64,000 nucleotides of DNA, from positions 3,224,001 through 3,288,000 of the forward strand of contig NZ_CP110680.1 in assembly GCF_028583725.1 (NCBI RefSeq), in the 5' to 3' direction. This DNA is from Cellulomonas fimi. GTDB lineage: Bacteria > Actinomycetota > Actinomycetes > Actinomycetales > Cellulomonadaceae. The notes below the pieces were generated by a model. The model did no database searches, was not told where the DNA came from, and worked only from the letters and a program-made list of their open reading frames with translations. The position numbers and the translations under genes are program-made. Positions 1 through 64,000 of this stretch are shown here, in pieces (position 1 is the stretch's first letter; every line of letters starts with the position of its first letter).

Positions 1-1066
1 CCGGGTTGATCGACTGGAACACCTCGGGCGAGACCGTCCGGCCCAGGATCTCCAGGTCGGTCCGCTTCTCGGCGTACGCGGCGAGCGTGCTCGCGGCCTG
101 CTCGAAGATCATCCAGAACAGGGTCGCGGCGACGAACAGCGGGACGTACGCGCGCAGCCGGGTCCGCTCGTGGTCCGTGACCTTCGGGGAGCGGAACATG
201 ACCCACAGGGTCGCGACCGGCGCGACCAGCGCGAGGTAGGACAGCGCGTCGACGAACGTCGCCGGGCCGAAGCCGCCGCTGACCACCCAGGCGACGGCGA
301 CCGCGACGAGCACGCCGAGCACGATCACCAGGACGGTGCGCGTGACGGCCGGCCGGTCGGCCGGGGTCAGCGGGTTGGGCGCGACCTCGCCCGCACCGCC
401 CAGCAGCCGGTGCCCGAGCACGAAGAACACCAGCGCGATGCCCATGCCGACCGCCGCGACGGCGAACCCGGCGTGGTAGCCGCCGATCGAGCGCGCGAGC
501 CCGACGACGAGCGGCGCCGCGAGGGACCCGATGTTGATCCCCATGTAGAAGATCGAGAACGCCGAGTCACGCCGCGGGTCCTCTCGGCTGTAGAGCTCGC
601 CGACCATGCTCGACACGTTCGGCTTGAGCAGGCCGGTGCCGAGCGCGACGAGACCGATGCCCAGGTAGGAGAACCCGGCGGACGGGATCGTCAGGGCGAC
701 GTGACCCGCGGCGATGACGATGCCGCCGTAGAGGACCGAGCGGCGCGCGCCGATCACGCGGTCGGCCAGCCAGCCGCCGACGACCGAGAGCAGGTACACG
801 CCCGTCCCGTACGCGGCGACCATCGCCGCACCGAGCGTGTCGTCGAGCCCGAGCCCGCCGTCCGCGACGGTGTCGGTCAGGTAGAACAGCAGGATCGCGC
901 GCATGCCGTAGTAGCTGAACCGCTCCCACAGCTCGGTCCCGAAGAGCGTGAACAGGCCCATCGGGTGGCCGAAGAACGCGCGGTCCCGCGGCACCTCGCG
1001 GCGGTCCGGGTCCTCGGACGGCTTGCGCAGCGCGCTCGCGCCGGACGGCTCCGTCTGCTCGGTCAT
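1..1066 (-). CDS. POT/PTR2 family proton-coupled oligopeptide transporter (3' end missing)
   Basis: Integral membrane symporter of the POT (PTR2/DtpT) family that imports di- and tripeptides with protons. The ATG is at 1064-1066 and the frame stays open to the window edge, so about 355 residues are visible and the C-terminal part (roughly 130 residues for a normal family member) lies outside. The POT signature ERFSYYGMRAIL is at about residues 48-59, followed by several hydrophobic segments, an FYMGINIGS motif typical of the second POT signature, and FWMIFEQAAST near the visible end. It is divergent from the photolyase gene, with 73 bp between the two starts. Family assignment is firm; the exact peptide substrate cannot be read. 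Confidence 0.93.
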   Translation of the reverse strand, partial: MTEQTEPSGASALRKPSEDPDRREVPRDRAFFGHPMGLFTLFGTELWERFSYYGMRAILLFYLTDTVADGGLGLDDTLGAAMVAAYGTGVYLLSVVGGWLADRVIGARRSVLYGGIVIAAGHVALTIPSAGFSYLGIGLVALGTGLLKPNVSSMVGELYSREDPRRDSAFSIFYMGINIGSLAAPLVVGLARSIGGYHAGFAVAAVGMGIALVFFVLGHRLLGGAGEVAPNPLTPADRPAVTRTVLVIVLGVLVAVAVAWVVSGGFGPATFVDALSYLALVAPVATLWVMFRSPKVTDHERTRLRAYVPLFVAATLFWMIFEQAASTLAAYAEKRTDLEILGRTVSPEVFQSINP

Positions 1067-1139
1067 GGTTCATCGAACCGCCGTCCGGCGGGCCGCACCA
1101 CCGGTCGCCGGTGCCGCCGGCCGCGGCTACCGTCGCCGG

Positions 1140-2489
1140 GTGCCCACGATCCACTGGTTCCGCCGCGACCTGCGGCTCGCGGACAACCCGTCCCTCGTGG
1201 CCGCGGTCGAGGCCGCGCGCGGTGCGGACGACGAGGTCGTGGCCCTGTTCGTCGTCGACCCCGCGCTCTGGTCGGCCGCGGGCACACCCCGGCTCGCCTA
1301 CCTCGCACGCTCGTTGGCCGCGCTCGACGAGGCGACGGACGGACGGCTCGTGGTACGGCACGGGCGGCCCGCCGACGTGCTGCCGGCCGTCGCGCGGGAG
1401 GTCGAGGCGTCGGCGGTCCACGTGACCGCCGCGACGGAGCCGTTCGGACGGCGCCGCGACGACGCCGTCGAGCGGGCGCTCGGCGACGTCCCGCTCGTCC
1501 CGACGGGCTCGCCCTACGCGGTCGCGCCCGGGCGGCTGCGGACGGGCAAGGGCACGCCGTTCGAGGTCTTCACCCCGTTCCGCCGCGCATGGCTCGACCA
1601 CGGCTGGTCCGCGCCCGCGCCGCGCCCGCGGTCGGTGCCCTGGGCGTCGCTCCGGTCGGACGGGCCGCCGGCGCCCCCGGACACCGACGTGCGCCTGCCG
1701 CGCGCGGGTGAGGCTGCGGCCCGGCGCCGGTGGGCCGAGTTCGTCGCCGACGACCTCGCGCGCTACCCGACCGACCGCGACCGTCCGGACCTCGATGGGA
1801 CGTCGACGATGTCGGTGCCGCTCAAGTACGGCGAGCTGCACCCGCGCACGCTGCTCGCCGACCTCACGGGCGGCTCCGCGGCCGTCGCGTCGTACCGGTC
1901 CGAGCTCGCGTGGCGCGAGTTCCACGCCGACGTGCTGTGGCACCGGCCCGACGCGACGAGCACCTCGCTGCGGACCGTCGTCCCGGACGACGCGTGGGCG
2001 ACGGGCCCCGCGGCCGACGCGCTGTTCGACGCCTGGCGGGACGGCCGCACGGGCTACCCGCTCGTCGACGCCGGCATGCGCCAGCTGCGCGCGATCGGCT
2101 GGATGCACAACCGGGTGCGCATGGTGACCGCGTCGTTCCTGGTCAAGGACCTGCACCTGCCGTGGCAGCGCGGCGCGGCGCACTTCCTCGCGTGGCTCGC
2201 CGACGGGGACGTCCCGCAGAACCAGCTCAACTGGCAGTGGGTCGCGGGCACCGGCCGAGACGCCGCCCCGTACTTCCGCGTGTTCAACCCCGTGCTGCAG
2301 GGCAAGAAGTTCGACCCCGACGGCCGGTACGTGCGGCAATGGGTGCCCGAGCTGCGCGACGTGCCCGGCGCCGCGGTGCACGAGCCGTGGCGGCTGCCCG
2401 CCGGTGCTGCGCCCGACTACCCGGCGCGGGTCGTGGACCACGCCACCGAGCGAAAGGTCGCCCTGGAGGCGTTCGGCCGGCTGCGCTGA
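1140..2489 (+). CDS. phrB: Deoxyribodipyrimidine photolyase (class I CPD photolyase/cryptochrome family)
   Basis: Light-driven FAD enzyme that splits cyclobutane pyrimidine dimers in DNA; 449 residues, normal for the family. The N-terminus begins PTIHWFRRDLRLADNPSL, the standard opening of the antenna-binding alpha/beta domain. The C-terminal FAD domain carries WREFHADVLW, YPLVDAGMRQL, GWMHNRVRM, and the NQLNWQWVAGTGRDA and PYFRVFNPVLQ motifs. Longer upstream reading is possible, but the GTG at 1140 matches the family N-terminus exactly and lies 6 nt behind a TACCGT -10-like box (1128-1133), which suggests a leaderless transcript. It stands alone, divergent from the peptide transporter and convergent with the next hydrolase gene. 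A cryptochrome-like role cannot be excluded from motifs alone. Confidence 0.95.
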   Translation: MPTIHWFRRDLRLADNPSLVAAVEAARGADDEVVALFVVDPALWSAAGTPRLAYLARSLAALDEATDGRLVVRHGRPADVLPAVAREVEASAVHVTAATEPFGRRRDDAVERALGDVPLVPTGSPYAVAPGRLRTGKGTPFEVFTPFRRAWLDHGWSAPAPRPRSVPWASLRSDGPPAPPDTDVRLPRAGEAAARRRWAEFVADDLARYPTDRDRPDLDGTSTMSVPLKYGELHPRTLLADLTGGSAAVASYRSELAWREFHADVLWHRPDATSTSLRTVVPDDAWATGPAADALFDAWRDGRTGYPLVDAGMRQLRAIGWMHNRVRMVTASFLVKDLHLPWQRGAAHFLAWLADGDVPQNQLNWQWVAGTGRDAAPYFRVFNPVLQGKKFDPDGRYVRQWVPELRDVPGAAVHEPWRLPAGAAPDYPARVVDHATERKVALEAFGRLR

Positions 2490-2534
2490 CACGGCGCCGG
2501 GCAGGGCGGTGACACGCGGCCCCGCCTCGTCGGC

Positions 2535-3311
2535 TCAGTAGCGGAGATCCGCGAGCACGGCCCGATGGTCGGAGGCCCACGTCCCGTCGACGGGCTCGCT
2601 GCCGAGCAGGCGCGCGGCGACCGGGTGCCCCACACCGCCGCGCCGGCGGGTCGCCGAGAACACGTAGTCGATCCGACGGTCCGGCCACAGGAGCGTCGCC
2701 GCGTGCGGGTTGGTGCTGGACCACGTGGCGCCCGACGGGTCCGGGTCGCCGCGCGCGCCCGCGACCTCCCAGGCGTCGTAGAAGGACAGCCCAGGGACCG
2801 GCACCGCCGTCCTGCCGGTGAGCATGCGGATCTCGTCGCTCTCGGGGTCGCAGCTGAAGTCGCCGCACACGATCAGCGGCACCCGCTCGTCGGCTGCGTG
2901 CCGCACGTGCCCGAGCAGGTCGCGGACAGCGCCCTGCCGCGCCTCGCTCTCGTCGAACCACCAGGCGTCCAGGACGACGCCGTAGACCTGCAGCGCGCCA
3001 CGCGGGCCCGCGATCTCGACCTCCTCGACGCGTGCGGCGCCGAACGTGTGGCTCGCGGTCCGCGTCGTCGGCCACCGGGACAGCACGGCGACGCCGGACA
3101 GCGCGCTCTCGTCCTCCTGCGCGGGCACCCCGCTGAACGTGTGGTGCGGCAGTCCGAGCGGGCCGGCAAGCCGGGCGCACTGGCTGTCGGTCGCGGTGGC
3201 CCACGACTCCGCGAGGACCACCACGTCGGGTCGCACCTCGGCGAGCGTCGCGACGACGGCCGCCTCGCGCGCCTCCCAGTCGTCGTACCGGCCCCAGACG
3301 TTCCACGTCAC
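2535..3311 (-). CDS. Endonuclease/exonuclease/phosphatase (EEP) family hydrolase
   Basis: Cytosolic metal-dependent phosphodiesterase fold protein of 258 residues; the substrate (nucleic acid, phospholipid or other phosphoester) is not determined. Visible EEP landmarks are the N-terminal TWNVWGRYDD strand, RPDVVVLAESW (metal-binding Glu), the central GDFSCDPESDEI motif (Asp/Asn-type catalytic segment), and the C-terminal DYVFSATRR and WASDHRAVLADL (the SDH metal/catalytic pair). The GTG start at 3309-3311 is forced, because an in-frame TAG lies six codons upstream with no other start between. There is no signal peptide. It is followed on the same strand by nothing close; its 3' end converges with the photolyase gene across about 45 bp. 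Confidence 0.85.
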   Translation of the reverse strand: MTWNVWGRYDDWEAREAAVVATLAEVRPDVVVLAESWATATDSQCARLAGPLGLPHHTFSGVPAQEDESALSGVAVLSRWPTTRTASHTFGAARVEEVEIAGPRGALQVYGVVLDAWWFDESEARQGAVRDLLGHVRHAADERVPLIVCGDFSCDPESDEIRMLTGRTAVPVPGLSFYDAWEVAGARGDPDPSGATWSSTNPHAATLLWPDRRIDYVFSATRRRGGVGHPVAARLLGSEPVDGTWASDHRAVLADLRY

Positions 3312-3452
3312 GACACGGACGGTCGACTAGACGAGCGCAGCAGAGAAGTCCGGCGGCAGGTCCGGAACGGGCGGCATCCCCTCATGCTGCACGACGACAC
3401 CCGGTGCGGTCCTGCGCAGCCGTCGCGCCGAGCGCCGGGGACGGTGCCGTCG

Positions 3453-4325
3453 TCACGAAGCGAGGCCGGCGTCCTCGAGCACGCCGCGGATCGTCGCGCG
3501 GGCGTGGTCGGCGAGCGGCACGTACCGGGTCCGGTAGTACGGGAGCTGCAGCAGCGCCTGGCGCAGCGCCCACCCGCGTCCGCGCAGCCAGGTCGCGTCG
3601 TCGTCGCCGAGAGCGGTGCGGAACGCCGCACGGGACGGGGGGTCGAAGAAGTTCCACGCGGGGCCGAGGTCGCCGGCCGGGTCGCCGAGCCCGGCGCCGC
3701 CCCAGTCGAGCAGCCCGACCAGCCGCCCGTCCCGCACGACGAGGTTGCCGGGCGCGAGGTCGCCGTGCAGCCAGACGCCGCGCCCGTCCCACGGCTCGGC
3801 GGCGCACGACTCGTGCCACGCGTGCAGGACGAGGTCGACGGGGACCTCGTCCCGGACGGACTCCGCGTCGGAGGCGACCTGGTCGGTGAGGTCGCCGAGC
3901 GGGTGCGCGCGACGCTCGTGGCGTCGGCCCGGCCGGTCGAGCCCGCGCAGGCGCCGGACGACGCGGGCCAGGTCGAGCGCGAGGTCAGGGGTGGGCCGCA
4001 CCGGTGTCTCCCCGGCGACCCACCGGACGACCGACCACCGCCACGGGTAGCCGTACCCGGGCTCGCCGGCCGCGACGGGCACCGGCGCCTCGACCTCGAC
4101 GAGGCCCGCGAGCCGCTCGGTCGACGCGTGCTCGCGGTCGACGCCCTCACGCGCCCACGGGATGCGGGGCATCCGGACCGCGAGGTCGTCGCCGAGCCAG
4201 AACAAGGCGTGGTCGGTGCCGCGGTGCGGGAGGGGGCGGACGGGGCGGTCGCGCCAGTGCGGGTGCTGGTCCGCGATCAGCGCGCGGACCTGGTCGGCGG
4301 TGATGGTCAGCTCGTCGTCGTGCAC
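3453..4325 (-). CDS. Aminoglycoside phosphotransferase (APH)-fold small-molecule kinase
   Basis: ATP-dependent kinase of the APH/choline-kinase fold, 290 residues. The Brenner motif is visible as WLHGDLAPGNLVV (catalytic Asp) followed by GLLDWGGAGLGDPAGDLGPAW (Mg-binding DxD-like segment), and there is an N-terminal RGTDHALFWLGDDLAVRMP nucleotide-binding region. The GTG start at 4323-4325 lies 6 nt behind a TACCGT -10-like box (4332-4337), consistent with a leaderless mRNA. Neighbours give no substrate clue. Proteins of this kind are common on actinobacterial chromosomes and usually phosphorylate endogenous metabolites or antibiotics; the sequence does not show which, and it should not be called a resistance gene on this evidence. 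Confidence 0.85.
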   Translation of the reverse strand: MHDDELTITADQVRALIADQHPHWRDRPVRPLPHRGTDHALFWLGDDLAVRMPRIPWAREGVDREHASTERLAGLVEVEAPVPVAAGEPGYGYPWRWSVVRWVAGETPVRPTPDLALDLARVVRRLRGLDRPGRRHERRAHPLGDLTDQVASDAESVRDEVPVDLVLHAWHESCAAEPWDGRGVWLHGDLAPGNLVVRDGRLVGLLDWGGAGLGDPAGDLGPAWNFFDPPSRAAFRTALGDDDATWLRGRGWALRQALLQLPYYRTRYVPLADHARATIRGVLEDAGLAS

Positions 4326-4393
4326 CGCCCGACGGTAGGACGGTGCACGACGACGGAGCAGCGGCTTTTCGCCGCCGGGACCGCGTGAGCCCG

Positions 4394-5458
4394 CTAGGCG
4401 GTCACGACCTGCGGCGTGCGGTCACCGCCCACGGCGGCAGCATCCACCTCGGCCTCGGCCAGGGCCGCCCGCGTCGCAGCACCCGTGTCACGGAGGTGAC
4501 CGAGCAGCGCCAGGGTCAGGCCGAGCACCGCCCACGCGGTCAGCGTGAGCCACAGGGCGGTCGTGTCCGCGGCCGGGAAGTACGACGTGTCGCGCAGCAG
4601 CGTCGCGCCCGCACCGGGCGGCAGCCACTGGCCGATCGCACCCCACGGCGCGGGGAGCATCTGCCACGGCATCGCCGCGGCGGCGATCGGGTTCGCGACG
4701 AGCAGGAACAGCACCGGTCCGATCGCGAGCCCGCGACGGCCGACGAGCGAGGTGAAACCGACGATCACCGACGCGACCGCGAGGATCGTGAGCGCGACGG
4801 CGCCGCTGGTCACCCAGAACGAGCCGCCGAGCACGCCCCACCAGGACTGCAGCACCGCGGTGATCGCGAGGCCGCCGAGCGCGGCGTAGCCGAGGACGGC
4901 GGCGACGCGGCGACGCGCGCCCACGACGGTGAGGGCGATCCCGATGCCGCCCACCATGCCGCCGAGGACGAGCGGGAAGGTCGCGGCACCGAGGACGATG
5001 CCCCGCGGGTCGCCCGCGCCGAGCGGGACGACGTCGGTGACGGCCACGGTGACCGGCGCACCGGTCGCGGCGGTGAGCTGCGCCTGGAGCGCGGGGGCGA
5101 GGGTCGCGAGCTGCTGGGCGACCATCGGGCTCGCGGCGGAGGCGGTGAGCACCTCGGGCTCGGGCCCGAGGACGACGGCGCCGTAGACCTCACGGGTCTC
5201 GATCAGCTCGACGGCGGCGGCCCGGTCGGCCGCGGGCACGACGTCGAAGACCCCCGGCGCCTGCGACTCGATCCGCTGCGCGAACGGTTCCGCGGCCGGG
5301 GCCGGGCCGGCGACCGCGACGGGGAGGTCGTGCGGCTCGGCCGTGACCGACGGCCAGAGGAACGCGAGCGCGACGACGGTGAGGACGGCGGCGAGCGCGG
5401 CGCCGACGGCGGCGACGTGCCCCCACGGGGTGTGCGGGGTGGTGCCGGTGCGGGACAT
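4394..5458 (-). CDS. YhgE/Pip- or ABC-2-like membrane protein (DUF3533-type), TetR-controlled
   Basis: Predicted membrane protein of 354 residues. One hydrophobic helix lies at about 13-33. A roughly 130-residue polar (outside) domain follows, and then a block of about five membrane segments from residue ~165 to ~320 with short loops. This architecture (TM - extracellular domain - TM bundle) is shared by YhgE/Pip, SNG1-like and ABC-2 permease proteins. The start ATG is preceded by GAGGAG (5464-5469 region). It is divergent from a TetR gene, with operator-like inverted sequences in the shared 95-bp region, so it is probably the regulator's target and may take part in efflux or membrane stress. 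No ATPase is adjacent. Function is inferred from architecture and context only. Confidence 0.7.
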   Translation of the reverse strand: MSRTGTTPHTPWGHVAAVGAALAAVLTVVALAFLWPSVTAEPHDLPVAVAGPAPAAEPFAQRIESQAPGVFDVVPAADRAAAVELIETREVYGAVVLGPEPEVLTASAASPMVAQQLATLAPALQAQLTAATGAPVTVAVTDVVPLGAGDPRGIVLGAATFPLVLGGMVGGIGIALTVVGARRRVAAVLGYAALGGLAITAVLQSWWGVLGGSFWVTSGAVALTILAVASVIVGFTSLVGRRGLAIGPVLFLLVANPIAAAAMPWQMLPAPWGAIGQWLPPGAGATLLRDTSYFPAADTTALWLTLTAWAVLGLTLALLGHLRDTGAATRAALAEAEVDAAAVGGDRTPQVVTA

Positions 5459-5470
5459 GGTGGGCTCCTC

Positions 5471-5548
5471 AAAAACGAATGTTCGTTCGCTGTCGAGCCT
5501 GGACCTCCGTCGCGGCGCTTGTCAAGAACGTTCGTTCGTTTTTATGCT
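5471..5548. promoter_or_regulatory. Overlapping divergent promoters with paired TetR operator-like sites
   Basis: Plus strand: -35 TTGTCA (5519-5524), 18-bp spacer, -10 TATGCT (5543-5548), with the tetR GTG 5 nt further on. Minus strand: -35 TTGACA (complement of 5520-5525), 18-bp spacer, -10-like CAGGCT (complement of 5496-5501). The two -35 boxes overlap. Two similar AAAACGAA-type elements, inverted relative to each other, sit at 5471-5488 and 5525-5543. Each combines AACGAA with a TTCGTT half. One covers the start-point side of the membrane-protein promoter and the other fills the tetR spacer. This layout fits autorepression plus repression of the neighbour. Confidence 0.7.
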
Positions 5549-5553
5549 CGGGC

Positions 5554-6147
5554 GTGCCCAAGGTGACCGAGGAGTACCGCGCCGCCCGCCGCGACGAGAT
5601 CGCGGACGCCGCCCTCCGCGCGTTCCGCCGCACCGGGTTCCAGGCGACGTCGATGGCCGACATCATCGCCGAGTCCGGCCTGTCCGCCGGGGCCATCTAC
5701 GGCCACTACCCCAGCAAGAGCGCGCTCGTCGTCGGCGTCGCGTCGCGCATCGTCGGCGCCCGCCTCGGCGACATCGAGGCGCTCGCGAGCACCACGCCCA
5801 TGACTCCCCCACCCGGCGTCGTCCGCGTCCTCGTCGACGCGATCCGGCGCGAGGTCGGCGACCCCGCCGTGCTCCTGCAGCTGTGGGGCGAGGCCGTCAC
5901 CGACCCCGACATCGCGGACCTTGCGGTGGGCACCGTCGACCGCCTCGCCGCTGCGCTGCGCGGGTACGTGTCGCTGTGGCACCAGCGCACGCACGGCACG
6001 CCGGCACCGGACGCCGACGTGCTCGGCACCGAGCAGGTGCCGCTGCTGCTCGCCGCCGTCCAGGGCTACGTCATCCAGTCGACGGTCGCCCGCGACTTCG
6101 ACGGCGAGGCGTACCTCGCCGCCGTCGAGCGGTACCTGCCGCGCTGA
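5554..6147 (+). CDS. TetR/AcrR family transcriptional regulator
   Basis: DNA-binding repressor of 197 residues, the usual TetR size. The N-terminal helix-turn-helix is clear: FRRTGFQATSMADIIAESGLSAG followed by AIYGHYPSKSALV, at about residues 20-55. The C-terminal ligand domain is helical and variable, so the inducer cannot be predicted. A longer frame exists upstream, but it would start inside the promoter. The GTG at 5554 directly follows a good -10 box (TATGCT, 5543-5548), so the mRNA is probably leaderless. It is divergent from the YhgE/Pip-like gene and most likely controls both. Confidence 0.88.
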   Translation: MPKVTEEYRAARRDEIADAALRAFRRTGFQATSMADIIAESGLSAGAIYGHYPSKSALVVGVASRIVGARLGDIEALASTTPMTPPPGVVRVLVDAIRREVGDPAVLLQLWGEAVTDPDIADLAVGTVDRLAAALRGYVSLWHQRTHGTPAPDADVLGTEQVPLLLAAVQGYVIQSTVARDFDGEAYLAAVERYLPR

Positions 6148-6199
6148 CCGCGACCACCGGCCGCCGAGTCGGAGCCGTCCCGACCGACCGTCGCGGCGG

Positions 6200-6748
6200 T
6201 CAGGGCGCGATCTGCGTCGCGCGGTACTCGTCCTCGAGGATCGACATGACGATCGCGTCGCACCACCCGTCGCCGTCGCGGTACGCGTCACGGCGCCGCC
6301 CCTCGACGCGGAACCCGATGTTCTCGTAGAGCGACTTCGCCCGGGCGTTGATGCTCAGCACGTCGAGCTCCACGCGGTGCAGCCCGAGCCCGTCGAACGC
6401 GAAGCCCAGCACGAGCTGGATGCCCTCGGTGCCGTAGCCGCGGCCGCGGTACGCCGGGCGCATCGACAGCCGCAGGTTCGCGCTGCGGAGCACCTCGTCG
6501 ATGTCGTTGAGCACGATCTCGCCGAGGAACTCGTCGCCGCCGTTGGCGGTCACCGCGAAGTCGTACCGGCCCTCCGCGGTCGCCCGGCTCGCCGCCCACG
6601 CGTCGACCTGCTCACGCGTGAACGTCGCGGTCGTGCCGGTCAGCCGGTTCCCCTCGGCGTCGGCGAGCATGTCCCACATCGCGTCGGAGTCGTCCGCGCG
6701 GATCGGCCGGAGCACGATCATCTCGCCCTGCAGCGTCGGCTTCTCCAT
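6200..6748 (-). CDS. GNAT family N-acetyltransferase (RimJ/RimL type)
   Basis: Acetyl-CoA-dependent N-acetyltransferase, 182 residues. The order of elements is that of the RimJ/RimL subgroup: LRPIRADDSDAMWDML at the N-terminus, FLGEIVLNDID, then the acetyl-CoA loop RPAYRGRGYGTEGIQLVLGFAFDGLGLHRVELDV, NARAKSLYENIGFRVEGRRRDAYRDG, and a terminal catalytic-side DAIVMSILEDEY. Such proteins acetylate ribosomal-protein N-termini or small amines or antibiotics; the acceptor is not evident here. The ATG at 6746-6748 is the family N-terminus. A TACGAT box (6797-6802 complement) may be its -10. It lies downstream of gatB on the same strand, but a strong hairpin (6880-6920) separates them. Confidence 0.88.
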   Translation of the reverse strand: MEKPTLQGEMIVLRPIRADDSDAMWDMLADAEGNRLTGTTATFTREQVDAWAASRATAEGRYDFAVTANGGDEFLGEIVLNDIDEVLRSANLRLSMRPAYRGRGYGTEGIQLVLGFAFDGLGLHRVELDVLSINARAKSLYENIGFRVEGRRRDAYRDGDGWCDAIVMSILEDEYRATQIAP

Positions 6749-6879
6749 CGCCCGGTCTTCTCCCGTCTGCCCCGGTTCCCCGGGTGCGTCTCTCGCATCG
6801 TAGGGAGGCCGTGTGACCCCCGTGTTGCCGCGCGCCGCCCCCCTGCAGCGGCCGGCGCGGCCCCCGACGCCCGCACGCG

Positions 6880-6920
6880 CCGCGGGGCCGGACCCGGAGT
6901 GCACCGGACCGGCCCCGCGG
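6880..6920 (-). terminator. Intrinsic terminator-like hairpin after gatB
   Basis: A perfect 12-bp GC stem (6880-6891 with 6909-6920) with a 17-nt loop begins 10 nt past the gatB stop codon. There is no U-tract, as is common in high-GC actinobacteria. It probably ends the gatCAB transcript. Confidence 0.6.
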
Positions 6921-6930
6921 ACGCGCGCGA

Positions 6931-8427
6931 TCAGCCCTTGACGCGCTCCAGCACCAGCTCGCGCACGCGGCCCGCGTCGGCCTGACCGCGCGTCGCCTTC
7001 ATGACCGCGCCGATGATCGCCCCGACCGGGCCGAGGTTGCCGGACCGGATCTTCTCGGCGATGTCGGGCTGGGCCGCCAGCGCGTCGTCGATCGCCGCGA
7101 GCAGCGGGCCGTCGTCGGACACGACCTCGAGCCCGCGCGCGACGACGACGGCCTCGGGCTCGCCCTCGCCGGCCAGCACGCCCTCGAGCACCTGGCGCGC
7201 GAGCTTGTCGTTGATCCGGCCGTCGTCGACGAGCTTCTGCAGCGCGCCGATCTGCGCGGGCGTGATCGGCAGCGCCTCGAGCTCGACCTCCTGCTGCTTC
7301 GCGGTGCGGGCGAGCTCGCCCATCCACCACTTGCGTGCGGCGGCGGGCGACGCGCCCGCGGCGACGGTCGCCTCGATGAGCTCGACCGCGCCGGCGTTGA
7401 CCACGTCGCGCATCTCGGCGTCCGCGTAGCCCCACTCGGTCTGCAGCCGACGGCGACGTGCCGCGGGCAGCTCGGGCAGCGACGCGCGGATCTCCTCGAC
7501 CCACGCGCGGTCGGGCGCGATCGGGACGAGGTCCGGCTCCGGGAAGTACCGGTAGTCCTCGGCGTCCGACTTCACGCGGCCCGACGTCGTCGTGCCCGTG
7601 TCCTCGTGCCAGTGCCGCGTCTCCTGGACGATCGTGCCGCCGTCGTTGAGCACGCCCGCCTGGCGCGAGATCTCGTAGCGCACCGCGCGCTCGATCGACC
7701 GGAACGAGTTGACGTTCTTGGTCTCGGTGCGGGTCCCGAGCGCCGACTCGGGCGTCGGCCGCAGCGACACGTTGACGTCGGCACGCACGTTACCGCGCTC
7801 CATGCGGGCCTCGGACACGCCCAGCGCCCGGAACAGGTCGCGCAGGGTCTGCACGTAGGCGCGCGCCACCTCGGGCGCGCGCTCCCCCGCACCCGTGATC
7901 GGCTTGGTGACGATCTCGACGAGCGGGATGCCCGCGCGGTTGTAGTCGACGAGCGAGTACTCCGCGCCGTGGATGCGACCCGTCGCACCCCCGACGTGGG
8001 TGTTCTTGCCCGCGTCCTCCTCCATGTGCGCGCGCTCGATCTCGACGCGGAACGTCGACCCGTCCTCGAGCTCGACGTCGACGTACCCCTCGTACGCGAT
8101 GGGCTCGTCGTACTGCGACGTCTGGAAGTTCTTCGGGACGTCCGGGTAGAAGTAGTTCTTCCGCGCGAACCGGCAGGTCTCGGCGATCTGGCAGTTCAGC
8201 GCCAGGCCGATGCGGATCGCGTACTCGACGGCGGTGCCGTTCACGACCGGCAGCGAGCCCGGCAGGCCCAGCGACACGGGCGTGACCGACGTGTTCGGCT
8301 CCTCGCCGAAGCCGGCAGGCGCTCCGTCGAACATCTTCGTGCGGGTGCCGAGCTCGACGTGCACCTCGATGCCGATGACCGGGTCGAACTGCGTGACGGC
8401 CTCGTCGTAGTCCACGAGCGTGGTCAT
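6931..8427 (-). CDS. gatB: Asp-tRNA(Asn)/Glu-tRNA(Gln) amidotransferase subunit B
   Basis: tRNA-binding and kinase subunit of GatCAB, which converts misacylated Glu-tRNA(Gln) (and Asp-tRNA(Asn)) to the amidated form. Length is 498 residues, full size. Recognisable segments are [66 protein letters not shown], and [15 protein letters not shown]. Further on are [44 protein letters not shown], the catalytic cradle and, at the end, the YqeY-like GatB tail ([25 protein letters not shown] helix). The ATG at 8425-8427 overlaps the gatA stop by 4 nt, so the subunits are translationally coupled. Confidence 0.97.
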
Positions 8428-9932
8428 CGGGTCTCCAGTTCCGGGGCCTGGGCCAGCAGCGGGCCGCCCCACTCCTTCTCGAGCAGCGTCTCCAGCGCGG
8501 CGCCGACGCGGTACAGCCGGTCGTCCGCCTTGGCCGGGGCGAGCACCTGGAAGCCGACCGGCAGGCCGTCGTCGAGGCCGTTCGGCACCGACAGGCCCGG
8601 CACGCCCGCGAGGTTCGCGGGGATCGTCGCGACGTCGTTGAGGTACATCGCGAGCGGGTCGTCGAGCTTCTCGCCGAGCTTGAACGCCGTCGTCGGCGCG
8701 GTCGGCGAGACCAGCACGTCCGCCTGCGCGAACGCCGCGTCGAAGTCGCGCTGGATGAGCGTGCGGACCTTCTGCGCCGAGCCGTAGTAGGCGTCGTAGT
8801 AGCCCGCCGACAGCGCGTAGGTGCCGAGGATGATGCGGCGCTTGACCTCGTCGCCGAAGCCCTGGCCGCGCGTCGCGGCCATGACGCGCTCGGCCGTCGG
8901 GTTGTCCTCGGGCACGACGCGCAGACCGAAGCGCATGCCGTCGAACTTCGCCAGGTTGCTCGACGCCTCGCTCGGCATGATCAGGTAGTACGCGCCGAGC
9001 GCGTACTCGAAGTGCGGGCAGGAGACCTCGACGATCTCCGCGCCCGCGGCGCGCAGCAGGTCGAGCGACTCGTGGAACCGCGCCAGGACGCCCGGCTGGT
9101 AGCCCTCGCCCTGGAGCTCGCGGATCACGCCGACGCGCACACCCGTGAGGTCGCCGGTCGCGCCCTGGCGCGCCGCGTCGACGAGCGACGGCAGCGGCTC
9201 GGCGATCGACGTCGAGTCGAGCGGGTCGTGCCCGCCGATGAGCTCGTGCAGCAGCGCCGAGTCGAGCACCGTACGCGTGACCGGGCCGGCCTGGTCGAGC
9301 GACGACGCCATCGCGATGAGCCCGTACCGCGACACCGAGCCGTACGTCGGCTTCACGCCGACCGTGCCCGTCACGGCGCCGGGCTGGCGGATCGAGCCGC
9401 CCGTGTCGGTGCCGATCGCGAGCGGCGCCTCGAAGGCCGCGACGGCCGCGGCCGACCCGCCGCCCGAGCCGCCCGGGATGCGGGTCAGGTCCCACGGGTT
9501 GTGCGTGTTGCCGTACGCCGAGTGCTCCGTCGACGAGCCCATGGCGAACTCGTCCATGTTGGTCTTGCCGAGGATCGGCAGGCCTGCCGCCTTGATCCGC
9601 TCGACGAGCGTCGCGTCGTACGGCGGCACCCAGCCCTCGAGGATCTTCGAGCCCGCCGTGGTCGGCAGGCCCTTCGTGACGACGACGTCCTTGACCGCGA
9701 TCGGCACGCCCGCGAGCGCGTGCAGGTCCTCGCCCGCGGCGCGACGCGCGTCCACGTCGGCGGCCGTCGCGAGCGCCTCGTCCGCGCTGACGTGCAGGAA
9801 CGCGTGCACGGCGCCGTCGACGGCCGCGATGCGGTCGAGGTGGGCCTGCGTCGCCTCGACGCTCGACGTCTCCCCGGCGGCGAGCGCGTCCGCGAGCGCC
9901 GCGGCCGAGAGCCGGGTCAGGTCCGCGCTCAC
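8424..9932 (-). CDS. gatA: Asp-tRNA(Asn)/Glu-tRNA(Gln) amidotransferase subunit A (amidase)
   Basis: Glutaminase/amidase subunit that releases ammonia from glutamine for GatB; 502 residues. The amidase-signature triad is intact: Lys81 (PIAVKDVVV), cis-Ser156 in GGSGGGS, and nucleophile Ser180 in [11 protein letters not shown]. The spacings of 75 and 24 residues match the well-studied bacterial enzymes. The GTG start at 9930-9932 overlaps the gatC stop by 4 nt, and the 3' end overlaps the gatB start by 4 nt. Presence of a full GatCAB implies indirect synthesis of Gln-tRNA(Gln) in this organism. Confidence 0.97.
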
Positions 9933-10228
9933 GCGTCCTCCCCCAGGATCTGCGGGACGAGGAACTTGCCGTCCTCCGAGGCCGGCGCGGCGGCCAGCAC
10001 CGCGTCCCGGTCCACCGGGGCGACCGGCACGTCGGGGCGGAACACGTTCGTCAGCGGCAGGGGGTGGCTGGTGGCCGGCACGTCGGGCGTGGCGATCTCG
10101 CTCACGCGGGCGACCGACTCGACGATGACGTCGAGCTCGCCGGCGAGGCGGTCGATCTCCGCCGGCGTCAGGTCGATCCGGGCCAGCCCCGCCACGCGCG
10201 CGACCTCGTCGCGAGAGAGGGTGGACAT
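9929..10228 (-). CDS. gatC: Asp-tRNA(Asn)/Glu-tRNA(Gln) amidotransferase subunit C
   Basis: Small structural subunit (99 residues) that clamps GatA to GatB. The N-terminal [20 protein letters not shown] and the C-terminal [25 protein letters not shown] are typical. It is the first gene of gatCAB. The ATG at 10226-10228 is 7 nt behind a TAGACT -10 box (complement of 10236-10241), so the transcript probably starts at or next to the start codon (leaderless). It is divergent from the DUF4287-like gene. Confidence 0.95.
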
Positions 10229-10291
10229 GCCGGAGAGTCTAGACGTTGGGGCATCGCCCCCGACCGGCCCCGCATGCTTACGCTGGACGGC

Positions 10292-10867
10292 ATGGCGACG
10301 TCGCCCGACGACATGATGGCCGCGGTCACGGAGGGGATGCGCGGGCGCACCGGACGCGACCTCGCGGAGTGGGTGCACCTCGTGCGGACCGACAGCGGCG
10401 TCGACCCGCTCGACCAGATGGCCGTCCGCGCGTGGCTGCGGGACGTGCACGGGGTGCCGCAGAACACGCAGTGGGCGATCGCGTTCTCCGTCGCCGAGTC
10501 CGCCGGCTGGCAGCGGCCCAGCGTCGAGGGGTACGTCGACAGCCAGTACACGGGTGCACGCGAGGCGCTGCGCCCGATCTACGACGCGGTCGAGTCCGCG
10601 CTCATCGCGCTCGGGGACGACGTCGTGCGCGAGGGGCGCGGCACGTACGTGCCGTTCGTCCGGCGCCGGCAGTTCGCGGCCGTCGCCGCGACCACGACGA
10701 CCCGGGTCGACGTCGGGCTGCGGTTCGTCGACCCGCCCCACCACCCGCGCCTCGTCCCCGCGAAGGCGCCCGGCTCCGCGACGCACAAGGTGGGGCTCAC
10801 CGACGTGTCCCAGGTCGACGACGACCTCGTCGCGCTGCTGCGGGTCGCGTACGACCAGAACGGCTGA
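10292..10867 (+). CDS. DUF4287/DUF5655-like conserved protein
   Basis: Protein of 191 residues with two recognisable parts. The N-terminal ~75 residues (TGRDLAEWVHLVR...) match the DUF4287 style, a helical segment ending in WLRDVHGVPQNTQWAIAF. The C-terminal half (YTGAREALRPIYDAV to VGLTDVSQVDDDLVALLRVAYDQ) resembles DUF5655 transport-associated proteins. The molecular function is unknown. Two start codons fit. The ATG at 10292 lies 7 nt behind a TACGCT -10-like box (10279-10284), which favours it over the ATG 18 nt upstream. There is no signal peptide or membrane segment. It is divergent from gatC. Confidence 0.75.
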   Translation: MATSPDDMMAAVTEGMRGRTGRDLAEWVHLVRTDSGVDPLDQMAVRAWLRDVHGVPQNTQWAIAFSVAESAGWQRPSVEGYVDSQYTGAREALRPIYDAVESALIALGDDVVREGRGTYVPFVRRRQFAAVAATTTTRVDVGLRFVDPPHHPRLVPAKAPGSATHKVGLTDVSQVDDDLVALLRVAYDQNG

Positions 10868-10888
10868 GCCGACGACGCGCGCCGTCGA

Positions 10889-11311
10889 CTACACGATGCG
10901 CTCGACCGCCGCCGTGACGAGCGACAGCAGCGCGTCCGCGTACGCCTCCTCGGCCGAGTCGGCGGTGAACACCTGCTCGGGGTGGCCGGGCCGCTCGACC
11001 AGCACCTGGTAGGTGCCGTCGGTCGACCGGGCGAGGCTGCGGAACGTGCCGCCGAGCAGCTCGCGCAGCTGGTCCTCGCGCGGTAGCCACACGGCGTCCT
11101 CCTGCGCGACCGAGTCGAGCGCCCACTCGGTCGTCCCGTTGAAGCCGAGGATCGTGCCCGTCGGGTAGTGGTGCGCCTCGATCGTCATCTCGGAGATCGT
11201 GAACACCTCCCCCGCCATCTCGGGCTGGATGACGGCGAAGCGGTCACCGGACGCGGGCCGCCAGCGCAGCCCGGCCCCCCGCAGGAGCAGCGCGAGGTCG
11301 AGGGAGATCAT
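10889..11311 (-). CDS. Conserved hypothetical protein (possibly YbjN-like)
   Basis: Soluble 140-residue protein of unknown function. It begins MISLDLALLLRGAGLRW and contains the conserved block GFNGTTEWALDSVAQEDAVWLPREDQLRELLG, which I recall as a recurrent actinobacterial family sometimes labelled a pilus-assembly protein without domain support. The fold pattern (alternating short strands, then C-terminal helices) could be YbjN-like. The ATG at 11309-11311 follows GATACT by 6 nt, another leaderless arrangement; a GTG further upstream is less likely. It is convergent with the DUF4287-like gene. Confidence 0.65.
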   Translation of the reverse strand: MISLDLALLLRGAGLRWRPASGDRFAVIQPEMAGEVFTISEMTIEAHHYPTGTILGFNGTTEWALDSVAQEDAVWLPREDQLRELLGGTFRSLARSTDGTYQVLVERPGHPEQVFTADSAEEAYADALLSLVTAAVERIV

Positions 11312-11372
11312 GCGTCCAGTATCGTCCGCGCACGTCACGAGGGCACGCCCCGCGTCCCGCCGCGGTCCCGGG

Positions 11373-12935
11373 TCAGCGCAGGACGACCCGCTCGTCGTCG
11401 ACCGAGACCACGAGACGGCGCAGCCCCGGCGCCACCGACACGTCGTGGACCTCCCCGACGACGCCCAGGTCCGCGAACGTGCGCAGCCAGCGCTCCTCGC
11501 CCGTGGCCCAGGACAGGGCCCGCAGCGACGCCCCCGTGCGGACGAGCACCGTGCGGCCGTCGGTCACCGCGAGGTCGGAGTCGACGCCGCCGTCCGTCGA
11601 CCACACGACCGAGCCGTCGTCGCCGTCGAGCCGGGCGAGCCCCCGGAACGTCCGGACCAGCACGTCGCCGTCGAGCACCGCCAGGGGCAGCCGCGCGTCG
11701 GGGGCGTTCCACAGGTCGCCGCCGTCGGTGTCCCGGGCGAGGAAGACCCGCTCGACGATCTCGGTCCGCCCGACGAACGCGACGTCGGGCAGCGAGCCGT
11801 CGTCGACCCGGACGGGAAGGACCTCTTCCCCCCGGAGGAGCCCGTCGTCTCCCCGGACCGTCGCGCTGCCCGGGACGACACGACCGTTGCGTGCCGCCGT
11901 GACGCGGTCCGCGCCGATGACGCTCACCGTGCCGACGACGGTCGTCTCGTCGAGGACCGCCCCGTCGGCGCCCAGGAGCCACGCGGACGCGCCCAGCCGG
12001 ACCAGGACCCGACCGCCTCCCGTCGGGTCGAAGTCGACCTGCGGGTAGTCCCACGACGGGTCCGGCCACGGCGGGCCCGTCCGCCCGTCCTCGGTCGACG
12101 CCAGCCTGGGCGTCACGTCCTGCGTCCACCGCAGGTCGCCGGTGAGCGGGTCGGTCGCCTCGACCGTCCAGCGCACGGGCGGCTCGTCGCCCGCGGCTCC
12201 GCCGTCGGCCGTCTCGCCGCGGACGTGCACCAGGACGTCGCCCACGGGGTGGACCCACGTCGTGGACGTCGTCGCGACGGTGCGGAGGACGGCTCCGGTC
12301 GGGACGTCGACCACCCACCACGTCGTCGAGAGGGGCGCACCGTCGAACACCGCGCCCGTCTGGACACCGCACACGGCGGCACGGTCCCGGACGACCGCGG
12401 TGCACCACGTGTCGGTCGCGATCGACAGGAAGTCGTCGACGCCCGACGTCGCCGCTGCGGAGGCGACGTCGGCGAGGGTGCCGGTCTCCAGCCAGTACGG
12501 GCTGTCCTGCGGGGACGCGGTCACGAGGTCCACGTCGGTCGACCACCGTGTCGACCAGTCGTCCGCGTCCAGCCCGACGACGCGCCAGGTGCCGCGGTCG
12601 CGGCTCAGGGCCACGACCGTGCCGGCGACGCGCACGGCGGTGTCGAGGTCGACGTCGGTGGCCGGACCCGGCGACGGGTGAAGGCTCGCGTCGAACGGCT
12701 CGACCACCCCGACGGTGCGGGCGTGCCTCTCGGCGAGCGCCGCGTCGGCCGACTCCGTGCGCGCGTCGAGGACGCGCTGCGTGCCGACGACCGCGAGTGC
12801 GGCCACCACGATCGCGCCCGCGGCCACGAGGAACGGCCGCCGCGTCGACCGGTCGGGGCTCGGCCGCGCGGTGGTGCCGTCGTCGGCGCCCGCACCGTCC
12901 TCGTCGAGCGTGACCCCCTGCATCCCCCCGGCCAT
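11373..12935 (-). CDS. Membrane-anchored PQQ-like beta-propeller protein
   Basis: Protein of 520 residues with a short acidic cytoplasmic N-terminus, one membrane helix at about residues 33-55 (FLVAAGAIVVAALAVVG), and a large extracytoplasmic domain. The domain contains several blade-closing W-type repeats: DDWSTRWSTDVDL, DLRWTQDVTP, DGSVVWSTDGGV and GEERWLRTFADLG. The last strands (RLVVSVDDERVVLR) would close the propeller. No cofactor-binding or enzymatic residues of the quinoprotein dehydrogenases are apparent, so a binding or scaffold role is more likely than catalysis. Either of two ATGs (12935 or 12923) could be used; I chose the first. Unlinked in function to its neighbours as far as can be seen. 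Confidence 0.75.
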   Translation of the reverse strand: MAGGMQGVTLDEDGAGADDGTTARPSPDRSTRRPFLVAAGAIVVAALAVVGTQRVLDARTESADAALAERHARTVGVVEPFDASLHPSPGPATDVDLDTAVRVAGTVVALSRDRGTWRVVGLDADDWSTRWSTDVDLVTASPQDSPYWLETGTLADVASAAATSGVDDFLSIATDTWCTAVVRDRAAVCGVQTGAVFDGAPLSTTWWVVDVPTGAVLRTVATTSTTWVHPVGDVLVHVRGETADGGAAGDEPPVRWTVEATDPLTGDLRWTQDVTPRLASTEDGRTGPPWPDPSWDYPQVDFDPTGGGRVLVRLGASAWLLGADGAVLDETTVVGTVSVIGADRVTAARNGRVVPGSATVRGDDGLLRGEEVLPVRVDDGSLPDVAFVGRTEIVERVFLARDTDGGDLWNAPDARLPLAVLDGDVLVRTFRGLARLDGDDGSVVWSTDGGVDSDLAVTDGRTVLVRTGASLRALSWATGEERWLRTFADLGVVGEVHDVSVAPGLRRLVVSVDDERVVLR

Positions 12936-13001
12936 GCGCGAACGGTACGGCGTGCGCGTGTCCACGCGCAGGGGGTCCGCACACCCCGTGCGAGCGGGCC
13001 G

Positions 13002-13037
13002 GTGCGGGCGGTCCGGAGGACCGCGGACCGCCCGCAC
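13002..13037 (-). terminator. Terminator-like hairpin after the TIM-barrel isomerase gene
   Basis: A perfect 13-bp GC stem (13002-13014 with 13025-13037) with a 10-nt loop lies 48 nt past the stop of the isomerase gene. There is no U-run. It probably marks the end of the dehydrogenase-isomerase transcript. Confidence 0.6.
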
Positions 13038-13084
13038 GGCCGGGTCGTCCCCCTCCCCGTGACGACCCGACCGGCGGACCCGCG

Positions 13085-14086
13085 TCAGCGCGTGCTGAAC
13101 GCCGCGTCGAACGCGGCGGCGGGCGGGTCGAACGCGTTGCGGCGGACGAACTCGAGCGCCTCGGGGGCGCCGAGCAGGCGGTCCATGCCCGCGTCCTCCC
13201 ACTCGACCGAGATCGGCCCGTCGTACCCGATGTGGTTGAGCGCCCGGAACGACGCCTCCCACGGCACGTCCCCGCGCCCGGTCGACACGAAGTCCCAGCC
13301 GCGCCGCGGGTCGGCCCACGCGAGGTGCGAGGACAGCCGGCCGTTGCGGCCGTTGCCGAGTCGGAGCTTCACGTCCTTGCAGTCGACGTGGTAGATCCGG
13401 TCGCGGAACTCGAGGATGAAGTCGACGGGGTCGAGCTGCTGCCACACGAAGTGGCTCGGGTCCCAGTTGAGGCCGAACGCCTCGCGGTGCCCGATCGCCT
13501 CGAGGGTGCGCACGGTCGTCCAGTAGTCGTACGCGATCTCGCTGGGGTGGACCTCGTGCGCGAACCGCACGCCGACCTCGTCGAACACGTCGAGGATCGG
13601 GTTCCACCGGTCGGCGAAGTCCTGGTAGCCCGCGTCCACGGCCTCCTGCGAGACCGGCGGGAACATCGCGACGTACTTCCAGATGGACGAGCCCGTGAAC
13701 CCGACGACGGTGTCGACGCCGAGCTTCGCGGCGAACCGCGCGGTGTGCTGCATCTCCTCCGCGGCGCGCTGCCGGACGCCCTCGGGGTCGCCGTCGCCCC
13801 ACACGCGGTCGGACAGCATGTCGCGGTGCCGCTGGTCGATGGGGTCGTCGCACACGGCCTGGCCCTTGAGGTGGTTCGAGATCGCCCAGACCTTGAGGCC
13901 GTGCCGGTCGAGGATCTCGCGGCGCGAGTCGACGTACGCGTCGTCGTCCCAGCGCCACGGGTCGAGGTGGTCGCCCCAGCAGGCGATCTCGAGGCCGTCG
14001 TAGCCCCAGCCGGCGGCGAGGCGCGCGACCTCCTCGAACGGCAGGTCGGCCCACTGGCCGGTGAAGAGCGTGATGGGTCGGGTCAT
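13085..14086 (-). CDS. Sugar phosphate isomerase/epimerase-like TIM-barrel protein
   Basis: Protein of 333 residues of the xylose-isomerase-like TIM-barrel superfamily (AP endonuclease family 2). Metal-ligand-bearing strands are visible: [37 protein letters not shown] (Glu), [14 protein letters not shown] (Asp/His), IYHVDCKD (Asp/His-type), and [13 protein letters not shown] (Glu). This is the IolE/IolH/ketoglycoside-lyase type of fold. The ATG overlaps the stop of the upstream dehydrogenase by 4 nt, so the two are co-translated. The pairing with a Gfo/Idh/MocA dehydrogenase and a ribose-type importer suggests catabolism of a cyclitol, keto-sugar or anhydrosugar. The exact reaction is unknown. 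Confidence 0.85.
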
Positions 14087-15303
14087 CGGGCGTCCTCCGG
14101 CTCGGCCGGCGCGGGCGCCGGGATGTCGGTCCAGGTGCTGCGGTCGGCGGCGGACCGCTCGACCGCGTCCAGCACGCGCTGCACCTGCAGCCCGTCGGCG
14201 AACGACGGTCGCGGCTGGCGGTGCGCGGCGACGTCGTTCACCAGGTCGACGGCCTGGTGCGTGAACGCGTGCTCGTATCCGAGCCCGTGGCCGGCCGGCC
14301 ACCACGCGCCGACGTAGGCGTGCTCGGGCTCGGTCACGACGATCCGCCGGAACCCGGCCTCCCACGCGTCCTGGCGGGCGTCGAAGTAGTGCAGGACGTT
14401 CATGTCCTCGAAGTCGAACGCGAGCGAGCCGGCCGAGCCGTTGACCTCGACGCGGATCGCGTTCTTGCGGCCGTACGCGAACCGGGTCGCCTCGAACGTC
14501 GCGAGGCCGCCGCCGGACAGCCGCGCGAGGAAGACGGCGGCGTCGTCGACGGTGACCGGGCCGGTCGCACCGCTCGCGTCACCGCTGCCCGACAGCCCGC
14601 TGAACTCGCCCGCGAGCGGGCGCTCCTTGACGAACGTCTCCAGCAGCGCGGACACCCCGGTGAGGTGCTCGCCGGTGATGAACTGCGCGAGGTCGACGAC
14701 GTGCGCGCCGATGTCCCCGAGCGCGCCGGACCCCGCCTTCTGCTTGTCGAGCCGCCACGACAGCGGTGCCTGCGGGTCGGCGATCCAGTCCTGCAGGTAC
14801 TGCGCGCGCACGTGCCGGACGGTCCCGATTCGCCCCTCGGCGACGAGCCGCTGCGCGAGCTGGATCGCCGGGACCCGCCGGTAGGTGAAGCCGACCATGG
14901 CCAGCGCCCCGGACGAGCGCGCCGCGTCGGCGGCCCGGACCATCGCCTCGGCCTCCGCGACGGTGTTCGCGAGCGGCTTCTCGCACAGCACGTGCTTGCC
15001 CGCCTCGAGCGCGGTCACCGCGATCTCGGCGTGCGTGTCGCCGGGCGTGCACACGTCGACCAGGTCGACGTCGTCGCGCGCGACGAGCGCCTTCCAGTCG
15101 GTCTCGGTGTCGCGCCAGCCGAGGCGGTCGGCCGCGGCGCGCACGGCGTCGGCGTTCCGGCCCGCCACGACGGCCAGGTCGGGGTGCATCGGGAGCTCGA
15201 AGAAGCGGGGGGCGTTGCGCCAGGCCTGCGAGTGCGCGACGCCCATGAAGGCGTAGCCCACCATGCCGATGCCGAGCCGCGGGAGCGTGCCGGGTGCGGA
15301 CAC
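14083..15303 (-). CDS. Gfo/Idh/MocA family NAD(P)-dependent sugar/cyclitol dehydrogenase
   Basis: Oxidoreductase of 406 residues. It has an N-terminal Rossmann fold ([18 protein letters not shown]), the family EKP motif ([11 protein letters not shown], catalytic Lys), and the C-terminal alpha/beta domain with [16 protein letters not shown] (conserved Asp/His pair). The GTG at 15301-15303 is preceded by an ideal AAGGAGG Shine-Dalgarno. It is the first gene after the hairpin that follows the substrate-binding protein, and overlaps the isomerase gene by 4 nt. Substrates in this family include myo-inositol, scyllo-inositol, levoglucosan and oligosaccharide ends; context supports a sugar or cyclitol, but not a specific one. 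Confidence 0.9.
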
Positions 15304-15325
15304 GTGTCCTCCTTGGGTCGAGGGT

Positions 15326-15360
15326 GCGCCGGGCGGGCCTGCGGATCGCCCGCCCGGCGC
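15326..15360 (-). terminator. Hairpin between the substrate-binding protein and dehydrogenase genes
   Basis: A perfect 13-bp GC stem (15326-15338 with 15348-15360) with a 9-nt loop starts 9 nt after the binding-protein stop codon. It may terminate part of the transcripts, or protect the 3' end of the highly expressed upstream portion, so that dehydrogenase and isomerase are made at a lower level. Confidence 0.55.
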
Positions 15361-15368
15361 GGGTTCGG

Positions 15369-16418
15369 TCAGGACTCGAAGGCCGTCGGCAGGTACTGGT
15401 CGACGTTGTCCTTCGTGACGACCGGCGCGAACAGCTGCACGGTGCGCGGCACCTCGACCTCGACGAGGTCGCTCATCGCCTTCTGCTGCACGAGCAGGCG
15501 CGCGAGCTTGATGCCGTCGGCGGCCTGCGTCGACGGGTAGATGACCGTCGCCTTGAGCACCGTGTTGTCGGCCTTGATCGCGTCCATGACGTTCTTCGAG
15601 CCGGCGCCGCCGACCATGAAGAACTCGTCGCGGCCCGCGTTCTCGATCGCCGCGAGGACGCCGACACCCTGGTCGTCGTCGTGGTTCCAGATCGCGTCGA
15701 GCTCGGGCGCGGCCTGCAGGAGGTTGGCCGCAGCGGCCTCGCCGCCCTGGACCGTGAAGTCGGCGGCGACGCGGTTGCTCACCTCGAGCCCGCAGTCCGC
15801 GAGCGCGTCGGAGAAGCCGCGGCTGCGGTCCTGCGTGAGCGGCAGCGAGTCGATGCCGGCGATCTCCGCGACCTTCGCGCCCGCGGTGCCGCCGAGCTGC
15901 TCGCAGATGTAGTGCCCGGCGCTCACGCCCATGCCGTAGTTGTCGCCGAGGACCGTCGTGCGGGCGGCGTTCGGGTCGTCGAACTCGCGGTCCACGTTGA
16001 CGACGACGATGCCGGCCTCCATGGCCTGCGTCGCGACCTCGGTGAGCGCGGCGCCGTCGAACGGCAGCAGCACGATCGCGTCGACGCCGTCGTTGATGAA
16101 CTGCTCGACCTGGCTGATCTGCAGGTTGACGTCGTTCGTCGCCTCGGCCTGGACCAGCTCGACGTCGGAGTACTTCCCGGCCTCGGCGACCGCGGCCTTG
16201 GTGATCGCGCCCATCCAGCCGTGGTCGGCGGCGGGAGCGGAGAAGCCGATGGTGACGGTGTCGCCGGGCTCGTCGTTCTCGGTGCCGGGGACGGCTGCGG
16301 CGCCCGTGCCGTCGTCCGAGGTGTCCTCGGGCGTGTTCGAGGTACAGCCGACGACGAGGGCGAGCGCGGCGGCGGTGCCGGCGAGCGCGAGCCAGCGGCG
16401 GCGCAGGGGTGCGGACAT
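15369..16418 (-). CDS. CUT2-type sugar ABC transporter substrate-binding lipoprotein
   Basis: Extracytoplasmic sugar-binding protein of the ribose/galactose type (periplasmic-binding family 4), 349 residues. A lipoprotein signal peptide ends in LVVGC. The mature part has VTIGFSAPAADHGWMGAI, NDVNLQISQVEQFINDGVDAIVLLPFDGAAL, GIVVVNVDREF, AAANLLQAAPELDAIWNHDDDQGVGVLAAIENAGR and a C-terminal TVIYPSTQAADGIKLARLL. The ATG has an excellent AAGGAGGATC ribosome-binding site. It is the third gene of ATPase-permease-binding protein, which together form a complete CUT2 importer. The ligand is likely a monosaccharide or cyclitol. Confidence 0.93.
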   Translation of the reverse strand: MSAPLRRRWLALAGTAAALALVVGCTSNTPEDTSDDGTGAAAVPGTENDEPGDTVTIGFSAPAADHGWMGAITKAAVAEAGKYSDVELVQAEATNDVNLQISQVEQFINDGVDAIVLLPFDGAALTEVATQAMEAGIVVVNVDREFDDPNAARTTVLGDNYGMGVSAGHYICEQLGGTAGAKVAEIAGIDSLPLTQDRSRGFSDALADCGLEVSNRVAADFTVQGGEAAAANLLQAAPELDAIWNHDDDQGVGVLAAIENAGRDEFFMVGGAGSKNVMDAIKADNTVLKATVIYPSTQAADGIKLARLLVQQKAMSDLVEVEVPRTVQLFAPVVTKDNVDQYLPTAFES

Positions 16419-16483
16419 GACGATCCTCCTTGATCGGGATGCTGCAGGGCTGTCGGGGGTGCGAAGGGGATGGGACAGCGGGG

Positions 16484-17557
16484 CTACGTGACGGAGCGGG
16501 ACCGCTCGGCGATGCGCTGCTGCAGGAGGACGGCGGCGACGATGATCACGCCTCGCGCGACCGCCTGCGCGGAGATGGACAGGTTGTTCTGCGTGAACAC
16601 GTTGGTGAGCGTCGTGAAGATGAGCACGCCCAGCACCGTGCCGACGATGGTGCCGCGACCGCCTGCGAGGAGCGTGCCGCCGACGACGACCGCGGCGATC
16701 GCGTCGAGCTCGTAGTACAGGCCGTTGGTCGACGACCCGGCCGTGGTGCGGCCGAGCATCATGACGCCGCCGATGCCCGCGGTCAGGCCGGCCAGCGCGT
16801 AGAGGTACGTCGTGTGGCGCTTGACGTTGATGCCGGCCAGACGGGCGGCCTCGGGGTTGCCGCCGACGGCGATCGTCCGCCGGCCGAACGTCGTGCGGTT
16901 GAGCAGGACCCAGCCCGCGACGGCGACGACGGCGAAGATCCAGACGAGCACCGGGACGCCGAGGAGGTCCTGCCGGAAGGCGTCGAGGAAGCTCTGCACG
17001 CGCACGACCTGCGTCTGCCGGTTCGCGATCATCTCGGCGAGACCGCGGGCGGCGACCATCATCGCGAGCGTCGCGATGAACGCGACGACCTTCCCGTACG
17101 CGATGAGGACGCCGTTGACGAGTCCCGCCCCGAGCCCCACCGCGAGCGCGGTGACCACGATGACGATCCAGTGGAAGTCGTTCGCCATCGTCTGCGTCGC
17201 GAGCGTCGACGCCCACACGGACGAGAGCCCGATGACGGACCCGACGGACAGGTCGATGCCGCCCGCGGTGATCACGAAGGTCATGCCGATCGAGATGACG
17301 CCCAGGACCGCCGCGAGACGCAGGATCGTCATGAGGTTGTCGACGCTCGCGAACCGCTCGCCCGCGGTGATGAAGCCGACGAGGCAGACCAGCAGCAGCG
17401 CGATGACCAGGCCGAGGTTGCGGCCGGCGGCGCCCCGCAGCGGGTTGCGGAAGCGTCGGTCGACGGCGGTCGCGCCTCCCGACGTCTCGATACGGGCGGA
17501 CTCGTCCGCGTCGGGGACACGCGCGGACGCGGAGGCGGAGGTTCCCTGCTCGCTCAC
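16484..17557 (-). CDS. CUT2-type (RbsC-like) sugar ABC transporter permease
   Basis: Inner-membrane permease, 357 residues with about 8-10 hydrophobic segments. RbsC-family landmarks include GVISIGMTFVITAGGIDLSVGSVIGLSS, GLGAGLVNGVLIAYGKVVAFIATLAMM, GRRTIAVGGNPEAARLAGINV (the EAA-like cytoplasmic loop contacting the ATPase), and GVMMLGRTTAG. The N-terminal ~45 residues are polar. The GTG at 17555-17557 overlaps the ATPase stop by 4 nt. CUT2 systems usually use one permease as a homodimer, which fits a single permease gene here. Confidence 0.93.
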   Translation of the reverse strand: MSEQGTSASASARVPDADESARIETSGGATAVDRRFRNPLRGAAGRNLGLVIALLLVCLVGFITAGERFASVDNLMTILRLAAVLGVISIGMTFVITAGGIDLSVGSVIGLSSVWASTLATQTMANDFHWIVIVVTALAVGLGAGLVNGVLIAYGKVVAFIATLAMMVAARGLAEMIANRQTQVVRVQSFLDAFRQDLLGVPVLVWIFAVVAVAGWVLLNRTTFGRRTIAVGGNPEAARLAGINVKRHTTYLYALAGLTAGIGGVMMLGRTTAGSSTNGLYYELDAIAAVVVGGTLLAGGRGTIVGTVLGVLIFTTLTNVFTQNNLSISAQAVARGVIIVAAVLLQQRIAERSRSVT

Positions 17558-19104
17558 GCGGCACTTCCTTCCATGACGAGGTCGAGCACGCGGTGCTCGT
17601 CGATCTCGGACGCGGGGCCGGTGTGCACGACGCGGCCCTCGGACAGGACGAGGACGCGGTCGGACAGGCCGAGCACCTCGTCGATCTCGCTGGACACGAC
17701 GACCACGGCGACGCCCTGGGCGGTGAGGTCGGCGACGATGCCGTAGATCTCGGCGCGCGCCCCGACGTCGACGCCGCGGGTGGGCTCGTCGAGCAGCAGG
17801 ACGCGGCAGCCGTGCACGAGCCAGCGGGCGAGCAGCACCTTCTGCTGGTTGCCGCCGGACAGGGTGCGCGCGGTGCGGTCGGGGTCGGACGGGCGCAGGT
17901 CGAGCGCCTGGATCTGCTCGCGCGCCGCGCGCTTCTCGGTCGGCTCGTCGAGGAAGCTCGCGCGGGCCGTGCGGGTGAACGTGGAGAGCGTGATGTTGCG
18001 GTAGACGGGCTCGTCGAGCAGGAGCCCCTGGCTCTTGCGCTCCTCGGGGCACAGGCCGATCCCGGCCCGGACCGCGGCACCGACCGAGCCGCCGCGCAGC
18101 CGCTTCCCGTCGACGGCCACCGTGCCCGTGGTGGGCCGCCGGGCGCCGAACACCGTCTCGAGCACCTCGGAGCGGCCCGAGCCGACGAGTCCGGCGAGGC
18201 CGACGACCTCCCCGGCGCGCACGTCGAAGGACACGTCGTGGAACTCGCCGCGCACGGTGAGCCCGTCGACGGACAGGACGACGGGCGCGTCGTCGGGGAC
18301 GGCCGGGCGGCGCGGGATCGCGTACTCGACCGTGCGGCCCGTCATGAGCCGGATGAGCTCGGCGGTGGGCGTGCTCGCGACGGGCAGGCCGGTCGCGACC
18401 GTGCGGCCGTCCTTGAGGACCGTGATCCGGTCACCGATCTGCCGGATCTCCTCGAGCCGGTGCGAGATGTAGACGACGGCGACGCCCTGCGCGGTGAGCT
18501 CCCGCACGACGCGGAAGAGGTTCGCGACCTCCTCGCTGTCGAGCACCGCGGACGGTTCGTCCATGACGATGACGCGCGCGTCGTGGGACAGCGCCCGCGC
18601 CATGCTGACGATCTGCTTGCCGGCGGCGGGCAGCGACCCGACCTCGCGGTGCGGGGAGACGTCGCCGTGCCCGAGCCGCCGCAGGAGCTCGCGGGTGCGC
18701 TGCGTGGCGGCGCGGCGCTGGGTGAAGCCGCCGCTCGCGAGCTCGTGGCCCAGGTAGATGTTCTCGGCGACGGACAGGCCGTCGACGACGTCGAGCTCCT
18801 GGTACATCGTCGCGACGCCGAGGCGCAGGCCGGCGACGGGGCTCGCGATCGTCACGGGCGTGCCGTCGACCAGGATCTCGCCCTCGTCGGGCTGGTGCGC
18901 GCCCGCGAGGACCTTGATGAGCGTCGACTTCCCGGCGCCGTTCTGGCCGAGGAGGCAGTGGACCTCGCCCGCGCGGACGTCGAGGTCCACGCCATCGAGG
19001 GCGCGGGCGCCGGGGAACTGCTTGACGATGCCGCGCATCTGGAGGATCGGTCGGTCGGGCGAGGTGGCGCCCGGTCGGTCGGTCTGTCGGTCGTCGGTGA
19101 CCAT
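17554..19104 (-). CDS. CUT2-type (RbsA/MglA-like) sugar ABC transporter ATP-binding protein
   Basis: Tandem ABC ATPase of 516 residues energising the adjacent permease. The first domain has Walker A GQNGAGKSTLIKVLAG, a degenerate signature (SLPAAGKQIVSMARAL) and Walker B VIVMDEPSAVLD. The second has the atypical Walker A GLVGSGRSEVLE, signature LSGGNQQKVLLARWL and Walker B VLLLDEPTRGVDVGA. This asymmetry is normal for RbsA/MglA. The ATG at 19102-19104 lies 6 nt behind a strong TTGACC-17-TAGGTT promoter, so it is probably leaderless. It is the first gene of the importer operon, divergent from the ROK regulator. Confidence 0.95.
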   Translation of the reverse strand: MVTDDRQTDRPGATSPDRPILQMRGIVKQFPGARALDGVDLDVRAGEVHCLLGQNGAGKSTLIKVLAGAHQPDEGEILVDGTPVTIASPVAGLRLGVATMYQELDVVDGLSVAENIYLGHELASGGFTQRRAATQRTRELLRRLGHGDVSPHREVGSLPAAGKQIVSMARALSHDARVIVMDEPSAVLDSEEVANLFRVVRELTAQGVAVVYISHRLEEIRQIGDRITVLKDGRTVATGLPVASTPTAELIRLMTGRTVEYAIPRRPAVPDDAPVVLSVDGLTVRGEFHDVSFDVRAGEVVGLAGLVGSGRSEVLETVFGARRPTTGTVAVDGKRLRGGSVGAAVRAGIGLCPEERKSQGLLLDEPVYRNITLSTFTRTARASFLDEPTEKRAAREQIQALDLRPSDPDRTARTLSGGNQQKVLLARWLVHGCRVLLLDEPTRGVDVGARAEIYGIVADLTAQGVAVVVVSSEIDEVLGLSDRVLVLSEGRVVHTGPASEIDEHRVLDLVMEGSAA

Positions 19105-19110
19105 GCGGCG

Positions 19111-19147
19111 AACCTAGGGGCACTTTTGACGACGGTCAAGCAAAAGT
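19111..19147 (-). promoter_or_regulatory. Importer operon promoter with overlapping inverted-repeat operator
   Basis: Minus-strand -35 TTGACC (complement of 19134-19139), exactly 17-bp spacer, -10 TAGGTT (complement of 19111-19116), 6 nt before the ATPase ATG. Overlapping the -35 and spacer is TTGAC-4nt-GTCAA (19126-19139), nested inside a wider ACTTTTG/CAAAAGT pair (19122-19128 and 19141-19147). This is a likely binding site for the divergent ROK regulator. Confidence 0.7.
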
Positions 19148-19204
19148 TGCCGCGGGCGTGGCAGAGTTATGCGAACGTGATCGACGAAAGACGGGTGGTT
19201 CACT

Positions 19205-20392
19205 GTGCGCATGGACGAGCTGACCCGCACCGCGCCACGGCCGACGGGGATCGGCGACATGTTCCAGCTGCTGCGCGACGGCCAGCCCCGCACCCGCTCC
19301 GACCTGGCCACTCTCACCGGACAGGCCCGCTCCACGATCGCTGCGCGCGTCGACGCGCTCCTCGGGTCGGGGCTCGTCTCCCCCGCCGGCGAGGCCACCT
19401 CGACCGGTGGCCGCCCGCCCGCCACGTTCGCGTTCAACCCTGCCGCGCGCGTCGTCCTCGCGGTCGACCTCGGCGCCACGCACGCCCGGCTCGCCGTCAC
19501 CGATCTCGCCGGGACCGTCCTCGCGGAGCACGGCGAGGCCATCGCGATCGCCGACGGCCCCGGCCCTGTGCTCGACCGCGTCGCCGAGCTCGGCCGGCAG
19601 CTCCTCGGCACCGCCGGGCGGGACCCGGGCGACCTCGTCAGCGTCGGCGTCGGCCTGCCGGGACCCGTCGAGCACTCCACCGGCCGCCCCATCAACCCGC
19701 CGATCATGCCCGGCTGGGACGACGCCGACGTGCCCGGCCACCTGACCCGCCTGCTGGGCGTCCCCGTCCTGGTCGACAACGACGTCAACATCATGGCGCT
19801 GGGCGAGCACGCGACCGCCTGGCGGACCGTCGACCACCTGCTGTTCGTCAAGGTCGCCACCGGCATCGGCGCCGGGATCATCTCCGACGGCGCGATCCGC
19901 CGCGGCGCCCAGGGCGCCGCCGGCGACCTCGGCCACATCGCCGTCCCCGGCGGTCTCGACCTGCCCTGCCGGTGCGGCAACACCGGCTGCCTCGAGGCCG
20001 TCGCCGCCGGACCCGCGATCGCCGCCGCGCTGCGCGAGCAGGGCCTCGCCGCGGGCAGCAGCGCCGACGTCGTCGCGCTCGTCCGCGCCGGCGACGTCGC
20101 CGCCGGGCGCGAGGTCCGCGAGGCCGGGCGGCACATCGGTGAGGTGCTCGCCGCGTGCGTCAGCCTGCTCAACCCGTCGATGATCGTCGTCGGCGGGATC
20201 GTCGCCGAGGCCGGGGAGCACCTGCTCGCGGGCATCCGCGAGGTCGTCTACCGGCGGTCCCTGCCGCTCGCCACGCAGCACCTGCGCATCGTCACGACCC
20301 GCACCGGCGTGCGGGCCGGCGTGCTCGGCGCGGCCGCGATGGCCGCCGAGCACGTGCTCTCCCCCACCGCGATCGACGCGCTCGTCGGCTGA
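19205..20392 (+). CDS. ROK family transcriptional regulator of the CUT2 sugar locus
   Basis: Protein of 395 residues. An N-terminal winged helix-turn-helix (PRTRSDLATLTGQARSTIAARVDALLGSGLV, about residues 30-60) is fused to a ROK sugar-kinase-like domain. The latter has VVLAVDLGATHARLAVTDL (ATP-loop-like), VDNDVNIMALGEH, KVATGIGAGIISDG and the zinc motif LPCRCGNTGCLEA. A GTG at 19205 and an ATG at 19211 are both possible. It is divergent from the ABC importer operon and probably represses it, with derepression by a sugar ligand. It converges with the double-GNAT gene 40 bp downstream. Confidence 0.88.
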   Translation: MRMDELTRTAPRPTGIGDMFQLLRDGQPRTRSDLATLTGQARSTIAARVDALLGSGLVSPAGEATSTGGRPPATFAFNPAARVVLAVDLGATHARLAVTDLAGTVLAEHGEAIAIADGPGPVLDRVAELGRQLLGTAGRDPGDLVSVGVGLPGPVEHSTGRPINPPIMPGWDDADVPGHLTRLLGVPVLVDNDVNIMALGEHATAWRTVDHLLFVKVATGIGAGIISDGAIRRGAQGAAGDLGHIAVPGGLDLPCRCGNTGCLEAVAAGPAIAAALREQGLAAGSSADVVALVRAGDVAAGREVREAGRHIGEVLAACVSLLNPSMIVVGGIVAEAGEHLLAGIREVVYRRSLPLATQHLRIVTTRTGVRAGVLGAAAMAAEHVLSPTAIDALVG

Positions 20393-20432
20393 CGCACCGG
20401 CCACCCGCCGGCGCCCGTCGCGCGCGCCCCGC

Positions 20433-24625
<4,193 letters not shown>

Positions 24626-25654
24626 TCATGCCTCCGCTCGTTCCGCCACGATCCGGCCGGCCCGCACGAGCCCGGCCAGGGCCGCGCGCGCGTCGTCGGG
24701 CGACGACCGCCCGGGCGCCTCGCCGGCCAGCAGCACCACGTCGTTCAACCCGGCCTGCGGCAGCCCGACGGACCGCCACGGCCGCGTCAGCGCGTCCGCC
24801 TGCCCGACCACGTCGGGGCCGGCGCACTGCGACGACGCCTGCGGGGGCAGCTCGGCCCACAGCCGCAGCCCGCCCTCGACGGCCTCGGCGACGCGCTCCC
24901 AGCCCTGCTCGCCGATGCCGCCGACCGCGAGCGCGAGCCCGTCGACGCCGGCCGCCCGGATCGCGGGCACCGCGGCCCAGGCCGTGCCGCCGTGCACAGC
25001 GACCGCCGACGCACCCGCCGACCGCACCCCCGAGGCGACCGTGGCGATCCGCTCGGCCGCGACCGGTCCGCGCACCGCGCGCAGCGCGGCGTACCCGGAG
25101 AACGTGGGCAGCACGCCCGCGACGACCTGCGTGAGCAGCGGCTCGTGCAGCAGCACGGTGACCTCGGCGCCGGGGACGACGCGGCGCACGGCGGCGACGT
25201 GCTCGCCCGCGCCCAGCGCGAGCGACTCCGCGAGCTCGCGCACCGCGCCCGCGTCGGAGAGCACCCGGTCGCCGCGAGCGAGGTAGAGGCTCGCGGCGAG
25301 CGTCAGCGGGCCGGCCACGGGCACGACGAGCGGCCCGGTGTAGCCGTGCGCCGCGACCGCGAGCGCGTCGAGGTCCTCCCGCACCAACGCGCGCGCCCGG
25401 GCGAGGTCGCCGCCGGGCCGGTCGGCGAGCTTCCAGCCGTGCGGACCGAGCTCGGCGGGCAGCTCCTCGAGCACCGCGGCGGCGTGACCGGCACGGTCGC
25501 CCCACGGACCGCGCGCGGGCAGCAGCACGGTGAACGGCAGGCCCTGGAGCTCGGACGGCGTGTCGACGAGGTCGCCGACGACGGACGACTGGGCCTCGAG
25601 CGCGTCCGTGCCGGGCCACGGTCCGGTCCCGCTGACCCCGGGTCGGCCGCTCAC
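24626..25654 (-). CDS. MetE/UROD-like TIM-barrel protein (cobalamin-independent methionine synthase family)
   Basis: Protein of 342 residues that resembles the C-terminal barrel of cobalamin-independent methionine synthase. Visible features are [58 protein letters not shown], and a [27 protein letters not shown] segment. The full MetE zinc ligand set (His-x-Cys...Cys) is not evident, so activity as methionine synthase is doubtful. A gene of this type lies between mnmA and ligA in many actinobacteria, including Mycobacterium tuberculosis (Rv3015c, from memory). The GTG at 25652-25654 overlaps the mnmA stop by 4 nt. A link to tRNA thiolation or one-carbon metabolism is only a guess from context. 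Confidence 0.75.
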
Positions 25655-26853
25655 CGGTGTACGCCCGCGGGCACGGCACGGGGCGTCGCGACGGCGTCGC
25701 TCCCCCCGTCCGACGACGACGCGCCGGCGGTCCCCGGAGGCGTCGGGCCCGGGGCCGGCGGCGCCGGTCGTCGGGTGCCGGTCACGGTGGCCTGACCGAG
25801 CACGCGCGTGCCGTCGTAGACGACGAGCGACTGCCCGGGCGCGACGCCCCGCAGACCCGCGGCGGCGTCGACGTCCACGCGCACGGCCCCGCCCGGTGCG
25901 GCGGTCGCGACGGCGGCGACGGGGACCCCGTGCGCCCGCACCTGCACCTCGCACGCGAAGGCCGCGCTGCCGGGCGTGGCAAACCACACGGCCCGGTCCG
26001 CCTCGACGGTCCCGACGGCGAGCTCCTCGGCGGACCCGACGACGACGCGGTTGCGCACCGGCTCGACCGACAGCACGTACCGCGGCTTCCCGTCGGCGGC
26101 CGGCCGGCCGAGCGCGAGCCCCTTGCGCTGCCCGACGGTGTACGCGTACGCGCCGTCGTGCCGCCCGAGGACCTCCCCCGACGTGTCGACGATGTCGCCC
26201 TCGCGCGACCCGAGCCGGTCGCGCAGGAAGCCCTGGGTGTCGCCGTCGGCGACGAAGCAGATGTCGTACGAGTCGGGCTTGGCCGACACCGACAGGCCGC
26301 GCGCGGCGGCCTCGGCGCGGGTCTCGTCCTTCGACGCGACCTCGCCGAGCGGGAACAGCGACCGCGCGAGCCGCTCGGGCCCCATGACGGCGAGCACGTA
26401 CGACTGGTCCTTGGCCGCGTCGCGCGCGCGGTGCAGCTCGCGCGTGCCGTCGTCGCGCACCTCGATGCGCGCGTAGTGGCCGGTGCACACGGCGTCGAAG
26501 CCGAGCGCGACGGCCTTGTCGAGCAGCGCCGCGAACTTGATGTGCTCGTTGCAGCGCACGCACGGGTTCGGCGTGCGGCCCGCCTCGTACTCGGCGAGGA
26601 AGTCGGCGACGACGGTGTCCTCGAACCGCTCGGACAGGTCCCACACGTAGTACGGGATCCCGAGGACGTCGGCGGCCCGCCGCGCGTCGCCCGCGTCCTC
26701 GATCGAGCAGCACCCGCGCGAGCCCGTGCGGAACTGGTCGCGCGTGCGCGACAGCGCCATGTGGACGCCGACGACGTCGTGCCCGGCGTCGACGGCGCGC
26801 GCGGCCGCGACCGCCGAGTCGACGCCGCCGGACAGGGCGGCCAGGACGCGCAT
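25651..26853 (-). CDS. mnmA: tRNA-specific 2-thiouridylase MnmA
   Basis: Introduces sulfur at position 2 of U34 in tRNA(Lys/Glu/Gln), using sulfur supplied by a cysteine desulfurase. Length is 400 residues. The PP-loop SGGVDS is at residues 8-13, catalytic Cys98 in [11 protein letters not shown], and second Cys199 in [15 protein letters not shown]. The central tRNA-binding region and C-terminal beta-barrel ([25 protein letters not shown]) are present. An extra ~40-residue Pro/Ala/Ser-rich tail follows the last barrel strand. The start ATG and the desulfurase stop share one base (TGATG), so the sulfur donor and acceptor enzymes are coupled. Confidence 0.95.
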
Positions 26854-28052
26854 CAGGCCACCACCGGCGTCTTCCCACGACCGGCGAGCCCGGCGGCCCG
26901 CGCGCGCTCGACGACACCCGGCAGGGCGGCATGCAGCGCGGCGACGTCCGCCTCGGTCGACGTGTGCCCGAGCGTGAACCGCAGCGCGCCCCGCGCGTCG
27001 TCCTCGTCGACGCCCATCGCGAGCAGCACGTGGCTCGGCCGCGGCACGCCCGCCTGGCAGGCCGACCCCGTCGACGCCTCGACGCCCGCGGAGTCGAGCA
27101 GGTACAGCAGCGAGTCGCCCTCGCAGCCCGGGAACGTGAAGTGCGCGTTCGCGGGCAGCCGCCGCGCGGTGTCCGCCGGGCCGCGCAGCACCGCGTCGGG
27201 GACGGCGGCCCGGACGCCCGCGACGAGCCGGTCGCGCAGCGCACCCACGCGAGCCGCGTGCGCGGGCCGCTCGCGCACCGCCTCGTCGAGCGCCGCCGCG
27301 AACGACGCGAGGAGCGGCGCCGCGAGCGTGCCGGACCGCACGCCACGCTCCTGCCCGCCGCCGTGCAGCACGGGCGTGAGGTCGAGCCCGCGCCGCGCGA
27401 GCAGCGCGCCGACCCCGCCCGGGCCGCCGACCTTGTGTCCTGAGACCGTCATGGCATCCAGCCCGGACGCCGCGAAGTCGACGGGCACCTGCCCCACCGC
27501 CTGCACCGCGTCCGCGTGCACCGGGACCCCGTGCCTCCGTGCGAGCGCCACGACGTCGTCGAGCGGCTGCAGCGCACCGACCTCGTTGTTCGCCCACATG
27601 ACCGACAGCAGCGCCGCCTGCGGGCCGTTCTCCTCGAGCTCCTCGCGCAGCGCCGCGACGTCCACCACGCCGTCGGCGTCGACCGGCAGCAGCACCAGCT
27701 CGGCGCCCGCGTGCTCCGCCATCCAGAACGCCGGGTCCAGCACCGCGTGGTGCTCGACGGCCGACACGAGGATCCGGCGCCGCGACGGGTCCTGCGTGCG
27801 CCGCGCCCAGAACAGGCCCTTGACCGCGAGGTTGTCCGCCTCGGTCCCGCCGGACGTCCACACGACCTCGCTGGGCCGCGCACCGAGCGCCGCCGCGGCC
27901 GTCTCGCGCGCCTCCTCGACGACCCGACGCGCCGCCCGCCCGGCCGCGTGCAGCGACGACGGGTTGCCCGGGCGTGCGAGCTGCTCGGTGAGCACGCGCA
28001 CGGCCTCCGGGAGCATGGGCGTGGTCGCCGCATGGTCGAGGTACGCAGTCAT
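26853..28052 (-). CDS. Cysteine desulfurase (NifS/IscS family)
   Basis: PLP enzyme releasing sulfur from cysteine for tRNA thiolation and possibly Fe-S clusters; 399 residues. The N-terminus [18 protein letters not shown] is typical. PLP-binding Lys207 is in SGHKVGG, the His-bearing segment is SAVEHHAVL, and active-site Cys332 is in the loop STGSACQAG. The loop shape is that of class I (IscS/NifS-type) enzymes. The ATG at 28050-28052 is exactly 7 nt behind TAGACT (complement of 28060-28065), which argues for a leaderless transcript and against the alternative GTG upstream. It is the first gene of the desulfurase-mnmA-ligA run. Confidence 0.95.
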
Positions 28053-28170
28053 CCGCACCAGTCTACGAACGCGCGCGCGGGACCTCGTCGGGCGGCCACC
28101 GGCGCGCGCCGGTGGCCGGAGGGTGGTCTCACCCTCAGACGAGGTGGACGGGCCTGGCAGGATGTGCGCC

Positions 28171-29157
28171 GTGAGTGCCGACGAGGTCATCGCCCTGCCG
28201 CCCGCGTTCAGCGGCCAGCGGCTGGACTGGCGTGACCTGCCCCGGCACGTCCGTGAGCGCATCAACGCGCTCGCGGGCTCGCAGGTGACCGCCGAGATCA
28301 GCGCGACCAGCGGCTTCAGCCCCGGTTTCGCCGCGGTCCTCGAGGTCGCCGACGGCCGCGGGGTGTTCGTGAAGGCCGTCTCCACCGAGCAGAACCCCGT
28401 CTCGCCGCACCTCGCGCGCGCCGAGATCCGCGTCGCCCAGGCGCTGCCCCCGCAGGTGCCCGCACCCCGGATGCTGTGGTCCGACGACGACGGCGACTGG
28501 GTCATCCTCGGCTTCGAGGTCGTCCACGGCCGCTCGCCCGAGCTGCCGTGGCGTCCCGCCGACCTGTCGGCCGTCGCCGACGCCGTGGGAGCGCTTGCGG
28601 ACGTCGAGCCGCTGCCCGGCCACGACCTGCCCCGCATCGACGACGTGCTCGCGGAGGACTTCACCGGGTGGCGGCGGCTCGTCGACCTCGACGAGGCGAC
28701 GCGCGAGGGTGTCGTCGCCCGGGCCGGGGACCTCGGGCAGTGGGCGCGCGAGCACCACGAGAAGCTCGTCCTCTGGGAGCAGGAGGCCCTGCGCGTCTGC
28801 GCGGGCGACGCGCTCGTGCACGGCGACCTGCGCGCCGACAACGTGATGATCGACGACCAGCACCGCGTGTGGCTCATCGACTGGCCGCACGCGGCGATCG
28901 GCGCCCCGTGGCTCGACTGGGCGTTCATGCTGCCGAGCGTGAGCCTCCAGGGCGGCGGCGACCCGGACGTCGTGTTCCGCGCGTCCGCGGTCAGCGAGGG
29001 TGTCACGGGCGACGACCTGCGCGCCGTCCTCGCGGGCCTGTCGGGCTACTTCGTCGCGTCGTCGCTGCAGCCCCCGCCCCCGGGCATCCCGAACCTGCGC
29101 CGCTTCCAGGCCGCGCAGGGCGTCGCCGCCCTCCGCTGGCTCCGCGACCTCTCCTGA
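28171..29157 (+). CDS. Aminoglycoside phosphotransferase (APH)-fold kinase
   Basis: Small-molecule kinase of 328 residues. The N-lobe has GFSPGFAAVLEVADGRGVFVKAVS (nucleotide-binding Lys). The catalytic loop is ALVHGDLRADNVMID, the metal-binding segment is WLIDWPHAAIGAPWLDWAFML, and a C-terminal helix bundle follows. It is distinct from the shorter APH-fold protein at 3453-4325 (little similarity beyond the motifs). GTG at 28171 lies 7 nt behind CAGGAT, a weak -10-like box; an ATG at 28162 is also possible. It is divergent from the desulfurase operon and convergent with etfA across a shared hairpin. The substrate is unknown. Confidence 0.85.
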   Translation: MSADEVIALPPAFSGQRLDWRDLPRHVRERINALAGSQVTAEISATSGFSPGFAAVLEVADGRGVFVKAVSTEQNPVSPHLARAEIRVAQALPPQVPAPRMLWSDDDGDWVILGFEVVHGRSPELPWRPADLSAVADAVGALADVEPLPGHDLPRIDDVLAEDFTGWRRLVDLDEATREGVVARAGDLGQWAREHHEKLVLWEQEALRVCAGDALVHGDLRADNVMIDDQHRVWLIDWPHAAIGAPWLDWAFMLPSVSLQGGGDPDVVFRASAVSEGVTGDDLRAVLAGLSGYFVASSLQPPPPGIPNLRRFQAAQGVAALRWLRDLS

Positions 29158-29168
29158 TCCCCCGCCGC

Positions 29169-29205
29169 CAGGGGTGCCGTCCGCACCCGCGGAACGGCAC
29201 CCCTG
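29169..29205. terminator. Bidirectional terminator-like hairpin between APH-fold kinase and etfA
   Basis: A perfect 12-bp stem (29169-29180 with 29194-29205) with a 13-nt loop lies between two convergent genes that stop at 29157 and 29222. It can serve both directions. Confidence 0.65.
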
Positions 29206-29221
29206 TCGTCGTCGACGCGGA

Positions 29222-30217
29222 TCAGGACTCGGACGTCAGGCGGCGGAGCTCCGCCGCGGCCTGCGGGAGGACCGTGAACAGGTCGCCCACGACGCCGAAG
29301 TCGGCGATCTCGAAGATGGGCGCGTCGGCGTCGGAGTTGATCGCGACGATCGTGCCGGACGCCTGCATGCCGCCGCGGTGGTGCACGGCCCCGGAGACGC
29401 CCGCGCCGATGTAGAGCCGCGGGGAGACGGTCACGCCGGTCTGGCCGATCTGCGCGTCGTGGCCGATCCACCCCTCGTCGGTCGCGACGCGCGTGGCGCC
29501 GACGGCGCCGCCGAGGACGTCGGCGAGCTCCTCGACGGCCGAGAAGTCGCCCTCGGTGCCGCGACCGCCGACGACCACGACGTGCGCGCTGCCCAGGTCG
29601 GGGCGGCCGCTCGTGGGCCGCTCCGACCGCTCGACGACCGTGACGCGCCGGGCGCTCTCGGACGCCGTCACCGCGTGGTCCACGACCGCGGGCGCCCCAC
29701 CGGTCGCGGAAGCGTCGACGACGACGGAGTTCGCCTTCACCGTGACGACGGCGAGCGGCGCGGTCACGGCGCAGCGGGTGTTCCACGTGCCGGCGAACAC
29801 GGTCTTGGACGCGACGTAGCGGCCGTCCTCGACGACGAGCCCGTCGGCGTCGGTGACGACCCCGGCGCCGGTGGCGACCGCGAGGCGCGCGGCGGCCTCC
29901 TTGTTCTCGAACGAGGACACGAGCAGCACGAGCCCGGCACCGGTCGCGGCGACGAGCGAGCCGAGGGCCTCGGCGAGCACGGCCGACAGGTGCAGGTCGG
30001 CGTCGGTGACGACGCGGTGGACCTGGGTGACGCCGAGGGCGCCGAGGTCGGCGAGCACGTCGGGGGACGGCTCGGAGTCGGCCGGCCACACGCCGTGCAC
30101 GCCGGCGCCGCCGGACAGCGCCGCGGCGAGCGTCGCGATCTCCCGCACGGGGCTGCGCAGCGCGCCCTCGGGCGTGTGGTCGAGCAGGACGAGGACGGGC
30201 GCTGTCGTTCCGGTCAC
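29222..30217 (-). CDS. etfA: Electron transfer flavoprotein subunit alpha
   Basis: FAD-binding subunit of ETF, the soluble carrier that passes electrons from acyl-CoA and other dehydrogenases to the quinone pool; 331 residues. The C-terminal FAD domain is clear: VVVVGGRGTEGDFSAVEELADVLGGAVGATRVATDEGW, IGQTGVTVSPRLYIGAGVSGAVHHRGGMQASGTIVAIN, and DAPIFEIADFGVVGDLFTVLP. The GTG start is at 30215-30217. It follows etfB on the same strand with about 60 bp between, which is the usual etfBA order. Confidence 0.96.
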   Translation of the reverse strand: MTGTTAPVLVLLDHTPEGALRSPVREIATLAAALSGGAGVHGVWPADSEPSPDVLADLGALGVTQVHRVVTDADLHLSAVLAEALGSLVAATGAGLVLLVSSFENKEAAARLAVATGAGVVTDADGLVVEDGRYVASKTVFAGTWNTRCAVTAPLAVVTVKANSVVVDASATGGAPAVVDHAVTASESARRVTVVERSERPTSGRPDLGSAHVVVVGGRGTEGDFSAVEELADVLGGAVGATRVATDEGWIGHDAQIGQTGVTVSPRLYIGAGVSGAVHHRGGMQASGTIVAINSDADAPIFEIADFGVVGDLFTVLPQAAAELRRLTSES

Positions 30218-30278
30218 GGCGTTCTCGATTCTCGGGTGGTGCGAGGGCCCGGGCGTCCGGGCGGTACGGACGGAGGGC

Positions 30279-31076
30279 TCAGACGAGCTTGTTCTCGACG
30301 AGGTAGCGCGCGAGCTTCACGCCCGCCTCGCCGTCGTCGGTGACGAGCACGCGGTTGTCGCGCGCGGGACGGGCGGCGGCGGCGACCACCGAGGTGCGCG
30401 CACCCGCGGCGCCCACGTCCGACGCCTCGAGGCCCAGGTCGGCCAGCGTGAGCGTCGTGACCGGCTTCTTGCGGGCCGCCATGATGCCCTTGAAGTTGGG
30501 GTAGCGCGGCTCGTTGGCCTGGTCCGTCACGGAGACGACGGCGGGCAGCGACGCCTCGAGGACCTCGGTCGCGTGGTCGAGGTTGCGGCGCACGCGCACC
30601 GTCCGGGCGGCGGCGTCGACCGCGAGCTCGGCGGCGAGCGGCAGCGCGGGCAGGTCGAGCAGCGTCGCGAGCGCCGTCGGGAGGAGCGAGGTGAGGCCGT
30701 CGAGGCCCGCCATGCCGGTGACCACGAGGTCGACGGGCTCCTGCGCGGCGAGGTGCTGCACGGCGGCGGCGAGCACACGCGCGGTCCCGATCGCGTCGGA
30801 CCCGGCGATCGCGTCGTCGACCACGTGCACGGCCTCGTCGGCGCCCATCTGCAGGCCCTTGCGGACCGCGTCCGCGGCGTCCTCGGGCCCGACGGTCAGC
30901 GCGACGACGGACCCGTCGCCGAGGGACTCGACGAGCGCGAGCGCCGCCTCGAGGGCGTTCTCGTCCAGCTCGTTGAGCGTGCCGTCCCCGCCGTCGCGCA
31001 CCACGCGACCGTCGGGGCCGAGGGCCCGCTCCGACTGGATGTCCGGGACGTGCTTGACGCAGACGACGATCCTCAC
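30279..31076 (-). CDS. etfB: Electron transfer flavoprotein subunit beta
   Basis: AMP-binding partner of EtfA, 265 residues. It begins MRIVVCVKHVPD, and contains NELDENALEAALAL, the characteristic DAVRKGLQMGADEAVHV, LVVTGMAGLDGLTSLLPTALATLLDLP and PRYPNFKGIMAARKKP (the recognition-loop region). The GTG at 31074-31076 is 7 nt behind TAACGT (complement of 31084-31089), a leaderless arrangement. It is the first gene of etfBA and divergent from glgX. Confidence 0.96.
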   Translation of the reverse strand: MRIVVCVKHVPDIQSERALGPDGRVVRDGGDGTLNELDENALEAALALVESLGDGSVVALTVGPEDAADAVRKGLQMGADEAVHVVDDAIAGSDAIGTARVLAAAVQHLAAQEPVDLVVTGMAGLDGLTSLLPTALATLLDLPALPLAAELAVDAAARTVRVRRNLDHATEVLEASLPAVVSVTDQANEPRYPNFKGIMAARKKPVTTLTLADLGLEASDVGAAGARTSVVAAAARPARDNRVLVTDDGEAGVKLARYLVENKLV

Positions 31077-31196
31077 GGCGGAGACGTTACCGCCCGCGGC
31101 GCCAGCCACGGACCGCCGTGTCGAGGGGCGGAAACCTGGCCCGGGACGACGTCGCGACCCACGCCGGACCCACGCCGGACACGTCCGTCCAGCACA

Positions 31197-33413
<2,217 letters not shown>

Positions 33414-33419
33414 CGCCCT

Positions 33420-33447
33420 TCTGGACGTCCGTCCAGACGTGTACCGT
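33420..33447 (+). promoter_or_regulatory. Inverted repeat and -10-like box upstream of the flavoprotein gene
   Basis: TCTGGAC-4nt-GTCCAGA (33420-33437) begins 6 nt after glgX ends and immediately precedes TACCGT (33442-33447), which is 6 nt before the flavoprotein ATG. The repeat sits where a -35 region would be, so it may be an operator. A short terminator for glgX is the alternative. Confidence 0.45.
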
Positions 33448-33453
33448 CGCGAC

Positions 33454-35112
33454 ATGACGCACTCCCACGACGTCGTGGTCGTCGGCGCGGGCCTCGCGGG
33501 CCTGGTCGCCACCGCCGAGCTCCTCGCCGCGGGCCGCCGGGTCGTCCTGCTCGACGCCGAGAACGCGGCGAGTCTCGGCGGCCAGGCGTTCTGGTCGTTC
33601 GGCGGGCTGTTCCTCGTCGACTCGCCCGAGCAGCGCCGCCTGGGCATCACCGACTCCGCCGAGCTCGCGCTCGCCGACTGGCTCGGCTCCGCCGACTTCG
33701 CCGACGACGGCTCGGACCGGTGGGGGCGCGCGTGGGCGGAGGGCTTCGTCGACTTCGCCGCGGGCGACCTGCGCCCGTGGCTGCACGCGCAGGGGGTGCG
33801 CTGGTTCCCGCTCGTGCAGTGGGCGGAGCGCGGCGGGTACACCGCGGGCGGGCACGGCAACACGGTCCCGCGCTTCCACGTCACGTGGGGCACCGGGCCC
33901 GGCATCCTCGAGCCGTTCGTCCGGACGCTGCTCGACGCGCGCAAGGAGGGGCGCGTCGACGTGCGCTTCCGGCACCGCGTGACGTCGTTCGTCACGACCG
34001 ACGGACGCGTGACGGGCGTGCGGGGTGACGTCCTCGTGGACGACGGCGTCGCCCGCGCGGTCCCGAGCTCGCGCGAGGTCGTGCGCCCGTTCGAGCTCGA
34101 CGCGTCCGCCGTGGTCGTCGCGACGGGCGGCATCGGCGCGAACCACGGCCTGGTGCGCGCGACGTGGCCCGAGCACGCGGGCCGGCTGCCCGAGCGCATG
34201 CTGTCGGGCGTCCCGGACCACGTCGACGGCTCGGGCGTCGCGGCGGCGCGGGACGCGGGCGGCGCGGTCGTGCACCCGGACCGCGCGTGGCACTACCCCG
34301 AGGGCATCACCAACCACTCGCCGGTGTGGAGCCGGCACGGGATCCGCATCCTGCCGGGCCCGTCGTCGCTGTGGCTGGACGCCGACGGCCACCGGCTGCC
34401 CGTCCCCCTCTTCCCGGGCTTCGACTCGCTCGGCGCGCTGCGGCACCTCACGTCCCGCGGCGACGACCACTCGTGGTTCGTGCTCGACAAGACGATCCTC
34501 GGCTCGGAGTTCGCGCTGTCGGGCTCGGAGCAGAACCCCGACCTGACGGGCAAGAGCGTCCCGCAGCTGCTGCAGCGCGTGCTGCCAGGGGCGGTGGGCC
34601 CGGTCGAGACGTTCGCGCACGAGTCGGAGGAGTTCCTCTGGGCGGACACGCCGGCCGACCTCGCGCGCCGCATGAACGCGCTCACGGGCACCGACCGCAT
34701 CGACGCCGAGGAGCTCGAGCGCACGATCGTCGAGCGCGACCGGCAGGTCGAGTCCGGGCTCGGCAAGGACCTCCAGGTCATCGCGACCGCGATGGCCCGC
34801 CGGTACGTCGTCGACAAGCTCATCCGGGTCGCCAAGCCGCACCGGCTGCTCGACCCCGCGCACGGCCCGCTGCTCGCGGTGCGCCTGTCCGTGCTCACCC
34901 GCAAGACGCTCGGCGGGCTGCACACCGACCTCGAGGGCCGCGTCCTGCGTCCCGACGGCGACGTGCTGCCGGGCCTGTGGGCCGTCGGCGAGGCGTCCGG
35001 GTTCGGCGGCGGGGGCGTGCACGGGCACCGCGCGCTGGAGGGCACGTTCCTGGGCGGCTGCCTCTTCACGGGTCGCACGACCGGGCGCGCGCTCGCCTCG
35101 ACCCTGCGCTGA
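33454..35112 (+). CDS. FAD-binding dehydrogenase (fumarate reductase/3-ketosteroid dehydrogenase-like flavoprotein)
   Basis: Flavoprotein of 552 residues with an N-terminal dinucleotide fold (VVVVGAGLAGLVATAELLAAGRRVVLLDAE), a GGQAFWSFGGLFLVDSPEQRRLGI loop and VVVATGGIGANHGLV. The C-terminal FAD motif is GLWAVGEASGFGGGGVHGHRALEGTFLGGCLFTGR. It belongs to the FAD_binding_2 group that includes fumarate reductase flavoproteins, ketosteroid dehydrogenases and many uncharacterised actinobacterial dehydrogenases. The substrate is not evident, and the two flanking alpha-glucan genes give no clear link. The ATG at 33454 is 6 nt behind a -10-like TACCGT. Confidence 0.85.
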   Translation: MTHSHDVVVVGAGLAGLVATAELLAAGRRVVLLDAENAASLGGQAFWSFGGLFLVDSPEQRRLGITDSAELALADWLGSADFADDGSDRWGRAWAEGFVDFAAGDLRPWLHAQGVRWFPLVQWAERGGYTAGGHGNTVPRFHVTWGTGPGILEPFVRTLLDARKEGRVDVRFRHRVTSFVTTDGRVTGVRGDVLVDDGVARAVPSSREVVRPFELDASAVVVATGGIGANHGLVRATWPEHAGRLPERMLSGVPDHVDGSGVAAARDAGGAVVHPDRAWHYPEGITNHSPVWSRHGIRILPGPSSLWLDADGHRLPVPLFPGFDSLGALRHLTSRGDDHSWFVLDKTILGSEFALSGSEQNPDLTGKSVPQLLQRVLPGAVGPVETFAHESEEFLWADTPADLARRMNALTGTDRIDAEELERTIVERDRQVESGLGKDLQVIATAMARRYVVDKLIRVAKPHRLLDPAHGPLLAVRLSVLTRKTLGGLHTDLEGRVLRPDGDVLPGLWAVGEASGFGGGGVHGHRALEGTFLGGCLFTGRTTGRALASTLR

Positions 35113-35289
35113 GACCGCGGAGGCCGCGCACGCGTCCGGCGGGTACGACCGGCCCGACAGCGTCGCGCCGCCCGGCGACCTCGCACACGGGGCACATCCG
35201 CCCAGGTCGGGCGTGCAGGCGTCGGGTGTGGCCGACACGGCTCCCGCACCGGATGCCCACCCCCGCCGCCTCCGGATAGGTTCGGGAGC
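35113..35289 (+). other. Intergenic region with the glgE promoter
   Basis: 177 bp without a gene. TAGGTT (35277-35282), 7 nt before the glgE GTG, is the only promoter-like element I can see; no -35 is recognisable. No clear terminator for the preceding flavoprotein gene is present. Confidence 0.5.
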
Positions 35290-37635
35290 GTGACGACTCC
35301 CCCGAAGTCCGGCAGCCGTTCGCGCACCACCGCGTCCCGCCCCGCGCCCGCTGCCGAACCCGCCCCGGCCGTGCCGGGCACCCCCGTCGACCCCGTGAAG
35401 CCCGCCCGTCGCGCGGCGTCCCCGGCAAAGCCCGCCCGCACCGCCGACGCGGCGACGCCGACCCGCTCGCGGGCGCGGACGGCCGCCGCCACCGCACCGG
35501 CGCACCCGACGACCACGTCCCCCGTCGAGCCCGTCGCGCCCGTCGCCCCGGCGGCCGCCGCCGTCGCGCCGACGACCCCGGCCGCGACCACCGGCGCCCC
35601 CGCGGGCGGGACGCCGGCCGCGCAGCCCTGGGTCGCGCCCGAGGGCCCGATCGGCCGCATCCCCGTCGTGGACGTCTCCCCCGTCGCCGAGGAAGGACGC
35701 TTCCCGGCCAAGGCCGTCGTGGGCGAGTCGGTGCCGGTCCGCGCGACGGTGTTCCGTGAGGGGCACGACGCGGTCGCCGCGACGGCGGTCCTGATCGACC
35801 CGGACGGCGCGGAGCACGCGCGCGCGCCGATGGTCGACATCGCTCCCGGTCTGGACCGCTTCGAGGCGCGCCTGGTGCCCGACCGCACGGGCGAGTGGTC
35901 GTTCCGCGTCGAGGGCTGGTCGGACCCGTTCGCGACGTGGGCGCACGACGCGACGATCAAGGTCGCCGCGGGCATCGACGTCGAGCTCATGCTCACGGAG
36001 GGCGCGCTGCTGCTGGAGCGTGCGGCGGCCCGCCCGTCGACCGAGCTCCCCGAGGACGCGGCGGGCGTGCTGCGCGACGCGGTCGCCGGGCTGCGCGACA
36101 CGACGCGCACGCCGGCCGACCGCCTCGCGACGGGCCTGTCGCACGCCGTCCGCGGCACGCTGGCCGCGCACCCGTTCCGCGAGCTCGTGACGTCGTCGCG
36201 CGCCTACCCCCTGCGCGTCGAGCGCCCGCTGGCCCTCGCGGGCGCGTGGTACGAGATCTTCCCGCGCTCGCACGGCGCGACGCAGGACCCGGTCACGGGC
36301 GAGTGGCGCTCGGGCACGCTGCGGACCGCGGCGGAGGACCTCCCGCGCATCGCGGGCATGGGCTTCGACGTCGTCTACCTGACGCCGATCCACCCGATCG
36401 GCACGACGTACCGCAAGGGCCGCAACAACTCGCTCGACGCGCAGCCGGGCGACCCGGGGTCGCCCTACGCGATCGGCTCGCCGGACGGCGGCCACGACGC
36501 GATCGAGCCGAGCCTCGGCACGTTCGACGACTTCGACGCGTTCGTCGCGAGCGCGCGCGAGCTGGGCCTGGAGGTCGCGCTCGACGTCGCGCTCCAGTGC
36601 TCGCCGGACCACCCGTGGGTCAAGGACCACCCGGAGTGGTTCACGACGCGCGCCGACGGGTCGATCGCGTACGCGGAGAACCCGCCGAAGAAGTACCAGG
36701 ACATCTACCCGCTGAACTTCGACAACGACCCCGCGGGCATCTACCGCGAGGTCCGTCGGGTCATCCAGGTGTGGATCGACCACGGCGTGACCCTGTTCCG
36801 CGTCGACAACCCGCACACCAAGCCGCTCGACTTCTGGGCGTGGCTCCTCGCCGACGTGCGCAAGGACCACCCCGAGGTCATCTTCCTGTCGGAGGCGTTC
36901 ACGCGGCCGGCGATGATGCAGACGCTCGCGAAGATCGGCTTCCACCAGTCGTACACGTACTTCACGTGGCGCAACACGAAGGAGGAGCTCGAGACGTACC
37001 TCGCGGAGGTCTCGGGCGAGCAGGGGGCGTGGATGCGGCCGAGCTTCTGGCCGACGACGCACGACATCCTCCCGCCGTACCTGCAGGCGACGGGCGGCCG
37101 CGGCTTCGCGGTGCGCGCGGTGCTCGCGGCCACCGGGTCGCCGACGTGGGGCATCTACTCGGGCTACGAGCTCGTCGAGGACGTGCCGCGCCCGGGCGTG
37201 GACGAGCAGATCGACAACGAGAAGTACGAGCTCAAGCCGCGCGACTGGGCCGCGGCGGACGAGCTCGGCATCGCACTGCTGCTCGGCAACCTCAACGCGG
37301 TCCGCCGCGCGCACCCGGCGCTGCAGCAGCTCCGCAACCTCGTCGTGCACCCGACGACGGACGACGCGCTCGTCGCGTACTCGCGCCACCTCGACGCGGC
37401 GCACTCCCCGACGGGCCGCGCCGACACGGTCGTGACGATCGTCAACCTCGACACGTGGAACGCGCGCGAGGGCGTCGTGCACCTCGATCTCGCGGCGCTC
37501 GGCCTGCCCGCGGACCGCCCGCTGCGCGCGCACGACCTGCTGACGGACGAGACGTGGGAGTGGAGCGCGGAACCGTGGGTCCGGCTGGACCCTGCCGTCC
37601 GTCCTGCGCACGTCATCCACCTGGAGGAGGCGTGA
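35290..37635 (+). CDS. glgE: Alpha-1,4-glucan:maltose-1-phosphate maltosyltransferase GlgE
   Basis: GH13_3 enzyme that elongates alpha-1,4-glucan with maltose 1-phosphate; 781 residues. The first ~115 residues are a Pro/Ala/Thr/Arg-rich, low-complexity extension. The conserved protein starts at [12 protein letters not shown] and continues with the insert domain and the barrel. The nucleophile is Asp506 in [11 protein letters not shown] and the acid/base Glu535 in [23 protein letters not shown] and [10 protein letters not shown] are typical GlgE loops. GTG at 35290 lies 7 nt behind TAGGTT (35277-35282). It is the first gene of glgE-treS-maltokinase, with the treS start overlapping its stop by 4 nt. 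Confidence 0.96.
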
Positions 37636-39473
37636 CGACGCTGCCGCCGGTCCCCGACGTGCGGCTGCGCGAGCCCGCGCCCACGACGGGGCAGATCATG
37701 CTCACCGCCCTCCCGCAGAAGCGGCAGCCCGCGGTCCCCGCCGCGTCCGAGGCGCGCCCGGGCCTGTCGGACGATCCCGACTGGTACCGCACGGCCGTCT
37801 TCTACGAGGTCATGCTGCGCTGCTTCTCGGACTCGTCCGGGGCGGGCAGCGGCGACCTGCGCGGGCTGATCGAGCGTCTGGACTACCTGCAGTGGCTCGG
37901 CATCGACTGCCTGTGGCTGCCGCCGTTCTACCCGTCGCCGCTGCGCGACGGCGGGTACGACGTCGCGGACTACACGGCGATCGCCGCCCAGTACGGCACG
38001 GTCGCGGACTTCCAGGAGCTCATCGCCGAGGCGCACGCGCGGGGCATGCGCCTCGTGATCGACCTCGTGATGAACCACACGAGCGACCAGCACCCGTGGT
38101 TCCAGGCGTCGCGCTCGGACCCGGAGGGCCCGTACGGCGACTTCTACGTCTGGAGCGACGACAACACGCGCTACCAGGACGCGCGCATCATCTTCGTCGA
38201 CACGGAGACGTCGAACTGGACGTTCGACCCCGTGCGCCGCCAGTACTTCTGGCACCGGTTCTTCAGCCACCAGCCGGACCTCAACTTCGAGAACCCGCGC
38301 GTGGTCGAGGCGATGATGGACGTCGCCCGGTTCTGGCTGCGGATCGGCGTCGACGGGTTCCGCCTCGACGCGGTCCCCTACCTGTTCGAGGCCGAGGGCA
38401 CGAACTGCGAGAACCTCCCGGAGACGCACGCGTTCCTGCGCGACCTGCGGCGCATGATCGACGAGGAGTTCCCGGGCCGGATCATGCTGGCCGAGGCGAA
38501 CCAGTGGCCCGAGGACGTCGTGCACTACTTCGGCACCGAGGAGGAGCCGGAGTGCCACATGTGCTTCCACTTCCCCGTGATGCCGCGCATCTACTACTCG
38601 CTGCGCGACCAGCGCGCGACGCCGATCGTCGACATCCTGGCCGACACGCCGCCCATCCCGAAGGGCGCGCAGTGGTCGACGTTCCTGCGCAACCACGACG
38701 AGCTCACGCTCGAGATGGTGTCGACCGAGGAGCGCGCGTCGATGTACGGCTGGTACGCGCCCGACTCGCGCATGCGGGCCAACGTCGGCATCCGCCGCCG
38801 GCTCGCTCCCCTGCTGGACAACTCCCGCAAGGAGATCGAGCTCGCGCACGCACTGCTGCTGTCCCTGCCGGGCAGCCCGTGCCTGTACTACGGCGACGAG
38901 ATCGGGATGGGCGACAACATCTGGCTGCCGGACCGCGACGCGGTGCGCACGCCGATGCAGTGGACGCCGGACCGCAACGCGGGCTTCTCGACGGCGGACC
39001 CCGGCAAGCTCTACCTGCCGCTCGTCCAGTCGCTCGTGCACCACTACAGCCACACGAACGTCGAGGCGCAGCTCGCGCAGCCGACGTCGCTGCTCCACTG
39101 GGTGCGCGGCATGCTCACGGTCCGCCGCCGCTACCCGGCGCTCGGCAAGGGCGACTTCACGGTCGTCCCGTCGGACAACGAGTCGGTCCTGACGTTCCTG
39201 CGCGAGACCGAGGACCAGACGATCCTCGTCGTCGCGAACATGGCGTCGACCGCCCGGTCCGCGACGGTGACCATGCCGGACCGTGTCGGCTGGACCATGC
39301 GCGACGTGTTCGGCGGTGCGGCCTTCCCGGCCGTGCGCGACGACGGCACCGCGCTGTTCACGCTCGGCTCGCGCGACTTCTACTGGCTGGAGCTCGACCC
39401 GCCGAGCGACGGCCCGACGGTCCCGGACACCGCCCCCTCGGGCACCGGTCGCCGTCGCGCGGGGGCGCGATGA
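37632..39473 (+). CDS. treS: Trehalose synthase / maltose alpha-D-glucosyltransferase TreS
   Basis: Interconverts trehalose and maltose, feeding maltose to the adjacent kinase; 613 residues. It opens with a 45-residue variable N-terminus, then [20 protein letters not shown], typical of TreS. GH13 motifs: [26 protein letters not shown] with nucleophile Asp246, IMLAEANQW with Glu288, and FLRNHDEL. The enzyme ends after its small beta-domain and is not fused to maltokinase, unlike in some actinobacteria. The GTG start and the ATGA overlap at its end (39470-39473) show tight coupling on both sides. Confidence 0.95.
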
Positions 39474-40816
39474 CGCTCGTCGTGACCCCGCCCGACGACC
39501 TCGACGTCGCGCTCCTCGACGCGGCGCGCGACTGGCTGCCCGGTCGCCGCTGGTTCCCCGCCAAGGGCACGCAGGCCGAGCTCACGCTGGTCGGCGGGCT
39601 CGCGCTGGCCGACCACGTGCGCGTGCTGCTGGTGCGCGCGAAGGCCGGGTCGATCGACGCGGTCCTCCAGGTCCCGCTCGTGCTCGTCGCGGCCACGGGT
39701 GACGGAGGGGACGCGACGGGCGAGGCCGCGACGACGGAGGTCGTCGGCCACGTGGACGGCCGGGCGGTCCTCGACGGCGCCGCGCACCCCGCGTTCGTGG
39801 CCGCGTGGCTCGCCGCCGCCGACGGCCCGGGCGCCCCCGTGGACCCGGCGACGGCTCGCGCCGTCTCGGGCGAGCAGTCCAACACGTCGGTCATCCTGCG
39901 CGCGGCACCGGACGCGCCCGCGCCGGCCGCGATCCTCAAGGTGCTGCGCGCGGTCGCGGCGGGCGAGAACCCGGACGTCGACGTGCCGCGCCACCTGGTC
40001 GACGTCGGGTCGGCGGACGTGCCCGCGCCGCTCGCGTGGCTGCAGGCGCGCTGGCCGGACCCGTCGGGTGTCCCGGTCGAGGGCTACCTGGGGGCGATGA
40101 GCGCGTTCGTGCCGCAGGCGCAGGACGGGTTCGAGCTCGCGTGCGACGTCGCGCGACGCGGCGAGCCGTTCGACGACCTGGCACGTGAGCTCGGCGCCGT
40201 CGTGGCGGGTGTGCACGCGGACCTGGTCCGGGCGTTCGGCACGGACGGCTCGACGGCGCCGCAGGACGGCCCGGAGCAGGTCGCGGCCGCGGTCGCCAAC
40301 CGGTTCGCGTGGGCCGTGTCGGCGGTCCCGCAGCTCACGCGTTTCGCGCCGGGGGTCGAGGCGGTGGTCGCACAGGTCCGCGCGCTGCCCGTCGCGCCGC
40401 CGCGCCAGCGCGTGCACGGCGACCTGCACCTCGGCCAGGTCCTGCGCTCGGGCACGCGCTGGTTCGTCACGGACTTCGAGGGTGAGCCGCTGGCGCCGCT
40501 CGCGGCCCGCACGCGTCCGGACCTCGCCCTGCGGGACGTGGCGGGGATGCTGCGGTCGCTCGACTACGCGGCGGCGGTCGGCGGGCTCGGCGGCGACGCG
40601 GCCCAGACGTGGACGGACGCCGCGCGCGCCGCGCTGCTCGACGGGTACGCGGGCGCGGCGGTCGCGCAGCGGGTCGACGTCGACGCGGACGGCCGCGCGG
40701 TGCTGCTGCGCGCGCTCGAGCTCGACAAGACGCTGTACGAGGCCGTCTACGAGTCGCGCAACCGCCCGACGTGGCTCCCGATCCCGCTCGCGGGCCTGGA
40801 GCGCCTGGCCGGCTGA
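39470..40816 (+). CDS. mak: Maltokinase (Mak/Pep2)
   Basis: ATP-dependent kinase producing maltose 1-phosphate for GlgE; 448 residues. The N-terminal cap domain ([20 protein letters not shown]) is typical of maltokinases. The catalytic part has [46 protein letters not shown] with catalytic Asp, and [10 protein letters not shown]. It is coupled to treS by a 4-nt overlap. Trehalose to maltose to maltose 1-phosphate to glucan is thus encoded in order. The branching enzyme that completes the GlgE pathway lies about 11 kb downstream. Confidence 0.93.
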
Positions 40817-40874
40817 GCGGGTGTCCGGGCGCCGCCCAGGTCGACACGCGCGGTCCCCGGTGCGCCTCGGGACG

Positions 40875-42113
40875 TCAGGCCCCCGTGGGTACCTCGAGCG
40901 ACCGGTCGACGGTCATCCGCATGCCCGCCTGCCGCGGCGTGAGCTCGCTCTGCAGCACCAGCGCCGCCGCCCCGACGGCCGCGGCCTCGGGTGCGTTCGA
41001 CGAGATCGCGACGCGCACGGTGTGGTTCCCGCGTGCGAAGAACGACTGCGCGAGCCGGGCCTCGACCTCGGGCACGTACAGCGACCCCGCCATGGCGAAC
41101 GCCGGCCCGGTGAGCACGACGAGCTCGAGGTCGAGCACGTTCGCGAGCGTCTGCGCCGCGACGCCCAGGTAGCGCGCGGACCGCTCGATGACGCGCAGCG
41201 GCGTCTCCTCCCCCCGGCTGGCGGCGCGGGCGAGCGTCGCGAAGTCCTCGGCGACGGTGCGTCCGGTGAGCTCGAGGCCTGCGGCGCGTGCGGCGGCGAC
41301 GACGGCGGCCGGGCCGGCGAGCGCCTCGACGCAGCCGCGGCTCCCGCACCAGCACTCGGGGCCGTCGAGGTCGACGCAGATGTGCCCGACCTCGCCCGCG
41401 TTGGAGCTCGCGCCGCGGAAGACGGTGCCGTCGACGATGATCCCGGATCCGATGCCGGTGCCCATGTAGAGCGCGGCGAACGCGGACGCGGTGATGCCGC
41501 CGGACCAGTACTCGCCGATGGCGGCGGCGGTGGCGTCGTTGTCGAGCAGCACGGGCAGCCCGACGGCGTCCTCGAGCGCGGCGGCGAGCGGGAACTCGGT
41601 CCACGCCTGCATGACGGGCGGCGTGAGCGTCATGCCGGTCGACGCCGTGATGGGTCCGGGCGACACGACGCCGAGGCCGAGCACGCGCTCGGGGTCGACC
41701 CCGACGCGCGCGACCGTGGCGCGGATCTCGGCGGCGATGCGGGCGACGACGTCGCGCGGGTCGTCGGAGCCCGCACCGGGGCGCCGCCAGCGCGCGACGA
41801 TCGCGCCGCCGAGGTTGGCGATGACGTAGGTGATCCCGGCGTGGTCGAGGTGCACACCGACGGCGAAGCGCGCGTAGGGCTCGAGCTCGAGCAGCATGCG
41901 CGGCTTGCCGCCGGTCGACTCGGCGCGGCCGACCTCGACGACGAGCCCGTCGTCGATGAGACGCCGCACGACGGTCGAGATCGTCGCGGCGGTGAACCCG
42001 GTGGCACGCGTGAGCTCGACGCGGCTGATGGTCCCGGCCGCGCGGATGAGGTCCAGGATCGCGGCCCTGCTGCTGGCGTGCGCGGCGCCCAGGCCCGTCT
42101 GCAGGCTGCTCAC
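40875..42113 (-). CDS. ROK family transcriptional repressor of the alpha-galactoside/mannoside locus
   Basis: Protein of 412 residues. The N-terminal winged HTH (TISRVELTRATGFTAATISTVVRRLIDDGLVVEVG, residues ~29-63) is followed by a ROK domain with VGVHLDHAGITYVIANL, LLDNDATAAAIGEYW, MGTGIGSGIIVDG and the zinc motif PECWCGSRGCVEA. The GTG start has a GAGGAAGG ribosome-binding site, and an ATCGTTATCGT stretch upstream (complement of 42149-42154) offers a -10. It is divergent from the CUT1 importer. Its likely operators are the matching elements at 42194-42224 and 48392-48422. Ligand unknown, presumably a galactose- or mannose-containing sugar. Confidence 0.88.
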   Translation of the reverse strand: MSSLQTGLGAAHASSRAAILDLIRAAGTISRVELTRATGFTAATISTVVRRLIDDGLVVEVGRAESTGGKPRMLLELEPYARFAVGVHLDHAGITYVIANLGGAIVARWRRPGAGSDDPRDVVARIAAEIRATVARVGVDPERVLGLGVVSPGPITASTGMTLTPPVMQAWTEFPLAAALEDAVGLPVLLDNDATAAAIGEYWSGGITASAFAALYMGTGIGSGIIVDGTVFRGASSNAGEVGHICVDLDGPECWCGSRGCVEALAGPAAVVAAARAAGLELTGRTVAEDFATLARAASRGEETPLRVIERSARYLGVAAQTLANVLDLELVVLTGPAFAMAGSLYVPEVEARLAQSFFARGNHTVRVAISSNAPEAAAVGAAALVLQSELTPRQAGMRMTVDRSLEVPTGA

Positions 42114-42193
42114 GGCACCGACCTTCCTCGCGTGTGTGTCGCGCGCTCACGATAACGATCCGGGCACGGAGAGCCCCAGCCGCGACACGCACG

Positions 42194-42224
42194 TTGACTA
42201 ACTTTGTTCACTTGCCTAAGAATG
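42194..42224 (+). promoter_or_regulatory. Promoter/operator element of the CUT1 importer (twin copy A)
   Basis: -35 TTGACT (42194-42199), 17-bp spacer, -10 TAAGAA (42217-42222). The sequence matches 25 of 31 positions with the element at 48392-48422. TTGACTAA and TTGCCTAA form a direct repeat 18 bp apart. It is AT-rich relative to its surroundings and precedes a ~90-nt leader to the binding-protein gene. Confidence 0.78.
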
Positions 42225-42320
42225 CCACGCGGAGCAGGGTTCGCGAACGACCCCGACGGTGACGAAGCCCCTCCACACCGGCCGGCACGCGGAGGTGCCG
42301 GCCCGACGAGAGGATCAAGG

Positions 42321-43646
42321 ATGTTCCCTCAGAAGCGACGCACCCGCGTCCTGGCGGCCGCGGCCGCCACCACGGTCCTCGCCCTCACGGCCGCGTGCTC
42401 GGGCGGCGGGGGCGGCGACGAGGAGGCCAACGACGACGGCACCCCTGCGGGTGCGATCACGGTCCTGACCTGGCGCACGGACCTCGTCGAGGACGGCACG
42501 TTCGACGACTACGTCGAGAAGTTCAAGGCCAAGTACCCCGAGGTCACCGAGGTCAAGATCGAGGGCATCACCGACTACGAGGGCGAGGTGAAGACGCGCA
42601 TGAGCACCGACAACTACGGCGACGTCCTCGCGATCCCCGGCTCGGTGACCCCGGACCAGTACGCCGACTTCTTCGAGCCGCTCGGCACGCAGGAGGAGAT
42701 CGGCGCCGAGTACCAGTGGATCAACGACAAGTCCTTCGAGGGCCAGTCGTACGGCATCCCGGTCGTCGGCAACGTGCAGGGCTACGTCTACAACAAGCGC
42801 GTGTGGGAGGAGGCCGGCGTCACCGAGTTCCCCGACACGCCCGACGCCTTCCTCGACGCGCTGCGGAAGATCAAGGACCACGGCGTCGAGGTCGCGCCGC
42901 TCTACACCAACTACAAGGACGGCTGGCCGCTGTCGCAGTGGGACGGCTGGCTCGGCGCCGTCACGGCCGACCCGGACTGGAAGAACAAGATCGTCGAGTC
43001 CGACACACCGTGGACGCCGGACAGCGACTACGGCGTCGTCGACGGCCTCGTCTACGAGGCGGTCGCGCGGGGCCTGACCGAGGCCGACCCGACGACCACC
43101 AACTGGGAGGAGTCGAAGCGTCTGCTCGGCACCGGCCAGGTCGCCACGATGGTGCTCGGCTCGTGGGCCATCCCGCAGATGCAGGCCGCCGCGGAGGCCG
43201 CCGGCGAGGACCCGGCCGACATCGCCTACGCCCCGACGCCCGTCAAGGTCGACGGCACGTTCCACTCCGTCGCCGGCGGCGACTACAACCTGGGCATCAA
43301 CGTGCACTCGAAGAACAAGGCGACCGCGCGCGCGTGGATCGACTGGTTCAACCACGAGTCGGGCTTCTCGGAGTCCCAGGCGGGCCTCTCGCCGATCATC
43401 GACGGCCCGGTGCCGGCCGCCCTCGACAGCTTCGTCTCCGAGGTCGAGCTCATCACGCTGAACCCCGCCCCCGAGGGCAAGGAGGCGCTGTTCGGCGACA
43501 TCGACAAGGCGTCGGGCATCGTCACCACGGACCCGAAGTTCCGTCAGCAGACCGTCGACGACGCCCGCTCGGGCGCCCGCACCCTCGAGCAGATCTTCGA
43601 CGACCTCAACGCCAAGTGGGCCGAGGGTCGGGCGTCGGTCGCCTGA
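42321..43646 (+). CDS. CUT1-type carbohydrate ABC transporter substrate-binding lipoprotein
   Basis: Extracellular solute-binding protein of family 1 (oligosaccharide type), 441 residues. The signal peptide has basic residues KRR, a hydrophobic run, and lipobox LTAAC, followed by a Gly/Asp-rich linker. The mature domain shows AITVLTWRTDLVEDGTFDDYVEKFKAKYPEV, a central GIPVVGNVQGYVYNKRVWEEAGV and C-terminal SEVELITLNPAPEG. The ATG at 42321 follows GAGAGGATCAAGG. It is first in a binding protein - two permeases operon with no ATPase gene. The co-located alpha-galactosidase and beta-mannosidase suggest galacto-manno-oligosaccharides as ligand. Confidence 0.92.
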   Translation: MFPQKRRTRVLAAAAATTVLALTAACSGGGGGDEEANDDGTPAGAITVLTWRTDLVEDGTFDDYVEKFKAKYPEVTEVKIEGITDYEGEVKTRMSTDNYGDVLAIPGSVTPDQYADFFEPLGTQEEIGAEYQWINDKSFEGQSYGIPVVGNVQGYVYNKRVWEEAGVTEFPDTPDAFLDALRKIKDHGVEVAPLYTNYKDGWPLSQWDGWLGAVTADPDWKNKIVESDTPWTPDSDYGVVDGLVYEAVARGLTEADPTTTNWEESKRLLGTGQVATMVLGSWAIPQMQAAAEAAGEDPADIAYAPTPVKVDGTFHSVAGGDYNLGINVHSKNKATARAWIDWFNHESGFSESQAGLSPIIDGPVPAALDSFVSEVELITLNPAPEGKEALFGDIDKASGIVTTDPKFRQQTVDDARSGARTLEQIFDDLNAKWAEGRASVA

Positions 43647-43657
43647 GAGGTCCTGCC

Positions 43658-44632
43658 ATGACGACCGCTCCCTCGGGCCTCACCGGCCCGGTGACGGCGG
43701 CCGCGCAGCAGTCCGACGCGGCCCGCACCCCCCGGAAGCCCCGGGGCGGTGCGGGCCGCGGCACCGCGTGGTACCGCCGGCTCACGCCGTACTTCTTCCT
43801 GCTGGTCCCCGTCGGGCTCCTGCTTCTCCTCACGTACGTCCCCGTCGTCAACATGTTCTGGTACTCGCTGACGGACTGGGACGGCCTCGACAAGACGAAG
43901 AGCTTCGTCGGCCTCGAGAACTTCGTGGACGTGTTCACCGAGCCCGCGAACGTGCGCGTGTTCGTCGTGTCGCTCTACTACTTCGTCGGCTCGTTCGTGC
44001 AGATGGCGCTCGCGCTGTACTTCGCGACGATCCTGTCGTTCAAGGTGCGGTTCAAGAACCTGTGGAAGGGCATCCTCTTCTTCCCGTACCTCATCAACGG
44101 CGTCGCGATCGGCCTGATCTTCCTCAACTTCCTCAAGCCCGGCGGCGGCCTCGACACGGTGCTCATGGCGGCCGGCCTGGAGAGCCTGATCCAGCAGTGG
44201 ACCGGTGACCCCGACATCGCGAACTACTCGCTCGCGGCCGTCTCGGTGTGGCGCTACATGGGCCTGAACTTCGTGATGTTCCTCGGCGCCATCCAGTCGA
44301 TCAACAGCGAGATCTACGAGGCCGCCGAGATCGACGGCGCGAGCCGCTGGCAGCAGTTCTGGAGCATCATCCTGCCGTCGATCCGCCCGATCGTCGGGCT
44401 GTCGTTCATCCTCGCGATCTCCGGCGCGCTGTCGGTGTTCGAGATCCCGTTCGTCATGACGGGCGGCGCGAACGGCACCGAGACGTTCGTCATCCGCACC
44501 ATCTGGACCGGCTTCGAGCGCAGCATGGTCGGCCTCGCCTCGGCGATGGCCGTGGTGCTCCTGCTCATCGTGCTGGTCATCACGTGGATCCAGCGCAAGG
44601 TCGTCCCCGACGAGGAGGTGGACCTCACATGA
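43658..44632 (+). CDS. CUT1 sugar ABC transporter permease (MalF/LacF-like)
   Basis: Membrane component of the importer, 324 residues. The polar N-terminal ~35 residues are followed by six predicted membrane segments, starting with LTPYFFLLVPVGLLLLLTYVPVV. The cytoplasmic EAA loop, EIYEAAEIDGASRWQQFWSIILPSIRP, which docks to the ATPase, is intact. The ATG at 43658 is 11 nt after the binding-protein stop with GAGAGG before it. The 3' end overlaps the second permease by 4 nt. Confidence 0.93.
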   Translation: MTTAPSGLTGPVTAAAQQSDAARTPRKPRGGAGRGTAWYRRLTPYFFLLVPVGLLLLLTYVPVVNMFWYSLTDWDGLDKTKSFVGLENFVDVFTEPANVRVFVVSLYYFVGSFVQMALALYFATILSFKVRFKNLWKGILFFPYLINGVAIGLIFLNFLKPGGGLDTVLMAAGLESLIQQWTGDPDIANYSLAAVSVWRYMGLNFVMFLGAIQSINSEIYEAAEIDGASRWQQFWSIILPSIRPIVGLSFILAISGALSVFEIPFVMTGGANGTETFVIRTIWTGFERSMVGLASAMAVVLLLIVLVITWIQRKVVPDEEVDLT

Positions 44633-45453
44633 TCCGCGCCGTCACCGGCACCGCGAAGTACGTCTCCCTCGTGGTGGCGTCGATCGCGATGCTCCTGCCG
44701 CTCGGGCTCATCCTCTTCGGGTCGTTCAAGACCGACCAGGAGTTCCTCTCGACGGGCCCGATGACCCCGCCGGCCGACTGGTTCAACGTCGAGAACTACG
44801 TGACCGCGTTCACCCGCGGCAACATGCTCGGCGCGTTCGGGAACACGGTGGTCATCTTCGCCGCGGCGATCGTCGGCACGATCCTCATCGGCGCCGCCAC
44901 CGCCTACGCGCTCGACCGCTTCCGGTTCATCGGCCGCGGCACCGTGCTCAAGCTGTTCCTGCTCGCGACGCTCGTCCCCGGCGTCACCACGCAGGTCGCG
45001 ACGTTCCAGATCATCAACGGCCTGGGCCTCTACGACTCCCAGCTCGCGCTGATCCTGCTGTTCATGGGCACCGACATCATCTCGATCTACATCTTCCTGC
45101 AGTTCGTCCGGGCCATTCCCCGGTCGCTCGACGAGGCGGCGATGATCGAGGGCGCCGGGCACCTGCGGATCTTCTTCCAGATCATCCTGCCCAACCTCAA
45201 GCCCGCGATCGCGACCGTCGTCATCATCAAGGGCATCGGCATCTACAACGAGTTCTTCCTGCCGTTCCTCTACCTGCCCACGAAGGACCTGCGGCCGATC
45301 TCGACGACCCTGTTCGACTTCAAGGGCCCGTTCGGCGCGCAGTGGGAGGTCATCTCGGCGGGCGTCGTCATCACGATCATCCCGATCCTCGTGCTGTTCC
45401 TGTTCCTGCAGCGCTGGATCTACAACGGCTTCACCTCGGGCGCCACGAAGTAG
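44629..45453 (+). CDS. CUT1 sugar ABC transporter permease (MalG/LacG-like)
   Basis: Second permease, 274 residues with six predicted membrane segments. The EAA loop is RSLDEAAMIEGAGHLRIFFQIILPNLKP. The ATG overlaps the first permease's stop by 4 nt. A long terminator hairpin follows 10 nt after the stop. No ATP-binding gene is present here, so the pair probably relies on a shared MsiK/MalK-type ATPase encoded elsewhere, as is known for many actinobacterial CUT1 systems. Confidence 0.93.
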   Translation: MIRAVTGTAKYVSLVVASIAMLLPLGLILFGSFKTDQEFLSTGPMTPPADWFNVENYVTAFTRGNMLGAFGNTVVIFAAAIVGTILIGAATAYALDRFRFIGRGTVLKLFLLATLVPGVTTQVATFQIINGLGLYDSQLALILLFMGTDIISIYIFLQFVRAIPRSLDEAAMIEGAGHLRIFFQIILPNLKPAIATVVIIKGIGIYNEFFLPFLYLPTKDLRPISTTLFDFKGPFGAQWEVISAGVVITIIPILVLFLFLQRWIYNGFTSGATK

Positions 45454-45462
45454 CGCCCGCAC

Positions 45463-45502
45463 GGCGACGGGCCCGGTCGACACCTCGGCCGGGCCCGTCG
45501 CC
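45463..45502 (+). terminator. Strong terminator hairpin after the CUT1 importer operon
   Basis: A perfect 14-bp GC stem (45463-45476 with 45489-45502) with a 12-nt loop begins 10 nt after the last permease stop. It has only a short pyrimidine tail (CGCTCT) and no U-run. Confidence 0.75.
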
Positions 45503-45551
45503 GCTCTGCGCTTGAGGACGCCGCCCGCGGTGCCGACTCCCCGGGTGGGAG

Positions 45552-46166
45552 GTGACCGTGGACGTCGGGGTGCTCACGCTCGTGCTCGTCGCGACGAGCG
45601 TCCTCGCCGTGCGTGCCGTCGTCCGCCTCCTGCGCGGGACCGTCTCCTGGCCCGCGCTCGGGATCGCCGCCGTCGTCCTGTGGACGGCGCTCGCGGGCGT
45701 CGCCGCCTTCCACGAGGTCCGTCACCACCGCACGCAGGCGCTCGCGACGTCCGCGACGCGGCTCGCGTCGGGCAACCCCGAGGCGAGCGTCGACTGCGTG
45801 CGCGTCACGACCGACCTCGTCGACCTCTCGCCGTACCGCGGGTTCGTCATGCACGACGACCCGACGACGTCGACGCTGCCGGCCACGACGTGCAGCGACC
45901 TCGCGCGGTGGGTCTCGAGCGGCAAGCAGTCCCCCTCGCTCGACGAGGTGATCGCCGTGCACGTCGTCTCGCACGAGGCGCAGCACGTCGCGGGCGAGCT
46001 CGACGAGGGAGCCGCCGAGTGCCGGGCGCTGCGGTGGGACGCGGCCGTCGCGGAGCGCATGGGCGCGACGCCGGAGCAGGCGGCCGCGCTCGCGGCCCGC
46101 TACCGCGCCGAGGTGTACCCGCACATGCGACGGCCGTACGTGCGGGACTGCACGACCGTCCCCTGA
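45552..46166 (+). CDS. Membrane-anchored putative HEXXH metallopeptidase-like protein
   Basis: Uncharacterised 204-residue protein with two N-terminal membrane helices (about residues 3-24 and 33-53) and an extracytoplasmic C-terminal domain. That domain contains HEAQH at 141-145 followed by DEGAAEC (Glu152 and Glu156), the arrangement of a gluzincin-type zinc site. It also has cysteines at 82, 114, 157 and 200 that could pair. The GTG at 45552 is read as start; a GTG two codons later is possible. It lies between the importer terminator and the alpha-galactosidase gene (convergent). A connection to sugar uptake is not evident. Enzymatic activity is unproven. Confidence 0.65.
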   Translation: MTVDVGVLTLVLVATSVLAVRAVVRLLRGTVSWPALGIAAVVLWTALAGVAAFHEVRHHRTQALATSATRLASGNPEASVDCVRVTTDLVDLSPYRGFVMHDDPTTSTLPATTCSDLARWVSSGKQSPSLDEVIAVHVVSHEAQHVAGELDEGAAECRALRWDAAVAERMGATPEQAAALAARYRAEVYPHMRRPYVRDCTTVP

Positions 46167-46190
46167 CGCGACGGTCGGTCCCCGGTCCGG

Positions 46191-48371
46191 TCAGACGCGC
46201 GTCGCCCGGACGAGGACCAGGTGCTCGGGGAACAGCACCGGCACCTGCACCCCGACCTCGGCGAGCACACGCCCCGTGAGCCGCACCCCGTCGGGCGTCC
46301 ACCAGGGCAGCGACGGCCCGTGGCTCCCGAGCCCGTCGACGACGTCGCCGGGCGGCTGGGGCCGCACGTGGTACGTCGCGTCGGGGTCGAGCCCGGGGAA
46401 CGTGAGCCGTCCGGTCGGCAGCGCGTCCGAGGTGGCGGTCGCGACGACGGCGAACACCGCGTCCGACCCGTCGTGCGCCACGACGCCGTGCACGTGGTGC
46501 GACGGGTCGGCGACGTCGGCGTGCACGGCGGTCCCGGTGTGCAGGAGCCCGCGCAGCTCCTTGTACGCAGCGACCCACGCGGCGAGCTCGGCCCGCTGCG
46601 CCGCGTCGGCCTCGCGTAGGTCCCACTCGATGCCGAGGTGCCCGAACAGCGCCGTCCCCGCCCGGAACGACAGCGCGTGCCGCCGGCCGGTGCTGTGCGC
46701 GGTGCCCGACCCGACGTGCGCCCCGATCAGCTCGAGCGGCACGAGGAGGTTGGTCCAGCGCTGGATCTGCTGCCGCTCGAGCGCGTCGATGCAGTCGCTC
46801 CCCCAGATCCGGTCGGTGCGCTGCAGGATCTCCAGGTCGACGCGCGCGCCTCCCGACGAGCACGACTCGATCTCGACCCCGGGGTGCCGGGCGCGCAGCT
46901 CGTCGAGCAGCCGGTAGACCGCGAGCGTCTGCCCGTGGACGCCCGCGACGCCCGCGTGGCCCGCGTCGACGAGGTCGCGGTTGTGGTCCCACTTGAGGTA
47001 CCCGATCCGGTACTCGGTGAGCAGGGCGTCGAGCCGCTCGAGGATGTACGCGTACGCGTCGGGGTGCGCCAGGTCGAGCACCTGCTGGTGCCGTGCCGGC
47101 CGCGGCAGGCGGGCGGGCACGCGCAGGATCCAGTCGGGGTGCGCCCGCGCGAGGTCGGAGTCCGGGTTGACCATCTCGGGCTCGACCCACAGCCCGAACT
47201 GCATCCCGAGCCCGGTCACGTGGTCGACGAGCGGGTGCAGGCCCTCGGGCCAGACGTCGGCGGAGACGTACCAGTCACCGAGCCCGCGGGTGTCGTCCCG
47301 CCGGGAGCCGAACCAGCCGTCGTCGAGGACGTACCGCTCCGCGCCGATCGCCGCGGCGGCGTCGGCCAGCTCGGTGAGGCGGTCCAGGTCGTGCGCGAAG
47401 TAGACGGCCTCCCAGGTGTTGAGCGTGACCGGCCGGGGCGTGCGCGGGTGCTGCGGCCGCGCGCGCATCCACCGGTGGAACCGGCCCGCGAGCGCGTCGA
47501 GCCCGACGCCCCACGACCCGTAGGTCCACGGGCTCGTGTACGACTCACCGGGCGCGAGCCGGACCTCGCCCGCCGTCAGCAGCTCGCCGCCGCCCAGCAG
47601 GCCCGGCTGGTGGTGGCTGCGTTCGGCGAGCGTGCGGTGGTTGCCCGACCACGCGGTGTGCAGCCCCCAGACCTGTCCGCGGCGGTGCCCGAACGACGGC
47701 GTGCCGGCGACGAGGACGAACGCGGTGTCGTACCCGGTCCGGCCGCGCCGGTTGTCGCGCAGCCGCGTGCCGTGCGTGAACGCGGTCCGCTGCGGGCTGC
47801 GTTCGCGCGCCCAGCGGCCGCTGAAGTCGAGCAGCTCGGTCGCGGCGGCGGGCACGGGCAGCGTGAGGAGCAGCCCGTCGAGCGCGTAGACGTCGTCGGC
47901 CGTGTTGGTGAGCGTGCCGCGCTGCCGCACCAGGCCCTGCGCGGTGAGCTCGAGGACGAGCTCGAGCGCGAGACCGGCGGCGGCGTCGACGGCCTGGACG
48001 GCGAGCCGCTGCGTCGCGTCGTCGGTGTGCTCGACCGTGTGCCCGGTGACGGCGAACGCCGTCGAGAAGTCGCGCCCGTCGCGCGAGCCGGTGAGCCCCG
48101 GCGTGCCGACGTGCCCGGCGGACTGCTCGGGCAGCACCGCGGCGGCGACCTCCCCGTCGACCGGGAACCCGAGGGGCACGGGCCGCGTCGCGTGCCGGAG
48201 GTCGGCCAGGACCGCCGGGTCGGGCGCGCCGAGGTCGGCGCCCCAGTGCAGCACGCGCGGGAGCGTGCCGCCGACGAGGTCGACGACCACGCTGACGCCG
48301 TCGGCGCGCAGGTGGACGAGGTCGGTGGTCGGGGGGTCGGGGACGTCGGTGTCCCGCGGCTCGGTGCTCAC
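46191..48371 (-). CDS. Alpha-galactosidase (GH36)
   Basis: Intracellular enzyme (no signal peptide) removing terminal alpha-galactose, 726 residues. GH36 features: an N-terminal beta-sandwich, RYVLDDGWFGSRRDDTRGLGDW, FGLWVEPEMVNPDSDL, nucleophile Asp462 in YLKWDHNRD, and acid/base Asp526 in RIWGSDCIDALERQQIQ, preceded by SCSSGGARVDLEIL. The GTG start (48369-48371) lies 6 nt behind CAGACT, so it may be leaderless. It is divergent from the beta-mannosidase, and its promoter lies next to the TTGACT element at 48392. In the context of the locus it would remove galactose side groups from imported galacto-manno-oligosaccharides or hydrolyse raffinose-type sugars. Confidence 0.94.
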   Translation of the reverse strand: MSTEPRDTDVPDPPTTDLVHLRADGVSVVVDLVGGTLPRVLHWGADLGAPDPAVLADLRHATRPVPLGFPVDGEVAAAVLPEQSAGHVGTPGLTGSRDGRDFSTAFAVTGHTVEHTDDATQRLAVQAVDAAAGLALELVLELTAQGLVRQRGTLTNTADDVYALDGLLLTLPVPAAATELLDFSGRWARERSPQRTAFTHGTRLRDNRRGRTGYDTAFVLVAGTPSFGHRRGQVWGLHTAWSGNHRTLAERSHHQPGLLGGGELLTAGEVRLAPGESYTSPWTYGSWGVGLDALAGRFHRWMRARPQHPRTPRPVTLNTWEAVYFAHDLDRLTELADAAAAIGAERYVLDDGWFGSRRDDTRGLGDWYVSADVWPEGLHPLVDHVTGLGMQFGLWVEPEMVNPDSDLARAHPDWILRVPARLPRPARHQQVLDLAHPDAYAYILERLDALLTEYRIGYLKWDHNRDLVDAGHAGVAGVHGQTLAVYRLLDELRARHPGVEIESCSSGGARVDLEILQRTDRIWGSDCIDALERQQIQRWTNLLVPLELIGAHVGSGTAHSTGRRHALSFRAGTALFGHLGIEWDLREADAAQRAELAAWVAAYKELRGLLHTGTAVHADVADPSHHVHGVVAHDGSDAVFAVVATATSDALPTGRLTFPGLDPDATYHVRPQPPGDVVDGLGSHGPSLPWWTPDGVRLTGRVLAEVGVQVPVLFPEHLVLVRATRV

Positions 48372-48391
48372 CGGACCAGTCTGGCATGCGA

Positions 48392-48422
48392 TTGACTTAC
48401 TTTATTCAGTTGTCTAACAATG
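48392..48422 (+). promoter_or_regulatory. Promoter/operator element of the beta-mannosidase gene (twin copy B)
   Basis: -35 TTGACT (48392-48397), 17-bp spacer, -10 TAACAA (48415-48420). It matches copy A at 42194 in 25 of 31 positions, although the flanking sequences are unrelated. The conserved spacer bases are not needed for a promoter, so they probably form an operator. It lies between the divergent alpha-galactosidase and beta-mannosidase genes. Confidence 0.78.
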
Positions 48423-48530
48423 ATCACCGGGTACCAGGCCGCCCGTCCGGCTCGCTCATCGGAGCCGCGCGGGCCGTTCGCGACGACGCGGGCGGACACG
48501 CCGGACCCGCGGACCCAGGAGCACGCGTCG

Positions 48531-51062
48531 ATGATCATCCAGGACCTCCCCGACGGCTGGACGCTGACCGCCGTCGCCGGCCCCGTCCCCGCCGACCTCG
48601 TCGGCGTCCGCGTCCGCACGCGCGTGCCGAGCACGAGCCACACCGCGCTGCTCGACGCCGGCCTGATCCCCGACCCGTACCTCGACCGCAACGAGGACGT
48701 GCTCGCCTGGATGCGCCGCACCGACTGGGCGTACGAGCGCCAGCTCGACCTCGACCCCGCCGCCGACGACGAGCGCGTCGACCTCGTCCTCGACGGGATC
48801 GACACCGTCGCCACCCTGACGTTCGACGGCCACGAGCTCGGCCGCACCGCCAACCAGCACCGCTCCTACCGGTTCGACGTCCGCACCCTGCTGCGCCCCG
48901 ACACCCAGCGGCTGCGCGTCCTCCTGCACTCCGCGATCGTGCACGCCGAGGCGGAGGCCGAGCGCCTCGGCGGCCGCCCCCTCGCCTACCCCCAGCCGTT
49001 CAACATGGTCCGCAAGATGGCGTGCTCGTTCGGCTGGGACTGGGGACCGGACCTGCAGACGGCCGGCCTCTGGAAGCCCGTGCGCGTCGAGCGCTGGCGC
49101 ACGGCGCGCCTCGCGCAGGTCCGGCCGCTCGTCACCGTCGACGCCGACGGCACCGGCCGCGTGCAGGTCCACGCCGACCTCGAACGCTCGGGCCTCCCGG
49201 GCGGTGACGTGCCCGTCACCGTGCGTGCGCGCGTCCTCGGCGCCGACGTCACGGTCGTCGTCCCACGAGACCGGACCCACGCCGTCGTGGAGCTCGAGGT
49301 CCCGCACGCCCCGCTGTGGTGGCCGGTCGGCCACGGCGCCCAGCCGCTGGCCGAGCTGACCGTCGTGCTCGGCACCGCGAGCGCCGACGAGCCCCTCGAC
49401 ACGTGGACCCGGCGCATCGGCTTCCGCACAGTCGAGATCGACACCGCACCCGACGACGACGGCACGCCCTTCACGTTCCGCGTCAACGGTCGCCCGATCT
49501 TCGTCAAGGGCGCCAACTGGATCCCCGACGACCACCTGCTGACCCGCCTCACGCGCGACCGCCTGGCCCGCCGGCTCGACCAGGCCGTCGAGGCGAACCT
49601 CAACCTGCTGCGCGTCTGGGGCGGCGGCATCTACGAGTCGGAGGACTTCTACGAGCTCGCCGACGAGCGCGGCCTGCTCGTCTGGCAGGACTTCCTGCTC
49701 GCGTGCGCCGCGTACCCCGAGGAGCAGCCGATCTGGGACGAGCTCGAGGCCGAGGCCCGCGAGAACGTCGCCCGCCTCACCCCGCACCCGTCGCTCGTGC
49801 TCTGGAACGGCGGCAACGAGAACCTGTGGGGCTTCGTGGACTGGGGCTGGCAGGAGGACCTGCAGGGCCGCACGTGGGGCTTCCGGATCGCGACCGAGCT
49901 GCTCAAGGGCGTCGTCGCCGAGCTCGACCCCACGCGCCCCTACGCCGACGGCTCGCCGTACTCGCCGGGCTTCGCGCTCGACGAGGTCCACCCCAACCAC
50001 CCGGACCACGGCACGCACCACGAGTGGGAGGTCTGGAACCGCGTCGACTACACCGTCTACCGCGACGACGTCCCCCGCTTCTGCTCGGAGTTCGGCTTCC
50101 AGGGCCCGCCGACGTGGACGACGCTCACGCGCGCGGTCCGCGCCGACGACGGCGGCCCGCTCACCAAGGACGACCCGACGTTCCTCCTGCACCAGAAGGC
50201 CGAGGACGGCAACGGCAAGCTCGACCGCGGCCTCGCGCCGCACCTGGGCGTGCCCGACGACTTCGCCGACTGGCACTGGGCGACGCAGCTCAACCAGGCG
50301 CGTGCGGTGTCGTTCGCGATCGAGCACTACCGCTCGTGGTGGCCGCGCACGGCCGGCGCGATCGTGTGGCAGCTCAACGACTGCTGGCCGGTGACCTCCT
50401 GGGCGGCCGTCGACGGCGACGAGCGCCCCAAACCGCTGTGGCACGCGCTCCGACGCGCCTACGCACCGCGCCTGCTCACGGTGCAGCCGCGTGACGGCCG
50501 CGACATGCTCGCCGTCGTCAACGACACCGCGGGCATCTGGCAGGGCGTCGTGCACCTGTCCCGGCGCCGGCTCGACGGCACGACGCTCGCCGAGGTCGAG
50601 CTCGCGCTGGCCGTCGGCGCCTGGTCCGTGGGCCTGTTCGCGCTGCCGCCCGAGGTCGCCACGCCCGACGACCCTGCCGGGGAGATCCTCGTCGCCCGGC
50701 TCGGCGACGTGCAGACCGTCCACACCTGGGTCGAGGACGTCGACCTCGCCCTGGACCCGTCGCCCCTGACCGCGACCGTGACACCCGTGCAGGACGGCTA
50801 CCGCGTCGACGTGACGGCCCGCTCCTTCGCCCGCTCCGTCACGCTGCACGTCGACCGGTTCGACCCGGACGCGGTCGTCGACACCGCGCTCGTCGACGTC
50901 CCCGGTGGCGAGACCGCGTCCTTCCACGTCCGCACCACGGTGCGGACCGACCCCGACGCGCTCACCCGCTCCCCCGTCCTGCGCACCGCGAACGACGTCG
51001 TGGTCCCCCGCGCACCGCAGACGGCGGCCGGCGCCGAGCGTGACCTCGAGTCGTCCCGCTGA
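48531..51062 (+). CDS. Beta-mannosidase (GH2)
   Basis: Intracellular exo-beta-mannosidase, 843 residues. GH2 architecture: a sugar-binding jelly roll (WTYERQLDL... to GWDWGPDLQTAG), an immunoglobulin-like domain, then the TIM barrel with NLLRVWGGGIYESEDFYELADERGLLVWQDF. Acid/base Glu430 is in WNGGNENLWGF, nucleophile Glu520 is in FCSEFGFQGPPTW, and C-terminal beta-domains follow. VWQLNDCWPVTSW is typical of beta-mannosidases, distinguishing it from beta-galactosidases. An in-frame ATG at 48420 falls inside the -10 box, so the ATG at 48531, preceded by AGGAG, is the real start and leaves a ~105-nt leader. Confidence 0.94.
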   Translation: MIIQDLPDGWTLTAVAGPVPADLVGVRVRTRVPSTSHTALLDAGLIPDPYLDRNEDVLAWMRRTDWAYERQLDLDPAADDERVDLVLDGIDTVATLTFDGHELGRTANQHRSYRFDVRTLLRPDTQRLRVLLHSAIVHAEAEAERLGGRPLAYPQPFNMVRKMACSFGWDWGPDLQTAGLWKPVRVERWRTARLAQVRPLVTVDADGTGRVQVHADLERSGLPGGDVPVTVRARVLGADVTVVVPRDRTHAVVELEVPHAPLWWPVGHGAQPLAELTVVLGTASADEPLDTWTRRIGFRTVEIDTAPDDDGTPFTFRVNGRPIFVKGANWIPDDHLLTRLTRDRLARRLDQAVEANLNLLRVWGGGIYESEDFYELADERGLLVWQDFLLACAAYPEEQPIWDELEAEARENVARLTPHPSLVLWNGGNENLWGFVDWGWQEDLQGRTWGFRIATELLKGVVAELDPTRPYADGSPYSPGFALDEVHPNHPDHGTHHEWEVWNRVDYTVYRDDVPRFCSEFGFQGPPTWTTLTRAVRADDGGPLTKDDPTFLLHQKAEDGNGKLDRGLAPHLGVPDDFADWHWATQLNQARAVSFAIEHYRSWWPRTAGAIVWQLNDCWPVTSWAAVDGDERPKPLWHALRRAYAPRLLTVQPRDGRDMLAVVNDTAGIWQGVVHLSRRRLDGTTLAEVELALAVGAWSVGLFALPPEVATPDDPAGEILVARLGDVQTVHTWVEDVDLALDPSPLTATVTPVQDGYRVDVTARSFARSVTLHVDRFDPDAVVDTALVDVPGGETASFHVRTTVRTDPDALTRSPVLRTANDVVVPRAPQTAAGAERDLESSR

Positions 51063-51070
51063 CCTGCGCA

Positions 51071-51094
51071 CGCCCGCCAGTACGCTGGCGGGCG
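51071..51094 (+). terminator. Perfect hairpin spanning the -10 box and start of the LacI-like gene
   Basis: A perfect 10-bp stem (51071-51080 with 51085-51094) with loop TACG starts 8 nt after the beta-mannosidase stop. It includes the TACGCT -10-like box (51081-51086) and the first base of the GTG at 51094. It may be a terminator, an operator, or both. Confidence 0.5.
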
Positions 51095-51945
51095 TGACGC
51101 ACGGCATGGATGCGGTCGGACTGGTCCTCGCCCGGCCTGCCCGGATGCTCGGCCTCGAGCCCTTCTTCATGGAGCTCATCGCCGGGATCGAGGAGTCGCT
51201 CGCGGTCGAGGGGCGCTCGTTGCTGCTGCACGTCGTCCCCGACCACGACGCCGAGATCGCCGCCTACCGGCGCTGGGGCGAGGGCCGGCTCGTCGACGCG
51301 GTCGTCGTCGTCAACGTCGCGCTCGAGGACAACCGCCTCGCGGTGCTGGGCGAGCTCGGCATCCCGACGGTGGTCGTCGGCGGCCCGACGCCCGACCTGC
51401 CCTTCGCGAACGTGTGGATCGACAACGGCCAGGCGATGCGCGACGCCGTCGGGCACCTCGTCGGCCTCGGCCACCTGCGCCTCGCGCGCGTGTCCGGCCC
51501 CCGCACGCTCGCGCACACCCAGGCCCGCACCGAGGCGTTCGTCGCCGAGTGCGCGCGCCTGGGCGCGCAGGGCAGCGTCGTCGAGGGCGACTACGGCGAG
51601 GAGTCCGCGACCCGCGCGACGCGTGCGCTGCTGGGCCGCGGCTCGCCGCCGTCCGCGATCATCTTCGACAACGACGTCATGGCCATCGCCGGCCTGCGCG
51701 TCGCCGCCGAGATGGGCGTGCCCGTCCCCGAGCGCCTCTCGCTGCTCGCCTGGGACGACTCGGCCCTCTGCCGCCTCGCGAGCCCCGCGCTGTCCGCGAT
51801 GAGCCTCGACGTGCACGCCATGGGCGTCCAGGTCGCCGACTGCGTGCTCAACCTCCTCGCCGACGGACCCGTGACGTCCTACACCGCCCCGCAGCCCCGG
51901 CTCGTGACCCGCGGCACGACGGCACCGCCCGCCCGGAACCCCTGA
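51094..51945 (+). CDS. LacI/PBP1-type sugar-sensor protein lacking the DNA-binding domain
   Basis: Protein of 283 residues that aligns by eye with the effector domain of LacI/GalR regulators: VGLVLARPARMLGLEPFFMELIAGIEESL, VDAVVVVNVALEDNRLAVLGELGIPTVVVGG, NVWIDNGQAMRDAVGHLVGLGH, and PSAIIFDNDVMAIAGLRVAAEMGVPVPERLSLLAWDDS. The usual ~55-60-residue N-terminal helix-turn-helix and hinge are absent. Only 31 bp separate this GTG from the beta-mannosidase stop, and no HTH is encoded there in any frame. A TACGCT box 7 nt before the GTG suggests an intact leaderless gene, not a misread one. It could be a truncated relic or an HTH-less sensor. It sits between the sugar locus and glgB. Confidence 0.7.
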   Translation: MTHGMDAVGLVLARPARMLGLEPFFMELIAGIEESLAVEGRSLLLHVVPDHDAEIAAYRRWGEGRLVDAVVVVNVALEDNRLAVLGELGIPTVVVGGPTPDLPFANVWIDNGQAMRDAVGHLVGLGHLRLARVSGPRTLAHTQARTEAFVAECARLGAQGSVVEGDYGEESATRATRALLGRGSPPSAIIFDNDVMAIAGLRVAAEMGVPVPERLSLLAWDDSALCRLASPALSAMSLDVHAMGVQVADCVLNLLADGPVTSYTAPQPRLVTRGTTAPPARNP

Positions 51946-52014
51946 CACCGCTTCGTGACCTGCGCCGCAAGGCGTCCACCTGCGCAGACACGTCACGGGT
52001 GGTTGGGTAGGAGG

Positions 52015-54204
52015 ATGAGCACGGCGCCCGCCCCGGTCCCTGTCGACTCCGGCACGCTGAGCGCTGTGGCGCACGGCGCGTACTACGACCCGCACGGGGT
52101 CCTGGGCCCCCACGTCGGCGACGGGGGCGTCACCGTCCGGTCGCTGCGCCCCCTCGCCGACAAGGTCGTCGTCATCACCGCCGACACCCGCGTGCCGGCA
52201 CAGCACGAGCAGGACGGCATCTGGGTCGCGGTCCTCCCCGGCACGGACGTGCCGGACTACCGCATCGAGGTGACCTACGGCGACGCCGTGCACCTCGCCG
52301 ACGACCCGTACCGCTTCCTCCCCACCGTGCAGGAGCTCGACCGCCACCTCATCCGGGAGGGCCGCCACGAGCAGCTGTGGACCGTCCTCGGGGCGCGCGT
52401 CCGCACCTACCCCGGCGTGCTCGGCGACGTCGAGGGCACGTCGTTCGCCGTGTGGGCGCCCAACGCGCAGGCCGTCCGCGTCGTCGGCGACTTCAACTAC
52501 TGGCAGGGCGCGACGCACGCGATGCGGTCGCTCGGCGACAGCGGCGTCTGGGAGATCTTCGCGCCCGGTGTCACCGCGGGCGCCCGCTACAAGTTCGAGA
52601 TCCTCGGCCGCGACGGTTCCTGGCGGCAGAAGGCCGACCCGATGGCCCGCGGCACCGAGGTCCCTCCGGCGACCGCCTCCGTCGTCGTCGAGTCGCACCA
52701 CGCCTGGTCCGACGACGAGTGGATGACCGCGCGCACGCAGCGCGACCCGCACACCGGGCCCCTCAGCATCTACGAGGTGCACCTCGGCTCGTGGCGCCAG
52801 GGCCTGGCCTACCGCGACCTCGCCCACCAGCTCACCGAGTACGTCCTCGACCTCGGGTTCACGCACGTCGAGTTCCTGCCCGTGTCCGAGCACCCGTTCG
52901 GCGGGTCGTGGGGCTACCAGGTGTCGTCGTACTTCGCGCCGACCTCCCGCTTCGGCCACCCCGACGACTTCAAGTTCCTGGTCGACACGCTCCACCGCGC
53001 CGGCATCGGCGTCATCATCGACTGGGTGCCCGCGCACTTCCCGAAGGACGAGTGGGCCCTCGCCCAGTTCGACGGCACTCCCCTCTACGAGCACCCGGAC
53101 CCGCTGCTCGGGGAGCACCCCGACTGGGGAACGTACGTCTTCAACTTCGGCCGCTCCGAGGTCCGCAACTTCCTCGTCGCGAACGCCGTCTACTGGCTCG
53201 AGGAGTTCCACGTCGACGGCCTCCGCGTCGACGCCGTCGCCTCGATGCTCTACCTCGACTACTCCCGCCGCCCGGGCCAGTGGCGCCCCAACAAGTACGG
53301 CGGCCGCGAGAACCTCGACGCGATCTCGTTCATGCAGGAGGCCAACGCGACCGCCTACAAGCGCGCCCCCGGCATCCTCATGATCGCCGAGGAGTCCACC
53401 GCGTGGCCCGGCGTCACCGCACCGACCGACGGCAACGGCCTCGGGTACGGGCTGAAGTGGAACATGGGCTGGATGAACGACACGCTCCGCTACGTCTCGG
53501 AGCAGCCCATCCACAAGCGGTACCACCACCACGAGGTCACGTTCTCGATGGTGTACGCCTACTCCGAGCGCTTCGTGCTGCCCATCTCGCACGACGAGGT
53601 CGTCCACGGCAAGGGCTCCCTGTACGAGCGCATGCCCGGCGACCACTGGCAGAAGCTCGCCGGCGTCCGCGGGCTCCTCGCCTACCAGTGGACCCATCCC
53701 GGCAAGCAGCTGCTCTTCATGGGCAGCGAGTTCGCGCAGCAGACGGAGTGGGCCGAGTCGCGCTCCCTCGACTGGCACGCCCTCGACGACTCCCTGCACG
53801 CCGGTGTCCGCGACAGCATCCGCGACCTCAACCGCGTCTACCGCGAGAACCCCGCGCTCTGGGAGCTCGACCACTCCCCCGAGGGCTTCGAGTGGATCGA
53901 CTCCGACGACGCCGACCGCAACACCCTGGCCTACCTCCGCAAGGGTGTCGACACCCCGCCCGCCGCGGTCGTGATCAACTTCGCCGGCGTCCCGCACGAG
54001 GGCTATCGCCTGGCCCTGCCGTCGGGTGGCCGCTGGCGCGAGGCCTTCAACTCCGACGCGGAGAGCTACGGCGGCTCGGGCGTCGGCAACCTCGGCGGCA
54101 TCGACGCCGAGCCGGTCCCCCACTACGGCCGCCCGTACTCCGCCCAGGTCCGCGTCCCCCCGTTCGGCGCCGTCATCTTCGTCGCCGACGACGAGACGCC
54201 CTGA
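52015..54204 (+). CDS. glgB: 1,4-alpha-glucan branching enzyme GlgB (GH13)
   Basis: Introduces alpha-1,6 branches into glycogen or GlgE-made glucan; 729 residues. It has two N-terminal beta-domains ([13 protein letters not shown] and [25 protein letters not shown]48), then the barrel. The barrel shows [29 protein letters not shown] with nucleophile Asp406, [11 protein letters not shown] with acid/base Glu459 (53 residues apart, as in known enzymes) and [14 protein letters not shown]. The ATG at 52015 directly abuts AGGAGG, too close for a normal Shine-Dalgarno, so initiation may use another signal. Functionally it belongs with glgE-treS-mak, from which it is separated by the inserted sugar locus. 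Confidence 0.96.
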
Positions 54205-54222
54205 CACCACACGCGACTGTCC

Positions 54223-54380
54223 TGACGTCCGAGGCCCGCTCGCGACCGTCCGAGGCCCGCACACGACCGTCCGAGGTCCGCTCACGACCGTCCTCTAGGC
54301 CCGCTCCGACCGTCCCGGGCCCGCACATGACCGCCCTGGGCCGGCACATGACCGTCCTTGGCCCGCAGATGACCGCCTGA
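54223..54380. repeat. 21-bp tandem minisatellite between glgB and the HIT gene
   Basis: About seven imperfect copies plus a partial one of a unit like CGACCGTCCGAGGCCCGCACA. Copies start near 54223, 54243, 54264, 54285, 54307, 54328, 54349 and 54370. Most are exactly 21 bp; one is 20 and one is 22. The array starts 19 nt after the glgB stop codon and lies between two convergent genes. Copies at the left and right ends differ (CGACC changing to TGACC). Confidence 0.8.
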
Positions 54381-54403
54381 CGGTGCTTGCGATCGACCGG
54401 GCG

Positions 54404-54841
54404 TCATCCCGCCGACCGAGCGAGTCCTGAGCGCACCTGACGCGCAACCTCGTCCAGCTCCTCCCGCTCGCGAACGCGCCAGTCCGCGGCGATCCTGAAC
54501 CCGTCGCCCGCGGTCCGCGGGAACACGTGCAGGTGCAGGTGGAACACCTCCTGGAACGCCGCCTCACCGTCCGCGAGGAAGAGGTTGACCCCGTCGCAGG
54601 GCACTGCGGACACACGTAAGGCCCCCGCGACTGTCCGAGCGACCCGGAACACCTCCGACGCGAGCTCGTCGTCGACGTCTGCGAGGAACGGCGCGTGCAC
54701 CTTGGGAATCACCAGCACATGCCCGGTCGTCACCGGCTGCAGATCCATGAACGCCAGGACCCGGTCGTCCTCGTAGACCCTGCTCGACTCGACCGAGTCG
54801 GCCACGATCCCGCAGAACACGCACTCGCCGTCGCTCGTCAT
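54404..54841 (-). CDS. HIT family protein (nucleotide hydrolase/transferase)
   Basis: Small histidine-triad protein of 145 residues that acts on nucleotide phosphoramidates or dinucleotide polyphosphates. It begins DGECVFCGIVADSVESSRVYEDD (two cysteines that in relatives bind zinc), then VTTGHVLVIPKVHA, and the triad HLHLHVFPR at 101-105. I chose the ATG at 54839-54841, 6 nt behind CACGGT, over the ATG 21 nt upstream because family proteins start just before the CxFC motif. It is monocistronic, between the minisatellite and the rrn terminator. Confidence 0.88.
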   Translation of the reverse strand: MTSDGECVFCGIVADSVESSRVYEDDRVLAFMDLQPVTTGHVLVIPKVHAPFLADVDDELASEVFRVARTVAGALRVSAVPCDGVNLFLADGEAAFQEVFHLHLHVFPRTAGDGFRIAADWRVREREELDEVARQVRSGLARSAG

Positions 54842-55000
54842 CCGCCAACCGTGCCCCACCACACGGGCTCACCGACAGCACATTCCCGCTCGCCGTCCGC
54901 AACCACCCGATCCCCGGTGTCGTACCCGACCGGCTCGGGCCCTCAGCCCGGCAACGCCCCGATTCGACGACACGTGAGTCGGCCCACCGCGGGAGAAACA
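54842..55000. other. Spacer between HIT gene and rrn terminator
   Basis: No open frame with coding features and no RNA gene is seen here. It contains only the presumed HIT promoter and flank of the rrn terminator. Confidence 0.6.
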
Positions 55001-55034
55001 GAAAGAGCCACCCCGGTGATGGGGTGGCTCTTTC
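55001..55034 (-). terminator. rrn operon terminator
   Basis: A perfect 14-bp stem (55001-55014 with 55021-55034) with a 6-nt loop lies about 10 nt past the 5S 3' end. On the minus strand the stem ends in GGCTCTTTC and continues TGTTTCTCC, a usable U-rich tail. It is the best intrinsic terminator in the window and could also stop transcripts from the other direction. Confidence 0.9.
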
Positions 55035-55043
55035 TGAATGGTG

Positions 55044-55160
55044 TCCGGCGGCGTCCTACTCTCCCACACCCTGGCGAGTGCAGTACCATCGGCGCTGAAG
55101 GGCTTAGCTTCCGGGTTCGGAATGGGACCGGGCGTTTCCCCTTCGCTATGACCGCCGTAA
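55044..55160 (-). rRNA. rrf: 5S ribosomal RNA
   Basis: About 117 nt, minus strand. The sequence starts GTTACGGCGGTCATAGCG, has CCCGGTCCCATTCCGAACCCGG in the middle (5S loop regions) and ends in GGACGCCGCCGGAC. It is the last gene of the rrn operon, about 75 nt after the 23S 3' end. End points are accurate to a few bases. Confidence 0.95.
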
Positions 55161-55205
55161 CGTTGTCGAGTTGTCAAACGGGTTCCCGTTCGTCTCTCGG
55201 GAACC

Positions 55206-55219
55206 GCACAGTGGACGCG
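55206..55219 (-). other. 3' arm of the 23S processing stem
   Basis: GCACAGTGGACGCG on the plus strand. In the transcript it is the exact complement of the 14-nt segment at 58360-58373, just upstream of 23S. The two would pair around the 23S as an RNase III substrate. Confidence 0.75.
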
Positions 55220-55235
55220 TAGCAATGAATGAGTG

Positions 55236-60282
<5,047 letters not shown>

Positions 60283-60533
60283 TGTCTACATGGCACCCAC
60301 CCACCGAAGCAGGCAGGCAACCGACACACGAAACAGCCCCAAAGGGCCAATCAGATTCGGCTGTCAAAAGAAGACCCGATCCACGGGGGTGGACGAGCCT
60401 CCTCAATCTCAACCAAGACCCACCACACGAAACCGCGCGATGGACCATCTTGGCATCGACTACTTGGCACACTGTTGAGTTCTCAAGGAACAGACGCGCA
60501 TCCTTTCGAATCTTTCGATCCGGCCGGAGGCAA
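60283..60533 (-). other. rrn leader with antitermination box and 16S stem arm
   Basis: The ~250-nt transcribed leader contains TTGAGAACTCAACAGTG (complement of 60470-60486), the same element as in the 16S-23S spacer and a probable boxA/boxB-type Nus antitermination region. It also holds GTAGTCGATG (complement of 60454-60463), which is exactly complementary to a segment after 16S. No protein gene is present. Confidence 0.65.
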
Positions 60534-60540
60534 CCGTTCA

Positions 60541-60569
60541 AACTTAGCGGACCGGCTCTTCCTCGTCAA
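60541..60569 (-). promoter_or_regulatory. rrn promoter P2 (proximal)
   Basis: -35 TTGACG (complement of 60564-60569), exactly 17-bp spacer, -10 TAAGTT (complement of 60541-60546). The predicted start is near 60533, giving a leader of about 250 nt. Very close to consensus for a housekeeping sigma factor. Confidence 0.85.
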
Positions 60570-60737
60570 CCTGCCCTCTCGGGCTGGTTCGGCGTGGTCG
60601 TGCTCGTTCCACATCCGGACGCTCGTGTCGACCGGCGAGAGGTCTCGTCGGTCGGAGATCCGGGGGATGTCGCTCGCGGGACCAGCCACCGGGATCGTTC
60701 CTCGGTGTCCGTTCCTCCCTGCCGGGCGACGTCGAGA

Positions 60738-60767
60738 ACATTACGCAGCGGTGGCGCGGAAGATCAA
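60738..60767 (-). promoter_or_regulatory. rrn promoter P1 (distal)
   Basis: -35 TTGATC (complement of 60762-60767), 18-bp spacer, -10 TAATGT (complement of 60738-60743), about 200 bp upstream of P2. Tandem promoters are usual for rrn operons. Confidence 0.7.
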
Positions 60768-60856
60768 GTCGGCCTCCGGTGACGCCCGTCACGCACGCCC
60801 GGAGACGACGACGGCCGGCCGACGAGATGTGCGCTGACGTGCGCGTACATCGACGT

Positions 60857-60874
60857 CGACCGGCCGTCCGGTCG
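60857..60874 (-). terminator. Short terminator-like hairpin after the thioredoxin-TPR gene
   Basis: A 7-bp stem CGACCGG/CCGGTCG (60857-60863, 60868-60874) with loop CCGT lies 10 nt beyond the stop codon of the thioredoxin-TPR gene. Confidence 0.45.
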
Positions 60875-60884
60875 GTGCTGGGGC

Positions 60885-61814
60885 TCAGTACAGGGCGCTC
60901 GCCATCGCGCGGCGGGCCGCGACGACGCGGGGGTCGTCGCCGCCGACGACCTCGAACAGGTCGACGAGTCGCAGGCGCACCCGCTCGCGGTCCTCGCCGG
61001 ACGTCCGGCGCAGCACGTCGACCAGCCGGCCGAAGGCGTCCTCGACCTGACCGCCGAGGATGTCGAGGTCCGCGACTGCGAGCTGGGCGTCGACGTCGTC
61101 GGGGCTGTCGGCCGCCGCGGCGCGCACGGCGCGCAGGTCCATGTCGCGGGTCCGCTCGAGGAGGCCGACCTGGGCCAGGCCGGCGCGGGCGAGCGCGTCG
61201 CGGGGGTTCTCCACCAGCGCCTGCTCGTAGGCGGCGCGCGCCGCGGGCAGGTCGTCGGACTCGATCGCGTCGTACGCCGCCTGGTGCAGCGGGGGCAGCT
61301 CCGGCTCCGGCTCCGCCTCGGGCTCGTCTCCCGCGGGTGTGACCCGGCCCGTGATGCCGTTCGCCTCCGCCGCAGCGAGCACCTGGTCGAGGACCGCGCG
61401 CACCTGGTCGCGCGGGTAGGCGCCCTGGAACAGCGGGAGCGGCTGGCCCGCGAGCACCGCGACGACGGTCGGGACCGACTGCGCCTGGAAGGCCGCGGCG
61501 ACCCGCGGGTTGGCATCCGCGTCGATCCGCGCGAGCAGCCACCGCCCCTGGTCCTCGTCCGCGAGGGCGGCCAGGTCGGCGGCGACGCCCGTGCTCACCT
61601 CGCTCCACGGCGCCCAGAGCACGACGACGACCGGGTGCTGCGTCGAGCGCTGGAGGACGTCGTTGAACGTCGACTCGTCGACGTCCAGCACGTACGAGCT
61701 CGGCTTGTCGAGGCCCCCGGGAGTCCCGGGCGGCGGCGTCGTGCGGGACAGGCCGGACAGGTCGACGGCGCCACGGACGTCGAGACGGGGGCGGGGCCCG
61801 GAGGGCTGGGACAT
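60885..61814 (-). CDS. CnoX/YbbN-like thioredoxin-fold and TPR co-chaperone
   Basis: Cytosolic protein of 309 residues. The N-terminal thioredoxin domain (YVLDVDESTFNDVLQRSTQHPVVVVLWAPWSEVS...QSVPTVVAVLAGQPLPLFQGAYP) has no CxxC; the usual WCxxC position reads WAPWSEVS, so it cannot act as a dithiol oxidoreductase. The C-terminal part has tetratricopeptide-like repeats (AAYDAIESDDLPAARAAYEQALVENPRDALARAGLAQVGLL). This matches CnoX/YbbN chaperone-holdases that work with DnaK/GroEL. Two ATGs, 9 nt apart, are possible; AAGG at 61824-61827 is spaced correctly only for the second (61814). Confidence 0.88.
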   Translation of the reverse strand: MSQPSGPRPRLDVRGAVDLSGLSRTTPPPGTPGGLDKPSSYVLDVDESTFNDVLQRSTQHPVVVVLWAPWSEVSTGVAADLAALADEDQGRWLLARIDADANPRVAAAFQAQSVPTVVAVLAGQPLPLFQGAYPRDQVRAVLDQVLAAAEANGITGRVTPAGDEPEAEPEPELPPLHQAAYDAIESDDLPAARAAYEQALVENPRDALARAGLAQVGLLERTRDMDLRAVRAAAADSPDDVDAQLAVADLDILGGQVEDAFGRLVDVLRRTSGEDRERVRLRLVDLFEVVGGDDPRVVAARRAMASALY

Positions 61815-61884
61815 GCGCGTCATCCTTCGTCGCCGGGCACCGTTCCCCGGCCTCGTCGTTCGCTGGTGGTCGCTGGTCGTGCTG

Positions 61885-61905
61885 GTCCCGTCGGCGTGAC
61901 GGGAC
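61885..61905 (-). terminator. Terminator-like hairpin after the lipoprotein gene
   Basis: A perfect 8-bp stem GTCCCGTC/GACGGGAC (61885-61892, 61898-61905) with a 5-nt loop lies just past the lipoprotein stop codon. Confidence 0.5.
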
Positions 61906-61914
61906 GCGTCGGTG

Positions 61915-62985
61915 CTAGGAGGCGCTCGCCGCGGTCACCGCGTGCTCGGCCGCGAGGACCTGCACCGGTGCGCCGCTGTCCGCGGGCGGCACGTACATGA
62001 CGAGCACGTCGGTGTACGTCCGGGCGAACGACGACGCGGCGCTCTGCGTCCCCGTGAGCGCAGCGTAGAACGGGTCCTGGATCGGGATCGTCCCACCCGC
62101 CACGGTGAGCGTCACGGTCGACACCGTCGTCAGCTGCCCGACCACGATCGCGCCGCCGTCCGCGGTCGCGAGCGCCACGACCGGTGCCGCGTCCGGTGTG
62201 TAGGTCTCGGTCGCCGACGCCGCCGACTCCACGCCCGCGACCATCGCGGCACGCGCCGCCTCGATCGCCGCGCGGAACGGGTCCGCCGCGAACGTCGCCG
62301 CGTAGGCCGAGGCCGTCCCGTTCGCCAGGACGTCGGCGTACTGCACGAGCGCCTCGGCCGGCGTCACCACCAGGCCCTGCGCGTCCGGGGCGAGGACGGC
62401 GCTGCCGGTCGCGGGCTCCGCGGTCGGCGGCATGCTGACGCCCGGGGCCATCCGGGCCCAGCCCCAGAGCTTGTACTGCTCGCGCGGGGCCGCCTGCTGG
62501 AGCACCAGGATGCGCGGCGCCTGGAGGTCGTCGGGCTGCTCGGTGACGACGAGCTGCGTCCGGGGCCACTGCGTCGTCTGCGGGACGATCAGCACCTGCT
62601 CGTCGGTCGGCAGGATCGTCGGCGGCTTGGCGCCCCCCGTCGAGCCCGCACGGACGTACTCCGCGGTCCGGGTGGCGAGCGCCGGTCCCGTCACCCGCGG
62701 TCCGAGCGCGGCGGGGTCGAGGGCGGCGTCGGCGGCGCTCAGCACCTCACCGAGGTCGCCCAGGACGTCGGTCGACTGCGCCACGGTCGTGGCGGCGGGC
62801 GCGACCGCCGGAGCGGGCTCGGGGGCCGGCTCCGGGAGCGGGGTGGCACAGCCCGCGAGCACGGCGAGCGCGAGCACGACGGGCACGGCACGGCGGGCGA
62901 TGACGCCCCGGTGGGGGGTGGTGCGGCGGTCGGTCACGGGGCGGCGGTCGGTCACGGAGCGGCGTCCGGTCCGGCGGGCGGTCAT
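61915..62985 (-). CDS. Hypothetical secreted lipoprotein
   Basis: Unrecognised lipoprotein of 356 residues. The N-terminus is unusually Arg/Thr-rich (about 28 residues), then a hydrophobic segment with lipobox LAVLAGC and a Pro/Glu/Ala linker. The mature domain of about 290 residues is Ala/Thr/Val-rich with alternating beta-like strands (VLIVPQTTQWPRTQLVVTE, YKLWGWARMAPGVSMP, GGAIVVGQLTTVSTVTLTVAGGTIPI). A similar gene arrangement occurs in Cellulomonas-type genomes to my recollection, but I cannot assign a function. The ATG has a GAGGAGGG site and overlaps the upstream gene's stop by 4 nt. Confidence 0.75.
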   Translation of the reverse strand: MTARRTGRRSVTDRRPVTDRRTTPHRGVIARRAVPVVLALAVLAGCATPLPEPAPEPAPAVAPAATTVAQSTDVLGDLGEVLSAADAALDPAALGPRVTGPALATRTAEYVRAGSTGGAKPPTILPTDEQVLIVPQTTQWPRTQLVVTEQPDDLQAPRILVLQQAAPREQYKLWGWARMAPGVSMPPTAEPATGSAVLAPDAQGLVVTPAEALVQYADVLANGTASAYAATFAADPFRAAIEAARAAMVAGVESAASATETYTPDAAPVVALATADGGAIVVGQLTTVSTVTLTVAGGTIPIQDPFYAALTGTQSAASSFARTYTDVLVMYVPPADSGAPVQVLAAEHAVTAASAS

Positions 62986-64000
62986 CGGCCCTCCTCCTGG
63001 TCGTCGGTCGTCTCGATCGGCGGGAGCCCCCACGCGCGTCGCCACGCGTCGCCGCGCGAGCCGGCGGGCGCTGCGGGGGGCGCCGCCTGCTCGTCCTGGG
63101 TCGGCAGCCAGGCGGGCCGCACGTGCGCCGACGGCGCGTCCGGCGACGTCGGCGAGCCCGCGCGTGACGGCTGGCCGGGCGCGGGGGGCACCGCGGTCCA
63201 CCCCGTGGGGCGTGGGCCGCCCGCCTGGGGGCCGGCAGCCCACGAGGGGCGACCGGAACCGTGCACCGCGGGTCCGGACGGCACCGGGTCGTCGCCTCCC
63301 GTGCGCGGGGAAGCGGCGGGCGACGCCGGGGAGAGCGGTGCGGGTGCGGCAGGGGACGGGCGCGAGGCCGACGTCGCACCCGGGCCACCCGTTCGTGCGT
63401 CCTGAGCAGCGGTCCGGTCGGCGCCCCACGAGCCCGCGGCACGCGACGCGTCGGGCCCGGGCGCCGGGCGGCTGCCCGACCCGCCGGGAGCGGACGGCCA
63501 CGACGGCGACGAAGGGCCGTCGCCCGGACGACCGGGCGCGGGCTCCCCCGGGCCGCCGCCGGGACGCGACGGCCACGACGTGCCGGACGGGGACGACGGA
63601 CCGGGGGCCGGGCGTCCCGACGGGGCGCCCGTGAGCCAGGAGCCCGGTGCGGCCGGCGCGGCGCCGCCCGCGGCGGGACCGGACGCACCTGCGGCGCTGC
63701 CGGGCATACCGGCGGCGCCGCCGGACGCCCCGGCGGCGGCGTGCGCACCGTGGCGGGCGGGACCGGTCGGCAGGGGCGAGGCCGGGCCGCCCGGGGCCAG
63801 CGGACGGGGGCCCGTCGGGGACGGCGTCGGGTGCGCGGACGCACCCGCAGGCACCGGGTGACGGTGACCGCCGGGCAGCGACGACGCGGGGCCCGCAGCG
63901 GGCCCGGGCGTGCGGTCGCCGGTCGGCGACGACGGCGACACGTGCGGCGCGGACGTCGAGGCGTGCTCGGGGGTACGGCCGCCCGTCGGCGCCGCCGGGG
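62982..64000 (-). CDS. Pro/Ala/Gly-rich low-complexity protein, 5' end outside window
   Basis: The frame is open from the window edge to a stop at 62982 (about 339 visible codons), so this is probably the C-terminal part of a longer protein. Almost all of it is disordered Pro/Gly/Ala/Ser/Arg sequence. Only the last ~50 residues look ordered, with VRPAWLPTQDEQAAPPA and a terminal DAWRRAWGLPPIE segment. A GTG at 63941 could be a start, but nothing specifically supports it. It is translationally coupled to the lipoprotein downstream. The function is not assignable. The low-complexity composition makes even the coding call less certain than elsewhere. Confidence 0.55.
   Translation of the reverse strand, partial: PAAPTGGRTPEHASTSAPHVSPSSPTGDRTPGPAAGPASSLPGGHRHPVPAGASAHPTPSPTGPRPLAPGGPASPLPTGPARHGAHAAAGASGGAAGMPGSAAGASGPAAGGAAPAAPGSWLTGAPSGRPAPGPSSPSGTSWPSRPGGGPGEPAPGRPGDGPSSPSWPSAPGGSGSRPAPGPDASRAAGSWGADRTAAQDARTGGPGATSASRPSPAAPAPLSPASPAASPRTGGDDPVPSGPAVHGSGRPSWAAGPQAGGPRPTGWTAVPPAPGQPSRAGSPTSPDAPSAHVRPAWLPTQDEQAAPPAAPAGSRGDAWRRAWGLPPIETTDDQEEGR

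Follow-up and report, generated by a model that had tools for sequence, protein, structure and literature searches.

Twin candidate promoter-operator elements for a ROK-family regulator at a putative beta-manno-oligosaccharide locus of Cellulomonas fimi

Two 31-bp elements found 6.2 kb apart on the Cellulomonas fimi chromosome are probably, as judged from sequence comparisons, promoters that overlap the operator of a neighbouring ROK-family repressor, and would together control a regulon for the uptake and breakdown of beta-manno-oligosaccharides. An earlier sequence-only reading had proposed that a promoter carrying a regulator site links the importer with the hydrolases, and this proposal is supported by the conservation of the element, its position and its co-occurrence with the ROK gene. 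The features of the locus are listed below, with positions counted in the window, the whole 64,000-nucleotide stretch of DNA that was analysed.

40875..42113, minus strand: ROK-family regulator with an N-terminal winged helix, presumed binder of both elements (Pfam ROK, 5e-45)
42194-42224, plus strand: copy A, candidate promoter/operator, TTGACTAACTTTGTTCACTTGCCTAAGAATG; -35 at 42194-42199, 17-bp spacer at 42200-42216, -10 (TAAGAAT) at 42217-42223
42321..43646, plus strand: solute-binding protein of a CUT1-type importer (Pfam SBP_bac_1, 2.1e-28)
43649..44632, plus strand: importer permease 1 (Pfam BPD_transp_1, 2.8e-21)
44626..45453, plus strand: importer permease 2 (Pfam BPD_transp_1, 6.3e-11)
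46191..48371, minus strand: GH36 alpha-galactosidase (Pfam Melibiase, 1.5e-117)
48392-48422, plus strand: copy B, candidate promoter/operator, TTGACTTACTTTATTCAGTTGTCTAACAATG; -35 at 48392-48397, spacer at 48398-48414, -10 (TAACAAT) at 48415-48421
48534..51062, plus strand: GH2 beta-mannosidase (Pfam GH2 domains)
51106..51945, plus strand: LacI-type sugar-binding domain protein (Pfam Peripla_BP_3, 1.9e-27)

The twin elements and their neighbours

Both elements read as a -35 sequence TTGACT, a 17-bp spacer and a -10 sequence TAASAAT. The -35 and -10 sequences, with their 17-bp gap, are close to the sigma-70 consensus, and transcription from copies A and B is predicted from this layout. The positions and plus strand previously given for the two copies were retrieved, whereas their identity, reported as 25 of 31 bases, amounts to 26 of 31, five positions being different. 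The flanks were described as unrelated and much more GC-rich, and both statements hold: the copies match at only 14 of 60 bases upstream and 16 of 60 bases downstream, and the GC content of the elements is 35% and 29% compared to 74% and 77% in the 200-base flanks (73% for the window).

Dinucleotide shuffling of the window (100 shuffles) yielded a mean of 0.00 matches to the 31-bp pattern. When the whole genome (4,486,221 bases, single contig) was scanned allowing up to 3 mismatches, copies A and B were the sole matches and the reversed pattern gave none. The concern that the pattern might precede many unrelated genes was thus not borne out, both matches being at this locus; the additional sites hoped for before mannanase or ATPase genes were not present in this genome at that threshold, and no third site was found. 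A search of the same genome with the 15-base operator core alone was not discriminating at up to 3 mismatches (24 matches, 19 for the reversed control), and fewer than 2 mismatches were obtained in the two known sites only.

As described earlier, copy A separates the ROK gene on the minus strand from the importer genes on the plus strand, and copy B separates the alpha-galactosidase gene (minus) from the beta-mannosidase gene (plus). Residues 17-60 of the ROK protein match Pfam MarR_2 (2.8e-06) and HTH_24 (3.8e-06), and solved full-length ROK regulators align along its residues 15-388; the NCBIfam NagC/Mlc models score under their cut-offs on this protein. By homology, the CUT1 importer comprises a manno-oligosaccharide-type binding protein and two permeases, and no ATPase gene was detected among the nine locus proteins scanned. 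Among solved structures, the binding protein best matches BlMnBP1 in complex with mannotriose or mannopentaose, at an E of about 1e-72, and sequence likeness makes beta-manno-oligosaccharides the probable ligand. The best solved relatives of the beta-mannosidase are also beta-mannosidases (E 1.8e-131); its start was set at 48534, 48420 being also possible in the open frame. The alpha-galactosidase gene is divergent from copy B, with 20 bases between its start codon and the element, and may also be controlled by it. Finally, the LacI-type gene starts 43 bases 3' of the beta-mannosidase gene. The LacI DNA-binding domain PF00356 was absent from its product in the Pfam scan, as it was from all nine relatives scanned (9/9), while a control LacI scored positive.

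Conservation of the element and association with the ROK gene

The element core is present in 47 of the 221 genomes of the family, while a reversed-control core gave no match across the same 221 genomes. All of the 69 genuine places (69/69) fall at a locus with ROK, importer, alpha-galactosidase or beta-mannosidase genes, one assembly fault having been removed (a third match in genome G055, on the terminal part of a chimeric contig otherwise devoid of locus matches). Matches with 3 mismatches in genomes G045, G061 and G063 sit away from locus genes. In the family loci counted, which leave out those with a ROK copy below 52% identity and retain three contigs on which no ROK gene is visible (L082, L108 and L146), the site precedes 44/44 importer binding-protein genes, 40 of these 44 being directly divergent from the ROK gene. 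It likewise precedes 34/35 beta-mannosidase genes that diverge from an alpha-galactosidase gene, and just 3/17 of those that run on behind the importer. Importer and divergent beta-mannosidase genes thus carry sites and run-on beta-mannosidase genes mostly do not, which indicates that the sites mark the heads of transcription units. At L080, one of the loci left out of these counts, the site is between the ROK and beta-mannosidase genes.

Across the 24 two-site loci, the paralogous copies agree at 85% of positions within the element compared to about 30% around it. The spacer had been claimed to be conserved; this is true of its left 11 bases, strongly kept in relatives, but not of its right 6, which are weakly kept. 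The element could in principle be a strong housekeeping promoter only, the likeness of the copies being left over from a duplication, and the near-consensus -35 and -10 sequences with their 17-bp gap, as well as the weakly kept right part of the spacer, are compatible with this reading. Nevertheless, the left 11 bases are kept between copies and across genera despite the loss of flanking similarity, and the element is confined to one locus and to ROK-bearing genomes, making a mere promoter highly improbable.

The ROK gene was found in 46 of the 47 family genomes with the site, and the site in only 1 of the 141 ROK-less genomes, whose contig stops 22 bases beyond it (Fisher p 2e-24, genomes being counted regardless of kinship). 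By comparison, a beta-mannosidase is far commoner than the site (160/221 family genomes), which argues that the site tracks the ROK gene and not the enzyme. The site accompanies the ROK gene even at loci lacking the importer or the alpha-galactosidase. The core is absent at up to 3 mismatches from 34 of the 80 family genomes with the ROK gene; weaker forms of the element occur in about nine of these 34, and several distant ones have no form scoring over the reversed-control maxima.

Outside Cellulomonas, a form of the element was detected at 44 of 47 named loci around ROK copies, and such forms adjoin ROK relatives in, among others, Streptomyces, Saccharothrix and Microbispora. Matches with up to 2 mismatches are present in 20 of 361 genomes of the order outside the family; ten were inspected, 4 being located before a beta-mannosidase gene, 1 beside a distant ROK gene and 5 beside no such gene. 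TTGAC is lost in both site rows that accompany a SAPT-type recognition helix and in none of the other 81 rows. Since TTGAC is retained with those ROK copies of Microbispora whose helix reads TGPT, the proline alone is insufficient to explain this co-change. These associations bear on whether a regulator encoded elsewhere might bind the element, the ROK gene being a mere neighbour. The LacI-type gene does show that further sensors act on this sugar at the locus, but its product lacks a DNA-binding domain, and the site follows the ROK gene without importer or alpha-galactosidase, also in other families. We therefore regard another regulator as very unlikely.

Operator symmetry and comparison with known ROK systems

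ROK operators are as a rule palindromic. The base composition of the element fits a T-rich left and an A-rich right part, and among the palindrome centres 9.5, 13.5 and 18 the best is 18 (135/20000 and 1/20000 permutations as high, with the centre fixed after looking); with a free centre the palindrome is not significant (580/2000 and 613/2000). Centre 9.5, also picked after looking, gave 38/5000 in cellulomonads and 83/5000 in the wider set when fixed. Centre 13.5 was dropped as operator of this ROK group (279/5000); it is clear in a second, more distant ROK group (0/5000, for 11 sites chosen by the search pattern). A direct repeat TTGNCTWA was also considered and rejected, no single offset being favoured in both sets: offset 18 gave 58/5000 in cellulomonad sites and 1548/5000 in the wider set, and offset 17 gave 709/5000 and 23/5000, respectively.

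By sequence, the kept block overlaps the -35, spacer and -10 of the predicted promoter. ROK regulators are capable of acting in either mode, according to PMC9599254, and the ROK protein might bind the element as an activator. We consider this improbable, as a protein bound over -35, spacer and -10 is expected to block RNA polymerase and near-consensus -35 and -10 sequences require no helper.

A local sugar regulon controlled by a ROK protein is a type of system already known. According to PMC3750489, ManR of Thermotoga maritima is a ROK regulator of two operons, which encode hydrolases for mannan and mannosides together with an ABC importer induced by mannan. The resemblance (a ROK regulator, two sites, mannan genes) is claimed for function only; ManR belongs to another phylum, its reported effector is mannose, and the same paper states that no functional orthologues of most regulators studied were found outside the Thermotogales. 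NagR of Bifidobacterium longum subsp. infantis, as presented in PMC9599254, is likewise a ROK protein of an actinobacterium that represses genes for sugar importers and hydrolases, and 10 of its 11 operators overlap the -35 or -10. By contrast, it governs a global 29-gene regulon with amino-sugar effectors and a palindromic motif, whereas here there are two sites and no clear palindrome. Two further regulators are described in PMC4856308. The novH site of RokB from Streptomyces coelicolor contains a half-site TTTGTTC also found in copy A, and both show the T-rich left, A-rich right arrangement, but its right half GAACAAA is absent here and RokB is tied to the metabolism of amino acids. In Streptomyces lividans, CsnR is also an actinobacterial ROK regulator at a polysaccharide-breakdown locus; however, it concerns chitosan and has the site TAGGAAACTTTCCTA, a clear palindrome that does not resemble the 31-mers.

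A proposed switch for mannan use

In the model we favour, each 31-mer would be a housekeeping-type promoter that also carries the predicted site of the neighbouring ROK repressor. Without beta-manno-oligosaccharides, a ROK dimer would occupy both sites and bar RNA polymerase from the importer and beta-mannosidase operons, the divergent alpha-galactosidase and ROK genes being perhaps under the same repression. Binding of a mannan breakdown product in the ROK domain would release the protein, so that uptake and breakdown would be switched on together. ROK binding, repression and the nature of the effector are predictions of this model. A second sensor, the LacI-type protein, whose DNA-binding domain would have been lost throughout its group, might tune the ROK switch, for example through intracellular retention of the inducer or through contact with the ROK protein, although we hold this addition to be rather unlikely.

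The 31-bp element was not found in the published literature searched (few subscription journals; RegPrecise not covered), nor, in the same scope, was any work combining Cellulomonas, the ROK family and mannan. The present analysis provides a precise candidate operator for a ROK group whose loci extend from Cellulomonas as far as Streptomyces, Saccharothrix and Microbispora; it thereby gives this group a likely role in mannan use. How ROK proteins read DNA could be studied with the naturally occurring combinations of recognition helix and site, some of which are altered, and the compact promoter-operator with its regulator may serve as a sugar-controlled switch for industrial actinobacteria.

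Conservation and position of the paired element

The promoter-like element was found at both places proposed by the sequence-only reading, the two copies sharing 26 of 31 bases (5 differing positions) rather than the 25 that had been counted. As that reading had held, the flanks are unrelated (14/60 and 16/60 matching bases) and their GC content is much higher than that of the element.

Features of the locus (positions in the window)
42194-42224, +, element copy A, pattern match, between the ROK regulator gene and the importer
48392-48422, +, element copy B, pattern match
51106-51945, +, LacI-type sugar-binding domain, no LacI DNA-binding domain
between the gene for a 204-residue protein and the GH2 gene, -, GH36 alpha-galactosidase
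after copy B, +, GH2 beta-mannosidase
behind the LacI-type gene, +, GlgB branching enzyme

Shuffled versions of the window gave 0 pattern matches. A scan of the whole genome (4,486,221 bases, up to 3 mismatches) returned these two matches only, so the element does not stand before many unrelated genes, and the reversed pattern returned 0 matches at the same threshold. No wider regulon was found in this genome by genome searches; the pair is well conserved and probably a promoter-operator of known kind, forming a local regulon with two sites. A literature search covering few subscription journals found no published description of it.

When 221 genomes of the family were searched with a 26-base core (up to 3 mismatches), it was found in 47 genomes at 70 places, as counted from the listing, and the reversed pattern in none. 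One place, in genome G055, was dropped as the end of a chimeric contig; the regions read around the remaining places all belong to the ROK/importer/alpha-galactosidase/beta-mannosidase locus (69/69). Among 47 distinct cellulomonad 30-mers, conservation is strong at TTGAC, at columns 8-11 and 14-17 of the aligned element and at TAA-AAT, and weak at columns 18-20 and 22. The two copies of 24 two-site loci agree at 85% within the element versus 29% and 36% in the flanks, a set that includes genome G158, where two copies lie 2.2 kb apart, the first adjoining ROK; since their flanks are identical, this pair is probably a fresh duplication.

Three side observations concern particular loci. A 3-mismatch form, TGCACTGACTTTGTTCG..CTAAGAAA, occurs away from the locus genes in three species (L142, L143 and L144; genomes G045, G061 and G063). 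The locus of G031 (L145) is decaying: alpha-galactosidase and GlgB are kept, the LacI-type match is short, the site has 3 mismatches, and neither ROK nor beta-mannosidase was found. At L148 (G060), an inverted repeat holds the ROK and binding-protein genes and the site twice, in head-to-head orientation; it is either real or an assembly fault.

To map its position, the site was looked for within 450 bases upstream of the genes in 92 retrieved loci as well as in the window, allowing up to 7 mismatches at the 25 fixed bases; the counts cover loci whose ROK copy reaches 52% identity, together with three contigs without visible ROK. The site lies upstream of 44/44 binding-protein genes and of 34/35 beta-mannosidase genes divergent from alpha-galactosidase, whereas it precedes only 3 of the 17 beta-mannosidase genes running on behind permease 2, none of the 3 behind ROK and 2 of the 6 divergent from ROK. 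By these counts, the site is present mainly at the start of a new transcription unit. In eight loci (L066, L067, L097, L107, L109, L139, L140, L141) ROK lies behind alpha-galactosidase and a single site is left, before beta-mannosidase; the importer was not found in these regions.

Association of the element with ROK

ROK was detected in 80/221 family genomes (E up to 1e-90) and beta-mannosidase in 160/221 (E up to 1e-150). Of 47 site genomes, 46 carry ROK, the exception being G055 (89% complete, ~920 contigs, site 22 bases from a contig end), the only one of 141 ROK-less genomes with a site (Fisher p 2e-24, genomes being counted as independent and kinship ignored). Against this tie count 34 of the 80 ROK genomes, which lack the core at up to 3 mismatches. 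Weaker forms lie at the locus in G022, G024, G054, G060, G068, G079, G080 and G098; in several more distant ROK genomes no scan score exceeded the best reversed-control scans.

The recognition helix of most ROK copies adjoining a site reads T-A/G-A-T-V/I-S-T. Three (G029, G057, G022) have SAPT instead, which needs two changes on the tree and may have a single origin. Among 83 site rows of the position scan, TTGAC is lost in both rows next to a SAPT copy (G029 has CTTGAT, G022 has TTGCCT), while it begins each of the remaining 81, of which four come from contigs without visible ROK. The candidate site of G057, GGGACA, is doubtful because its score (16.0) is below that of the best reversed-control scan (21.0). 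Microbispora ROK copies with a TGPT helix retain TTGAC, so the loss of this motif is linked with the entire SAPT helix, over two or three events.

ROK operators are described as commonly palindromic, with a T-rich left and an A-rich right half (PMC9599254, PMC4856308). Copy A contains the half TTTGTTC of a proven RokB site (PMC4856308) but lacks the right half of that site. With the centre set at column 18 after looking, 135/20000 permutations were as high for 41 cellulomonad sites and 1/20000 for 32 wider sites including L118 (a perfect CTTAGTT-5-AACTAAG at this centre), in a test where the search pattern itself required some of the pairs. Symmetry with a free centre was not significant (580, 613 and 424 of 2000 permutations as high).

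Beyond Cellulomonas, 47 named loci around ROK copies (L184-L235 minus 5 Cellulomonas, from the best 80 of 134 relatives) were examined. A variant of the element (at most 3 mismatches over 16 fixed bases) occurs in 44, a raw count without control, in Streptomyces, Saccharothrix, Umezawaea, Amycolatopsis, Nocardiopsis, Streptomonospora, Microbispora and Humibacillus. Forty of these sites are no more than about 650 bases from where ROK starts, three lie before beta-mannosidase (L216, L223, L234) and one at 3.2 kb (L210). A less strict pattern, searched at up to 2 mismatches, matched 32 of 396 genomes of the order, 12 in the family and 20 outside, the reversed control matching in one genome. Ten of the 20 were inspected: four matches precede beta-mannosidase, one lies beside a distant ROK gene (29%), and for five no gene of the nine from the locus occurs within 1.5 kb.

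Two further site forms were observed. Fourteen loci (L124-L129, L132-L138, L155) show a second arrangement, with distant ROK copies (42-51% identity, mostly two per locus), alpha-galactosidase, a LacI-type gene and, beside ROK, a related promoter-like site whose spacer is a clear palindrome, such as TACTAAATTTAGTA. A related 30-mer, TTGACTGACTGTGTTCATGGAA.CAACAAT, is conserved in four genomes that belong to another family (L266-L269; G399, G349, G297, G520), and there too a distance of 1.5 kb takes in no gene of the nine.

Genes of the locus and the proposed switch

The gene order is ROK(-), binding protein(+), permease(+), permease(+), 204-residue protein(+), GH36(-), GH2(+), LacI-type(+), GlgB(+). 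The nearest named ROK copies, among the best 80 of 134 relatives, are those of C. algicola (97%), C. fimi HM71 (97%) and C. biazotea (93%), which places the host in Cellulomonas or close to that genus. A further ROK-like protein, encoded from 19259, shares 32% identity with the regulator. The 204-residue protein (45552-46166, +), between permease 2 and alpha-galactosidase, occupies that place only in close relatives and has no match in Pfam or NCBIfam.

The best solved relatives of the binding protein are four BlMnBP1 entries (E about 1e-72), three of them containing mannotriose or mannopentaose, the next solved sequence being much weaker (1.2e-17); those of the GH2 protein are beta-mannosidases. 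Judged by this homology, beta-manno-oligosaccharides bearing galactose side groups are most likely what the locus takes up and cleaves.

Most unusual among these genes' products is the LacI-type sensor without DNA-binding domain, whose gene is kept adjoining beta-mannosidase or ROK in many relatives. PF00356 is absent from it in 9/9 relatives (Pfam, read stop to stop), and Pfam does detect this domain in a control LacI (L079). In the boldest reading, this protein may have a role in the ROK/element switch.

Transcription would presumably start at the elements, whose sequence, conservation, position and co-occurrence with ROK are matters of observation. Alpha-galactosidase and the ROK gene may be under the control of these sites as well. 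The nearest mechanistic precedent for the switch is NagR of bifidobacteria (PMC9599254) and the nearest in function is ManR of Thermotoga (PMC3750489). In the best reading, the ROK repressor would sit over the promoter and a mannan-derived sugar would free it, a release that would switch importer and hydrolases together.
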